This document shows positions 1-64,000 of a DNA stretch of 64,000 nt, one piece after another. Under the pieces are notes generated by a model. That model searched no databases and had not been told where the DNA came from. It worked only from the letters and a program-made list of their open reading frames with translations. Source of the DNA: Charina bottae (Eukaryota > Chordata > Lepidosauria > Squamata > Charinaidae); assembly GCA_023362775.1 (NCBI GenBank), contig JALMGJ010000017.1, positions 19,727,001-19,791,000 of the forward strand. Direction: 5' to 3'. Both the position numbers and the translations under genes were made by a program. Each line of letters begins with the position of its first letter. Positions within the stretch are counted from its first letter, which is position 1.

Positions 1-83
1 GTGATACCTCATTTATATTTGATGAGGAATTGTTGATGAGTACTCTTGGAGTAAATTTTTCAAGCCAGCTCTGGATCCACCTA
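1..83. other. Unassigned left flank, including 3' copy of LINE target-site duplication
   Basis: This is the sequence into which the LINE at 84-4008 inserted; the TSD GGATCCACCTA lies at 73-83 and again at 4009-4019. One frame on each strand is open across the whole 83 bases. That is too short to interpret, and I do not recognise a protein. Confidence 0.5.
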
Positions 84-85
84 TT

Positions 86-3000
86 TTCATTGGCGATCAC
101 TCGTAGCCGAGTAAGATTGTCTTCCGAAGGTAAAATTTTAACGGTGGATCCGTAAGTGGCTATAAAGGCCAATTCTGGATCCGCACAACCTCCCACAATG
201 AAGGCATAGGTTTCCGGGTGGGAGACGGTCATGATGAGGGTTTGCCTGACGTGCCTTCCTTTTAGCTCTTTTCTCCCTTTCGCCCTGTACTCGTGCTTCT
301 TCAAAGTCCATAGCGCCATTAATAAAGGATGACCTCCAATTGAAACGCTCATGAGTTAGGGCTTCCCAGTTCTCAATGCTGATATTACATTTTTTTTAAA
401 ATTAGCTTTTAGAGAATCTTTGAATCTCTTTTGCTGTCCACCAATATTCCGTTTTCCATTCCTAAGCTGGGAGTAAAGTAGCTGCTTTGGAAGACAATGG
501 TCAGGCATTCGAACAACATGGCCGGTCCAGCGAAGTTGATGTTGGATGATCATTGTTTCAATGCTGGTGGTTTTCGCTTCTTCTAATACGCTAACATTAG
601 TCCGCCTATCTTCCCAAGTAATCTGCAGAATTTTTCGGAGGCAGCGTTGATGGAATCTTTCAAGAAGTTGGAGGTGGCGTTTGTAGGGGGTCCATGTTTC
701 ACAGGCGTACAGAAGGGTTGGTAGTACAATGGCTTTGTAAACAAGCATTTTGGTCTCCCTGCGAATGTCCCAATCGTCAAACACTCTACACTTCATTCGG
801 GAGAAAGCTACACTCCCAGAGCTCAGGCGATGCTGAATATCAGCGTCGATGTCGGCTTTTGTAGATAGATGGCTGCTGAGATAAGAAAAGTGGTCGACAT
901 TTTCTAGTGACACACTTTTAAGCTGGATTGATGGCGCTGCGGAGGGATTGGTTCAAACTTGCTGGTAAAGCACTTTGGTTTTTTTAATGTTAATCGAGAG
1001 GCCGAGCTTTTCATATGCTTCTGCAAAGATGTTTAGGATAGTTTGAAGATCTTCCTCGGAGTGTGCACAGACTACGTTATCATCAGCATATTGAAGTTCT
1101 ATAACAGAAGTTGCAATTACCTTATTTTTTGCTTTCAGCCTAAGATTAAAAAGCTTTCCATCTGTTCGATATATAATTTCTACACCAGTAGGAAGTTTCT
1201 CTTCAACAAGGTGTATAATCATAGCGATGAAGATAGCGAATAAGGTTGGAGCAATAACACATCCCTGTTTAACGCCGGATTCCACTTTAAATGGATCGCT
1301 TTGAGAGCCATTGTTATTCAGGATTGTTGCCATCATGTCGTCATGGAGTAACCGCAAGATGTTCACAAATTTATCAGGGCATCCGATTTTCAGAAGGATG
1401 GTCCAGAGAGCAGTACGATTTACAGTATCAAAAGCTTTAGTCAGATCAATAAACGCCATGTACAGAGGGCGGTTTTGCTCCTTGCATTTTTCTTGAAGCT
1501 ATCGTGCAGTGAAGATCATATCCACTGTTCCCCTGGAAGGGCGGAAGCCATTTTGCGTTTCAGGGAGGATGTCTTCTGATACAGATAGGAGACGGTTTGC
1601 TGTGATCTTTGCCAGGATTTTGCCTGCTGTGGCTAGAAGGGAGATGCCTCGATAGTTTCCACAGTCTGTTCTATCACCCTTTTTAAAGAGAGTGATAATT
1701 ATGGCATCCCTAAAGTCTGCTGGAATCTCCTCCCTCATCCAGATTTTTTCGATGAGCTTATGAAGTTGTTGTGTAAGTTCAGGCCCGCGTTCTTTAAAGA
1801 CTTCAGCAGGAATCCCATCAGGTCCACTAGCTTTGTTATTTTTCATTTGTTTAGTGGCTTTACTGAGTTCCTCCAAACTAGGGGGTACTGCAAGCTCATC
1901 TCTTATTTGTTTTTGAGGGATTTGCAAGAAGACTTCATCGGCCACAGTAGAGTGACGATTAAGGAGATTGTAGTAATGTTCTTTGCAGCGCAGTGCAATA
2001 GACTCTTTGTCCTTTAGAAGTTTGACACCATCCATTGAGCGTAAGGGATTTGTACCATGGTTTGTTGGTCCATAGATGGCCTTTATGGCATTAAAAAAGC
2101 CCCGTGCATCATGAGCATCTGAAAAATGTTGGGTTTCTTGGGCTTTTTTAATCCACCATATGTTCTTAAGTTCTCTAGTTCTTCTTTGGACTTCTGCCTT
2201 TGCACTGGCGTAGATTTTTTTCTTAAAGGCACAGTTAATATATTTTTGCCATATCCGGAAGGCTTTCCTTTTCTTGTCAATAATATGTTCAATCTCACTA
2301 TTGTTCTCATCAAACCAGTCCTGATGTCTCTTAGTTTGGTATCCAATAGTTTGTTCACAGGCTGAAATAATAGAAGTCTTCAATTTAATCCAGTGTTCCT
2401 CAACATTTTCAGGAAGTTCCATAGGCAGATGTTCCTTGAGAGTTGATTGAAAGCAAGCTCGTTTAATAGGATCTTGAAGGGCCAGTGTATTCGTTTTACG
2501 CCTTGGTTTTCTTCCTTGGAGCCTACGATGAGGGACAATCTTTATGGCCATCATTGATTGAATTAATCGATGGTCTGTCCAGCAGTCATCGGCGCTCGTC
2601 ATGGCTCTGGTGAGAAGTACATCACGGTGATCTCTAGCACGGACAATTACATAATCTAAAAGATGCCAGTGCTTCGACCGTGGGTGCTTCCATGATGTTT
2701 TAAATTTATTTTTCTGGCGAAAGAGTGTGTTAGTAATGACAAGGTTATGCTCTGTACATTTAGTCAGAAGTAAGATTCCATTCATGTTGCTATTGTCAAC
2801 TCCTTCTTTCCCAATGATCCCTGGCCACAAATCAAAGTCACGCCCAACTCTTGCATTGAAATTGCCCAGGAGGATAATTTTATCCTCCTTTGGTATCTCT
2901 GATAAGATGGTGTCCAGCTGGGTATAAAATTTTTTCTTGATATCCTCATCTGCATCTAGTGTTGGTGCGTAAGCACTTAGGATAGTTGCCTGTTGGTTTT

Positions 3001-3540
3001 TGGCGAGTTTTATTTGGAGAGTTGAGAGTCGTTCGTTAATCCCAGTGGGAACTTCTGACAAGAGCTTCACAAGGTCGTTTTTGATAGCAAAGCCTACCCC
3101 ATGTATTCGTCATTCTTGTTCAGGCAGTCCTTTCCAAAAGAAGGTATAACCTCCTTTTTCTTCCTTCAACTGTCCTTCTCCTGCTCTTCGAGTTTCTTGG
3201 AGTGCTGCTATATCAATATTAAAACGTCTCAGCTCCCTTGCAATAATGGCAGTCCTACGTTCAGGTCGTTCACTATCCATATTGTCTTGCAGTGTCTGTA
3301 TATTCCACGTTCTAAAATTCATTTGTTTTTTACAACCGCTAGATGGTGACCCCACTGGTCGCGGTAATCCAGTCAGGGAGAAAATGAGGCAGACTATGTT
3401 TAGGGCACCTTTTCTAGCCCCATCCCCATATGGGGTGAGCAGAGTGGATCCTAAATAGGGCTGCTCAGTCGTGGATACAGCTGCCGAACTACTCAACTGC
3501 CTCAATCCTTGAGTCAGGGCGACTGAATCCGTATCCACCG
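86..3540 (-). pseudogene. LINE polyprotein: endonuclease, reverse transcriptase, C-terminal zinc finger (broken)
   Basis: One long frame on the minus strand is interrupted by in-frame stops near 3108-3110, at 1499-1501 and at about 953-955. A frameshift near 390-400 falls in an A-run. The endonuclease begins near 3320 with FRTWNIQTLQ; GNFNARVG near 2860 and a later TDHRLIQS box near 2560 mark the catalytic fold. The reverse transcriptase shows KASGPDGIPAEVF, NYRGISLL, MAFIDLTKAFDTV, KQGCVIAPTLF and the catalytic ELQYADD near 1090. The C-terminal part contains LLYACETW and GHVVRMPD, as in other LINEs of this architecture. Past the frameshift, CLHCGRLCGSRIGLYSHLRI matches a C-x2-C-x12-H-x3-H finger, which presumably binds the element RNA or target DNA. 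The lesions make it non-functional as it stands. Confidence 0.85.
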
Positions 3541-3857
3541 TCCATGTGCTGGTCCATGACTAGGAGCTTCCAGATTTCACAGTCCTGCCCCCGTTGCCAT
3601 TTGTCAATCGCCATGGGACTTTTGGTTGTTTTGGGTTTGGTGTGGTTGGAAGACGCCTGTGCGTGAATTTGTTTTATGTGTGGAGATTGGTGCACAACGA
3701 TCAGCACACAACCTTCACAGAAAAAGGCTCTAATCCAATGGCATGGATACCATGACGATTGGTGACCTTTTGTCTGCTGCAGCCTTCATCCGCCTTCGCA
3801 GCCGTTGTAACAATACACCTTGTTATCTTCCGCCTGTTCTGCCATTGAGGACTTTCT

Positions 3858-4008
3858 TGGATCGTTCTTTGTCTGGTTCCTCCCCCTGGACCTTACCGCC
3901 ATGGGTGACCCTACCAGGAGTACATGACTCCCGATGGCTTCGCTCACAGGGTTCATTGGGAACACACAAGCCCACTCACCACAACAAGGTGACGATCCAG
4001 CGAGTGAG
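3858..4008 (-). ncRNA. Predicted HDV-like self-cleaving ribozyme at LINE 5' end
   Basis: Read on the minus strand from 4008: P1 CTCACTC (4008-4002) pairs with GAGTGGG (3977-3971), seven pairs with one G-U. P2 TGGATCGT (3999-3992) pairs with ACGATCCA (3865-3858), eight perfect pairs. P3 is ACC (3990-3988) with GGT (3980-3978), enclosing the loop TTGTTGT. P4 GTTCC (3963-3959) pairs with GGAAC (3880-3876). The joining strand before P2 reads CAGACAAAGA and holds the C-N-A-A pattern expected around the catalytic cytosine of HDV-type ribozymes. Predicted cleavage lies just before 4008, which is exactly the element boundary set by the TSD. I could not resolve a P1.1 helix. The prediction is supported by covariation with the BovB copy at 46417. 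Confidence 0.65.
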
Positions 4009-4019
4009 GGATCCACCTA

Positions 4020-4044
4020 ATAGATATACCAACCAGTACACACA
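4020..4044. other. Short spacer between LINE TSD and PLE-A tail
   Basis: About 25 bases of host sequence, continuous with 1-83 if the LINE is removed. It runs into the AT-rich 3' tail of the neighbouring PLE. Confidence 0.5.
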
Positions 4045-4765
4045 TAATAATTATTTTTGTTATTGTACAGTCAAAGGCTTTCACGGCTGGAATCAGATGG
4101 TTGTTATGAGTTTTCTGGGCTGTGTGGCCGTGTTCTGGCAGTTTTGGTTCTTAACGTTTCGCCAGTAGCTGTGGCTGGCATCTTCTAAGGACAGGAGCAC
4201 AGCTAGAAGATACTCTCTGTGCCCAAGTGGAGGGTATGTGTTCCTGCTGGTGTTTATAGCTATTGAGAGGGTGTGTGTCTTCTGTGGGTCATTTACAAGA
4301 GATTAGGAGAGGGATTTTTGTGGTGATTAGGGGGTGTGGTGCTGTCGTGTGTGGGATTAGCACATCTATTGTGTGAGTTGTTTGTATATTTCTGTGGTTG
4401 AGTAGAGTTCGTTGACCTTTTGCAAGCTGTGTTTTTCAGGACTGGCAGCCAGGTTTTGCTGATCTTTAAGCTTTCTTCTTTTTTATTGAAACTGTGTTGG
4501 TGTTTATATATTTCAATGGCTTCCCTGTATAGTTTAACATAGTGGCTGTTGGTGTTGTCCAGTATTTCTGTGTTTTCAAATAAGATTTGGTGACCAGTTT
4601 GTTTGAGAGCATGTTCAGCTACTGCAGATTTTTCAGGTGGCTGTAGTCTGCAGTGTCTTTCATGTTCTTTTATCCTGGTGTGGATGCTGCGTTTTGTGGT
4701 CCCAATGTATACTTGTCCACAGCTGCAGGGTATGCAGTAAACTCCTGCAGCGGTATTTTTGTTAT
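4045..4765 (-). mobile_element. Penelope-like element A, 5'-truncated (GIY-YIG end and 3' UTR)
   Basis: On the minus strand a GIY-YIG endonuclease starts at about 4757 with GVYCIPCSCGQVYIGTT and continues through RSIHTRIKEHERHC. It ends with the C-terminal region downstream of NSHYVKLYREAIEIYKH. GIY-YIG next to reverse transcriptase is the hallmark of Penelope-like elements; here the reverse transcriptase is missing because the copy is truncated exactly at the start of the GIY motif. The 3' UTR reads down to about 4050 and ends in an AT-rich tail. It contains a hammerhead-like segment with a damaged core. This PLE family differs from PLE-B (35695-40970) and PLE-C (45123-46119). Confidence 0.85.
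4141..4190 (-). ncRNA. Degenerate hammerhead-like motif in PLE-A 3' UTR
   Basis: On the minus strand TAGAAGA is followed by a stem (TGCCAG...CTGGC) and then GAAACGTT. This is the layout CUGANGA, stem II, GAAA of a hammerhead ribozyme, but the invariant C3-U4 reads T-A, so this copy should be inactive. Hammerhead motifs are established in many Penelope-like elements, which supports the reading. Confidence 0.5.
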
Positions 4766-7680
4766 TATTTATTTCTTTTATATTCTACCTTTTCTCTGGA
4801 ATGTCAAGAAGAGAGTTTCTCCTAATTTTTATCCTTACAATAACAAGCAAGTTTGATAAGATGGGCTGTGCGAGTCTGAAGTCACCCAGTAAGCTATATT
4901 GTTGAATATTTGGTTTACTAAATGAGTAATAACTGAACTTGAATTAAATGTCTACTGAGATTGAGCTAGCCTTGCATACAAATTTTGTAGTCACATTTCC
5001 TATACCTTGAGTAGTATTTCAATGATTTTTTTTCAGTCTCTTTCATATTGTGCTTACCATTTTTTCCCTAAATGCTTATCAGAACAGGATTCTAGAAATC
5101 AAAAATTGGAGGTTTCCAGATGAATGAGTGGAACTTTGAAAGGCATCTGTCTTAAAAGAATGATCAAAGTAATGGTTTTAAAGATTGAAAAAAATACTGA
5201 ATCCTGCTGCATCTGGGATTTAGGCTAAGTTTCCAGAAAAAAATCAAATTTAATTGTAAACACACAGTTTAATCATTGTATTTAATACCAATTTTTATTA
5301 GTGAGAGGTATAAAATAGCAGAACTTGATTCAGCCTGAGCTGCATATTTCCAATTCTTTTTGGGGGGATCCTTGGAGTAAAGATATTTAAGCTTGTGCAG
5401 GTTCTTTACTGATTTGGCTTTGAAAACTAGTTATTTATTCCATCTTCCAACTGTTGCTGGTGAAGATGGCGGGACCACAGCTTTACATTTCCCAGAGTCA
5501 GCAGTTTACAAAGTCAACATGCTCATAATTAAACCTTCACTGGTATCATGACAAATATTTAGAGCCAATTGCTGGGAATTGTTGCATTAGGATTTCAGGA
5601 ACAGCTTAGAATGCGCTATTGCCTTTTGCTTGGTTTGCTATTATTCCTTCTTACATTTAAGAAAATAGGACAAGTAGTAGGAGAAATAATAGGAGAAAGA
5701 AAAGTAACAAAAATAAGAAGGTTGATACTAAATCATTAAAAGACATAAATAAATTATCGGGGAGGAGAGATTTGGTTTGTAACAGCTCAAGAATTTTCTT
5801 ATCACTATTGAGATACTAAAACCTTTGTTTTTTGCATAGAAACCTTTTTCAGAGACCAAAATATGAGGTCCCTTTGGTAGTTTGGAATAATTTGTTTGGA
5901 TGTCTGAAAACTTTTCTAGAGTAGCAGAATTGGATATTTCTGGATCTATCTCCCTTGCTAAATCCCTATATTGAAGCAAATTTATTTTGAGTTAGACAGC
6001 ATCCTTGCCTATAGCTCTTCTACAACTTCTTGGCCTATTTCTGAGAGTCCTGATTTGGACTTACCAACCAACCTGTTTCACCCAAAGAGTGTTTCTCAAG
6101 GACAGAAGTGTCTTAAGATTCAAATTGGTTTCAGAGTCCCTTTTACCTGTGTAAAATTCATGCCGACTCTTTGTCTCCTCCATTTTCTTTAACCCTTATG
6201 GAAGAGCCAGACAAAAGCTAGCATATTGAACTACAACCCAATTCTCATCTGTTGTTATGGTTACCACAAGGAGAAAATAATTTCCTGTAATTTATCTTAA
6301 GATCATTTATGTCAGATACAAACACAGATTAAGCTGAATACCATGGTAATTTCTTTTCCAATTGTGTTAGTAACCATAAGACATTCATTTTTTACTTCAT
6401 AAATAAGAGCTACAGTATGTCATGATCAGTCAGAGAAGATAAAATGAATCTAATTAAGTACCATCAGAAGATCACTTTGCTGTTTTTATTGCTGCAATAA
6501 AAGTGCCCTTACCTTCTTATTCTTTCTGAAATGCAGAGATTATTATGGAAATAGGATGAGATCAGGGAAGCCTTGCTTGACCTAGAGTTGTGTACAGCAA
6601 TATCCTCATGCAGTTTATGGAAGGAGATGAAACTCACCTCCTTGCTGAGCGCCTTGCTTATTTAAAATGAACGGGGCCATGTGTATGCATCAGAGAGGTC
6701 ACATATATTGGTTTTTATATAAATAGTAGAATCATTAGACTGATCGATAGGGCTCTCAGTTCACAGGTGATCACAGAAAATGGGCTTAGATGGCAGAAGA
6801 GGCTGAAAGACATACAGTGGTATGCATTGTCATATGCTTTGGTGGTTTTTATGTGTGGCACAATGTTAAGACAACAGTTCTGAAAACAAAATGAGCCCTG
6901 ATATGAATAGACAAGGCTGTACTACAGTTGGATTTATGCCAAAGATCAAACTGATCTTCCTGACAGTCTGACTTATTTAGGGAAGGATGGGCTGAGACAA
7001 AGCCAGTTGCAGATACTGTATCTAATGCTGTCAAAGCCATTGAAACCAGTTGTTGTTCATATCTGGAAAAATTAAGCATAGAAGTTGGTCTATAAAATTT
7101 ACCAAAGTCAGGAAAAGGTTTTCCTTGACCTCAGGAAAGATAAAATACATTTTATGTTATACAGAGTTCTAACCCTTGTTGTCACCTCACCTTTACAGAA
7201 GGTGACATGAAATTGGAAAGGAAATAAGGTAGTTGCTGCACATTTGCTTTGAACACAGCCTCAGCTTAAATTTTTGCAATGTCCAGTTGAATTAATATTT
7301 CACAAAACACTCTCCAGAAAACCCTGCTAATCACCAGAGATCATACTTGGGTCTGCTTGCAACCTTTGACCATAAAAATTATATCCCTCTCCACTGGCAT
7401 AATGAATTAGTCAACAGGAAAAGGATCACTGGTTTTCTTTTGCTGTAAATGGTGAGAAACCAAGCAGTAGTTACCACTCAGTTGTAAGATCCTTTCTTTC
7501 CCACTGTTAATGCAAGCAGATAACTAGTGATTTACAGTGGATCATTGAGGATGAGGGTGAGAACCTCCATTCATTTGTGAATGTGTGTGAGATCTGTATT
7601 ATAGATTCTCTCTCTCTCTGTGTATGAAAGATTACATGCAGAAATGAATGAATACATGTACAAATGTGGGACCTGACCAG
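4766..7680. other. No recognisable gene; AT-rich low-copy DNA
   Basis: I see no coding signature, terminal repeats or recognisable mobile-element motif in this interval. The open frames are short and end in random-looking residues. Confidence 0.6.
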
Positions 7681-7822
7681 GCAACCTGATCATTCGGATC
7701 AAAGTGGTTGCCCTTTCATTCCATGGATCCATTCCATGTGGTAGTCAGGCCAATGTAACTGTAACCTGTACCTGTATCACTGCGGTGATAGAAATATGAA
7801 CGATAAATAAATAAATAAACCT
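7681..7822 (+). repeat. Possible LINE/SINE 3' fragment with (AAATA) tail
   Basis: The segment ends in GATAAATAAATAAATAAA, the kind of tail seen on L2/CR1-dependent elements in this window. The body was not recognised. Confidence 0.35.
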
Positions 7823-7849
7823 TATCATTTTTTTATTTTCTCAAGCCAA

Positions 7850-7975
7850 AGAAATAAAGGATCAAGTGGGGTGCCACAAGCTTCAGTTCTGGACCTAGTG
7901 CTCAACATTTTCATTAAAGACTTGGATAAAGAGATGTTGAAAACACCAACTGATTTGCAGATGGCCCAGAACTAG
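7850..7975 (+). mobile_element. CR1-type LINE remnant (reverse transcriptase GVPQ region)
   Basis: The plus strand reads TGGGGTGCCACAAGC and then codes for remnants of the conserved block that follows GVPQGSVLGP in CR1 reverse transcriptases (NIFIKDLDK-like and then a FAD-like segment). It is highly decayed, with stops and indels. Confidence 0.55.
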
Positions 7976-8935
7976 TCAGGATATCTAATAGGCCTGTGTG
8001 AAATGACAGATTCATTTTGACAAAGCAGTTTTAAGCTGGGCAGGTGACCCAATTTACTTCATCGAAGTGACAAGGCCACCCAATTTATCCAATTGACAAA
8101 GTGATTTGGGTGGTCTCAAACTGCTTTGGCTCACAGCTGTGGGAGAAGGATGCTCTCATCCTTCTCCACTAGCACTGGTTGCAATTTATTTTATTTTAGT
8201 TATTTAAAAGATTTGAATAGCTTCCAGGTCATGCAGGTTTGGGATAGCTTGCAGAATTTGCTGAGGCCATCCAGTCTGGAAAGCCAGTGTGGGAGATCCT
8301 ACGGGGTCTACACTGCTTTCATTGCACACTGCAAGCAATCCCACAGTGTTTGATAAAGCTGTCCAACCTGGATGCCCTTTGGCCAGTGCTGCTGAGAAGG
8401 CTGGCCAGGCGCTTCCAGACTAAGACTAACTTTAGGACTGCTCTCATTGTTCCTGAAGCAATCTAGTCTGGCTATCTGCAATATATATATTGAGGTGGTA
8501 GCCAAGGCTCCTGGGGGAGGCTGCATTCCTTCAGCTCCTGATTTGACCAGTTGGTGTTGGAAAGAGGTAGGCATTCAGCAGATAAGTAAAACCACCTGCT
8601 TGCCTCAAAAGGATTCACTGGCTAGCAGCACCATTCTCCATATCCCCACTGAGATCAACTCATCAGCCAGTGCTGGATAGAGATAGGCAGGTAGCAGGGT
8701 AACTAACACTACTGGATTACCTCCCCCAAGACATGTTGGCCAGGAGCTTTGGATAATCGGTATTAGAGGGAGGCAGGTGGCCAGCAGATGAGGTAGTGAT
8801 ACTGCCACACTCTCTGGCATTGCTGGCCAGGAGCTTTACCCTGTAAGTATCAGAGGAAAATGGGCCCAAAGCTCTCTGGGATATGCTGGCCCAGACCGTG
8901 GACACCCAGACCAAAGATAGAATTAAAAGCTAAAC
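7976..8935. other. No gene recognised; possible decayed dispersed repeat
   Basis: The stretch near 7988-8110 shares words such as TAGGCCTG and TTTGACAAAG with 26488-26560, suggesting a diverged copy of the unnamed dispersed repeat. The remainder is unassigned. Confidence 0.4.
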
Positions 8936-8939
8936 ACAC

Positions 8940-9160
8940 TGTGTTATAGTCATCAAGGTACAAGGCCTGCAAATTCAAATCCTTGTAAAGGGTTGAACAT
9001 GCAATGTGTTTCAGACTTCATGAGAACTGGATAGGTACTTGTTGGGGGATGATTTAGTAGATTCCTGCACTGAGCAAGTGGATGGACTAGATGTGGTCCC
9101 TTCCAACTCATATGCAACTCAATATAATTGTATGATTTTATGATTATCTCTCAATATGGC
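8940..9160 (+). mobile_element. CR1 LINE 3' end
   Basis: The sequence from about 9020 (AACTGGATAGGTACTTGTTG, then TGGACTAGATGTGGTCCC and TCCAACTC) follows the conserved CR1 3' untranslated region. It ends in the typical short tandem tail built on ATTNTATGATT (9127-9145). The copy is 5' truncated and old. Confidence 0.7.
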
Positions 9161-9389
9161 CTACTTTACAAGGTTATTGTCAGTATAAATTTTAGAAGGG
9201 GGAAGCAATAATATATGAATACCAAAGTTTTATAGGAGGTAATTAATTCTCCCATTGAAATTCAGTTCATCTTAGAACCGCTAACATTTGGTCAGATTGT
9301 TACTTTTGAAGAATTGTATCTCCATGAAAGGAAGGATGGAGGGATTAGGCCCTATAAAGTATTTGACCTGTGCAGGGTGGCTTTGATTT
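9161..9389. other. No gene recognised
   Basis: Low-copy AT-rich sequence with no recognisable motif. Confidence 0.5.
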
Positions 9390-9679
9390 GCCCTGAAAAG
9401 AATTATGCATTCTGATGCAATTTACTTTGTGGAGACGGAGGGGCAATTGTAATTTGTTTCAACGAGGCACTTTACATTGCCTCACCTGGCACTTAGAAAG
9501 CCAGAAGCTTTTCCATACACACTATGTATGCCCAGAATTCTCGTCAAGCCCTTGCAAGTCCTGGTTGAGACAGATTAAGAGAAGTATTATGTTCATTTCA
9601 CTTCACATTAAAAAGTGAAGGGGCTTCAAGGGGATGTTTTGCTCAAGCCTTCATCAAAGCAAAACGCCTCCTTGAGGAT
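9390..9679 (+). repeat. Unnamed dispersed repeat, copy 1
   Basis: It shares order and words with 26488-26845: a first block rich in CTTTG/GGAGGC motifs, then GCTTCAAGG, TTTTGCTCAA and CTTCATCAAAGC. It resumes at 9817 after the PLE fold-back inserted at 9680. I do not recognise the family. Confidence 0.45.
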
Positions 9680-9816
9680 GTCTATGAAGGTTCTCAGTCA
9701 TCCAGGTGGAATTGTCTGTAGCTTGAATCATGTCAACTGGATTTCTATTTTCTCAGTGGAGCGAAACGTTTCCACTGAGAAAATAGAAATCCAGTTGACA
9801 TGATTCAAGCTACAGA
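9680..9816 (+). mobile_element. PLE-C-derived fold-back element, copy 1
   Basis: A 137-bp insertion with a 12-bp TSD, CTCCTTGAGGAT (9668-9679 and 9817-9828). It holds two perfect 47-bp inverted arms (9714-9760 and 9771-9817, the last base shared with the TSD) around the 10-nt spacer GCGAAACGTT. The arms match the 3' untranslated region of the PLE-C family, and the leading 34 bases match the outermost PLE tail. The spacer is the GAAA end of the hammerhead core, and the arms begin just after the predicted cleavage base. The copy at 30695 is identical over the shared length, so mobilisation was recent or the source is homogeneous. Confidence 0.85.
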
Positions 9817-9833
9817 CTCCTTGAGGATCTGTA

Positions 9834-10151
9834 AAAAGTAAAGGTAAAGGTTCCCCCCGCACATTTGTGCAGTTGTGTCTGACTCTAGGGGCCGGTGCTC
9901 ATCTCCATTTGTTAGCTGAAGAGCCAGCGTTGTCCGAAGACGCCTCCGCGGTCATGTGGCCGGCATGATGCACGCGAAACGCTGTTACCTACCCACCAAA
10001 GTGGTACCTATTAATCTACTTGCCTTTGCATGCTTTCGAACTGCTAGGTTGGCAAGAGCTGGGGCGAGTGCGGGAGCTCACTCCGTCACGTGGGACTAGA
10101 GATTCGAACCTCCGAACTTGCGATCTTCCGATCGACAAGCCTGGAGTCTTA
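9834..10151 (-). mobile_element. tRNA-derived SINE, copy 1
   Basis: On the minus strand a tRNA-like head (B box GGTTCGAATC near 10093-10104) is followed by a body and a tail shared with copies at 19126 and 20740. A 12-bp TSD, TGAGGATCTGTA, flanks it (9822-9833 and 10152-10163). The BovB-like word near the tail is diverged in this copy (AGAGTCAGACACAACT). It inserted next to the PLE fold-back, partly reusing the same duplicated sequence. Confidence 0.85.
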
Positions 10152-10163
10152 TGAGGATCTGTA

Positions 10164-12590
10164 CAGCCCTGTAAAATAGATCTTTAACTACCATTGCTCC
10201 CATTATCCTTAATCTCAACTATTTTGCTATAATGTACCAGTCCTAGTGAGCTTGTCAGTGGACAGAGAGTTCGTGTAGTAGTCGGGTTACTGCTTGGTAG
10301 AATTTTAGGCTTGATGAAACCTCAAATATCAATGGGACTTCAAAACATTTCATTTTAATTAGCAATAGATGAATCTACTTCATTTTCTGTAAAAAAAATT
10401 TCAATTTCAAATTTCTTTTCTTTTTCCACATCACTTTGTGGTTTGTTTGTTGTTTGAAGAAGTGTACACAGTCTGTACACACTTTTCTTTTTAATAAATG
10501 CATTTTTGTACACAACGTTCGCAAATACTTGCATCTTTGTATGCATTTTTAAAATAAAAGTCAAAGAACTACATTGCAAAATTTGAAGAAATGCAAACCT
10601 GAAAAGATAAGAGTGAGTTGGCTTGCTTATTAGTTCAGGAAGTGTGAACGATGTACTGTATTTACATATGAATCAAACTAATTGCTTTTATCTCTAACTT
10701 TGGCTGGAATATACTGTAGACATTCTTCAGTGCTTTTGAATTGTTGACCAGACTTGTGAATTTTTCCATAAAGAGAAGCTCAGTGAGACAATCAAGCATA
10801 CAGAGCGAGATTATACATACATTCTACTTAAGATGAAGTTCCAGTTAAACAATGTTTTTGGCTCCCTCTGGATGTGCGTGTGTGTGTTTCAAACCATATT
10901 TAAAATCTCATTTCATGGATTGTTATGTCATCAAATTTTAAAATTGCTCCCCGAGAATCATGATGAATATATGATTCTGATTTTTTCAAACATGCCCTCT
11001 TGGGACAGAGTTATCTACATATGGTTGGCTTGTTGGCATTTTACAGCCCCATTCGTGCCAGATCAGGATTTCTATGAATTGCTATATCATTGGAGATGAT
11101 GATTTGATGGAGAACTATATTATACGAGCGAAATGATGCTGAAATGGCTAAAGCTGTGAAGTTGTGACTGGGGCTTAAATAGCAGCCTCTGTTGCCTCAG
11201 TGTAATCAGTGACCTTCTGAAGTCAGCTCTTTGCGGGTAATCTATATCAGCCCTCTGCCTAGAATGCCTTTCAATTCATCATTTCCCCAGAGATTTAAAA
11301 CAGTCATCAAAAACATTTTTTTCCTCGCTCAGGCCAATTTATCTCCTTGAAGGCCTGATGATTCTCTTTGAAACTCCCACTGTGCATTAAATATTACAAA
11401 TTCAAATCAATATTCTCCCTCTTAAATAAAGTCACAGTTGTCAGAGTAAGAGGGCATAATCCAATTTATGTTTTAGCAAGGTGCAGTAGGAGGCATGTTC
11501 TCAATGAAGGAGAAAGAGTTGAATAGCTTAAAAGAAACAGCCATTTATATTGTAGGCATACGTTTGCGCATGCTCACATGGAGTATGTTGCATGTGGGCA
11601 TCATTTTCATTTCATTTCTTAGTTTGCTATATTATTACAAATTCTCATTGTGGAATTTCATGATGTATCTAAGTATATATGAATCCACATGAACACTCAC
11701 ATTAGGATCTTTATCCAAAGATACCTAATGGGCCATCATGTGGTCTATTATTGAAACAGAAAAATTACATGAGCTGCATTCAATGGGTCCTAAAATTATA
11801 TAATGAACATATAAACAGGGTACAGAAAGAAAAGACACAGAGAGAGGCTGAAAGGCGGAGCAATACACAAAATGGTTTTGGGTGGGCAGAGAAGGCAGAG
11901 TCGCTGATATTTTATAACCAGACAGGAGAACCATAAAGCCATGATAGACAGCAATACGACTATTTAGGTTGAAAATAGAGACCAGAATGGTAATAACTTG
12001 ACCCAGGGAGACAAATGGATGGATACTGCTTGAGAGGTTAAAAAAAAAGGGAAGACAGAAAGGTGATCAAGAGAAAGGAAAAACAGAGTATAGTGATCCA
12101 AAGTATGTCAGTTCACTGTATATACCTCGTTCCTGGAGGGATACAGGCAGTAGTATGCTGGCTTGCAAAGTACTCTCTAGATTAGAGATCACAGCTTGCA
12201 TAGAATGGCATTTGGTTGTACTTCTGGCATCCTGGCCAAAATGTGCTAAAGCCAGCTGATACTCTCCTTACCATTAACAGGGAATGCTCCATGTGGCATG
12301 AGTACAACTAAGGATATAACCTAGACTATGCTTTCCTACTCTTATTAAAATATATTATGTGAATGCTTTGATTGACTGAAACATGATGGATGGTGGCGGT
12401 CAACACTATGGTTTACTTGCCATAGATATCTAGCACACACAAAAAATGAAGAGTACAGGTAGGGAGTTTATGCTTTGTTCTACATGTAATTCTCTAATCA
12501 TGATGGATGCTGATGTGTAACTCAGGAGTCTATACCTATGATGTGTTTATCAGTGAATTCACGGTAAATATACTTATATTACAAATTAAG
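10164..12590. other. No gene recognised; AT-rich low-copy DNA
   Basis: There is no coding or repeat signature I can name. The block at about 11180-11450 looks less AT-rich and less decayed than its surroundings and could be a conserved noncoding segment, but that is only an impression. Confidence 0.5.
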
Positions 12591-12594
12591 GTCT

Positions 12595-12902
12595 TTAAAC
12601 CGGAGGTGAGACTGGCCCCCTCCCTCCTGGCCTTTTGGAAGGCCCTTAAGACCTGGCTCTGCCACCTGGCCTGGGACGATGGAGGTGGTAGTGCCTCCTG
12701 GGGTTGGCTGGCCCCATAGCTCCACAATCTATTCTGCGGGTCCAAGTCCATCTTGGATTTTATTTTATTATGTTTTGCTTGTGTTTTTAGATATTTTGTA
12801 TAGTTTTTAAATTTTTATTTATTGTAACCCGCCCAGAGTCCCTTGCATGGGAGATGGGCGGGGAATAAATTTGAAAAATAAAAAAAATAAAATAAAAAAA
12901 AA
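12595..12902 (+). mobile_element. L2-type LINE 3' end
   Basis: The plus strand carries the end of an L2-like ORF (residues such as FWKALKTWL), then a 3' UTR. It ends in the hallmark GCCCAGAGTC...GAGATGGGCGGGGAATAAATT, followed by an A-rich tail. The same 3' terminus recurs as isolated tails at 46195, 56333 and 28740. Confidence 0.75.
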
Positions 12903-13479
12903 CTCAAGGATGAGATGTACGTTCACTTGGAAAGAAGCATGCACAGCTCTGCTGTTAGCAAGGATGGACTGCTTATAACCAATATTTCATGCTCCATCTG
13001 TCTTGTCTTGTATGGTATGGTATCCATAACTGTATATTATATACTTCTATCTGAGCATGATCCAGGTAACAAGGAACCTCACAGCCTTCTTGACTGAGCA
13101 GTTGTATAGACCGTGCTTGCAGAGGACTAATTTAAGACCTTGATCTGAAGCAATAATCTCATTTATGAGCCTCTTGTGGTATGTGGTTGGAGTTGGAACT
13201 CAGGCAGAGTCACACCATAATGCATTAACATAAGCACTGGTCTTACAATCGAGAGTTATGACTTCCCAAGGGATTGCAAACCAGGTTCCAGGGCTTGGCA
13301 GTTCAATTTTCTCCATGTTCAGGGTTGATTCGTGGGCAGTCATTTGTTCCTTTAAGAATACTGAACTGGATTAACTAGGATTTTCCATATGCTATGAAAT
13401 GGGAGAAGGAAGCTCAAGAGTGACAATTATCTCCCACACAATATAACTATGACTTGAACATAGTTTGTAAAGCCGAAAT
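12903..13479. other. No gene recognised
   Basis: Low-copy sequence without recognisable motif. Confidence 0.5.
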
Positions 13480-14078
13480 CTAGGGGCAAGACTAAAGAGT
13501 GCCCTTCTTCAAGAATATCGGAAGATTATTGGTAATCCCCAGCTACCAATACTAAATGACATAGCCTGCTTGGAGCAAAACAGGCTGAGATCGAGACATC
13601 CAGCCATTTCTACCACTAAAGCTCTTCTAGAAGATGATTTCAATATCCACAACACGTGGAAACAACATTGGCTAGGAAACTGCCCTCCACAATGTCGAAG
13701 CTTGCCCTGCATCTTGGAAAAACCACCGGGATTTGACCAGCCCCGTGTGATATGGACAACCTTGAACTGAATTCGCACGGGTCATGGTAGATGTGCAGAT
13801 GCCCTTTATAAATGGGGCAAAACAACATCATTGAATTGTGATTGTGGGGCCGAAAAACAAACTATCCAACATATAGTAACAGAGTGTCAAAACCGAGCCT
13901 ACAATGGAGACTTTGCTGATTTCTTGGCTGTGGCAACTGAAGCAAAAAACTATATTTGTAACCTAGACATACGTTTGTAATTTTCCAGTCTATATTTTAT
14001 ATTTCATATTTATTATGCTCTATGTTTTTTATTGTAATGTGATGTGAATGTGCCATACGATAAATAAATAAATAAATA
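13480..14078 (+). mobile_element. LINE C-terminal coding fragment and 3' UTR (family unresolved)
   Basis: The plus-strand reading contains IACLEQNRLRSRHPAI, LEKPPGFDQPRVIWTTLN, one stop, then IRTGHGRCADALYKWG and CDCGAEKQTIQHIVTEC. The last is a cysteine/histidine knuckle (C-x-C-x8-H-x4-C) found at the C terminus of several LINE clades related to CR1, Rex and Jockey. The reading stops near 13979. A short AT-rich 3' UTR follows, ending in (AAATA) repeats near 14060-14078. No reverse transcriptase is present, so this is a 5'-truncated insertion with one internal stop. Confidence 0.65.
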
Positions 14079-14139
14079 AGTGTGGAAGGAGAAAAAAAGG
14101 CAAAATATCAGAGGGATTTAAACAGGGGTAAGGAGTTCT

Positions 14140-14266
14140 TATTATAGGAGGTGACAGACTCAACCATGGGGGTGCTGGGGATGGTGACGGCCGACAGGAA
14201 GCTCTGGAGTGGGCTGGTCCATGAAGTCACGAAGAGTCGGAAGCGACTGAACGAATAAACAACAAC
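14140..14266 (+). mobile_element. BovB/RTE 3' fragment (subfamily 1)
   Basis: 127 bp of the extreme 3' end of the same BovB subfamily as 46417-49633, including the coding end VHEVTKSRKRLNE and the (AAC) tail. It is flanked by the 10-bp TSD AAGGAGTTCT (14130-14139 and 14267-14276). This is a strongly 5'-truncated insertion. Confidence 0.9.
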
Positions 14267-14276
14267 AAGGAGTTCT

Positions 14277-15715
14277 AGCTGTGCAAATTCCTATGAAAAA
14301 TAAGATGATCTGCATCATTCAGTCGGACTCAGGCTTTTCCATTGCTGAGTTGAAATGCTATCCACCCGTCTCTGAATTGGCAGAAAAGTGTATCAGCATG
14401 AAATTAACTGTCTCTGTTGCTGAACCCTATCCTACTTCTGTTGTCTCTGTTCCCAGTTTCTGCCAGTCATTTGACTTCCTTTCAACGTAACAAAGCCAAA
14501 CAGATTTTCAACACCTTGATATTGCCCTTGGATGGTTTCGAAATAAAAAGAAAAACATTAAACAACTTAAGGTTAACTTAAGGTGCTTTCATTCATGGGC
14601 TAGGGTTGACATGAAGCTATTCTTAGGGGGGCATGGTTTGTACCATGGTTAGGTGCAAGTGGGGAAAAATAATGTAAATTTGGAGCTTGGTTAAGTACTA
14701 AATGTTTGCATTTTATTTAGTTCTGTGGCATCATTATTCTTCCTAGGAAGCCCTGAGAACAGATGTTCTACTGAAGTTCTACAATCAGAACCTAAGATCT
14801 TACTCTAATAACATTGCCAAAAACATAAATTTTCTGCATCACCATACAGTTTCTTCATTTACTATGCATTATCTATGTAGAAACATACATAGATGCTGCA
14901 TGCTTGGGGCAATTGTAAGATTGTACCCCAAAGAGAGCAAAGGTGAGAGCAACAATGGGAAGGAAGGAAGGGCTAAAGTTTGTTATTCAGACAAATGAAA
15001 ACTCTATGTTTGAAGACCACTATCTTTCAAGGTGAGAATAAAGAAAGGAAAACAAAATGGAGAAAAATATGCTGGAAGAAGATATGTTTACCCAACTGAC
15101 CTCCTGAAGAGAATAGTCCCATTTAGACGCAAGTCAAATTTATCTCCAACATAACTTTTAACACCCTGTCAAATTTCACTTCTCATGAATATTAAGTAGA
15201 GGGGGTGCTATGACATACAAGTGGCAGAACACTTCTGCTTTGCAACTCTATCAGCTTAAAAGGATCAGGTGCTCATCATGTGATATACTTTTTCCTGAGC
15301 CCTTAGAAAGCTGAAGCCAGTACAAATGATAATTTGACTGTGGATAAATTAAGTAGCTCATGGGAAGACTAATAATCTAACCATTCCTTTTGATCTGGAG
15401 CTTTCCTTTGGAACAACTCTGCGCTCAGAGGAATTGGAGAAAGGATCGTTGGATCATCACCAGCAATGATGAAAAAGAAAAAAAACTAGATCCAGTGCTT
15501 GCTTGTCACTAAATATCCCCTTCCCTCCATGGAAATGAATTCTGAGAAAATCAGATAAATTATATCTTTTTGATTACCCATGAATACTGTAGTTATACAG
15601 TAGGCAGCTGGATACAACTGAGAAGCTTGCAAGCCTGGAGAGGAGAATGATAGCCCTCTTCTATTACTGCTTCTTAGCAAACAGTATTTAAGGTATGCTG
15701 CCTATAATTTAGAAG
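14277..15715. other. No gene recognised; low-copy DNA
   Basis: Nothing recognisable on either strand. Confidence 0.5.
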
Positions 15716-15719
15716 GCAG

Positions 15720-15935
15720 TAAATAGCTGTCAATATTAGAAGCTATTCATAACATGATCCTCTATGAGCCTGTCCAGTTCCCTTTTAAAATCTTCCAGAT
15801 TTGCTGCCATTGCTATAACTGTTGGCAGCAAATTCTGTATTTGGTTACCATTTGATCTGACCCCGTGTAATACACTCTTACCGAATATATTCTTGGAAAC
15901 TCTCACCAGTAGTGTTTCTGATGCTACATGCATGT
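15720..15935 (-). mobile_element. CR1/L3-like LINE 3' fragment
   Basis: On the minus strand, the words TTGCTGCCAACAG, ATAGCAATGGCAGC and TTTTAAAAGGGAACTGGACA follow the conserved 3' segment of CR1/L3-type elements. The reading frame residue run EDFKRELDRLIEDH fits the same segment. It is old and truncated. Confidence 0.5.
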
Positions 15936-17385
15936 TAACCTAACACACATGCATGGATGCCTTTTTATGTGAACCTGAAGGTAAAGGTTTCATTTGGAAT
16001 TCCAGCCAAAGCCCTTTCTATAGGAAATAGATGAGTATATTAAATGCCTCCCAATAGTGTTGCAGTGGTCTCAGTTTAAACCCAGTCATCTCCTCCTTGC
16101 TATACAGATGGCACCACCTATGTCTGTTCCTTTGCCTTCTGGGGATTTAATTCCTGTTCTCAACATTCTTTGAAAGCATTTTCTACCCCTTCCTTTTTTT
16201 TCTTTCCTGTGGCAGGTGACATCTACAATTTGAAAAGCTATAAAAATGAATATAGATGAAATATTAGAAAGAAGGTCAAATGAAGCAAGTGTGAACAAAT
16301 AGATTCTTACAGATTTAAATGGTGTTTTAAACAGCTTTCATCTGCACACGCTCTTCTCATCCTGGTGAAATTGATTCATTGACCAAATTGGTCATTTAAA
16401 TTCAAAAGCCTAGTCGATCTCTACAGGGCCTCCTTCTTCTGGATTTATGAGATGAGGGTTGTGTACAGTTATGTGTCTTTTCAATATTTTGTTGAAGGAT
16501 AATACAGCCTAGCTTCTAAAGACAACGTTTGGAAGAAACAAAATTTATTTACTTAAATGCCAAGAGGTCTTAGTTAGAACCCACTATGCCCAAGAGAAAT
16601 GTGATCACTTCTATTGTTAAAATCCCATCACCTATGCTTAAAATGTAAATTAAATGTCCATAAGGTTTTACTGCAACAGAGGAAGGCTAAGCGTTATTAA
16701 GAAAAAGAAAAGTATTGTCTTTGCTAGCTGCTGGGTTATAGGATATCTCTGGACATGACATGTGTACATTTTAAGTAGAAGAGAAATAGAAAAGGCAACA
16801 ACTGGAAAAAAAAAAGCCTTCCCCTCCAGACCTGATTTCAGGGATTGGCACCACTGGGCAATTGCTACTGACATGAATCCTGAGGAAGTGCATGGGTTCA
16901 CAACTATTGTACCCACCAGTCTTCTTTCCTTCAGCTTGGCTGGGAGACCAGCTTGCTTAATCAACGGCAGTGATGGTCTTTAGCTTCAGCCAACTTCCTC
17001 CTTCCCTTCATCTGAACAGGCAGACAGATTACTGGGTTGCCACTATCATGTGGAAGAAATGAATCAAGCAAACATTCAGAATCTATAAGAACTGGCTACC
17101 AACTATTTTTAATGTTCCCTAGGTCTGTGCCTGATTTCAGTCACTGTACTGTGTGCATAGTTGACTTTTGAAGACAAAACAGATTAATCCAATAAAATAA
17201 AATAAAAATTTATTTTACAGCCAAAAGGCCCAAAAAGATTAATTCAATAGGAACTTGGAGATATAAAAACCACCTGTCCAGAGTCCAGTGCTTTAGTGGC
17301 TCTTTTGAGTCTGGGTCAATCTGGGTACAATTTAAAAAAGAACCCATGAAAAGGATACATTTGTAAATGAGGCCACAAACCTACG
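15936..17385. other. No gene recognised; low-copy DNA
   Basis: No coding or terminal-repeat signature is seen. Confidence 0.5.
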
Positions 17386-17393
17386 TTTTGGAG

Positions 17394-17679
17394 CAGGGGT
17401 CCCCAACCTTTTTGGTGCCAGGGACCGGTTTCAAAAGACGATTTTTCCATGGACCAGGGGGGCGGGGTTTCCAGGATTTCCGCGGACCGGGGGTGGGGTT
17501 TGCGGGCAGGAGCCAATCACGTGCACCGGGGGTGGGGTTTGTGGGTGGGAGCCAATCATAAGCACTGGGGGCGGGGTTTGCGGGCAGGAGCCAATCGCAC
17601 AGAAGGGGGCGGGGTTTGCGGGCGGGAGCCCTGCGGCCCAGTTCCTAACAGGCTGCAGCCCACAGGTTAGGGACCCCTG
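17394..17679 (+). mobile_element. Non-autonomous hAT transposon with internal GC-rich minisatellite
   Basis: A 286-bp element with terminal inverted repeats (CAGGGGTCCCCAACCT at the left; AGGTTAGGGACCCCTG at the right). The imperfect 8-bp TSD is TTTTGGAG (17386-17393) and TTCTGGAG (17680-17687), as expected for hAT. The interior (about 17480-17630) is four copies of a roughly 39-bp unit containing GGGGCGGGGTTTGCGGGC and AGCCAATC. The same unit occurs in hAT elements at 33585 and 36126. No transposase is encoded. Confidence 0.88.
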
Positions 17680-17687
17680 TTCTGGAG

Positions 17688-19113
17688 GAACTGTTAAGGC
17701 CCTTGGACACGATCCCTTCTAATACAATTTTATTGTGCAATGTAATATCCATTTGATTTGATTTAAAACAGATAGCAAACAGAAATTCTTTAATAGCATT
17801 TAATTAAATGTTTTGGCTTCCACTTTTCTCAGTAAAGATTTTAATCCTTTTGCATTTGTATTTTTAAATCTAAAATGCTGAATTTGTAACTGTCATGTAG
17901 ACATTCTCGCATGTTAGGGTAATTTCATATTACCGTTAGTTAAAATTTCTCCTTCATAAGGCAATAGCTTTGATTGCATATGCAACAAGATTTTTCAGCC
18001 TTAACCAATATGATTAAATAACAGTTTATGGTCACTACAAAGTAGCTTTTGTAGCTTATCCTCTTGATATGTTGAAACATTCCTCCACTTAGAAATGCTG
18101 GGTGTATATGTTGTTTGTGCCTAAATTTGTTGGCAATTTGTGGCCTTCTGCAAGTAATTGGATTCTTACTATTGCCCAAGTTAGCTGGAGCTGCAACATT
18201 TGGAAAACCACAGATTCCTATCCCTGATGTATACTATTGGAAAATAGCACATCTCACAGTGAAGCCATCTAATTATTGGAAAGAGGCATAATCTTTCATA
18301 TCAGATCAGTTTATCAGCAAAGTTTGCCCCTAGCTTTGTTACCTGAAGCTACCTCAAGGGCACCCTAGGACTGACAGTATCCTAATCAGTGTTTTTCCTG
18401 AAGAGTAGGAGCTTGGACAATGTCTGTTATGTCTTGGTAACTTGAAAATAGAAGTACTCTAGTGTAGTTTAAGTGTGGATGCCAAAATAACTTGTTTGAA
18501 AAAATCTTCTTATAATTTGACTAGTATAGTGGAGTGATGAAGGCATTAAATAATACTTTTGAGCATGATTGAATATCCTGATGAAGGGAAAGCTGTGGAA
18601 AGCTTCAGAGCTGAAAGGGATTATCACAGGATAATCCCTATTTTGCTTTTCTTTCCCCCTAATTGTTAGAAGAAGAGGTCAATTATGTAGGATATTTTTT
18701 TGATTGAGTAAACAATAGGTACACATCCCTACAATTCATCATGAGCAGAATGTTGCATGCTGTCATGGAAGCTTTACATGATCCATCATTTAGCAAGTTA
18801 CATAAGAAAATTCTCTCTCACTCACTCTCACACCCTCTCTCACACACAGACACACAAGCCACTAAGAAAACTCCTGATTCTAACTTGATGCAACTAAAGC
18901 TAGCACCACCTAGTGACTATTCATGCACATGTGCTGTGAAAATCCATATATTACAGTCCAATTAATGTGATGCTTCTTCACCAATCAAAGGGTGAGTGAA
19001 TATTACCTTATGTATGGAGTTCCACCAAGAATGCTAATGTCATATGTTATGTAGGTACAAAATGTAGGTAAAGGGATACAAGCCTCCTTGTCCCTTACCC
19101 ATTTGGTCTTATG
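17688..19113. other. No gene recognised; low-copy DNA
   Basis: A small CA/CT-rich patch lies near 18815-18860. Nothing else is recognisable. Confidence 0.5.
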
Positions 19114-19125
19114 TACTGTATGTAT

Positions 19126-19461
19126 GAGGGTCGTGTTGGCTCAGCGGGTAAGATGCCAGGCTTGTCGATCGGAAGATCGCAAGTTCAGAGGTTCGAACCC
19201 TAGCCCTGCGTGATGGAGTGAGCTCCTGCACTACCCCAGCTCTTGCCAACCTAGCAATTCAAAAGCATGCAAATGCAAGTAGATTAATAGGCACCACTTT
19301 GGTGGGAAGGTAACAGCATTCCGCGCGTGTCATGCCGGCCACATGACCATGGAAGCATCTTCGGACAACGCTGGCTCTTCGGCTAACAAACGGAGATGAG
19401 CACCGGCCCCTAGAGTCGGACACGACTGCACAAATGTGCAGGGGGAACCTTTACCTTTACC
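19126..19461 (+). mobile_element. tRNA-derived SINE, copy 2
   Basis: The tRNA-like head has an A-box-like TGGCTCAGCGGGTA at 19137-19150 and B box GGTTCGAACCC at 19190-19200. A body and a 3' tail of (CTTTAC) repeats follow. The 12-bp TSD is TACTGTATGTAT / TACTCTATGTAT (19114-19125 and 19462-19473). AGAGTCGGACACGACT at 19412-19427 matches the 3' end of the BovB copy at 57135-57150, which supports BovB as the retrotransposition partner. Confidence 0.92.
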
Positions 19462-19473
19462 TACTCTATGTAT

Positions 19474-20726
19474 ACTTGAAAGTAAGTCCCACTGAGTTCC
19501 ATGGGATTTATTTCTAAATAAGGATGTTTAAGATTATAACCTAAGTACCTGAAGTAAGGCCTTTGCTTATTGGGGAGACTTTGAGCTTTAATTACCACTT
19601 GTGATACTTTAATTTTAATTATACAGTTATTACAATATTAAAAGCTATGATTTCCTTTTAAACCTTTCTAAGAACACTCTTTTATTACATTTTATTACTT
19701 CATAATGATATGGTGTTTTATTATTCTTAAGGAAATAATTTAATGATTATGCCACCTTAATATGATTTAGCTGAAGGTGGTGTCTCCTTTTTTATCTGAT
19801 TCTTCCATTCATCTGGAATACTTGATGGGAGGCTCACTGACCTGAGACATTGTCAAAGGCAACTTCTCAAACCACTGTCAGATTTATAATTGAAGGGTGA
19901 ATTTTAAAGGATGAGTTTTCAAGACTCATTGAGAAAATTCTTCAAGGATACTGTTTTACACTCAAGGTAGAACTTTCCAAGGCGTTTGTTTCATAAGCAG
20001 TCCCTTTTGGATAAGGAAACATTGAAGATTTTGGATGTTTTTTGTATTAAAGGGTTACATCAGATCATGCAACATAAAGATTTCTTATTTAAGTTATAGC
20101 TTTAATTTTCACTTAAACCCCTAACCAGCTTCTGACATTTTGTGATCCTCCTACAGGGATGTGTAGTTTGGGGTGCAATGGGCACCTCTGAAATTCATGA
20201 GCATGTTGTGGGTCTTCACATAAAATGGCTGCATGGTGGGCATGGTCAGTTTTAAAGTACTCAGAAAGCAAACTGTTGAGGTTGCTCCCTGCCATACCAT
20301 TCATACCATCCTGGTGGTAATGTCATTTTCTGGGTATTAGACCTATGTGAGATATGCACTAGACCTATGGGAGGTATTTTGATTTGCCTTTACAATGTAT
20401 TCTGTGCTGCTACTTTAAGCTGAAGAAGCCATGCATTTTGCCTCAACAAGGCACTGCATGTTACCTTGCCAGTTGCCCTAGCCAATAGCTCCAGCTATTG
20501 CAAGTTCTGGGAGAGGCTGCAAAGACAAGCTAAGTGAAGCAATGCAGCACCGTTTATATCTTCTATTAATGCTTAAAAGGCCTAAAAGGGGCCCAGAGGT
20601 ATTCTCATTAATAAAGATGCTAAAGGAAGGTGGGGCAGAGAGCTTCACACGCACAAAGAGAATTGACTGCAAGCAAACTGGTACCCTTGAATACCATGTT
20701 GCCTAGGCCAATAATAAAGTATAGAG
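19474..20726. other. No gene; possible decayed dispersed repeat near 20370-20540
   Basis: Around 20400-20470, words such as TTTTGCCTCAACAAGGCACT resemble the unnamed repeat at 9390 and 26488. The rest is AT-rich low-copy DNA. Confidence 0.4.
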
Positions 20727-20739
20727 TAGAGGTGCAGTA

Positions 20740-21071
20740 AAAGGGGCATGCTGGCTCAGCGGGTAAGACGCCAGGCTTGTCGATTGGAAGATCGCAATTT
20801 CGGAGGTTCGAATCCCTAGTCCCGCATGACGGAGTGAGCTCCCGCACTAGCCCCAGCTCTTGCCAACCTAGCAATTTGAAAGCATGCAAATGCAAGTAGA
20901 TTAATAGGTACCACTTCGGTGGGTAGGTAACAGCATTCCGTGTGCGTCACGCGGCCACATGACCATGGAAGTTTCTTCGGACAACGCTGGCTCTTCGGCT
21001 AACAAACGGAGATGAGTACCAGCCCCTAGAGTCGGACACGACTGCACAAATGTGCAGGGGGAACCTTTACC
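20740..21071 (+). mobile_element. tRNA-derived SINE, copy 3
   Basis: Same family as 19126-19461, with B box GGTTCGAATCCC at 20805-20816 and the BovB-matching AGAGTCGGACACGACT at 21028-21043. The 13-bp TSD is TAGAGGTGCAGTA / TAGAGGTGTAGTA (20727-20739 and 21072-21084). Confidence 0.92.
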
Positions 21072-21084
21072 TAGAGGTGTAGTA

Positions 21085-22497
21085 CTGTGGAGTAACCAAA
21101 CTCCTGTGTGAGCAGAGGTTCTTTGTTTTAAGGAAAAGCCACAAGTGGATATAGCCCAATGTGTATTAGTAGTATGATAGATTGAGCAGGTTCCAAATAG
21201 ATAGATCTGATAGAAAAAGGAGGCTTTGCATGTGCATGGGTGAGGGGAGGACTGGCACTTTGAAGTTCTTGTATGGCAACAAAAGCAGCTTTTACAGCAT
21301 TCAATCTGTGATGTCATTGCTAATGACAGATGATGATGCAGTTGACACTATGTAGTGCACCATTTTTTTCATGCTGTCATGGCATCTAGCAGGATGCTGG
21401 GAGCAGCAGCTGCTCGTCTACATCCTTCCTGCCAACTCACCAACATCCCTCTTCCTTTATATACCATGCAGCTCACGGCAATCCTGTCTTGTGCTGAATG
21501 TGTGCCAAATCAACCACATTCAACTAATCTTGCAGCAGCTGCATAGGGCAAAATTGTTTTAAATTATTTAAATGATATTGAATGCACTGCTACATTCTGG
21601 GCTGCATATATTGTATTTACCGCCATGTGGCTTTCCAGTCTCTTTAGCATTCTCTGTGTTTACATATATTAACATTTCTTATCATTCATAAGCAGTTGAG
21701 ATGTTTGTTTTTCTATTCTGACTTGTTTTAATAAAGGGGTTAAAATGATTGATGACAGATAGCTCTGACTATTAGATTTAAACATAGGAAAGTTTGACAG
21801 CTATTGATCAGATGCCCTAGTTGCAATACATGTTGTATTGTCCTGTTAATGGTAATCTAAAATATTGCTGTTCTCTGGCATATGGCAAAGCTAAAGGAGA
21901 TTGTGTGGAAGTATAGTCGAAGGCAGTTTAATTATATGTTTCTTTCAAGCATTCTGTCCTGCTCTTCTATTTAATGAATGTGTATTCATTGCCATAATTT
22001 AGGTTCCTTGATACTGATCTGGCATGGCAATCACAGGAGCACTGTGATGGCATGAGGATCTCAGCTGAGAAAAACAGTAGTTATGATCAGAGTCATTGAT
22101 GGTGGATACTGAAAGTCTAATTCCAGAATTAGAAAGAAAGGTACAATATGTTCTTCAGAAGCCAAGCCTAAAATCTTCATGTGTTTTTATTCTCCTACCA
22201 CAATTTATTTTTTCTGGCCCCTATCTTCATTTTTGAAAGGTAAATAGAGATAGTTGTTCCTACGATGTAGTATTTGCTGCTGAAAGTGTAATAAATTGTG
22301 CATGCAGAAGACTGCAAAATAATTATAGGAAAAGTCATGATTCCTATGATTAATATATACAGTAAGTTCATTGATCAGACTTACTGTCTCTAACCTGACC
22401 TAAAAAGCTTACCATATAAAATTCATTATGGTGGGGTGGGGAGAATGCTGGCAATGCTAACAGGAGAGAACATGTGTTCAGATAATTTTTTTAAATA
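21085..22497. other. No gene recognised; low-copy DNA
   Basis: Nothing coding is seen. A composite PBX/MEIS-like motif TGATTGATGACAG lies at 21746-21758. Confidence 0.5.
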
Positions 22498-23080
22498 TTT
22501 TTTTAATTAAAAGTTTTACAAAGCACATAAAAACTAACACCAACTAATAAAGAATAGAAGCAGTAAAGAAAGAAAGAAAGAAAGAAAAAGCAAAAGTGCA
22601 GAAAAGAAGAATAAAAAAGAAAAAATAGAAAGAAGAAGCTTTTGATTTCCTTTGCAGCAAATATAAGTACAATTACAAAGTTATCTCTTACTCTATGATT
22701 ACAAAAAAAGCTATTTTCTATTATCCACCTTTTTTCCCTAATCATCAAAACCACAAATCATAAGTGCATTGTTTTCCGTTTCATGCAAAAAGTCTATAAG
22801 GGGTTTCCAGTCAACCATAAATGTAGATATTGTTTTTTCTCTCTAATCAAAGAAGTTAATTTAGCCATCTACGCAAGTTCCATCATCGTCACCAACCATT
22901 TCTCTGTTGTAGGTAGGTAGTGTCGAACCTTTTGAGTTTTGAGCATATGATAGTCTTGCTACAGTTGTCAAATATAAAAATAAAGTTCCATGACTTCTTT
23001 CTAGTTGCTTGTCCATTAGTCCCAAAAGATACAGTAAGTTTCTGGTTTCAGTTGTACTTTAACCTTTAATATGTTCAAAT
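22498..23080 (-). mobile_element. L1 LINE 3' fragment, copy A
   Basis: The minus strand has the end of L1 ORF2 (residues such as MMELA, KPLIDFL and a terminal GFDD) followed by a pyrimidine-rich 3' UTR and A-rich tail near 22500. It closely parallels 31900-32480, and similarity ends abruptly near 23070 (5' truncation). Several frameshifts are present. Confidence 0.75.
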
Positions 23081-23169
23081 AAATTAACCAAAACTCAGAA
23101 CATGTCTCATGTAACCAATTCAGTTCATTGAATTCAATGAGACTATCAGTTTGTGCAGTTTTAGGCTTT

Positions 23170-23545
23170 TGTCAGGATGTCATCCATGCCATCCTGCCAT
23201 GGCACCAGGAAGGAACATCCCACCACTCAGTTAAACTCACAGGGTCGGTTGGGGGTGCCTGACAGTAAAACTACCAGATGTGTAAAGTAGGGGTTTGGTG
23301 TATTCACAGAACTGCAAACTATGTTAATCAAAGTCTCATGCCGAGCATTTCAGCACCCAGGATAGATCAAAGGGCGATATTGCCACGTTAGTTGATTCGG
23401 ACCCAAAAAGATCTGACAACTGAGAGACAAAGGGAAGGGCGATCAAGCTGTGAATCCCAATTGGGGGGGGGGGGACTTGGAGATTTTAAACTGTTGGTTG
23501 TGGGAGCTTGATTCACCTGAGTCTTTAATGTGCAATGGAACACTG
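23170..23545 (+). repeat. 5' LTR of gypsy element, truncated
   Basis: It matches the 3' LTR but carries about 66 extra bases after AAGGGCGA (23370-23437). It stops matching right after ACACTGG, where gag sequence begins. A deletion removed the LTR end, the primer-binding site and the leader. Confidence 0.75.
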
Positions 23546-24000
23546 GCTTTGAGAGTTTCATGAACGCTTTAAGGGACCGGTTTGAAGACCCCCTTTCTAA
23601 GATGAGAGCCAAGACCAGCTTACAACATATTAAACTCAGAGTATGCCACAGAATTCAGAAGGCTGGCTGGGAAGCTGACAGATGCTGGAATCACTGAACA
23701 TTGAATTCTTCCAAGGGGGTTTGCACCCAGAGATCCTAAAGTGGTCCCTAGCAAGGGGAGACCCTGGAACCCTAAGAGGATGGATTCATCTTGCCAGCAA
23801 AGTAGAGGATATGCCAATTTGTTTCAACAGACAGCAGCGAGTCCAACCGATGGGGAAGTGACCAGTGGCGCCAACCCTTCCCTCAGAGAGATGGGGAGCT
23901 TGTACGTTGTGGGACGAGAAAAAGGAATGGTGAGCTAAGAAGGGACTATGCTTTAAATGTGGCAAGGAGGGGCATTGCATCACCAGCTGCCTGCAATCTG
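23546..24000 (+). pseudogene. Gypsy gag remnant with CCHC zinc knuckle
   Basis: The first block reads FMNALRDRFEDPL, KMRAKTSLQHIK and EFRRLAGKLTDAGIT, typical of the capsid of sushi-like gypsy elements. It is spread over more than one frame because of indels. The knuckle CFKCGKEGHCITSC (23949-23990; C-x2-C-x4-H-x4-C) ends the gag part. Capsid and nucleocapsid package the element RNA. The reading then joins directly to the end of reverse transcriptase, so protease and most of the polymerase were lost. Confidence 0.7.
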
Positions 24001-24011
24001 CGACCCCGACA

Positions 24012-25184
24012 ATGAGCAAACTGAGAGAGAGCGGTGCAAGGTTTCCGGGGGCAAAGACCAATCTGCAGTGGATGACAGAATGCCAAGAGGCTTTCGAGCA
24101 ACTGAAGGCAATGTTCACTTCAGAGCCAGTTTTAAGCCACCTCAACCCCACAAAACCCCTAATTGTTCAGGTAGATGCATTAGATGTTGCTGTAGCAGGA
24201 ATTTTATTACAAAAGGATGAGGAGGGGAAACTGAGACCTTGCACATACTTTTCTCGCAAGTTCACTGACACGGAACGCCACTGGCACGTATTGGAAAAGG
24301 AAGCATATGCAGTGCACTGGGCTCTGGTGAATTTGAGGCATTTACTAGAAGGGGCGGCTCACCCCTTTGAAGTTTGGACAGATCACAAGAATTTAGAAGC
24401 ACTATGCACTCCAAGAAAGTTAAACCCCAAGAAGGTTAGATGGGCTCAGTTTTTTAGTAGATTCAATTTCACTCTAAAGTACTTACCTGGGGGAAAGAAT
24501 TTTTTGGCCGATGCTTTGTCCAGGCTACTGCAACATAACAGCCAGAGGGAAGAGGTAATAGATTCAATCATCCCCACCCAACAATCGGGGATGGTGGTGG
24601 TCACAAGGGGTTGGAAGTCAGAGCCTAATTTATCAGTAGAAGGGGATTTATGGAATGAGCTGCAGTTAGCATTAAAAACTGATGGGTGGTTTCAAACCAA
24701 TAAAGCAACCCTGACAAAGAAGCAGGAATTCTGGTGGAGTGTGGATAGGCTGTATATTCCAGAGCCCCTGAGAAGGAAGATACTCGAGAGATGCCATGAT
24801 GCGAAGTCAGCTGGGCACTTTGGATTCCTAAAGACTTTGCACCTTTTGAGGCTGCAATTCTGGTGGCCATCCCTTCACAAAGACGTGGAGGGATATGTAG
24901 CCAGTTGCCCAATCTGTGCCATGGCCAAAAGAGTGGGGGGGGGGGAGGAACCCAGAGGACTATTGCAGAATGTAGCAAGCCCCACCCAACCTTGGAAACA
25001 AATAGCTATGGACTTTATAGTAGAATTACCAGAGAGCCACAAGAAGACAGTAATTTGGGTAGTAACTGATTTATTTTCAAAGCAAGCCCATTTCATTCCT
25101 TGCACTAGTATACCAAATGCAGGACAGCTAGCCAAGATGTTTGTGCAAACATTTATAGAATACATGGGACCCCTGAAAAAATAA
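24012..25184 (+). pseudogene. Gypsy pol remnant: RNase H and integrase
   Basis: A 390-codon open frame. Residues 18-70 are the end of the reverse transcriptase palm/connection (WMTECQEAFEQLK, then KPLIVQVDALDVAVAGILLQ). RNase H follows with YFSRKFTDTERHW and VWTDHKNLEAL. Integrase starts with an H2C2 zinc domain (RCHDAKSAGHFG...SCPICAMAK, about residues 258-310). The core then has first catalytic Asp in AMDFIVELPE. A frameshift after 25150 moves the next motif, SDGGVQFTSKFW, out of frame, and the stretch where the catalytic Glu belongs reads HHPETDRG followed by unrelated residues. The product could not integrate DNA. The frame lacks a start of its own. Confidence 0.9.
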
Positions 25185-25475
25185 TAAGCGATGGGGGCGT
25201 ACAATTCACCTCCAAATTTTGGAGGGCATTCCTAAAGATGATTGGCGTAGGACAAGGCTTAAGCGCCAGGCATCATCCGGAGACAGACAGGGGCTGTATA
25301 TGCACTAACCAAGTGTTGGAGCAGTACCTTAGATGCTACGTTTGCTATCAGCAGGACAATTGGGTGGATCTACTTCCATTCGCCGAAGTGGCTTATAATA
25401 ATTCAGAAAAGGGGAGGGGAACCTGTGTGGCAGTTGAAGTGTATTGTATATTGTATTTTGTGTTTTGTATATAAA
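25185..25475 (+). pseudogene. Gypsy integrase C-terminal remnant
   Basis: In a second frame SDGGVQFTSKFW, VLEQYLRCYV and NWVDLLPFAEVAYNNS continue the integrase core after the frameshift. The frame then runs into unrelated sequence at about 25420, where a deletion joins integrase to the polypurine tract region. No chromodomain is visible. Confidence 0.8.
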
Positions 25476-25512
25476 GTGCTAAAGGCAGGGTTTTATTTTT
25501 AAGGGGGCGGTA

Positions 25513-25890
25513 TGTCAGGATGTCATCCATGACATCCTGCCATGGTGCCAGGAAGGAACATCCTGCCAGTCTGTTTAACTCACAGGGTCGTTTGGGGGTG
25601 CTTCACAATAAAACTACCAGACGTGTGAAGTAGGGGTTTAGTGTGTTCACAGAACTGTAAATTATGTTAATCAAAGTATCACGGTGAGCAATTCAGCACC
25701 TAGGATAGATCTAGGGGTGATCAAGCCGTGAATCCCAATGGTGGTGGTGGGGGGACTTGGAGATTTTTAAACTGTTGGTTGCGGGGGCTTGATTCACTCG
25801 AGTCTTTAATGTGCAATGGATCACTGGATTTAAATAAAGATTCCTTCATATCCCTAAGTGGCTTGTGTCAGGAACTCTGATTTAATAGTC
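25513..25890 (+). repeat. 3' LTR of gypsy element
   Basis: It starts TGTCAGGATG right after the purine tract. An AATAAA-type signal lies near 25835 (TTTAAATAAAGATTCC), and the end is near TTGTGTCA at 25870 or slightly beyond. Confidence 0.75.
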
Positions 25891-25914
25891 AACAGATTGG
25901 GAACATCACATGAT

Positions 25915-26345
25915 ATTTCACTCCATGCTGATGGATGACCTTAGCCAGTGGATTCATGCAGATGTTAAACAGGGGAGAGCATTGAGTTCTGAGGAACACC
26001 ACAAAGAAAATGCCATGGGTTAGATCTCTCCCCCCAACATCAGCATGGACTGGAACTGACCCTGAAGGAAGGAGGAGAACCACCATAGCCATATGCCCCA
26101 GCTCCTAGCCCCCTGAGCTGATCCAGAAGGAAACCATGATTAATGGTATTGAAAGTCACTGGGAACTCAAGAAGAGCAAGGATGGATTCACCATCCCCAT
26201 CCCACTCCCAACAGGGATTATCCACAAATGCAATCAATGCTATCTTGGTCCTATTCCCAGGCCTGAATCCTGACTGAAATGGGTCCAGATAATCTGTTTC
26301 CTTCAGGGTTCTCTAGAGCTGCAGTGCAATCACTTTCTCAACTAT
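25915..26345 (-). mobile_element. L2-type LINE fragment
   Basis: Minus-strand reading ESILALLEFPVTFNTINHGF with following LLDQLRGLGA corresponds to the second reverse transcriptase block of L2-like LINEs (compare LDLSVAFDTIDHGIL at about 50790). CMNPLAKVIHQHG further on fits the segment after the GVPQGS block. Stops and indels are frequent. Confidence 0.65.
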
Positions 26346-26487
26346 CTTCCCTAACAGTATAGAGACAGAGAGAATTTGGTCCTATCCATTTTATATTTGT
26401 TCTGAAACTAATCTAACTAAGGCTATTGCATATCCCTTCCCATAAGGAACATTTCAACCTCCCTCTAGTCATCTCTATCCTGCTGTT

Positions 26488-26845
26488 TGGTAGGCCTGCA
26501 TGAGGCAGCTTTTATTTGCTTTGACAAAGTTCTTTGCACTGCAGGGTGACACAATTCACTTTTTTGGAGGCAGGATTTGCCTCAAGTAGTTGCTTTGTGT
26601 TACCTTATGACCTCCCCTTAGCTTCTTCTGGACTTACAAAAGCTGGAAAAGGTGCAGGCATATACCTTTGGAAGCTAAAAAGAAGTCATGGAAGGCTTCA
26701 GAGGAAAGTAAAGCTGAACAAAGCAATGTAGTGTAGCTATTTTGCTTTGCTTTTAGAAGTGAAGGGAGCATGTTTCTTTGTGAAGCAGCTTCAAGGAAGT
26801 GCTTTGCTCAAATCTTCATCAAAGCCAAGGACCCCCTTGAAGCTT
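26488..26845 (+). repeat. Unnamed dispersed repeat, copy 2
   Basis: It shares a colinear set of words with 9390-9679 (GCTTCAAGG, TTTGCTCAA, CTTCATCAAAGC, CCCCTTGAAG). No terminal repeats or coding sequence are seen, and the family is not recognised. Confidence 0.45.
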
Positions 26846-28150
26846 TCAACAGCTCACTGCATGGGCCATATTTTTTTCTTATAGCAGAGCTGGAGATGCC
26901 AACCCTCATGTGAACTAAAGGAAAGAATGAACTATTTTACATTCAATTCTAAATAGGTTTTCCATTGGTTTCCTACCCTTTGCATCTAAGAGAACAGTTT
27001 ACAGCAATCAATGAAACAACTTTCATCTATGTCTTTTTTTTTTGTCTCCAGCACTGTCATTATTATTTCCTCTGTTAAGTGGAGGAAATAATGCAAAATC
27101 ATCATAGCCTTCCTTTTTCTCTAAATGAATATCTGTTTCTGGATAAAGACCTGCACAGTAATTATAAGTTCATTAGTTTGCTAGTGCATGCTTTCCTTCA
27201 GTTGCATTAAAGCACGAAAGGTCTGTTGAGCTAGCAATAATTAGATGAGGTCATTAAAGCTACAATGAGATCACAACTGCCAGAAATGGCCTCACATTGT
27301 ACGAAGTAAGGTCAAATCAGCTATAACCATAATTCATCCCTGTTTTTCTTCTGTCCTCAAGCCAAGCAATACATGTGAATTAATAGTGGAGGGTAATTCT
27401 CAAGTCAATAGGGATGCACAAATCAGAGTATTTCCAGTCCCTGTCAATTTCACATATCTTTTGTCCAAAGAGTTTCCACCTGATAAGCACTCCCAAAAGT
27501 AAGCAGTATTTACTCTGCCCTAGCTTGGTTCTCACCCCATGCTTCAGAACCACACTCTTTAGAAATTGTGGTACAACTCTGTCTAATCTGATCTATACTT
27601 CCAAGACTTATTTATTTTGCAGTTTTTGTATGCTATCCAGTTCACAAATCCTGGGTGATTTATAACCATAAGATGAAAAATACAGAAATCAATAACTTCA
27701 AGCCAAAATTCAGCAATAAATTTAAATAACAATAACATGATAGCCTATCAATAAGTCAACAAAAACAATAAAAATCAACTGCCAATTAAATACTATGGTC
27801 CTTACTGCCAGCATGAATGCAAAGTATAGCTCTAGAGTCAGAGTATTGCAAAGCAAATGGTTTACTACAGAGAAAGACCGTCTTCAGGCTTATGTCTCCC
27901 TGATCTGCTGCAAGGAAATTCCTGTCCATACATGCATGCTTGGCTCAGGAAGATTCCACTTAGAGGGGACAGTCTTTTGAGATATCTTGGAGCCAAGTCA
28001 GAAGAGATTTTATAGGTCCCATTTGAACTGGAATAGGAAACCAATTGGTAAACAATGAAGTAACTGAAAAATAGGTGTTAAATTACAGTAGACGTCTACC
28101 TCTGCTAGCATTGAGGCCCCCTGCATTTTGTATCAATTGTCATTTCCAGG
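26846..28150. other. No gene; possible conserved noncoding block at about 27040-27350
   Basis: There is no coding signal. The block at 27040-27350 has a balanced composition with homeodomain-type words (CAATAATTAGATGAGGTCAT) and no repeat features. This is the sort of sequence that is often conserved, but only an alignment would show it. Confidence 0.4.
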
Positions 28151-28153
28151 TAT

Positions 28154-28192
<39 letters not shown>

Positions 28193-28210
28193 TTATTTAT
28201 ATTTATTTAT
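28151..28210 (+). repeat. (ATTT)n microsatellite, LINE-tail derived
   Basis: A perfect (TATT) run is followed on the right by sequence resembling an antisense L2-type 3' end, so it is probably that element's tail. Confidence 0.9.
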
Positions 28211-28640
28211 TGAATTTGTATCCAACAAGTCTAGGTGGCTCACAAGTAAAAACATTAAAAAAGAGAAAGAAACAAAAATAAAGAATAAAAGATGACAAAG
28301 ATGACAAAAACTGGATAGGAACGAAAAGGAAAAGAAAGAAAATCACACAACCCAAGGGAGCTTCACTCACCCTCACCAAAGGCCTGGGAGAAGGGCCAGG
28401 TTTTCAACCCACTTTGAAACACTAGTAGGGTGGGGGCCATCTGGATCTCAGGGGAAACCTTATTCTTGAGGGCAGGTGTTGCTTTTTCAAAGGTAACCCC
28501 ATGTAGCATCCATTACAAAAATCTAATCATGTGGTGATGAGAACATGAGTTACAGTCACTAGAGCTTCCATGGTCCAGGTAGGCTTGCAGTTGGCACACT
28601 ACCCAAAGTTGGGCAAAAGAGCCCTGGCCATGGCTTCCAC
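28204..28640 (-). mobile_element. L2-type LINE or dependent element, 3' part
   Basis: Reading on the minus strand, the segment ends AGCCACCTAGACTTGTTGGATACAAATT followed by (AAAT)n. This is the common L2-type terminus. The body shares the style of wording with 60040-60600 but no coding sequence is visible. Confidence 0.55.
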
Positions 28641-29570
28641 CTACTGTTCCTTATATACTAAATTGACATAGTCCAGAAATGTGTTTATCTGTCTATCTTG
28701 AGGATAGCAGATAATTATCTTTTGAGGGAGATGGGTGGTAAATAAATAAATAAAAACAATATAAATTGACAGGCCAATATATAAAGGAGAAGAAGGTCCA
28801 TAACTTACTACATCTTACCAGCAATAGTTAATTATTTTCTTTCTGTCCTGACTTGGAGCTTCCCACAAAATATAATTGTTCACTATAGGACATATAATGA
28901 TCCTGTAAGTAATGGCAGTACTTTTCTATGTCTATATTTTATTTTCTTAATTAACTTCTCTCTCTCATGTATGTGCATGTGAGGAGCAAGTGACAGTTTT
29001 TTGAAATGCAAAGACTCCGGAGATTTGTGTGTGTGTGCATGTTTGTTGGCAAAATGATAGCTACTACACAAAACATGGCATTTTCCCACTGATGGCCACC
29101 ATCTCCCTACCACATAGATCCTAGGAAACTAAAAAGTTCCTAGACCTGCAACTAAAATGTTATAACAGACCTGCAAAACTTCATCTACATTTGCTCCCGC
29201 TTGAAACCAGCTAAATAAAGCTCTACCACTGTGAAGAGTTATTTTTGCAATAAACGGTTACTTTTATACCATCATAAAATCTTTCTAAGAATCCTGGGAA
29301 TTCTTGTATAATGAGGATGCTATGAATTCTTTGATAAGGATACCTATCCTCTTTCACAGATAGTTAAGTTCTACAGTATGAGGCATCAGGGCATATACAT
29401 TTTGAACCAGGGCTAGCAGCAGCCAAATGATCAATGAGCAAAACCTGTTTCTGGAGTGGGTAATCCAGAGCCATTATCCAAGTTTTATATTCTTTCTACC
29501 ACCTCCTTTCCTTCATTGGCTCTAGCTGAATCTTGCTTGACTTTTTTTTCCTCTTAAGAAGAAGCCAAAA
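28641..29570. other. No gene; isolated L2-type tail near 28718-28755
   Basis: GAGGGAGATGGGTGGTAAATAAATAAATAAA at about 28724 is a bare L2-type 3' end on the plus strand. The rest is unassigned. Confidence 0.45.
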
Positions 29571-29578
29571 GAACATTT

Positions 29579-29663
29579 CAGTTGTTGTTGTTGCTGCTGC
29601 TATACAATAATAATAATAATAATAACAACAACAACAAAAACTGCCACCACCACCACCACCACC
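29579..29663 (+). repeat. Compound trinucleotide microsatellite
   Basis: (GTT), (GCT), (AAT), (AAC) and (CCA) runs follow one another. Confidence 0.9.
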
Positions 29664-29896
29664 TTGGGTGCAATTCTAAAACATCTGGAGCACCACTTGA
29701 ACACCATCAGCAATAACAAAATCACCATTAGTCAATTGCAAAAGGCAGCTTTACTTGGAACAGCTTACTTCCTGTGATGATACCTTTAATATTATTAACC
29801 AACAACATCTGCCTATCCCAGGTACTTGGGAAGGACTTGATAGGTGGACGAAAATGCCAAATCCAGCCTAAACATCTGGCTGACTGTGTGATCAGC
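29664..29896. other. No gene recognised
   Basis: Spacer between two microsatellites. It resembles the inter-repeat region of a decayed element but nothing certain is visible. Confidence 0.4.

Positions 29897-29948
<52 letters not shown>
29897..29948 (+). repeat. (AAT)n microsatellite
   Basis: About 17 uninterrupted AAT units. Confidence 0.97.
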
Positions 29949-30694
29949 TCATCTTCCCTTCTCCAGATACTCAAGGACCCTTATGTGGTTTTTTCCATTC
30001 ATTATATTAATGTAATAACAATTCTTTGAGGTAGCTTTGATTGAGAGAGAGTGATTGACCCAAAGTTACCAAGTTACTTGGCATAATTGAGGAGGGACTA
30101 GGACTGAAATTTAACAACCTTACTATACTGGCTCTGACATAAGGATCTGCTTCTGTATTTAGTTTTGAAGCCTAGCAGACATATGAGGAGAATTGGGATG
30201 AAACATGGTCAGATTGGTTACCAGGAACCCAGGCACAATACATGTAGCACTAGACATTTTGGGTTCCTTTAGGGCAAAATGGATTCTTGCAGGCCCCAAT
30301 TTTGTGCTTGCTGTGTGTGTATGTGTGTTTGTGTATTATGGAGTGTACATCTCTCTAGCTCTGATACCTTTTGTTGAGTTTTCTTCCTCAGCAAAGTTGA
30401 GAGACTAACTCCTCAGTCAGGTATTGGTCTGATTGCTCTTCCTGAGGCCCCAAAGTATCCCCGCCCCCCACAATATAAGGACTTTATAAAATGCAAAAGG
30501 AAAACAATACTCAAGAGCAACTAACACCTAGAAAGCCAATCAAGTGACCAGATATTGTTAGGAGAGAGAAACCAGAAAGCACATGCTGGAAAACCATGGA
30601 GGAAGAGCAACCTTTAAACATAGATGAGGAAAGGTATATAAAACATGTGGTTAGATATGAGGCTGATAATCCATAAATATCCCTATAAAAATAT
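29949..30694. other. No gene recognised
   Basis: Low-copy sequence with nothing recognisable. Confidence 0.5.
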
Positions 30695-30833
30695 GTCTAT
30701 GAAGGTTCTCAGTCATCCAGGTGGAATTGTCTGTAGCTTGAATCATGTCAACTGGATTTCTATTTTCTCAGTGGAGCGAAACGTTTCCACTGAGAAAATA
30801 GAAATCCAGTTGACATGATTCAAGCTACAGACA
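30695..30833 (+). mobile_element. PLE-C-derived fold-back element, copy 2
   Basis: Identical to 9680-9816 over the shared length, with 47-bp perfect arms at 30729-30775 and 30786-30832 around GCGAAACGTT. The flanks ATCCCTATAAAAAT (30679-) and ATCCCTAGAAAAAA (30834-) look like an imperfect TSD. The identity of two copies 21 kb apart shows this compact palindrome is itself the mobile unit. Confidence 0.85.
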
Positions 30834-30840
30834 ATCCCTA

Positions 30841-31800
30841 GAAAAAAGAAAGAAATTCAGAAAAATGAAACTTTCCCCATCTCATTCATTGCATCACTGG
30901 GCTTGCAAAAGCTGTTTCACCAGTTATGGAAGTCACTTGGGCCCAGCTGCAGATTTAGGGAGGGGGAGAAACATTGCAAAATATTTTAAATGTGTTTAGT
31001 CTTCCATCACATTCTCCATCCTAACTGCTCTGTGATCTCAATTCTCCAAAAAGCATCTTCCATCGAGCAGCAAGTTAACAACACGGAAAGTGATTGTTGA
31101 TAAGAATTATACGTGTGATATTGCTCTGAGAATCCCTCAAAGCAGTTAAAGAGCCAGGAGAATATGAGCCTGTCATTACATTGTCTCTTGTTCCCTCCAC
31201 TACGGAGCATAAAGCCTCTGCCAGATACTCAGGCAGAACAAAACACTTAATCAGTATTAAGGACGCATCTGTTTCCCCCAGAGAGATGAGCTATTCACTT
31301 ATGCTTGTTTACAATATGTTTATAAACATTAGCGGACAGGGATAGATTACTGTACCTCAGTTTACTGCCACAGAAAGGAGTCAGCTGCACAGCCTAGTTC
31401 CTGTCACATCTATCCATTTTTCTTCTTTTCTGATTTAAAGGGGCATCGTGGGGCAAGTGGCTTCAGCGAATAGAGTGTAAATGTGTGAAACCCCCAGGAA
31501 CAATTTCTTTGGTCCCCTGGGCATCTTTGAGCTTCCCTTAACATTGCTCAGGAAGAACCCCACAATTTATTTTTAGGCCAGGGATGGGCAGCTTAAGGAT
31601 CAAGGATGTGCCTTGTGCCCTTCAAAACCTCATTGTTGGCTGTTCTTTGAGCACCTCCTGACTATAATTACCTAAAACCGTTGGCATGTTTTCCTACCAT
31701 TTTGAAGAGGGAGACTGACAAAACCTATAAAATAAGCAACCAAAAGGCTTAATATGACAAAATCTTGTACTATCCCCCAAAACAGGAAAATACAGAAAAA
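30841..31800. other. No gene; possible conserved noncoding block at about 31000-31400
   Basis: No open frame is convincing. The block at 31000-31400 is repeat-free and includes forkhead-like words (TTGTTTAC, TGTTTATAAACA). It may be regulatory, but I cannot test this here. Confidence 0.4.
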
Positions 31801-31803
31801 AAT

Positions 31804-31806
<3 letters not shown>

Positions 31807-31890
<84 letters not shown>
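31807..31890 (+). repeat. (TA)n(CA)n compound microsatellite
   Basis: A TA run at about 31807-31851 and a CA run at about 31852-31890, located at the 3' end of L1 copy B. It probably arose from that element's tail. Confidence 0.95.
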
Positions 31891-31894
<4 letters not shown>

Positions 31895-32145
31895 GTATAT
31901 ATGATTTTGAAAAAGGAAGATTAAAAACCAATACAAACTATATAAAGTAAGAAAAAGAAAAGAAAAAGAAATCAAAGAGAAAGCTAAAAGTGCAAGAAAG
32001 AAAGAAAAAGAAAAATAGAAAAGAAAGAAAAAAGATACAAAGAAGTAGCTTCTGATTTTCTTTACTGCAGGTATAATTAAAATTATAATTTACCGCTTAC
32101 TCTATGGTTACAACATAACTCTCTTCTTTCTATAATCTATCCTGC

Positions 32146-33584
32146 CTAATCATCAAAACCATAAATCATAAGTTTTTTTTCTGTTTTACGCAAAAAGTTT
32201 ATAAGGGGTTTTGTGTCAGCAATAAACGTATATATTGTCTTTTCTCTGATCAAAGAAGTCAATTTAGCCATCTTAGCAAGTTCCATCATCTTCACCAACC
32301 ATTCCTCTATTGTAGGTAATGCCGAATCTTTCCATCTTTGTGCATACAATAATATCGCTGCAGTTATCATGTACAAAAACAAAGTTCCTTGACTTTTTTC
32401 CAACTGTTTGTCCATCAATCCTAAAAGAAAAAACCCTGGTCTCAATTGTACATTAATCTTTAAAATCCTCTGAATCAGTGTATTTGAATCCAAAATTTTC
32501 TAGCTTTTTTACACATCCACCAAACATGATAAAATGTCCCTTCTTGTTCACATTTCCAACATAAATTTGAATGTTCAGCCTTTATACATTGTAGATAATT
32601 TTTCTGGTGACATATACCAACAGTAAATCATTTTATAAAAATACTCTTTAAGATTATAACACTTCAATCCATTCAACCACATATTTTTGCATTGTTCCAT
32701 CTGTATATTATAACCAAACATTTTAGCCCACTTTATCATATCACTTTTTCACTTGTTCTTCTTCTGTTTCAAATTTCAGTTAAAGTTTATACATTTTAGA
32801 AATTACAAGTTCATCATTTGTACATAATTCTATTTCAAACTCAGTCTTACAATGTTCAAAAAGCAAAAACTCTTTTGTCAACATTAAATCTTTCTAATAA
32901 CTGTAAAGAAGAAAACCATTGACAACTATATCCCTCTGCCACCAGTTCTTCTCTTGATTTTATTTTACATTCCCCTTGATAAAATTCTTGTATCTCATGA
33001 TAGGTTAGCCATTTGGGTTTGCCTATTATTTCTCGCCTATAAAAGGCTTCATGTGCTGAGAGCCACAAAGGTATTTTCGGGCACAATCTGGATTTGTATT
33101 TATTCCACATTCTCAATATGGCACATCTAACATAATGATTTTTAAAATCTACATTAACCTTGACTTTGTTGCACCACAAATATCCATGCTACCCAAAGCT
33201 CAGGCCATGTCCTTCTAACTCCAAAAGCCTTCTATTTCTCAGCAGCACCCACTCTTTCTTACAAACCAAACAGCAAGCTGCAAAATACAATTTCAAATCA
33301 GGTAGACCCAACCCTCCTCTTTCCTTTGCATCGTGTAACACCTTATATTTAACTTGTGGTTTTTTCCCCTGCCACACAAATTTAGACATATACTTCTGCC
33401 ACAGTCTAAATGGTACATCAGTTGTTAAAACAGGTATTGTCTGAAACAAAAACATCATTCTAGGCAAGACATTCATTTTTATCACAGAAATTCTCCCCAG
33501 CAATGACAGTTTTAGTTTCTTCTATCTTAACATGTCTTTTAAAATTTCATTCTATGTCTTAACATAATCATTTTGAAATAACAT
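32146..33584 (-). pseudogene. L1 ORF2 C-terminal region (broken)
   Basis: Segments in order: LLGRISVIKMNVLPRMMFLF (33440-33503), FVWQGKKPQVKYKVLHDA, GGLGLPDLKLYFAACC (to about 33220), and VDFKNHYVRCAILRMWNKY (about 33130). These are followed by a damaged cysteine region near 32560 and the terminal MIYGFDD ending at 32146. This is the region downstream of the reverse transcriptase in L1 ORF2. Frameshifts separate the blocks. The piece upstream of the hAT (34094-34145) continues the reading with the VKYLGIS motif. Confidence 0.85.
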
Positions 33585-34085
33585 TAGGCTGACCGTACGT
33601 CCCGTTTTGAATAGGACAGTCCCATTTTTTAGCATTTTTCAACCGTCCCATTGTTTTGATAAAAATTTCAATTTTGTCCTGTTTTTTAAACCCAGCGAGG
33701 ATGGCATGGAAGGAGGATCCAAGCCGGAGCTGCTGATTGGAGGCAGCCCAGAAGAGGAAGCCCTCCCGCCTATCAGAGCACGGCAAAGGAGGGCAGAGTG
33801 GCGGAGAGGCGGAGTGGAGGGCAGACCAGGGGTGGGGTTTGCATGCAGGAGCCAATTGCATGGACCAGGGGGCAGGGTTTGCAGGCGGGAGCCAATCGCG
33901 CGGACCGGGGGCGGGGTTTGCAGGCGGGAGCCAATCGGGCAGACCGGGGGCGGGGTTTGCAGGCAGGAGCCACCGGGGGGTGGAGACCCCTGTCTTTTTC
34001 ATAAATATGGAATATTACATAAGACCCCATCCCGTTTTGCCATCCCAATGTCCTGTTTTTGTCTCAAGCAAATATGGTCAGCCTA
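33585..34085 (+). mobile_element. Non-autonomous hAT transposon with GC-rich minisatellite
   Basis: A 501-bp element with terminal repeats TAGGCTGACC at the left and GGTCAGCCTA at the right. The 8-bp TSD is AATAACAT / AATAACGT (33577-33584 and 34086-34093). It encodes no transposase. About 33822-33972 is a four-unit array of the roughly 39-bp GC-box/CCAAT unit also found in the hATs at 17394 and 36126, although the terminal repeats are unrelated. It inserted into L1 copy B. Confidence 0.9.
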
Positions 34086-34145
34086 AATAACGTACAGTTC
34101 ATATTTGTCATAGAGATACCCAGATATTTTACTTTCTTGAAAAAT

Positions 34146-34506
34146 ACGGAAAAATCTATGCCTGCAATGTGTGTGATTTGGTTTCATCTACTTTTATTAT
34201 TGTCCCACTGGTGTTTACTCTCCCTTAAATATGATATATGTGTCCTAAATCATCAAAAGGTTGCCCATCTCTGTTAATAAAGTTTGCTAGCAAGCAATAA
34301 CAATCTCAAAAAATGGTTTCTAGTTATTTTTATTTCCCCCTTCCCCCATTCAAACATAAATGGAAGGATTCGAACTTTATGCCTCCCACTGACTAACATA
34401 AAAAAAATACAGGATTGTTATAAAATTGGATGAAATCTGCAGATGTATGAAACACTTCAGAGGGAATTAAGGTTAACAATGATCAGATAAATAGTTTTAG
34501 ATATCT

Positions 34507-34548
<42 letters not shown>

Positions 34549-35690
34549 TGCTAGACTTATTTGTTTATTATTTTAAAAGAAAAGTGCCTATAAGATTTTG
34601 TTTTCAGCAGAATTAGAAGACATTAGCAAGCACAGTAGCCCTTACTGCAGAAATATTTTCAGATTGCTGCAGGGTTGCTCAATGTTAGTTTTAAATAAAA
34701 CTTTAGAATTTTTGGATGTAAGAAAGCATTGTGAGGGATGGAGGCAAACAGCAGACCATGTAAAGATGGCTTTGGGCAAGAATCTGACAAATTATAGTGA
34801 GATGCATACAAGGGCTTTTTTTGTTCGGTGCCATTAGAAATGATTTTGGCATAGGAAGCAAACCACTTGAAGTTCAGTTTCTGCAATGCCACCCTGTGAT
34901 TCTGTAGACAATGAATCAAATATAGCAAACATACTGCCAAGATGATGACTGGATTGAAATAAAAAAGGAAGCAGACTTGGAGAAGACTCAAAGGCAACTT
35001 AAGAACATGAATTAGTTGAGTGAAAGACACAAATCCAACCCTTGCGTTATTAACCATAAACAATCTGATGTGGTCCCCACAGATTTAATTACATTTTGTT
35101 TCTCCAGGTTTTTCATTTTATTGACAACATTTTGTTGGGATTGTTTCCCCTTCATCTTCAGCATTTGCTTGAAAAACACTTGCAAATATTTCCATGCATT
35201 TTCATTCACATTTCTAATGTATGCATTTCTGAAAAACCTTTTCTAGTGTGGGGATTTCTTGAAAGCAATTTCCACGGTTAATTGATTTTTATACATATTT
35301 TCTTTAGATATTCTTATTATACATGTCTTTTCCTCAAATTATGCATTTTTATGAACTGTGTCATCAGATTCTCAAAAGTACAGTTTTTAATGTACTTGTG
35401 CATTGGATTTGCATTCTCCCTTCTCTATAGATGCTCTGAAATTTGCATATTGACCACCAAAAGCAAACAAACAGACAAATGGGAAAACAGTGAAATGCAG
35501 TTTATAGAAATTGCTGGAATATTCATCCTATGAATGTGAATGCAATGAACGAAATATGATCCAAACTAATTCAAACTGAAAACTAACTGATCAAAAGAGA
35601 TATATTATTTTCCCTGAGAGACGAGCTGTGGCATTTCAGCAACTTTCCTTCTTGTACATTTCCTGGTTTCTGGGGCTGCATAAAGCACTA
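34146..35690. other. No gene recognised; (GT)n at 34506-34548
   Basis: A (GT) microsatellite lies at about 34506-34548. Otherwise this is AT-rich low-copy sequence with only short chance frames. Confidence 0.55.
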
Positions 35691-35725
35691 GGGTGGAGTC
35701 CTTGGTGTTCTCTGAGCCTTGTTGT

Positions 35726-35775
35726 TTTCTTGCAGACATTTCATTGCCAGGCTAGGCAACATCTTCAGTGCGAAA
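35726..35775 (-). ncRNA. Predicted hammerhead ribozyme in PLE-B 3' UTR
   Basis: On the minus strand: stem I 5' strand TTTCGCA (35775-35769); core CTGAAGA (35768-35762), matching CUGANGA; stem II GTTGCC/GGCAAT with loop TAGCCT; GAA; a tiny self-complementary stem III (ATGT); C17 at 35735; then TGC-AA-GAAA (35734-35726), which closes stem I with a two-base bulge (GCA/TGC and TTTC/GAAA). All invariant core bases are present. The minimal stem III suggests cleavage as a dimer, as reported for PLE and retrozyme hammerheads. Confidence 0.7.
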
Positions 35776-36125
35776 TGGGAGTGGGACTTGCTCTCTGTTT
35801 ATATACCATGGCTTGTCCTGCTTGTGTTGGTGGAGGTGTTGTTCTCTTCTTAGTAGTTCCTTGATTGGGCTGTTGTTTGCTACTTGGTTGATTGACTGAG
35901 TTAACAGTTCCTTGATTAGGGTATGTTGTGCTGTTTGATTGTTCCTCTGGTGCTAATCCTGGTGTTAATCTTTGCATATCTGGGTGATGATTGCTGGCAA
36001 GGAGGTGTTCTGGTCTTCTGGCTTTTCTATTGTCTCTTATGAATGGTATGTAAATGTTGTTTACCTCTATGTGTCTGTTGGTGGCTGCTTTGTCTGAGTG
36101 CCAAGCTTCCAGGAATTCTCTAGCA
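35765..36125 (-). pseudogene. PLE-B: C-terminal end of the GIY-YIG protein
   Basis: Left part of the split protein. It starts at the hAT junction with REFLEAWHSDKAATNRH and IEVNNIYIPFI, then a low-complexity Q/N/P/T-rich tail ending in a stop at about 35765. It joins the 28-bp middle piece at 39490-39517 and then the right part at 40313. Confidence 0.85.
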
Positions 36126-36368
36126 CAAGGGTCGGAAATGGCGGCTCGCGAGCCAAATGCGGCTCTTTGGCCCCTTGAGTGTGGCTCTTCCGCAGGCAGG
36201 CGTGGCGGGGCAGGTGCGGCAGCGGGCATGGTGTGCGTGGCTGTGGGCATACTAGGCCCAGCCTCTCTTTTTCCTCCGGGGACGGGCTTCACACAGTCTC
36301 GCGAGAGTTTGGAAGCCTCCGTCTCCGGCAGCCATCTTGACGACGGGCACTTGCCCATCGCCTTAACC

Positions 36369-38562
36369 CAGGGCTTTCCAAACTGTGTGTTGACACAATA
36401 CTGTGTCGCTGGGGCCCCCAAGTGTGTCGCGTGACAAGCCGGAAGCGCTGATGAAAATGCCCTCGGTTCTGGCAGGGAGGTGAAAATCGCGTGCGCGCGC
36501 GCTGCCAGGCCACCAGGAGTGGAAATTCTCCGCACCAATCAGCTGTGCGTCGGGAAGCCCGGCAGCCTGCACGCACGATTTTTGCCTCCCTGCCGGACCC
36601 GAGGGCATTTTCGGGGTCCCCGGAGTCTGCCCTTTCGAAGGGGCAGCACTGCTGCTGCTGCTGCCGCTGCCCCTTTGAAAGGGCAGGCTCCGGGGACCCC
36701 GAAAATGCCCTCGGTTCTGGCAGGGAGGCAAAAACCTCCCTTCCCCTCCCCGCACACGCTGCCCTGGAGTGGGGTGGAAGTTTTCCCCGCAGAACAGCTG
36801 AGCTCTGCTTGCGCGCAGCCTCCCTGCCTAAACTGAGGTGCTGCCCCTTCGAAAGGGCAGGCTCCGGGGACCCCGAAAATGCCCTCGGTTCTGGCAGGGA
36901 GGCAAAAGCCTCTCTTCCCCTCCCCGCACTCACAGGCTGCCCTGGAGTGGGGTGGAAGTTTTCCCCGCAGAACAGCTGAGCGCTGCTTGCGCGCAGCCTC
37001 CCTGCCTAAACTGAGGTGCTGCCCCTTCGAAAGGGCAGGCTCCGGGGACCCCGAAAATGCCCTCGGTTCTGGCAGGGAGGCAAAAGCCTCTCTTCCCCTC
37101 CCCGCACTCACAGGCTGCCCTGGAGTGGGGTGGAAGTTTTCCCCGCAGAACAGCTGAGCGCTGCTTGCGCGCAGCCTCCCTGCCTAAACTGAGGTGCTGC
37201 CCCTTCGAAAGGGCAGGCTCCGGGGACCCCGAAAATGCCCTCGGTTCTGGCAGGGAGGCAAAAGCCTTTCTTCCCCTCCCCGCACGCACACGCTGCCCTG
37301 GAGTGGGGTGGAAGTTTTCCCCGCAGAACAGCTGAGCGCTGCTTGCGCGCAGCCTCCCTGCCTAAACCGAGGTGCTGCCCCTTCAAAAGGGCAGGCTCCG
37401 GGGACCCCGAAAATGCCCTCGGTTCTGGCAGGGAGGCAAAAATTGCGCCTGCACGCTGCGGGGCTTCCCGGCGCACAGCTGATCAGCACAGAGAATTTCC
37501 ACCCCGTCCCCCCCCACCGTGCCAATCAGCTGTGCGTCGGGAAGCCGGCAGCCTGCACACGATTTTTGCCTCCCTGCTGGAACCGAGGGCATTTTCGCGG
37601 TCCCCGGAGCCTGCCCTTTCGAAGGGGCAGCACCTCAGTTTAGGCAGGGAGGCTGCGCGCAAGCAGCGCTCAGCTGTTCTGCGGGGAAAACTTCCACCCC
37701 ACTCCAGGGCAGCGTGTGCGTGCGGGGAGGGGAAGAGAGGCTTTTGCCTCCCTGCCAGAACCAAGGGCATTTTCGGGGTCCCCGGAGCCTGCCCTTTTGA
37801 AGGGGCAGCACCTCAGTTTAGGCAGGGAGGCTGCGCGCAAGCAGCGCTCAGCTGTTCTGCGGGGAAAACTTCCACCCCACTCCAGGGCAGCGTGTGCGTG
37901 CGGGGAGGGGAAGAGAGGCTTTTGCCTCCCTGCCAGAACCGAGGGCATTTTCGGGGTCCCCGGAGCCTGCCCTTTTGAAGGGGCAGCACCTCAGTTTAGG
38001 CAGGGAGGCTGCGCGCAAGCAGCGCTCAGCTGTTCTGCGGGGAAAACTTCCACCCCACTCCAGGGCAGCCTGTGCGTGCGGGGAGGGGAAGAGAGGCTTT
38101 TGCCTCCCTGCCGGAACCGAGGGCATTTTTGGGGTCCCCGGAGTCTGCCCTTTCGAAGGGGCAGCGGTGGTGGGCCATCAGTGCTTCCGGGTTCCAGGAC
38201 GCCGCTGCTGCCGCTGCCCCTTTGGAAGAGCAGGCTCTGGGGACCCCGAAAATGCCCTCGGTTCCAGCAGGAAGGCAAAAATCGCGCGCGCACGCTGCGG
38301 GGCTTCCCGGCGCACAGCTGATCAGCACAGAGAATTTCCACCCCGTCCCCCCCCACCGCGCCAATCAGCTGTGCGTCGGGAAGCCGGCAGCCTGCACGCG
38401 ATTTTTGCCTCCCTGCTGGAACCGAGGGCATTTTCGCGGTCCCCGGAGCCTGCCCTTTCGAAGGGGCAGCCATTGCCGCCGCAGCCACAACCGCCGGTGC
38501 TTCCAGGTTTTTGTGGGCTGGCCGTTGGTGTGTCGCCAACGGCAAAAGTTTGGAAAGCCCTG
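36369..38562 (+). mobile_element. Inner non-autonomous hAT with palindromic 178-bp array
   Basis: Terminal repeats are CAGGGCTTTCCAAACT at the left and AGTTTGGAAAGCCCTG at the right. The perfect 8-bp TSD CCTTAACC lies at 36361-36368 and 38563-38570. The interior is almost entirely a tandem array with an exact 178-bp period. One orientation covers the left half (unit marks at 36780, 36958, 37136, 37314) and the opposite orientation the right half (37691, 37869, 38047). It is symmetrical about 37502/37503. No coding capacity. Confidence 0.92.
36640..38140. repeat. 178-bp tandem units in two mirror-image blocks
   Basis: The word GTGGAAG recurs with a constant 178-bp step on the left, and its complement CTTCCAC with the same step on the right. 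Mirrored pairs sum to the same value, giving one symmetry centre at 37502.5. Smaller palindromes, such as that centred near 36660, sit at the ends. Confidence 0.9.
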
Positions 38563-38939
38563 CCTTAACCTCTTCCTTGCTGCTCTGCTTACTCTTTTTC
38601 TCCGTGCAAAAGCAGCACATTTCCACCCCACAGCCCTAAGTGTGCGCAATTGGCTCCCGCCCGCAAACCCCGCTCCCGCGCTGGATTCCCCACCAGCTTT
38701 ACTTTGCCTGGACTGGGGGCGTGAGAGGCTCCGGAAGAGAAGCGACTGGAGCAGTTGAGCCTCTCTTTCCCTTCTTCTTCCAAACCTCCCCCGCCCCCTT
38801 CCAGAGCAATTTGTCGAAGACGCCCGCTTGCTGCTGCTGCGTGGCTGCTGCTCAACTGATCATGAAGGAACCAGGATGTTTACGCGAGCGTGCTTTACCT
38901 ACCCACTTTTTAACATATTTGGTTCTGCTGGGGGCGGGG

Positions 38940-39250
38940 AAAGGATCTTGACCGGCCAGGGAAGGCGCGCGGGCGGAGCTGCCTGCCTGGCACTTGGGCG
39001 CTCCGGCTGGGGTGCAGCGCGACGGGAGGATCGCCGGCGGCCCGCGAGGACCGGCCAGGGAAGGCACGCGGGCGGAGCTGCCTGCCTGGCACTCGGGCGC
39101 TCCGGCTGGGGTGCAGCGGGACGGGAGCTCCGCCCGCGTGCCTTCCCTGGCCGGTCCTCGCGGGCCGCCGGCGATGCTCCCGTCCCGCTGCACCCCAGCC
39201 AGAGCGCCCGAGTGCCAGGCAGGCAGCTCCGCCTGCGCAGTCGTGGCAGC
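38940..39250. repeat. GC-rich direct plus inverted duplication inside outer hAT
   Basis: A block starting GACCGGCCAGGGAAGG occurs twice in the same orientation (38950, 39050) and then reads back in the inverted orientation up to about 39240. Confidence 0.8.
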
Positions 39251-39299
39251 GGGCATGGCGGCGGCGGGCACTGCAGCGGGCATGGCAGCAGCAGGCCCT

Positions 39300-39412
39300 A
39301 AGTGTGCGCGATTGGCCCCCGCCCGCAAACCCCGCCCCCTTCCACGCGATTGGCTCCCGCCCGCAAACCCCGCCCCCTTCCACGCGATTGGCCCCCGCCC
39401 GCAAACCCCGTC
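39300..39412 (-). repeat. 39-bp GC-box/CCAAT minisatellite units
   Basis: Three units in antisense orientation of the array seen at 17480-17630 and 33822-33972 (GATTGGCTCCCGCCCGCAAA and CCCCGCCCC). A related unit is also present at 38645-38690. Confidence 0.85.
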
Positions 39413-39517
39413 CCCTGGCTCTCGAGCACTTAAAAATGTGCACGAGCATACCAAAATGGCTCTCGGCTCAAAAAGTTTGCCGACCCTTGCTCTAGCATTT
39501 TTGGATTTGGCTTGGTT

Positions 39518-40312
39518 TGTCAGATTTCTTATACTATATGATATTGGTAAATTGGATTTCTTTTCAAAGCAAAAGTGTTTTGGCAAATTGCATCTTTTAC
39601 AAAGCAAAGCAAAGCAAAGCAAAGCAAAGCATTCTCATGGTGACGTGAATGCCAGGTGGCTGGACAACAGAGAAGCCTTGGCTTTGTTTACGTCTTCATG
39701 AGATATGGAGCGAGAAGGTACCATATTATGGCTAGCAATGGAAATCTTCCCATGAGAGATATCCTCCTGATGACCTTCAGTGGGAAGCCTTGCCCATGCC
39801 CAAGCCCCCCCTGAGCAAGGAGGAGGGAGGAACTCAGTGCGTAGATGCAGCACTGCTAACCAATAGCAACTCATGCTGTGTGCTTTGAGGCCTAGTGTGT
39901 GTAACAGCTAACATCCAGCCAATCAGAATGCTAGAAGGTCTGAATATACAACCATGCAGAATGGTGTTCTATGTCTTCTTGATTTCTAGTGTCTTTAGCT
40001 ATGTAGTTCTTCACATGTTCACTTCCCGTGGACTGGGCAGAGTGAGCTATGCCTGGCTTTGGGTATAGGCCATGGCAGGAACTCTGGCCCTGGGATCAAT
40101 ACACGGAACTCTGCTTATAAGATTGTTTTGTTTTCCTTTTACAATGATGTATCCTGTATATTCATCTTTTGCATTTTTGCGATAATGTGATTGTATCTGC
40201 ATTATTGCCCTATGCTAAACAGTAAACACTGTTGGCCCTAACAAGCTGCATTCTTGTCTGTTTATTCTCAAGCCTCGGGTTTTTCCCCTTTAAGCCAGCA
40301 TATACCCCATCA
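39518..40312 (+). mobile_element. Solo LTR of the Ty1/copia family
   Basis: 795 bp starting TGTCAGATTTC and ending ACCCCATCA, flanked by the 5-bp TSD TGGTT (39513-39517 and 40313-40317). It matches the LTR at 50975-51681 throughout, apart from small indels such as the extra AAAGC units near 39605-39628. It resulted from recombination between the LTRs of a former full insertion in PLE-B. Confidence 0.9.
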
Positions 40313-40968
40313 TGGTTTAGGATGCTCACAGTTTCCTGGTTGAAAGTATGGTTAGGTCTGTCCATGTGTTGTGAGATTAAAGAGTTTTCATCGTGTCTTC
40401 TGACTGCTAGTTGGTGTTCGTGGATGCGTTCTGCTAGTCTTCTGCCGGTCTGTCCTACATAGTGGCTGTTACAGTCCTTACACTGTATGTTGTAGATAAC
40501 TCCTGTTTTTTTCTTCTTGGGCTACTGGGTCTTTTGGGTTACTTACGATATTCTGAAGGGTTTTGGTTGGTTTGTGTGCTACAGTGATGCCGTGTGGATG
40601 TAACAGTCTATTAGTAGTTTCTGAGATGTTTCTGATGTATGGCAGTGTAATCCTTTTCATAGCTTCTGTTGGTTTTGCTGTTGTGGGTTGAGTGGTCAGG
40701 CACTTTTTGATAAAGTTGCGTGGATATCCATTTTGCTGGAAGATGCTATATAAGTGGTCTGTTTCCTTTTTCTGGTGTTCTGGGTTGCTGCAATGCATTT
40801 GTGCTCGTCTGAATAGTGTTCTTACACAGCTCCTCTTGTGGGAGGTAGGGTTATTGCTTTGGTAGTGGAGCACTTGGTTAGTGTGGGTAGATTTCCAGTA
40901 GACTTGTGTTTCTAGAATGCCCTCATTTCCTCTACTGATGAGGATATCCAAGAAGGGTAGTGTGTTGT
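40313..40968 (-). pseudogene. PLE-B: reverse transcriptase end, linker and GIY-YIG start
   Basis: It reads MDILISRGNEGILETQVY at the right end (thumb region) and HYQSNNPTSHKRSCVRTLF, a PLE signature. The linker holds NGYPRNFIKKCL and ITLPYIRNISETTNRLL. A frameshift near 40500-40520 falls in an A-rich run and separates this from the GIY-YIG domain CKDCNSHYVGQTGRRLAE. QHMDRPNHTFNQETVSILN continues up to the solo LTR junction at 40313. Reverse transcriptase with GIY-YIG is diagnostic for PLEs. The core polymerase motifs are missing because of truncation. Confidence 0.88.
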
Positions 40969-41229
40969 TGTTTTTTTATATATTTTTTATTCAAATTTTA
41001 CAATATACATAGTTAAAAGTTAGAAACGAAACGAAAATAGAAATACAAATCAAAGAGAGAGAGAAAAAGGTGTAGAAAAGCAAAGCAAAGAAATAGAAAA
41101 ATAGAAAAAGGTATAGAAAGTAGTCGACTTCCGATCTATCTATGGTCATAAGAATACATAAAAAGAATTTTTCTTACATGCTAGCATTTGATATAATTTA
41201 CATATACATTTCTTGTCTAATATATTTTA

Positions 41230-43237
41230 TTATATAATATAATCATCAAAACCCCATGCGAGCTTTGCTCCGCCTGCATTTTGCAAATAGTCCATCAACG
41301 GTTTCCACTCTTTAAGATAGTAACGATTTGAATTTTCTTTTAGTAAACATATCAATTTATCATTTTCTGCCATATCCATTAATTTTAACATCCATTCTTG
41401 TATTGTTGGTAAAGTTTGATTTTTCCAATTTTGTGCATAAAGAAGTCTTGCTGCTGTATTCATGTATTGTGAAATTCTAATGAAGTGTTTCTCTGTTTGT
41501 ACATCTAATAGTCCAAGTAAAAATCTGTAGCCTGAATCATGTCAACTGGATTTCTATTTTCTCAGTGGAAACATTTCGCTCCTTATCCAAGGAGCTTCTT
41601 CAGTCTGAGCAAAGTTAGTAAGAGAATCCTAAATATGTTTCTAGGTAGCTGTGTGACCTTACACCTGGGGCTAGGTCATGGTTATATTGAGATGTTATTT
41701 TAAGTCCTTTTATCATCTAAAGGAGGATCGTTAAGATCACCATGCTAATATAACCATGACCTAGCCCCAGGTGTAAGGTCACACAGCTACCTAGAAACAT
41801 ATTTAGGATTCCCTTACTAACTTTGCTCAGACTGAAGAAGCTCCTTGGATAAGGAGCAAAACGTTTCCACTGAGAAAATAGAAATCCAGTTGACATGATT
41901 CAAGCTACAGACAATTCCACCTGGATGACTGAGAACCTTCATAGACATATATCCAAGTAAAAATATTTCTGGTTTAAATGGAATTCTTGTTTGTAGTATA
42001 TTTTGCATCAATGAGTGTATTTCAGTCCAAAATTTCTTTGCCACCTCACATGTCCACCACATGTGGTAAAAAGACCCCTCTTGTTTTTTACATTTCCAAC
42101 ATAAGTTGGAGACATTCCCATACATTTTAGCAAGTTTTTGTGGGGTCATGTACCACCTGTACATCATCTTATAAAAATTTTCCTTCAAATTGTAACACAG
42201 AGTGAATTTTAATCCTTTGTTCCACATATCTTCCCATTGTTGCATTTGAATATTATGTCCAATACTTTTTGCCCATTGAATCATTCAGTCTTTAACTTGT
42301 TCCTCCACCATTACTCCTTTTAACAGTAATTTATACATTTTAGAAATTAGGTGTTCATCTGTTTCACATAGTTGTATCTCAAACTCCGATTTAATTTGTT
42401 CAAATTCCAATTTTTTTTGTCTAATTTGAATTTCTCTATAAGTTGCATATAGGAAAGCCATTGAAAAGTATATCCTTCTTGAGCAAGTTCTTCTTTTGAT
42501 TTTGTTACATAATGCCCTTGTTCTTTTTTTAAAAAGTCCTTATAAGTCAGCCATTTATCTTTATTTCTTACTTCTGTTCTGTGAAATGCTTCTTGCGTAG
42601 AAATCCATAAGGGTCTCTTATAACATAAGGTCGGCTTGTATTTATTCCAAATTCTCAACAAAGATCTTCTAATATAATGATTTTTAAAGTCCACATTAAC
42701 TTTAGCTTTGTCATACCATAAATATCCATGCCATCCAAATCTTAATTCCTGACCCTCCAAATTCAATAATTTTTCATTTTTCAGAACAATCCATTCTTTA
42801 AGCCATACCAAACCACAAGCCGCATGATATAATTTCAAGTCCGGGAGGCCTAAGCCACCTCTTTCTTTTGAATCTTGTAGAACTTTATATTTTATTCTTG
42901 GTTTTTTCCCTTGCCAGATAAACTTGGAAATATCCCTCTGCCATTGTTTAAATGGTTCCTCTGATGTCAAGATAGGTAGTGTTTGAAAAAGGTATAAGAT
43001 TCGTGGTAAGATATTCTTTTTGATCGCCGATATTCTACCTAATAATGATAATTGCAATTTTATCCATCTATCTAGGTCTTTTTTAATATCTGTCCAAAGT
43101 GGAATATAATTATTCTTAAATAATTTGACATTTTTAGATGTTAAATATATTCCCAAATATTTTACTTTTTTCTCCATAGAATAACCCATCATTTCTCTCA
43201 ATTTCTCTTGTTGATGGTAATCCATATTTTTAGTCAA
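41230..43237 (-). pseudogene. L1 ORF2 C-terminal region with cysteine motif
   Basis: The first frame (43237-42347) has KVKYLGIYLTSKNVK, SLLGRISAIKKNILPRILYL and FIWQGKKPRIKYKVLQDSKE. The second (42284-41965) contains NLCWKCKKQEGSFYHMWWTC, the C-x2-C-x6-H-x4-C motif typical of L1 ORF2 ends. The PLE fold-back at 41525 interrupts it. The last piece runs from 41511 to GFDDYII at 41230. The remaining 250 bases are 3' UTR. Confidence 0.9.
41525..41951 (+). mobile_element. Long PLE-C fold-back inserted in L1
   Basis: A 427-bp insertion with the 13-bp TSD TCCAAGTAAAAAT (41512-41524 and 41952-41964). The left arm is antisense PLE-C 3' sequence, starting CTGTAGCCTGAATCATG and running past the hammerhead into the end of the coding region (near 41735). 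The right arm is sense, starting inside the 3' UTR (CTAATATAACC) and running to the outermost tail GAACCTTCATAGAC. Arms of almost 200 bp pair with few mismatches. It is thus an inverted dimer of a PLE 3' end. Confidence 0.88.
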
Positions 43238-44575
43238 AACTTTTTTTTTTTTAGGTTCACTTTGAACCCTGCTAACGACCCAAAGTCTTCCAATTTCTGC
43301 ATCAATAACTCAATCCCATCCAGTGGGTTCTCTAAGGTAATGACTAGGTCGTCAGCAAAGGCTCTTAGTTTATAAACTTCCTTTTTAACTCTAATACCAT
43401 GAATACCATCTTCTTGTCTAATATCTCTAAGCAAGACTTCTAAGACCAATATAAACAAAAGTGGAGATAAAGGACAACCTTGTCTTGTACCTTTCTGTAT
43501 TTCGCATGGTTTACTAAATTCTCCATTAACAATTATTTTTGCAAATTGTGGAGTATATATTGATTTAATCCACTTAATGAAATTTCCTCCAAAATTCATA
43601 GTCTGCAATACTTTAAACATAAAAGACCAATTTAAATTATCAAAAGCTTTTTCAGCATCTATGAATATCAATGCAGCTTGTTTTTTATTATGTTGTTCCA
43701 AGTACTCCGAAACATCCAGGACATTTCTAACATTGTCTCTGATTTGTCTTTTAGGTAAAAATCCTGCTTGATCTTGATGAATAAAATTTCTAAGAATATT
43801 TTTCATTCTTTCCGCCAACACTGTTGTAAATATCTTATAGTCATTATTCAATAATGATATTGGTCTATAATTCTTTGTTGAAGTCAAGTCTTGCTGTTCT
43901 TTCGGGATCAATGTAATATGGGCCTCTTTCCAAGTTTCCGGCATGATTCCTGTTTCCAAAATCGAATTCATAGTTTTCTGTAGAGGTATACATAGTTCAT
44001 CTTCAAAACATTTATAGTAGGCTGCCGATAGGCCATCAGGTCCAGGTGTTTTTCCACTATTAATTTTCTTAAAGGCCATTGTCATTTCCTCTATTGTTAT
44101 AGGATTATTAAGCATTATTCTTTGTTGATCATCTAGAACAGTTAGTTTCTGCTTACTCATATATTCATCGATATCTGCTAGTTGAACATCCTGTTTTTTA
44201 TACAATGCTGAATAATAAGAACGAAAAGCTTCTTGTATATCTACATTATTCACTAAGATTTTCCCTTCGTGTTGTATATTAGAGATTACATTTTTTTTGT
44301 CTTTGTTTTCTCAGTTTGTAAGCTAACCATCTTCCTGGTTTGTTTGCAAATTCAAAATATTTTTGTTTCGTGAATTTCATTTGAGTCTCTATTTCCTGTA
44401 TCAAAATCATCAATATTTGCTTTTGTAGGAATTTAATTTGAGTCATCAATGTATCATCCATTGGTTTATCCCTCAAACATATCTCTTTACTCTTAATTTC
44501 ATCTAAAATCAGTTGAATTTTTTCTCGTTTCTTTCTCTTCATTTGGGCATTATATTGGATAAAATAACCCCTCAT
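43234..44575 (-). pseudogene. L1 ORF2 reverse transcriptase
   Basis: The main frame (44253-43234) has KTPGPDGLSAAYYK, LIPKEQQDLTSTKNYRPISL, HQDQAGFLPKRQIRDN, ALIFIDAEKAFDNLNW, TRQGCPLSPLLFILVLE and the catalytic LRAFADDLVITLENP. The whole palm is therefore intact in sequence. The upstream linker is in a separate frame (44575-44279). It ends at a frameshift in an A-run (LNLKKKKF) where the next segment overlaps by four bases. This enzyme would copy L1 RNA at the nick, but the ORF as a whole is broken. Confidence 0.92.
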
Positions 44576-45122
44576 ATAAGCTTTGCTAGTATCCCAGACA
44601 ATTTGAGTACTAGTACCCTTATTTAAATTCAGTAAAAAATATTCTCTTAACCTTTTCTTACATATATCTACAATATCCTCTTTCCGAAAAATTGACTCAC
44701 TTAATCTCCATCGAAATACATTCCTTTTCCCTTGATAGTTAGCAATACAGGATTATGATCTGAGAAAGATTTAGGTAATATTTCAACCTTATTAACATCC
44801 ATCATTAAACTTTTAGAAATCAAGAACATATCTATTCTGGAAAATGATTTATACCTCTCTGAATAATATGTATATTCTTTAGAGTTCCCATTTATAAGTC
44901 TCGAAATATCTTATAAGTCCAACATGTCTTTCAAATAAAAAAATGTTTGGGGTAGTTTTCCCTGTGTAGGTTTCACATTTTTTTGTGAGTGTCTATCTTC
45001 CATTGGGAGAATCACCCCATTCCAGTCACCCATAAAACACCAATTCTCATATGATAAATCCAAAAGTTTATCCATCAAATAATCCTTTATTGAAGTTTGG
45101 AGCATAAAGTCCAACCATCAAT

Positions 45123-46119
45123 CTGTGGCTTGAATCATGTCAACTGGATTTCTATTTTCTTAGTGGAAACGTTTCACTCCTTATCCAAGGAGCTTCTTCA
45201 GTCTGAGTAAAGTTAGTAAGGGAATCCTTAAATATGTTTCTAGGCTGGCTGTGTGACCTTGCACCTGGGGCTAGGTCATGGTTATTTTTGAGATGTTTGT
45301 TTCTAAGTCCCTTTATCATCTAAAGGAGGATCGTTAAGATTACCCTGCTGCTGTTGAGCTTGTGAAATGGTCTTAATCTTCCTAGGCACAGAAGACAAAG
45401 CAGGAAGGAAGATAGGGGAAAGGTTATGCCTGAGGCCCCCACCTCTATTCAAGGAAGGATTTTCCAAGTTGGCATGAATGGATTCCTTGACCCCTCTCTC
45501 AAACCACCTATCTTCTCTGTCTAAAATGTGAACATTAATGTCCTCAAATGAGTGTCCTTTTTCCTTTAGATGAAGATAAACTGCTGACTCTGGTCCTGTG
45601 GTGTTACTTCTCCTGTGTTGGGCCATCCTCCTGTACAAAGGTTGTTTGGTTTCTCCAATGTAGAGTTCAGAGCACTCCTCACTGCACTGGATTGCATACA
45701 CTACATTGCTTTCCTTGTGTTTTGGAGTTTGATCTTTGGGGTGTACAAGCCTCTGTCTCAGTGTGTTGGTGGGTTTGAAATATACAGGTATGTGGTGTTT
45801 GCCAAATATCCGTTTGATCTTTTCAGACACGCCAGCCATGTAAGGAATGACCAGGTTCTTCCGTTTACTCTGAGTCTCAGCCCTATCTGTCGCTGTTTTA
45901 GGTCTGGTAGACTTAGATTTGGTGAAGGCCCAATTTGGATATCCACAGGCCTGCAGAGCTGTTCTCAGATGCTGCTTTTCATTCTTTTTGGAATCCATGG
46001 AGGTGGGGATGGTTTCTGCTCTGTGTGACAATGTCCTGATGACTCCTAGTTTGTGCTGCAGTGGATGGTGGGAGTCAAACATCAGGTATTGATCTGTGTG
46101 TGTGGGTTTCCTGTAGATT
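45123..46119 (-). mobile_element. Penelope-like element C, 5'-truncated
   Basis: A 997-bp insertion in L1 with the 13-bp TSD TCCAACCATCAAT (45110-45122 and 46120-46132). It contains the PLE thumb/linker, GIY-YIG domain, stop, and a 3' UTR with a hammerhead motif. It ends at CAAGCCACAG on the minus strand, without the additional tail seen in the fold-backs. Confidence 0.92.
45160..45207 (-). ncRNA. Predicted hammerhead-type motif in PLE-C 3' UTR
   Basis: On the minus strand CTCAGA (45207-45202) leads into the core CTGAAGA (45201-45195). Stem II is GCTCCTT/AAGGAGT with loop GGAT, then GAA (45175-45173), the self-complementary ACGT as minimal stem III, and U17 at 45168. TCCACTAAG follows and partly repairs with CTCAGA to form stem I. 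All core bases fit CUGANGA...GAAA. One substitution weakens stem I in this copy. The sense copy in the 41525-41951 fold-back lost G12, while its antisense arm kept it. Confidence 0.6.
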
Positions 46120-46124
46120 TCCAA
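45303..46124 (-). pseudogene. PLE-C protein: linker and GIY-YIG endonuclease (truncated)
   Basis: The frame is open over 273 codons. It begins at the 5' truncation with EIYRKPTHTDQYLMFDSHHP (a PLE signature after the reverse transcriptase) and continues with ACGYPNWAF, VIPYMAGVSEKIKRIF and FKPTNTLRQRLVHPKD. GIY-YIG follows: NVVYAIQCSEECSELYIGET, then RRMAQHRR and HLKEKGHSFED. The tail is WFERGVKESIHANLENPSLN and a basic/glutamine-rich end. GIY-YIG nicks DNA to prime integration of PLEs. No internal stop is seen, so the copy is young, but the polymerase core is missing. The first residue is set by the TSD junction, not a true start. Confidence 0.9.
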
Positions 46125-46194
46125 CCATCAATGTTTCAGTCCCTTGTATATTAACTTCCACTGCAATGTATCTTCCTTCATCATCAGTCAAAAG

Positions 46195-46243
46195 ATGGGC
46201 GGTTATATAAATTAAATAAATAAATAAATAAATAAATAAATTT
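46195..46243 (+). mobile_element. L2-type 3' tail inserted in L1
   Basis: About 49 bp reading GATGGGCGGTTATATAAATT followed by (AAATA) repeats. This is the terminus of L2-type elements and interrupts the L1 endonuclease reading between NLK and DDEGRY. Confidence 0.65.
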
Positions 46244-46416
46244 TAGATTCAATTTTTGTTGCATATATAAAACTAAAATTTTTGTTTTTGTATCAAATAC
46301 TTGGTGTATTTGATCATCAAATATGAGTCTCTTGTAAACAAATTATATCCAATCTCAGTTTTTTCAAAAAATGAAAGATTTTTTTTTCTTTTTTGGGGGG
46401 AGTTAGACCCATTGAT

Positions 46417-46546
46417 CTCCAGCAAAGGAGATCGTTACCTTGTCGTGGTGCTGGAGCTTGAGCACCTCAATGAAACCATGAGCTAAACTGTGAAGGGACA
46501 CCCAAGACAGGAAGGTCGTGGCAGAGAGGTCAGACTAAATACGATC
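46417..46546 (+). ncRNA. Predicted HDV-like self-cleaving ribozyme at BovB 5' end
   Basis: P1 CTCCAGC (46417-46423) pairs with GCTGGAG (46450-46456), seven Watson-Crick pairs. P2 GATCGT (46430-46435) pairs with ACGATC (46541-46546). P3 is ACC (46437-46439) with GGT (46447-46449) around the loop TTGTCGT. P4 ACCTC (46464-46468) pairs with GAGGT (46526-46530). The joining strand CAGACTAAAT contains C-T-A-A, with C46535 as candidate catalytic cytosine. Cleavage is predicted before 46417, which is exactly where the TSD ends. HDV-like ribozymes at 5' ends of R2 and RTE-type retrotransposons are established. A P1.1 helix was not resolved. Confidence 0.7.
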
Positions 46547-46597
46547 CCTGGGGAAGGTAACGGCAACCCACCCCAGTATTCTTGCCGTGAAAACTAA

Positions 46598-49500
46598 ATG
46601 GATCAGTACAACCAGAGATATGTCGGTATACCATCGGAAGATGGGACTCCCAGGTCAGAAGATGGTCAAAATGCTACTGGGGAGGAACAGAGGATAAGTT
46701 CAACTAGCCCCAGATGTGATGACGCAGCTAGATCAAAGCCGAAAGGACGGCTAGCGGCCGATTGTGCTGGTGGTGAACGACGAATCCGATGTTCTAAAGA
46801 TCAACACACCATAAGAACCTGGAATGTAAGATCTATGAGCCAGGGCAAATTGGATGTGATTATTGGTGAGATGTCAAGATTAAATATAGACATTTTAGGT
46901 GTCAGTGAACTGAAATGGACTGGAATGGGCCACTTCACATCAGATGACCACCAGATCTACTACTGTGGACAAGAGGACCACAGAAGAAATGGAGTAGCCT
47001 TCATAATTAGTAATAAAGTGGCTAAAGCAGTGCTTGGATACAATCGAAAAAACGATAGAATGATCTCAATTCGAATTCAGGGTAAGCCATTTAACATCAT
47101 AGTGATCCAAATATACGCCCCAACCACAGATGCTGAGGAAGCAAAAGTAGATCAGTTCTATGAGGATCTGCAGCACCTACTGGATAATACACCAAAAAGA
47201 GAAGTTATTTTCATTACAGGAGATTGGAATGCTAAGGTGGGTAGTCAGACGACACCTGGAATTACAGGCAAGCATGGTCTGGGAGAACAAAATGAAGCAG
47301 GACATAGGCTGATAGAATTTTGCCAAGACAACTCACTGTGCATAACAAACACTCTCTTCCAACAACCTAAAAGACGACTTTATACATGGACTTCACCAGA
47401 TGGTCGACACCGAAATCAGATTGACTACATCCTTTGCACCCAAAGGTGGCGAACATCTATACAGTCGGTAAAAACAAGACCTGGAGCTGACTGTAGTTCA
47501 GATCACGAACTTCTTATTGCAAAATTTAGAATCAGACTAAAGAGAATAGGGAAGACCCACAGATCAGTTAGATATGAGCTCACTAATATTCCTAAGGAAT
47601 ATGCAGTGGAGGTGAAGAATAGATTTCAGGGACTAGATTTAGTAGATAGGGTCCGGAAGAACTATAGACAGAAGTTCGCAACATTGTTCAGGAGGCGGCA
47701 ACAAAAAACGTCCCAAAGAAAAAGAAAAGCAAGAAGGCAAGATGGCTGTCTGCTGAGACACTGGAAGTAGCCCAAGAAAGAAGGAAAGCAAAAGGCAACA
47801 GTGATAGGGGGAGATATGCCCAATTAAATGCAAAATTCCAGAGGTTAGCCAGAAGAGATAAGGAATTATTTTTAAACAAGCAATGTGCGGAAGTGGAAGA
47901 AGACAATAGAATAGGAAGGACAAGAGACCTCTTCCAGAAAATTAGAAACATTGGAGGTAAATTCCAGGCAAAAATGGGTATGATCAAAAACAAAGATGGT
48001 AAGGACCTAACAGAAGCAGAAGAGATCAAGAAATGGTGGCAAGAATATACGGAAGATCTGTATAGGAAGGATAATAATATTGGAGATAGCTTTGACGGTG
48101 TGGTCAGTGAGTTAGAGCCAGACATCCTGAAGAGTGAGGTTGAATGGGCCTTAAGAAGCATTGCTAATAACAAGGCAGCAGGAGACGACGGTATCCCAGC
48201 TGAACTGTTTAAAATCTTGCAAGATGATGCTGTCAAGGTGATGCATGCCATATGCCAGCAAATTTGGAAAACACAGGAATGGCCATCAGATTGGAAAAAA
48301 TCAACTTATATCCCCATGCCAAAAAAGGGAAGCACTAAAGAATGTTCAAACTATCGAACAGTGGCACTTATTTCACATGACAGTAAGGTAATGCTCAAGA
48401 TCTTGCAAGGTAGACTCCATTAATTCATGGAGCGAGAATTGCCAGATGTACAAGCTGGGTTTAGAAAAGGAACTAGAGACCAAATTGCCAATATCCGCTG
48501 GATAACGGAGAAAGCCAGGGAGTTTCATAAAAACATCTATTTTTGTTTTATTGACTATTCTAAAGCCTTTGACTGTGTGGATCATAACAAATTGTGGCAA
48601 GTTATTGGTGGTATGGGGATACCAAGTCATCTTGTCTGCCTCTTGAGGAATCTGTATAACGACCAAGTAGCAACGGTAAGAACAGAGCACGGAACAACGG
48701 ACTGGTTTAAGATTGGGAAAGGAGTACGGCAGGGCTGTATACTCTCACCCTACCTATTCAACCTGCACGCAGAACACATCATGTGACGTGCTGGGCTTGA
48801 GGAATCCAAGGCTGGAGTTAAAATCGCTGGAAGAAACATTAACAATCTCAGATATGCAGATGATACCACTTTGATGGCTGAAAGCGAGGAGGAGTTGAGG
48901 AGCCTTATGACGAAGGTGAAAGAAGAAAGTTCAAAAGCTGGGTTGCAGTTAAACCTCAAAAAAACCAAGATTATGTCAACCAGCTTGATTGATAACTGGC
49001 AAATAGAGGGAGAAAACGTGGAGGCAGTGACAGACTTTGTATTTCTAGGCGCAAAGATTACTGCAGATGCTGACTGCAGCCAGGAAATCAGAAGACGTCT
49101 ACTTCTTGGGAGGAGAGCAATGGCAAAACTTGATAAAATAGTTAATAGCAGAGACATCACACTGACAACAAAGGTCCGCATAGTTAAAGCAATGGTATTC
49201 CCTGTAGTAACCTATGGCTGTGAGAGCTGGACCATAAGGACGGCTGAGCGAAGGAAGATAGATGTTTTTGAACTGTGGTGTTGAAGGAAAATTCTGAGCG
49301 TGCCTTGGACTGCAAGAAGATCAAACCAGTCCATACTCCAGGAAATAAAGCCAGACTGCTCACTTGAGGGAATGATATTAAGGGCAAAACTGAAGTACTT
49401 TGGCCACATAATGAGAAGACAGGATACCCTGGAGAAGATGCTGATGCTCGGGAAAGTGGAAGGCAAAAGGAAGAGGGGCCGACCAAGGGCAAGATGGATG

Positions 49501-49623
49501 GATGATATTCTGGAGGTGACGGACTCGACCGTGGGGGAGATGGGGGTGGCGACGGCCGACAGGAAGCTCTGGCGTGGGCTGGTCCATGAAGTCACGAAGA
49601 GTCGGAAGCGACTGAACGAATAA
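46598..49623 (+). pseudogene. BovB endonuclease/reverse transcriptase ORF (broken)
   Basis: The first 390 codons (46598-47770) include the APE endonuclease: TWNVRSMSQGKLD, DILGVSELKWTG, FITGDWNAKVGSQ, HRNQIDYILC and CSSDHELLIAKF. A frameshift near 47700, in an A-rich run, changes frame. The reverse transcriptase follows with GDDGIPAELFK, STKECSNYRTVALISH, CFIDYSKAFDCVDH, GKGVRQGCILSPYLFN and NLRYADDTTLMAESEEEL (about 48845-48898). In-frame stops lie at 48421, 48784 and 49282; the last two look like TGA from CGA and TGG. The C-terminal part has VTYGCESWT and KLKYFGHIMRR. Only one frameshift and three stops mark a rather young copy. The start codon choice at 46598 is provisional. Confidence 0.92.
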
Positions 49624-49642
49624 TCAACAAAGCCCCATTGAT

Positions 49643-49682
49643 ATTCCATGTTAAGTATTTATAGTCCATAGTATTTTGATGT
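49643..49682. other. L1 ORF2 start and ORF1-ORF2 spacer
   Basis: ORF2 ATG on the minus strand at 49667-49669, followed (to the right) by a 13-base gap to the ORF1 stop. Confidence 0.75.
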
Positions 49683-49976
49683 TTAAAAGTCCTTTTTTAA
49701 ATCCAGTCCAGAGGCTCCCATGTCCGATAAATCTTCACTCTTCTCTTTATCTTTAGATGTCTCTCCCTTTTCCTCCAAATCTTTGGATGCATCACTCATG
49801 TCTGTCTTGTGTTTCTCCAAGAATGCTTTTGCTTTTAGGATGGAAGTTATCTTATATCTTTGCCCTTTAAACATAAAAGATACTCCTTCTAATCTTTCCA
49901 GTCGAAATGGTATGTTATTTTGTTTTAATTTATCTGTAAAGAAGGAGTAATCTTTTCTTTTTCTTAATATTCTCAA
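49683..49976 (-). pseudogene. L1 ORF1 C-terminal domain fragment
   Basis: It reads LRKRKDYSFFTDKLKQNNIP and then RLERLEGVSFMFKGQRYKIT, followed by SILKAKAFLEKHK. These are the C-terminal RNA-binding part of the L1 ORF1 protein that coats element RNA. The frame ends 14 bases before the ORF2 start, the normal L1 arrangement. The upstream part (coiled coil, RRM) is missing because of 5' truncation. Confidence 0.85.
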
Positions 49977-49991
49977 GGGTACTTCTTTTAA

Positions 49992-49994
<3 letters not shown>

Positions 49995-50044
<50 letters not shown>
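49995..50044 (+). repeat. (AT)n microsatellite
   Basis: About 25 AT units at the junction between the L1 5' truncation and the L2 fragment. Confidence 0.95.
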
Positions 50045-50047
<3 letters not shown>

Positions 50048-50974
50048 CTAGAGCCGCTGTTAAGGCCTACCTTGTGGCGGTAAGAGCGGCGAAACGTCAA
50101 TATTTCTCTGATCTTATTGCGTCCGCAGAATGCCGCCCAACGGCCCTCTTTAAGATCACTCGGTCCCTTTTGGGCAAGATGGGTCCTGAGACCCACCTTC
50201 AGGGCCGTGCAGAGGAATTTGCTATGCATCTGTAGGACAAAATCGCTCGAATCCATTCCAAGTTGGACTCCAGACATGAGACAGAGTCTGGCGAGATACC
50301 GGGGGAGCGTATTTACCCAGTTATCTGGGAACGGTTTGACCCTGTTGGAACTGAGGAAGTGGACAGGATCCTTCGAGCAGCAAATGCCACCACTTGTCAT
50401 CTATATCCATACCCCTCCTGGCTGGTGAAAGCAGCTAGGGGGGTGACATGTGGTTGGGTCCAGGCGATGGTCAATGCATCCTTGGGAGAGGGGGTGTTTC
50501 TAACTGCCTTTAAGGAGGTATTGGTGCACCCCCTCCTCAAGAAACCATCTCTGGACCCTATGGTGCTGGATAATTTCCGCCCAGTCTCCCCCCTTCCCTT
50601 TTTGGGGAAGGTGGTTGAGAAAGTGGTGGCGTTGCAGCTCCAGAGGATCCTGGATGAAACGGATTATCTAGACCCCTTTCAGTCAGGTTTCAGGCCTGGA
50701 CATGGAACTGAAACAGCATTGGTCGCACTTATGGATGATCTCTGGCGGGAGCGGGATGGTGGCAGTGCATCCATCCTAGCTCTCCTTGACCTCTCAGTGG
50801 CTTTTGATACCATCGACCATGGTATCCTTTTGGGTCGGCTCAGGGAGTTGGGGGTGGGCAGCGTGGTTTTGTGCTGGTTCACCTCCTTCCTTCAGGGCTG
50901 GTCCCAATCGGCGGTGATAGGGAGTGAGAGATCCGACCCTCGACCCCTCCTCTGTGGGGTGCCGCAGGGTTCGG
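50045..50974 (+). mobile_element. L2-type LINE fragment, cut by copia LTR
   Basis: 930 bp of L2-like ORF2 in plus orientation. It starts in the linker (ARAAVKAYLVAVRAAKRQY) and ends inside CGVPQGSV of the reverse transcriptase, where the copia LTR begins. The continuation is not found on the other side of the copia sequence within this window. Confidence 0.85.
50263..50974 (+). pseudogene. L2 reverse transcriptase, partial
   Basis: It contains WVQAMVNASLGEGVFLTAFK, VLVHPLLKKPSLDP, NFRPVSPLPFLGKVVEKVV, PFQSGFRPGHGTETALVAL, LALLDLSVAFDTIDHGILL and CGVPQGSV. These are blocks 1-4 of L2-type reverse transcriptase. One stop sits upstream (near 50234), so the open frame begins at a chance ATG. The catalytic FADD block is missing because of the copia insertion. 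Confidence 0.88.
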
Positions 50975-51681
50975 TGATGGGATATATTCTGGCTTAAAGG
51001 GGAAAAACCGAGGCTTGAGAATAAACAGACAAGAATGCAGCTTGTTAGGGCCAACAGTGTTTACTGATAGCATAAGGCAATAATGCAGATACAATCACAA
51101 TATCGCAAAAATGAAAAAGATGGATATACGTGATACATCATTGTAAAAGGAAAAACAAAACAAACTTATAAGCAGAGTTCCGTGTATTGATCCCAGGGCC
51201 AGAGTTCCTGCCATGGCCTATACCCAAAGCCAGGCATAGCTCACTCTGCCCAGTCCACGGGAAGTGAACACGTGAAGAACTACATGGCTAAAAGACACTA
51301 GAAATCAAGAAGACATAGAACACCATTTTGCATGGTTGTATATTCAGTTCTTCTAGCTTTCTGATTGGCTGGATGTTAGCTGTTACGTACACTAGGCCTC
51401 AAAGCACATAGCATTGGGTGGCGGTGCTGCATCTACGCACTGAGTTCCCCCCCCTCCTTGCTCAGGGGGGCCTGGGCAAGGCTTCCCACAGAAGGAAATC
51501 AGGAGACCTTATTCCCATGCAATCTAGTCAAAACAATACACAGGTGACAGTTGTTATCTTGCACCTGCACTTCACGTCACCATGAGAACCTTGGCTTTGT
51601 AAAAGATGCAATTTGCCAAGACACTTTTGCTTTGTAGAGAAACCCAATTTACCAATGTCATATGGTATAAGAAATCTGACA
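50975..51681 (-). repeat. 3' LTR of Ty1/copia element
   Basis: On the minus strand it begins TGTCAGATTTC right after the purine-rich GTGGAGGGG (51682-51690) and ends TATCCCATCA. It matches the solo LTR at 39518-40312. The orientation was set by the polypurine tract. Confidence 0.85.
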
Positions 51682-53100
51682 CCCCTCCACATTGGGTTTC
51701 GACACAATGCAAACAATGATGGAAGTTGTTCAAAGCTTTAAAATACATTTGTACAGAAACAGAAACAACAAAGGGTAATACATGTAATAAGCACACTATT
51801 CAAGTTATAGTTTTTACAACCAATAGTCATCAACACTAGAAATTGGTTTAAAAACACTTGTTACACATATGTATAATGCACAATATACACTTCATGCAAT
51901 GTTTTATTCAGATACTTACAAATACATAATAATACAACTTATGCAGGAATATAAAACACAGTCAAATAGGAACAGAAAAACATTGCCCTCATTGGCCCCT
52001 TCTTTGCAAGAATTGCAGCTGGCATAGATAAGCAGAAATTCCAAACTCGCTAGCTGCTCTGTTTGAAGCAAAGGTTCGTTTTGATTTTAAGAAAATCGCA
52101 GGGCTGTTTCAACCCTTTGCAAGCTCACGAGGGCTAAACCATTTTGCAAGCTTGGTACCCTACCTGGGCGAAACTAATTCAGGGCATGTCCACTGCGTTA
52201 CTGCAGAGTGATATACTGTACAACAAATTAAGGATAAGCTTTCCTTTACACAAATGACACTCTGTAACACTCTGTCATTTGACACTCTCAAGAACCATAG
52301 GATTCTCTGTTCTGGGCTTTTGTAACTTCAACACCAAGATAAATGTTTGAATTTGTGCTGAACTTCCTAAGCTGTCAATTCTATTTCAGCTGACTGACAA
52401 ATTCTTATACAAGGTGGAAAACTTCAGTTTCTAAGCAGAAAACCAACTCACATACGTACGAAGTCCTACACAAACTTCTACACTTTCTTATGTACACATA
52501 GAAAACAGCACGTGACTGTTCTACACATCTCAGTTTGCATCTGCACCATGCTATCAATGACTGGCCTGCTTTAAAATCCATAAAGCACCCTGTTAAGTCA
52601 ATGAACTGTTTGGGAACTGCCACACATGTAGAGCCAAAACGCTTGCCGTACACACACTGTTTCAGGGAGATCTACATTCAAATATGCTGTGCCAACATCA
52701 CAATATGTAAATGGACACCTGTTTCCACGCTACGCAACCAGAAAACGCACCACACGTAAATATTCTGGCCTAGCTGTGGGTGCATACACTAGATCCACAG
52801 TTCACAAACTCCTTTTGTGAACAAATCCCTGGGCAACACTGGCTTTACACTGCAGAGTATTACCAGAAAGAAATGTCTTTCTGAACACTCATCTGGAACC
52901 TACAGCTTACTAAAACAAAGGATAGGTTGGTTACTTTTAACACTTCACCAAAACTCAAAATGACTATCCACAGCTGTGTTCCAATGTTCTTCTTGCCTCT
53001 CAAAGGCAGGAGCAACACATCTAGCAAAGACTGGGTTTTCTCAGGCAACTTGACACACTTATTCTGAACACCCCTTGATGGCATAAAGCCATATTGCACT
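51682..53100 (-). pseudogene. Ty1/copia pol remnant (reverse transcriptase)
   Basis: Scattered over frames on the minus strand: WNTAVDSHFEFW (before the polymerase), VAQGFVHKRS and VYAPTARPEYLRVVRFLVA (about 52800-52730), YCDVGTAYLNVDLPETV (about 52710-52660; the first catalytic Asp block of copia, usually DVKTAFLNG), FKAGQSLIAWCR, and NIYLGVEVTKAQNRESYG near 52340. The order matches Ty1/copia reverse transcriptase, going on to its 3' LTR at 51681. Many frameshifts and stops are present. Gag and integrase were not recognised, and no 5' LTR is seen. Copia elements are infrequent in vertebrates, which makes this notable. Confidence 0.75.
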
Positions 53101-53109
53101 TCCCAAATT

Positions 53110-53800
53110 TTGCTGCTGTCATGAGTTCTTAGGATTGATCAGAAAGTCAGAGGGTCCTTCAAGGATTCAGAGAAGAACCTTCCTGTTAATCAACAGCCTC
53201 TTTCACTTCATTATTCCACCACTCATCCTATTTCATATTTCCCATCAGTGTAACTTCTGTGGCACTCTGTGATCTAATTTTTTTACTCTGTTTCAAACAT
53301 CTGCCACATCTTCCTTCCTTACTTCCACTTTCCATTTCCTTTTTTTTCCACATCCAGTTTTTCCCAAAATCCATTCTAACGTTTCCACATTCAGAACTGT
53401 CATCACCATTTTATCTATCAGTAATTCTACCCTCATAAATAATCAAATCAATAATATTTTCAGACCTATATTAATTCCTTTGCCATATGTACTCATGAAT
53501 AAACTTACACTTAAAGCACATATTTGAAGGGGGGGAAATTTCATTTTTCTAAGCTGATCCTCAGTGAATTGTCACTATTCTGAGTATCCCATCATTGAGT
53601 ATCCTATCACTCTCTCGTCTTGTTCTTACCCATCCATTCCTATCACCTTTTGGATTTTTTTCCCCTCCGCAGTTACATTCATTCAGGATGAGGCGCAATT
53701 TTCCCCAAAACTCATCCCTAGTTGTTTCATGATCACTGTTCACTTCAATGTAACTTGCAACTAGGCAACCTATGTATCCCTACTTTCATATACAATCTAG
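53110..53800 (-). mobile_element. Degenerate LINE endonuclease fragment (RTE-X-like)
   Basis: On the minus strand, KGDRNGWVRTRRESDRILND (about 53640-53590) resembles a GDFNGWVG endonuclease block. FIHEYIWQRN and NIIDLIIYEGRI correspond to the HKYTW...IDYIIV segment, and DEWWNNEVKEAVD near 53220 to the linker after the endonuclease. Frames shift repeatedly. The clade is uncertain. Confidence 0.5.
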
Positions 53801-53849
53801 GTGACACCAACTCATACTCTCTGATCTACATTTTTAGCCCTTTTATTCA

Positions 53850-53925
53850 TAATTAATTAAAATTAATTAATTAAATTTTAATTATTAAATAATTAAAAAT
53901 AATTAAACCTATACCTTCACTTCTC
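53850..53925. repeat. AATTA-rich low-complexity tract
   Basis: Built almost only from TTAATTAA-type words. Confidence 0.9.
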
Positions 53926-55750
53926 TGAATATACAAAATCAGAACTGCTTTCATTTAGATCTATGATATTTCCCCCCTTTCTTTTAATTTTATAGACTTA
54001 CAACACATCTCTTTCTTTCATCATCAGTTCACACACTTTATCATTTACTCCCCTTACTGTATATTCCAAGTAATAATCTTCCATATCCCATAGTTGTTAT
54101 CATATGAGCCCATAAATATTGACTTCCTTCCTCCTCATGGCTTTGGACAATCAAGGCTTTCAAATAAACACTTTAGTAAGAGGGACAAGATGTAGTCTAG
54201 ATTACCTATGCAACATGCAGCATTTCCTGCAACTGGTAATGAAAGCACTGGTGAGTTTTGGCACATTTTGGCCAGTAAGCCACAAGCTCAGCTAAAGGCC
54301 AGTTTTACTCTAAGCATGTGCTCATTATTTTATTATGAGCTAGGAATTTACATGTTGCCTTTTAGATGTCACCCAGCAAACTGGGTAGAAAACAAATAAA
54401 TGGGCACACCAGAATCCCAGAACTTCTGATAAGTAGCTTTAATATAGAAAAGCTAAGAAGCCATGACAAAAGAATCTCAGCAACAGCTGTAAAGTAACGT
54501 ACATTCTGTGTATAGTTTCAATGTTCAAAAATCAATGTTGAGATTCTTATGCCTCTTTCTCTCATCTGCACAATGCAAAGAGCTAGAAGTGACTCTTATT
54601 TTGGGCAGGAAAGAGAGCTACTATCCAATTGTTGTTTTGGCAACTGTCAGGTTTGTTATTAGTCTGTCTCTGAATGTGAGCGATCTCATCTCACACCACC
54701 TGCATCTCACCAGCTAGAATTTGTCTTCCTTTCATAAGAGCTCACACATTTTCCTACTTCACCTTTTCTTTTCTACTTAAATCCTCTATATTTACTGACA
54801 GCTCCAAATATCTGCATTGTTGCCAGCCTTTTGATAAATCACACTGTTTGTTTTGCAGCCAGCCTTTTCATTTGCCCAGTTGGGAGCCTGCTAAGCTGTT
54901 TATTATATTACCCTGAGCATGAATTAAGGCCACCACTTCCTGACCAAATAAATTGTCTAGGTTGCTGCTACTAGCACGTTATGAAGTTGTTTTCTTTGCG
55001 AAAATGAAAAACTTCAACAGACTTGTCTTAGGCTGAGAATGTGGATATCAGAGAAGAAAGAGAGTGCAATAATGCGTAGCTCAAAATAATACTTGGCTAA
55101 TGCTGATTTGTGTCTGTATGTGTTGCGTTTTGTAATGCACCATGAAAGAAAGAGTAGAAAAAGAGGAGGAAGAGGGGAGAGGAAAGGCTCCAAGTAATAC
55201 TTCTGAGAAAACATTTTTCTTTCCAGAAAAGAGAAGAATTTTCTTCCAATATTATATGCTTATTGTATGGGCATCATTTCCTCCTCCTTTCTCAAATAGA
55301 GGTCCCTCGGATTTTTGGCTAGAGAACATGTTTGGAATTTTGAGAGCAAAACATGGGGATTACATCGTCTATGAGAAAGGCCAGTCCCAAAGTACAAAAG
55401 TCTGGTGGTCAGGAAGCCTTGAAAGAAAAGTGCCCCCAGGCACATTGATGCTGATGGGCACCATATTGGAGAAGCCATTTCTAAAATGATCTTAAGTCCA
55501 CACCACTGTGGAAGATACAAATGGTATTCATATGGTTGACATAGTGGCTTCAGCTGTCACTTGTAGGGAAAGAAAGAAAATTTAGGAGAGAAGAAAAGAA
55601 TCTATGGTGTTGCCACTGCTAATAGAAGGAGTACTTTTCCTCTTCTTAGGAAAATGCTTTTCTCCATCATACAGAACATCTTTCCCATAGCCAAATTAAT
55701 CTACCAAGTGAAACAGCTTGGGGAATTCAACCTTTACAAATTCTATGATA
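53926..55750. other. No gene; possible conserved noncoding block at about 54780-55010
   Basis: There is no coding signature. 54780-55010 is repeat-free and of even composition, with words such as TTTTGATAAATCACACTG and GCATGAATTAAGGCC. It is a candidate regulatory segment only. Confidence 0.4.
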
Positions 55751-55814
55751 GGTAAGGTAAGGTAAGGTAAGGTAAGGTAAGGTAAGGTAAGGTAAGGTAA
55801 GGTAAGGTAAGGTA
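55751..55814 (+). repeat. (GGTAA)n pentanucleotide microsatellite
   Basis: About 12-13 perfect GGTAA units. Confidence 0.97.
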
Positions 55815-56168
55815 CTGTACTCTCTATTTTGTATTTAAATTATACTTTGAAATATAATAAAGCTTTTATGCAAAAAAAAATCTATGATAAAGTGACCTGA
55901 TCACCCCTTTTGAAACTGAGATAGGATTTGGATTATAGCTGTCTACTGGAATTATTTATTTTATTCACTCTACCTCTCCTTTTATTATTTATTTCTCTCT
56001 CCCCATTTCTTTCTCTTTATTCCTTTTATTTATTTCATGCATATGCAGAAACGTGGTCTTGCAGTGGACTTGCTTCAAAGCAAAGAATCAAATTAAGTGG
56101 CTTTGAATTAGAGAGATTTGATGTTTTCTGCTGCTTCTGAGTTTCTAGCCGACAATAAACAATGTTCT
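55815..56168. other. No gene recognised
   Basis: AT- and pyrimidine-rich sequence. A TATTTTGTATTTAAATTATACTTTG patch followed by an A-run near 55860-55880 may be an old element tail. Confidence 0.4.
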
Positions 56169-56332
56169 AACCTGTTCCATAATATACAGCCTTGTCGTAC
56201 TCCTTTCCCAATTTTGAACCAATCGGTTGTTCCATGTCCGGTTCTAACTGTTGCTTCTTGGCCCGCATACAGGTTTCTCAGGAGACAGGTAGGAGTTAAG
56301 ATTGCCGGGAGAAATATCAACAACCTCAGATA

Positions 56333-56391
56333 TTTATTTATTTATTATTTAAATTTATATGATCGCCCATCTCCCCCAACGGGGGACTCTA
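56333..56391 (-). mobile_element. L2-type 3' tail inserted in BovB
   Basis: On the minus strand AGTCCCCCGTTGGGGGAGAT, then GGGCGATCATATAAATTTAA and an (AAATA) tail: the last 60 bases of an L2-type element, splitting the BovB YADD box. Confidence 0.75.
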
Positions 56392-56410
56392 TGCAGACGA
56401 TACCACCCTA

Positions 56411-57160
56411 ATGGCAGAATGTGAAGAGGAACTAATGAGCCTCTTGATGAGGGTGAAAGAGGAGAGTGCAAAAGCTGGCTTGAAACTCAACATTAAAAAA
56501 ACTCAGATCATGGCATCTGGTCCCATCACTTCCTGGCAAATAGAAGGGGAAGAAATGGAAGCAGTGACAGATTTTATTTTCTTGGGCTCCAAGATCACCG
56601 CAGACAGTGACTGCAGCCATGAAATTAAAAGACACTTGCTCCTTGGGAGGAAAGCTATGGCAAACCTAGACAGCATATTAAAAAGCAGAGACATCACCTT
56701 GCCAACAAAGGTCCGTATAATTAAAGCTATGGTTTTCCCAGTAGTAATGTATGGCTATGAGAGTTGGACCATAAGGAAGGCTGAGCGCCGAAGAATTGAT
56801 GCTTTCGAACTGTGGTGCTGGAGAAGACTCTTAAGAGTCCCTTGGACTGCAAGGAGGTCAAATCAGTCAATCCTAAAGGAAATCAACCCTGACTGCTCAT
56901 TGGAAGGACAGATACTGAAGCTGAAGCTCAAATACTTTGGCCACCTAATGCGAAGAGAAGACTCACTGAAAAAGACCCTGATGCTGGGAAAGACTGAAGG
57001 CAAAAGGAGAAGGGGATGGCAGAGGATGAGATGGTTAGATAGCATCACCGATGTAACGAACATGAATTTGAGTAAACTCCGGGAGACAGTGGAGGATAGG
57101 AAGGCCTGGCGTGCTATGGTCCATGAGGTCAGGAAGAGTCGGACACGACTAAATGACTGA
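56411..57160 (+). pseudogene. BovB C-terminal half, open reading frame
   Basis: 250 codons without a stop: MAECEEELMSLLMRVKEESA directly follows the catalytic ADDTTL (interrupted by the L2 tail). KLNIKKTQIMASGPI, AVTDFIFLGSKITADSDCSH, MVFPVVMYGYESWTIRKAER, LKLKYFGHLMRREDSLKKTL and the C-terminal WRAMVHEVRKSRTRLND follow. These are the standard domains after the BovB polymerase. The end differs from subfamily 1 and is closer to BovB of ruminants as I recall it. The ORF cannot make a working protein alone, since the catalytic part is inverted or missing. Confidence 0.92.
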
Positions 57161-57181
57161 ACAACAAAAACCTGTTCCATA

Positions 57182-58710
57182 TATGGGGGTGGGTGGCTGG
57201 AAGTTGAGTGATGTGATGGTTCTCTAAACAGGAACTTTGACATGAGTAGCTGGACCCTGAATTTTTTAATCTCTAAACTTACTCCCTGTCAAAGCTGTCA
57301 ACTTCAATATGCCCAGCCACAAGCCTTAACTTTGCTTTCTGTTCTGCTAATAGAACTCCGAATGCTCTGTATAGGTCTCAAGGCTAATCAATCTCATAGG
57401 ATCCATTATATGGTTAAACTTTATTTTTATATGCTACATTACTTGGGTAGGTTGAAATCTCTCCATGTTATTGACAGATGTAGATGGAAACTTTTCCATG
57501 CATTTAAGAAGGAATGGGGGTGGGGGGTGTCTAAGTATGTTACTTGTTCTGTGCCAACCTCTTTCATGATGGCTTGTCTATCTCTGTGGTACTGCATCTC
57601 ACTCTGCCAGCCTGCTTTCTGTGAGTATGTGTTTGTGTAATACTTAAGCAATTGTTATTAAGAATGCTTTTGTAAGTTAACAGAGACTCTCAGTAACATT
57701 TCCATGAGTATTACTGCATGAGATCCTGAACTTCTGTATCTCCATTGAAAATGTGTGAGTATATCGTCCAATAAATTCCTCCCCCTGACCCACCATGGAC
57801 CAAGGCTATGTGCAACAGACACCGATTTAGTCTCTGGACTTGGTAGAATACAAGGCAGGCAGAAGGCAAAAATAAAAGGGAATTAATGAACTATAAACAG
57901 GGACATCATTGTAACATAAAAGAGGTATGTTGGAATATTTCAAAAATTAATGTGGCATCCAACTGAAACTTGGAGGGTCAAAGCTTTCAAAAGAGTCTGC
58001 CATCCCTGCTATTCTCATCCCATTCCACCATAAAATGAAGCAGCTTCTGATATTTTGAAATTTCCCCATTATAGTCTATTGATGAACCTTTTTCTGAATC
58101 AAACCTTGAATTGTCTCAAATCAAATCAGGCAGTATTTGGATCTTAAACCACAAACTCAAATCATAATATGCTAATCTCAAATCTCCACTTCAGATCAAA
58201 CTGGAACTCATTCACATAGGCCTATTGCAGTTCTTTCAAGGGTTGCTTTGCTTTAATGAAAGTTTCAATGCTGCTTTATAGAATAGTGCAACTCTTTTTT
58301 TCTAAAAGCAGAGCAATCTGGCCATGTTTCTTTGCTTGCTTGTTCCAGCCTTTGAAAGTATCAAAGGAGGGTATGCAGAAGATGCAAGGCAATGTGCACT
58401 GCACATATTGGAGAATTCCATATCTTTACTTTATTGGCACCATTTTCAAGTATTACCTTGCACATAGTTTCAGTAGGTTTGCTTCACACTCAGCTTCAGT
58501 TTTCCACACCTGGTTTTCACATGCACATTCAAAATCTCATAAGTGCAGCTTCAAGTGAAAACTTCCACACTGTAAATGAGCCATCATAGCAAATATAACC
58601 TACAAAAATAAACTTGTAGACAATGTTTTTCTTCTGTCTGTTTACACATTCTTTGGGTGTCTGTCATGAAACACAAAGTAATTATAATTAACATCAAGTG
58701 ATGAGCTTGT
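57182..58710. other. No gene recognised; low-copy DNA
   Basis: Near 58230-58420 words resemble the unnamed dispersed repeat (GCTTTGCTTTAATGAAAG). No coding feature is seen. Confidence 0.45.
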
Positions 58711-58720
58711 ACCTGTGAAT

Positions 58721-59020
58721 TCATTGGCGATCACTCGTAGCCGAGTAAGATTGTCTTCCAAAGGTAAATTTTTAACAGTGGATCCGTAAGTGGATATAAA
58801 GGCCAATTCTGGATCCGCACAACCTCCCACAATGAGGGCATAGGTTTCCGGGTGGGAGACGGTCATGATGAGGGTTTGCCTGACATGCCTTCCTTTTAGC
58901 TCTTTTCTCCCTTTCGCCCTGTACTCGTGCTTCTTCAAAGTCCATAGCACCATTAATAAAGGCTGACCTCCAATTGAAACGCTCATGTGTTAGGGCTTCC
59001 CAGTTCTCAATGCTGATATT
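58721..59020 (-). mobile_element. Second copy of the 84-4008 LINE, 3' end only
   Basis: 300 bp nearly identical to 88-395 on the minus strand, including the C-terminal finger (CPHCGRLCGSRIGLYIHLRI). The 10-bp TSD is ACCTGTGAAT / ACCGGTGAAT (58711-58720 and 59021-59030). It fixes the element's 3' end at TCATTGGCG, just after the coding region. Confidence 0.9.
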
Positions 59021-59030
59021 ACCGGTGAAT

Positions 59031-59977
59031 AAGCCCTCAATGGCCTTTAAATATGTGAACTGACTTCACGGAAAATTTACTGCAACTTCAGTAACAGACC
59101 TTTGCTAGTTTTGCACAACATGCTTACTGATGATTAATTCACCATAAGTTCTTCACCCAGTTTTCTGGGCTTGGCTGAAATGTAATTGACTAATTTGTGA
59201 TTCAATATATTGTGTGAACACAATATCTGAGTGATAAGAATGCTCTGTGCGTGGTTTCTGACTGTTAGAATTTCCTAATACATGAAGGGTATTGTTTGCA
59301 ATTTGTCCCAAGTAGCCTTCTTAAATTAAAGAAACTAGAATCACAGCTATTTTCCCCTACCTCTTGCTACTCAGCTGGCAATGGGGTGGCCAGGTGATAT
59401 CCCTGAGGAGATTGAATTTGGTTCTCAGGTCACCAATTGTTGTTCTTGAATGCATATCAATTGATCCATTTGCTTTATAAAGCACAAACAGCTAGAGGCA
59501 ACTCCTTGTTTGTTAGGCAAGTTATTTTAGTGTGCAATGTGACTTGTCCTTGAGATGGAAATTTCCATTTTCTTTGTGAATACAGTTTGTTGTCTAGGGA
59601 ACCCATTGTTGCTTGGGCTCTGCAGCTGATTGCCACTATTGCTCTTAAACACAGTTCCTTCCTTTCTCTTGATAAAGCTGCCTGCTCACTGATTCAGTGG
59701 TCCATCCAAGACATCAGCATGTTGGCAGGTAATTGCACAGCTGGTGAGGCTTTGCTTGCAAAGATGGTGAAAATGAAAATGAAAATAATAATATTAATAA
59801 AAATAGTAATAATGATTTATTATTATTATTATTGCTAATAATGAATGTATGTCATGTCTTCAGAATGTTTCACATATATTATCTTTAAATTTATTTAGTT
59901 ATTGTTGGGAAGAAAGCAATAAGATGGCAAAAAAAATTGAAGTATTCACTGCTGTTGCCAGTTTTATAATAGGAAAG
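59031..59977. other. No gene recognised
   Basis: Low-copy sequence. A short (TTA) run lies near 59815-59835. Confidence 0.5.
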
Positions 59978-60024
<47 letters not shown>

Positions 60025-60037
60025 ATCTATCTATCTA
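59978..60037 (+). repeat. (ATCT)n microsatellite
   Basis: About 14 ATCT units, located where an antisense L2-type element would have its tail. Confidence 0.96.
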
Positions 60038-60960
60038 TTTAATTTCTATAGCTGCCAATCTCACATACAGTATGTGACTCTGGGCAGCTTACAAAGTTAA
60101 AAACACAAAAAAATACACAAATAACCAAAAAACAACCACAAAAATGTTAAAAACATTAAAACTATTAAAACCATACAAATATAATCAGTGGGAGAATGCA
60201 ATCATTTCACTAACAGAGTAATCACTTTGTAGCCTCCATACTACTTCTACCAGATCCCCAGGCCAGATGGCAAAGCCATGTCTTCAGGCCCTTCCGGAAG
60301 GCCAACAAGGTTGGGGCCAGTCTGACTTCAGCACCCACCCTTCCAAAGCATGCCCTTTCTGCCAGATCTGATTGGATGGGTAGATGTGATTGGGGAGAGG
60401 CAGTTCCTCAAATAACCCAGCCCCATGCCATGTAGGCCTTTATAGGTCATTATGAGCACCTTGAATTGAACCCAAAAGCAAACTGGTAGCCAATGCATTT
60501 TGCAAAGCACATACCACCACCCCAACCTGACTCTCACCCAGCGGCAGGGCAGCCAGGCCCTAATACAGGGGCAGAACAATCCAACACATTCAACAACCAC
60601 CCAGTTGATAAAAACCATGGGCAGCATAAAGGATGACCACAAGATGGTTGATCTTTTTCTGGTATAAGGTAGAGAGGAAGCCAAGATGGCTACCTGACTT
60701 GCTGTGGGGATCCACAGCAGCCCCAAGGCATAAGCCCTCTGCTGCCACTAACCTACCACAGACCAGATGCCAAAGGTCCCAAAACAGCAGTCTCCCAAAA
60801 TGGATTGCTATAGTCCTCCAAGATAGAAAATCCAAACTGGCAGGCCCCTCTTTCTCAAAGCACCATGCTGCCCCAACACCAGTCCTTGGAATCACACACC
60901 AAGGCGTCAGGTCACCACCGCCATCTGGCAACCTAGCACTGCGATTATTTCCACAATGGC
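60038..60960 (-). mobile_element. L2-type LINE or related element, 3' part
   Basis: The terminus near 60040 (minus strand AAGCTGCCCAGAGTCACATA) matches the L2-type end GCCCAGAGTC seen at 12833. The upstream body, with phrases like CACCTTGAATTGAACCC and CTGGTAGCCAATGCATTTTG on the plus strand, is noncoding. Its outer limit is unclear. Confidence 0.5.
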
Positions 60961-62979
60961 AGCACTAGCTTCCATTCACCTAATGGAAGCTCTTTTCCTC
61001 CCAGAATTCCTTTGTTTACCTGATACCATTTCTGGGAGACTTCTGGGAAAATAAAATGACCCTGGAAAAAAAATCACCTAAATGTGTCCTTCCCATCATG
61101 CTATGAAAGAGGTGACAATTTGAGATTTTGACTCATCCTAATACTTCTGTTAGATTGGTTGGTATCACTATTTTCAATAAAAGAATATAAACTCAGATGT
61201 AATATGATCCTTCTACAAAGAATGAAAACCAAGCAGAAAAAAAATATAAATGCAGCTAGAGTCCTGTAGTAATGACCAGCTTCCCCATCTCATCAATACT
61301 TGGCTGGTGGCTAACTCCAGTTCATATCAATTCCAATAAATGTGATTGTGCATCACATAACATGTTTGTATGTATATATGCATATATGAACATATATATC
61401 CAAAAAAGGGCAGGACCAAGACCCCCCTCAAAAAAAACCAACCCACAAATCTATTATAAAATTCATTGATTCAACATCTGCTATTGTCTCCCACATACAC
61501 TCAGAAATGCACACATACTCCCTCAATCCTTCCAGCAGAAACAGAAAACAAGAAGACACATCAGGATGGAGACTGGATAAGAGGAAGTTGCACCACAAAG
61601 GGACAGGAAGGAAAGTGAAAGCAGAGAACACAACGGAATGGAGATGTGAAGAAGCAAGGAACAAGGGAGAGAGAAAACTTGTTTGGAGATTACGAAAAGG
61701 GCTAACATTCACTAGGAAAATAGCTCCTCCCGAGCAATGACTAATCTACAGTATGATTTTCAAAGGCATTCATGTTTTTCCTCTTTTGTATCTCCTTCTG
61801 TCAATTCAGATTTGGAAAATTGCCATTGAAATATTGAATAAAGTTTGTATTTGGTTTGTTGTAAGCCACTCAAACTGGACTTGGGGTAGTTTATAACAAT
61901 TGTATATAGACCTTACTCCATATGGCACATAAACCAGAGTAAATAAATTTGGAGGCTTCCTTTAAGCAAGACATGTGAAGAATTTTAAGAGGAATCCCAA
62001 AATGGTTTTAATAAGCGATTTTTTTTCCAGGAAGATTGTGCACATCTTCATATTATCAATACATGCTGATGATCCACCCACCATTCCTCACCAGATGGCT
62101 GCTGGAGTTGTAGCTAAGCAACTTTTGAAGGGCCACAGATATCTGATTCTAAGGCAATCTTCAAAGCAAATTTGGAGGATCCTTCACATTGAAAAGAATT
62201 CAAAGAATTTCAAGTCTTTGTTGGTGCTCTTTTCTCCTAATTCATTTAATTAAAATATCCTATTTAAAGTGCAAACTAAATTTCTCCCTGAACCCACCAG
62301 TAATATGCTTGAAGTTGACCAGATCATTGTTGAGTTTTAATATCTTCTCATTGTAGTTTTGTTAATGTGTATGTTCTATGTGCATTCTGCATTACAGGCA
62401 GAAACACTACCTTGACAGTAATGAATAGATTTATTCAGAAGTCTTCACTTTGGGGTTAATTATTCCCACCAATTACATGTTTACCCTAGACACAATTACT
62501 CTGGGAATAAAAGCTCTTGTCCCTTGTAATCAAAAGCCATGCTTTAGTGGAGATATATATTGGTTTCACAGCTGTACCTCAATTAGAAATTGAGGTCCAT
62601 GAAGAAAGTGCTATAGCTAATTATGCAAATCAGGGAATTAACCATCATCTACATGCACTACTGGGTGGGGAACATGCCTGTACATGGCACTCTTACCATA
62701 TTGTGGTACAAAAGCAAGTAGTTTATGTACTCGATTATACAAATTGAAGAAGAACCAGGAATTAAGACAGAAGTCATCGTTCCATTGCATTCTGACCCCA
62801 TGTAATGGCATCAGTACTGTCAGGGCTGGTTGTGTGTGTGTGATTAAGGAATACTTACAGAAAATGTTTTTAAGCAATGGAACAGTGTGAATGATTCTTC
62901 CATGGCTTCTTGAGGAAAAGTTATCCAGTCTAAGGTAAAAACCTCCTCAAGGATTGGCAATTTTGTTTTGTTACACAGT
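60961..62979. other. No gene; possible conserved noncoding block at about 62480-62760
   Basis: No coding sequence is seen. 62480-62760 includes an octamer ATGCAAAT at 62623-62630 preceded by CTAATT. It could be an enhancer, but only conservation would show this. 61850-61950 has a hint of an L2-type end. Confidence 0.4.
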
Positions 62980-62990
62980 ATGTAATGTAT

Positions 62991-63700
62991 TTGTGAAAGA
63001 AGAAAGTGCAAAAGCTGGGTTGCAGTTAAAGCTTAAAAAAACCAAGATTATGGCAACCAGCTTGATTGATAACTGGCAAATAGAGGGAGAAAAAGTGGAG
63101 GCAGTGACAGACTTTGTATTTCTAGGCGCAAAGATTACTGCAGATGCTGACTGCAGCCAGGAAATCAGGAGACGTCTACTTCTTGGGAGGAGAGCAATGG
63201 CAAATCTTGATAAAATAGTTAAGAGCAGAGACATCACACTGACAACAAAGGTCCGCATAGTTAAAGCAATGGTATTCCCTGTAGTAACCTATGGCTGCGA
63301 GAGCTGGACCATAAGGAAGGCTGAGCAAAGGAAGATAGATGCTTTTGAACTGTGGTGTTGGAGGAAAATTCTGAGAGTGCCTTGGACTGGAAGAAGATCA
63401 AACTAGTCCATACTCCAGGAAATAAAGCCAGACTGCTCACTTGAGGGAATGATATTAAAGGCAAAACTGAAGTACTTTGGCCACATAATGAGAAGACAGG
63501 ATACCCTGGAGAAGATGCTGATGCTAGGGAAAGTGGAAGGCAAAAGGAAGAGGGGCCGACCAAGGGCAAGATGGATGGATGATACTCTGGAGGTGACGGA
63601 CTCAACCATGGGGGAGCTGGGGATGGTGACGGCCGACAGGAAGCTCTGGGGTGGGCTGGTCCATGAAGTCACGAAGAGTCAGAAGCGACTGAACGAATAA
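62991..63700 (+). pseudogene. BovB C-terminal coding region, partial
   Basis: It reads KEESAKAGLQLKLKKTKI, AVTDFVFLGAKITADADCSQ and MVFPVVTYGCESWTIRKAEQ up to a stop at 63404-63406 (GGAAGAAGATCAAACTAG). It then continues in the same frame: MILKAKLKYFGHIMRRQDTL to VHEVTKSQKRLNE. One stop is the only interruption. No polymerase core is present, so it is not functional. Confidence 0.9.
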
Positions 63701-63708
63701 ACAACAAA
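62991..63708 (+). mobile_element. BovB LINE (subfamily 1), 3' fragment
   Basis: 718 bp with the 11-bp TSD ATGTAATGTAT (62980-62990 and 63709-63719). It is the C-terminal part of the same subfamily as 46417-49633, and matches it at almost every base. The 5' truncation lies just after the YADD region. Confidence 0.93.
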
Positions 63709-63719
63709 ATGTAATGTAT

Positions 63720-64000
63720 AGAGCTGTACTGATTTTTTCCTTAGAAGAAAAATCAATGACATTCTTATGGGTCAAGTTTGGTATTCTTGTGCTTGCCTTA
63801 TTTATGAGATGTTTGCTGTGTGTGTATGAGAGAGAGGGAGGGGGGAAGTCTGAATATTTTTTCTTCCTTCCTACGAAGTTTAATTGTTTGGTGATCAGCA
63901 GCCTCCCTGGCTTCTCAAAAGTCAGTTAAATATTAAAAGTATGACATTGTGGAATAGCTCCTCTCAAGGGACTTATTTCAGATAAAGAAGTTTGAACAGT
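63720..64000. other. No gene recognised at right edge
   Basis: Low-copy sequence to the end of the window. Confidence 0.5.

Follow-up and report, generated by a model that had tools for sequence, protein, structure and literature searches.

Inserts of Penelope-like elements (PLEs) of the Penelope/Poseidon type, as described for Pen2a of Adineta vaga (PMC3846280) and PAc of the anole (PMC11167929), are head-to-head partial copies with a single tail of 30–40 nt, a target duplication and palindromes at the inverted join, and the elements themselves carry a hammerhead. For rotifer PLEs, an inverted pLTR with an optional tail has been described, and the palindromes at the join were read as self-priming (PMC3846280). 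For the anole PLE, both target strands are reported to be cut and extended; reverse transcription is reported to start at two adjacent sites that bound the 30–40 nt tail, one of them at ORF positions 111–118 (about 82–89 past the cut by our own count); and the in vitro system requires the first 172 nt of the ORF (PMC11167929). Retrozymes, to the extent that PMC6155905 relays PMC4918200, are small non-autonomous elements tied to a hammerhead.

We analyzed a stretch of 64,000 nt from Charina bottae (hereafter the window), which contains at 9680–9816 a hairpin with the head-to-head form, single tail, target duplication and palindromic join of these PLE inserts, derived like them from a PLE bearing a hammerhead. 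Unlike them, it is made up solely of two 3′ ends (137 nt) with neither ORF nor pLTR body, and it recurs with the same junction at many loci; unlike retrozymes, to which its small size and its tie to a hammerhead relate it, it has neither a complete hammerhead nor LTRs. Twin-primed or inverted LINE insertions also consist of two cDNAs of opposite orientation joined by microhomology, a configuration that the hairpin resembles; the differences are that the PLE has two internal start regions and that the hairpin product recurs as a family. Searches of the open-licence literature listed no description of a compact, fixed-centre family of PLE hairpins.

Structure of the hairpin and its surroundings

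The sequence-only reading of the window had proposed a palindrome with perfect 47-bp arms, and the two arms (9714–9760 and 9771–9817, 47 nt each, 10 nt apart) are indeed 100% complementary. Alignment to PLE ends identifies them as the PLE 3′ region in opposite orientations, in the order antisense tail and 3′ region (9680–9760), loop GCGAAACGTT (10 nt, 9761–9770) and sense 3′ region without tail (9771–9816). The same reading had interpreted this as two PLE 3′ ends of unequal length joined head to head, apparently a product of reverse transcription, and we concur. A 12-bp target-site duplication, CTCCTTGAGGAT, delimits an insert of 137 nt with the limits already given by that reading, and since its right copy starts at 9817, the outermost arm pair uses the first base of the duplication. 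The features of the hairpin and of the related PLE sequences in the window are listed below.

9668–9679, plus strand: left target-site duplication CTCCTTGAGGAT, from the window sequence
9680–9713, minus strand: antisense PLE 3′ ‘tail’ of 34 nt, covering +48 to +81 relative to the predicted hammerhead cut, from alignment to PLE ends
9714–9760, minus strand: left arm, PLE +47 to +1, antisense, stopping at the predicted cleavage base
9758–9760, plus strand: GGA, 3-nt microhomology at the join, present in the left arm and in the native sequence before GCGAAACGTT, from the sequence
9761–9770, plus strand: loop GCGAAACGTT, the ten bases that precede the predicted cut, comprising the core and the end of hammerhead stem II
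9771–9816, plus strand: tail-less right arm in sense orientation, PLE +1 to +46 (the 47th pair draws on the first base of the duplication)
9817–9828, plus strand: right target-site duplication
30695–30832, plus strand: second hairpin, identical over 138 nt, with the imperfect duplication ATCCCTA(T/G)AAAAA
41525–41951, plus strand: ordinary fold-back of a PLE, its antisense arm spanning +46 to −177 and its tail-bearing sense arm −119 to +86
41512–41524 and 41952–41964: duplication TCCAAGTAAAAAT of that fold-back, 12 bases by script and the last by eye
45108–46127, minus strand: PLE copy without tail, with a GIY-YIG-type ORF (45303–46127, labelled from reading the translation) and a hammerhead (45169–45201)

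Other repeats and reading frames lie in the same window. An interspersed repeat at 9838–10151 directly adjoins the hairpin and is also present at 19234–19460 and 20764–21072 in inverse orientation (90–92% alike). At 36516–38472, 178-bp tandem repeats form a large inverted repeat with arms of up to 604 nt (98%), and the minus strand at 40210–40975 holds another PLE-like GIY-YIG frame, distinct in type and likewise labelled from reading the translation.

A genome-wide family with a constant junction

The genome searched comprised 1.80 Gb in 278 contigs, and all hairpin copy numbers given here are lower bounds. A 301-nt query gave 1358 first-look candidates, among the best 40 of which 39 matched at 98–100% and one (L003) at 78% over a longer gapped stretch; a tail-neutral 64-nt junction query gave 215 first-look candidates, and the best 40, which were scored, all matched at 100%. 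At least 71 loci carry the junction of the window hairpin, a count that excludes six collected stretches duplicating others (L001, L030, L092, L093, L098 and L099) and two loci with related centres (L157 and L163). With 71 collected loci sharing its junction, the window palindrome is not a chance arrangement.

Of 57 hairpins, 55 carry duplications of their own when one mismatch is permitted (10–19 bp, all 55 distinct), and under a strict rule exact duplications of 10–15 bp were found in 38 of 40. One of the two hairpins that miss an adjacent duplication, L096, has one further out. The tail is confined to one arm at all 71 loci. In the first 53 hairpins, minus L080 and L083, tail-side ends fall at +78 to +86 and tail-less ends at +43 to +51 from the cut; in L080 and L083 the tail lies on the opposite arm and the junction is unchanged. 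These narrow zones, combined with a constant junction, indicate that the outer ends are set anew and the junction is fixed, and the two zones are as expected if synthesis began at the PLE internal start sites. We disfavour a DNA-level origin, in which a transposase would have mobilized a MITE-like fold-back. Such an element would share the inverted arms and the target duplications, but a tail on one arm only, ends that vary by several bases within two zones, arms made of PLE sequence and duplications of varying length make such an element hardly credible.

Position +7 is identical between the arms at every one of the 71 loci (GAG/GAG in 61, AAG/AAG in 10), and the loop haplotype is GC in 64 and GT in 7. 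The arm bearing the tail is the one that ends at the predicted cut in 69 of the 71 loci, 40 of which were retrieved with a query of the majority tail polarity; the tail-neutral 64-nt junction query gave 38 versus 2 among 40 loci.

The junction and the predicted hammerhead cut

The native PLE 3′ end, taken from L036 elsewhere in the genome, reads CTGAAGA-AGCTCC-TTGGATAA-GGAGC-GAAACGTT/TCCACTGAG, the slash marking the predicted cut. Three window copies resemble it with few changes, and the native sequence, slightly altered, is visible in the fold-back at 41525–41951 and in the minus-strand PLE copy at 45108–46127. In the anole PLE, the hammerhead is reported to be cut after GAAACGUC (PMC11167929), our own count placing the cut within the printed sequence, so that the right arm in the window begins at the base after the predicted cut, in agreement with the sequence-only reading. 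GGA ends both the left arm and the native sequence before GCGAAACGTT, which leaves four possible positions for the true join, the cleavage point among them. The hairpin itself lacks a complete hammerhead: its loop keeps GAAACGTT, but neither CTGAAGA nor the 5′ side of stem II is present. Rfam at gathering scores yielded no match in the window, and it also misses the window's longer PLE hammerheads.

From the coincidence of arm and cut, the earlier reading had derived a ribozyme origin for the boundary. Hairpins would then form anew from self-cleaved PLE RNA, a tail-primed cDNA stopping at UCCACUGAG and being joined to a longer tail-less cDNA, a scenario that we regard as possible and rather unlikely. 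The hairpin edge does coincide exactly with the predicted cut. The 69 tail arms that end there would also be expected, though inheritance by copying could give the same result, and the junction occurs with four arm/loop haplotype combinations and several tail haplotypes. Three composite centres described below have tail arms that end, by our own reading, at +2 (L160), +1 (L164) and −2/−3 (L161). The study of the anole PLE bears on both sides, reporting that the hammerhead is cut only with the PLE protein present, but also that hammerhead mutants insert normally in vitro and that RNA-seq ends at the cut were not found (PMC11167929).

Ordinary PLE inserts serve as a comparison. Forty natives were picked by their match to −119 to +86, a choice that leaves native tail arms unable to end at +1, and 39 were fetched. 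Queries made of the tail alone gave no match, probably because their words are too common, so the tail arms compared here are not an unbiased sample. Within the fetched stretches, 22 of the 39 are head-to-head fold-backs, and the other 17 showed no adjacent second arm. The tail-less arm typically ends near +43 to +52 and the tail arm near +84 to +86; one fold-back, L074, bears two tails. Their inner ends range from +15 to beyond −600, with overlaps of up to 11 nt and gaps of up to 49, and their centres are scattered. Two of them at different sites, L032 and L049, have a common join at −185/−200 and tails on opposite arms.

Of 41 junction rows outside the family, a single one places an arm end in the interval from +3 to −3 around the cut; some of the 41 (L036, L043, L072, the second row of L101 and L125) represent short matches and not complete joins. 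The 41 rows combine 24 of the 26 first-set rows, the other two belonging to the window hairpin family, with 17 from 28 loci. The 24-row set, from which loci fetched as hairpins were excluded and in which most tail arms were preselected to extend past the cut, contributes none. The 17-row set contributes L116, whose tail arm ends between +2 and −1 and is joined to −127, as run-off at the cut would allow, and L105 has an arm end at +4. Such scatter argues against run-off from self-cleaved RNA. An excess of arm ends at −12 was considered as a biological hot spot and rejected, since the probe carried AGAGTGAAACG and so selected such ends.

The GGA match suggests a second explanation for an arm edge at the predicted cut. 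In the TCTACTGAG subfamily, the hammerhead core is the same and the GGA match is lost; none of its 28 candidates, all scored, has the junction, and the typed probe gave no full-length match above 74%, a result that also counts against run-off. A TCCACTAAG probe, which keeps GGA, gave among the best 40 of 43 candidates full-length matches at 100% (three), 99% (four) and 97% (one), and further matches at 82–90% with altered centres. The junction thus goes with the microhomology; since the two forms also differ at +7, their copy numbers may be unequal and copies may be inherited, the contrast between the probes is suggestive, not decisive.

A GGA requirement would also follow if a single cDNA with the 3′ end TCC, copied from −13 to −11, folded onto its own GGA (+3 to +1) and copied itself, leaving the 10-nt loop. 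Such a snap-back accounts for the perfect arms and the loop as well. A self-copied arm should, however, end like its template, yet the arms differ by the tail, which at 69 of the 71 loci sits on the would-be copy arm, and we consider this route improbable.

Of the proposed ribozyme origin, the location of the boundary at the predicted cut is supported; given the GGA ambiguity and the scattered relatives, the cut is a possible cause of the hairpin edge, not a demonstrated one. Mapping arm boundaries against the cut across copies, which the same reading had advised, gave a constant position within the family and, in the 41 other fold-back rows, the scatter that this reading had named as refuting it, with yet another centre at −34/−35.

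Possible re-copying of hairpins and a second fold point

In L096 (C212:3.33 Mb), the hairpin is accompanied by 147 nt that are 97% identical to the flank of L097 (C212:12.12 Mb) on the tail-less side, or 98% over 291 nt with the hairpin included. The tail-side flanks of the two loci have no collinear match, and L097 has its own 13-bp duplication, TGCCAGGTTTCTG (by eye). Beyond the shared flank, L096 runs on into a 35-nt piece that matches sequence flanking a PLE on C35, then a PLE tail and a further fold-back; it ends in CCTTGGAAGAAC, which is also found left of the hairpin, and the insert (817–1544) lies inside one 12-bp duplication. This composite insertion relates to L097 and L100. We read it as a single insertion that may have been built from the RNAs of two loci by template jumping. 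Splicing was considered as the source of the 35-nt piece, which is exon-like and stands beside a splice-acceptor-like AG, but was rejected because the piece matches the C35 PLE flank and no donor is present.

Three further loci (L160, L161 and L164) have a second CTYAGTGGA-GYGAAAC piece after a complete or nearly complete left arm, which suggests composite centres made as if one cDNA had read a hairpin RNA. One flank-carrying copy and three composite centres suggest that hairpin RNAs are re-copied, which would make the family a candidate SINE-like repeat propagated through the RNA of earlier copies; identical junctions would then not require many ribozyme events. A collinear shared flank was found for one pair only among 57 hairpins, and since the tail haplotypes of that pair differ (TG in L096, AA in L097), the template chain is not simple.

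A second hairpin, also a near-perfect palindrome of PLE 3′ ends, folds 34–35 nt upstream of the hammerhead cut and is apparently more abundant than the +1 hairpin. The join of L108, used as a control query, gave 968 candidates, of which the best 40 matched at 98–100%; contig C1 holds 29 of these 40, versus 8 of the 40 from the 64-nt junction query. The twenty copies that were fetched are palindromes with a single base at −35 as their centre; their arms begin at C3 of the hammerhead core (−34 by our own count), and 19 of the 20 have a duplication (one weak). The 22 copies (L129–L148, L108 and L109) comprise two arm haplotypes, the arms being concordant at the distinguishing sites within each copy except L132, and divide 15 versus 7 in tail polarity. 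A further variant present on one arm only in L108, L109 and L129 might come from two template RNAs or have been inherited. The −35 centre would result if a pair of cDNAs ran off a single RNA 5′ end at that position, and because such an end lies upstream of the cut, the template there would have been uncleaved RNA. That another hairpin folds at −34/−35 weighs against run-off at the cut.

We hold with moderate confidence that the window hairpin is a minimal non-autonomous Penelope-like insertion made by two-strand priming and GGA/TCC joining, with later re-copying of hairpin RNA. At a staggered target cut, both strands would prime reverse transcription at the two internal start regions of the PLE, the tail arm arising from one region and the tail-less arm from the other. 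The short cDNAs would converge in the hammerhead region, where GGA/TCC would mediate their joining, and the product would be a palindrome flanked by target duplications, mostly of 12–15 bp. The same head-to-head arrangement with a single tail is frequent among ordinary PLE inserts, whose joins overlap by up to 11 nt or are gapped. The transcribed hairpin could then itself serve as template, both new cDNAs starting on the tail-bearing arm, so that arms and junction would be inherited, the arms kept identical and the outer ends set afresh. We infer two-strand priming in vivo, microhomology joining and the descent of most copies from hairpin RNA rather than from intact PLE RNA.

Synthesis of both cDNAs from the tail-bearing arm of a hairpin RNA would explain the arm agreement at +7 with no need for numerous origins; repeated formation from PLE RNA fits that concordance as well. 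Tail polarity counts against the preferred account, for a free choice of start site on each strand would place the tail equally, whereas 69 versus 2 was observed. Copying could preserve polarity, and fits these numbers only if the junction comes mostly from tail-primed cDNA; run-off from self-cleaved RNA would create it. The 172 nt needed in the anole system exceed the content of the hairpin, so that hairpin RNA alone may be a poor template, which speaks against re-copying.

A broader proposal, which we advance tentatively and consider less likely than not, is that PLEs continually spin off self-homogenizing, RNA-copied palindromes, both arms being rewritten in each round from one tail-bearing arm. 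The fold point would then be the 5′ end of the founding template RNA, set by self-cleavage for the +1 family and corresponding to another RNA 5′ end at −35 for the larger one. The hairpins touch on how PLEs finish integration and on the purpose of their conserved hammerhead. Many near-identical, precisely ended hairpins with at least two fold points form a record of where cDNAs stop and how they are joined, with which the role of self-cleavage becomes directly testable.
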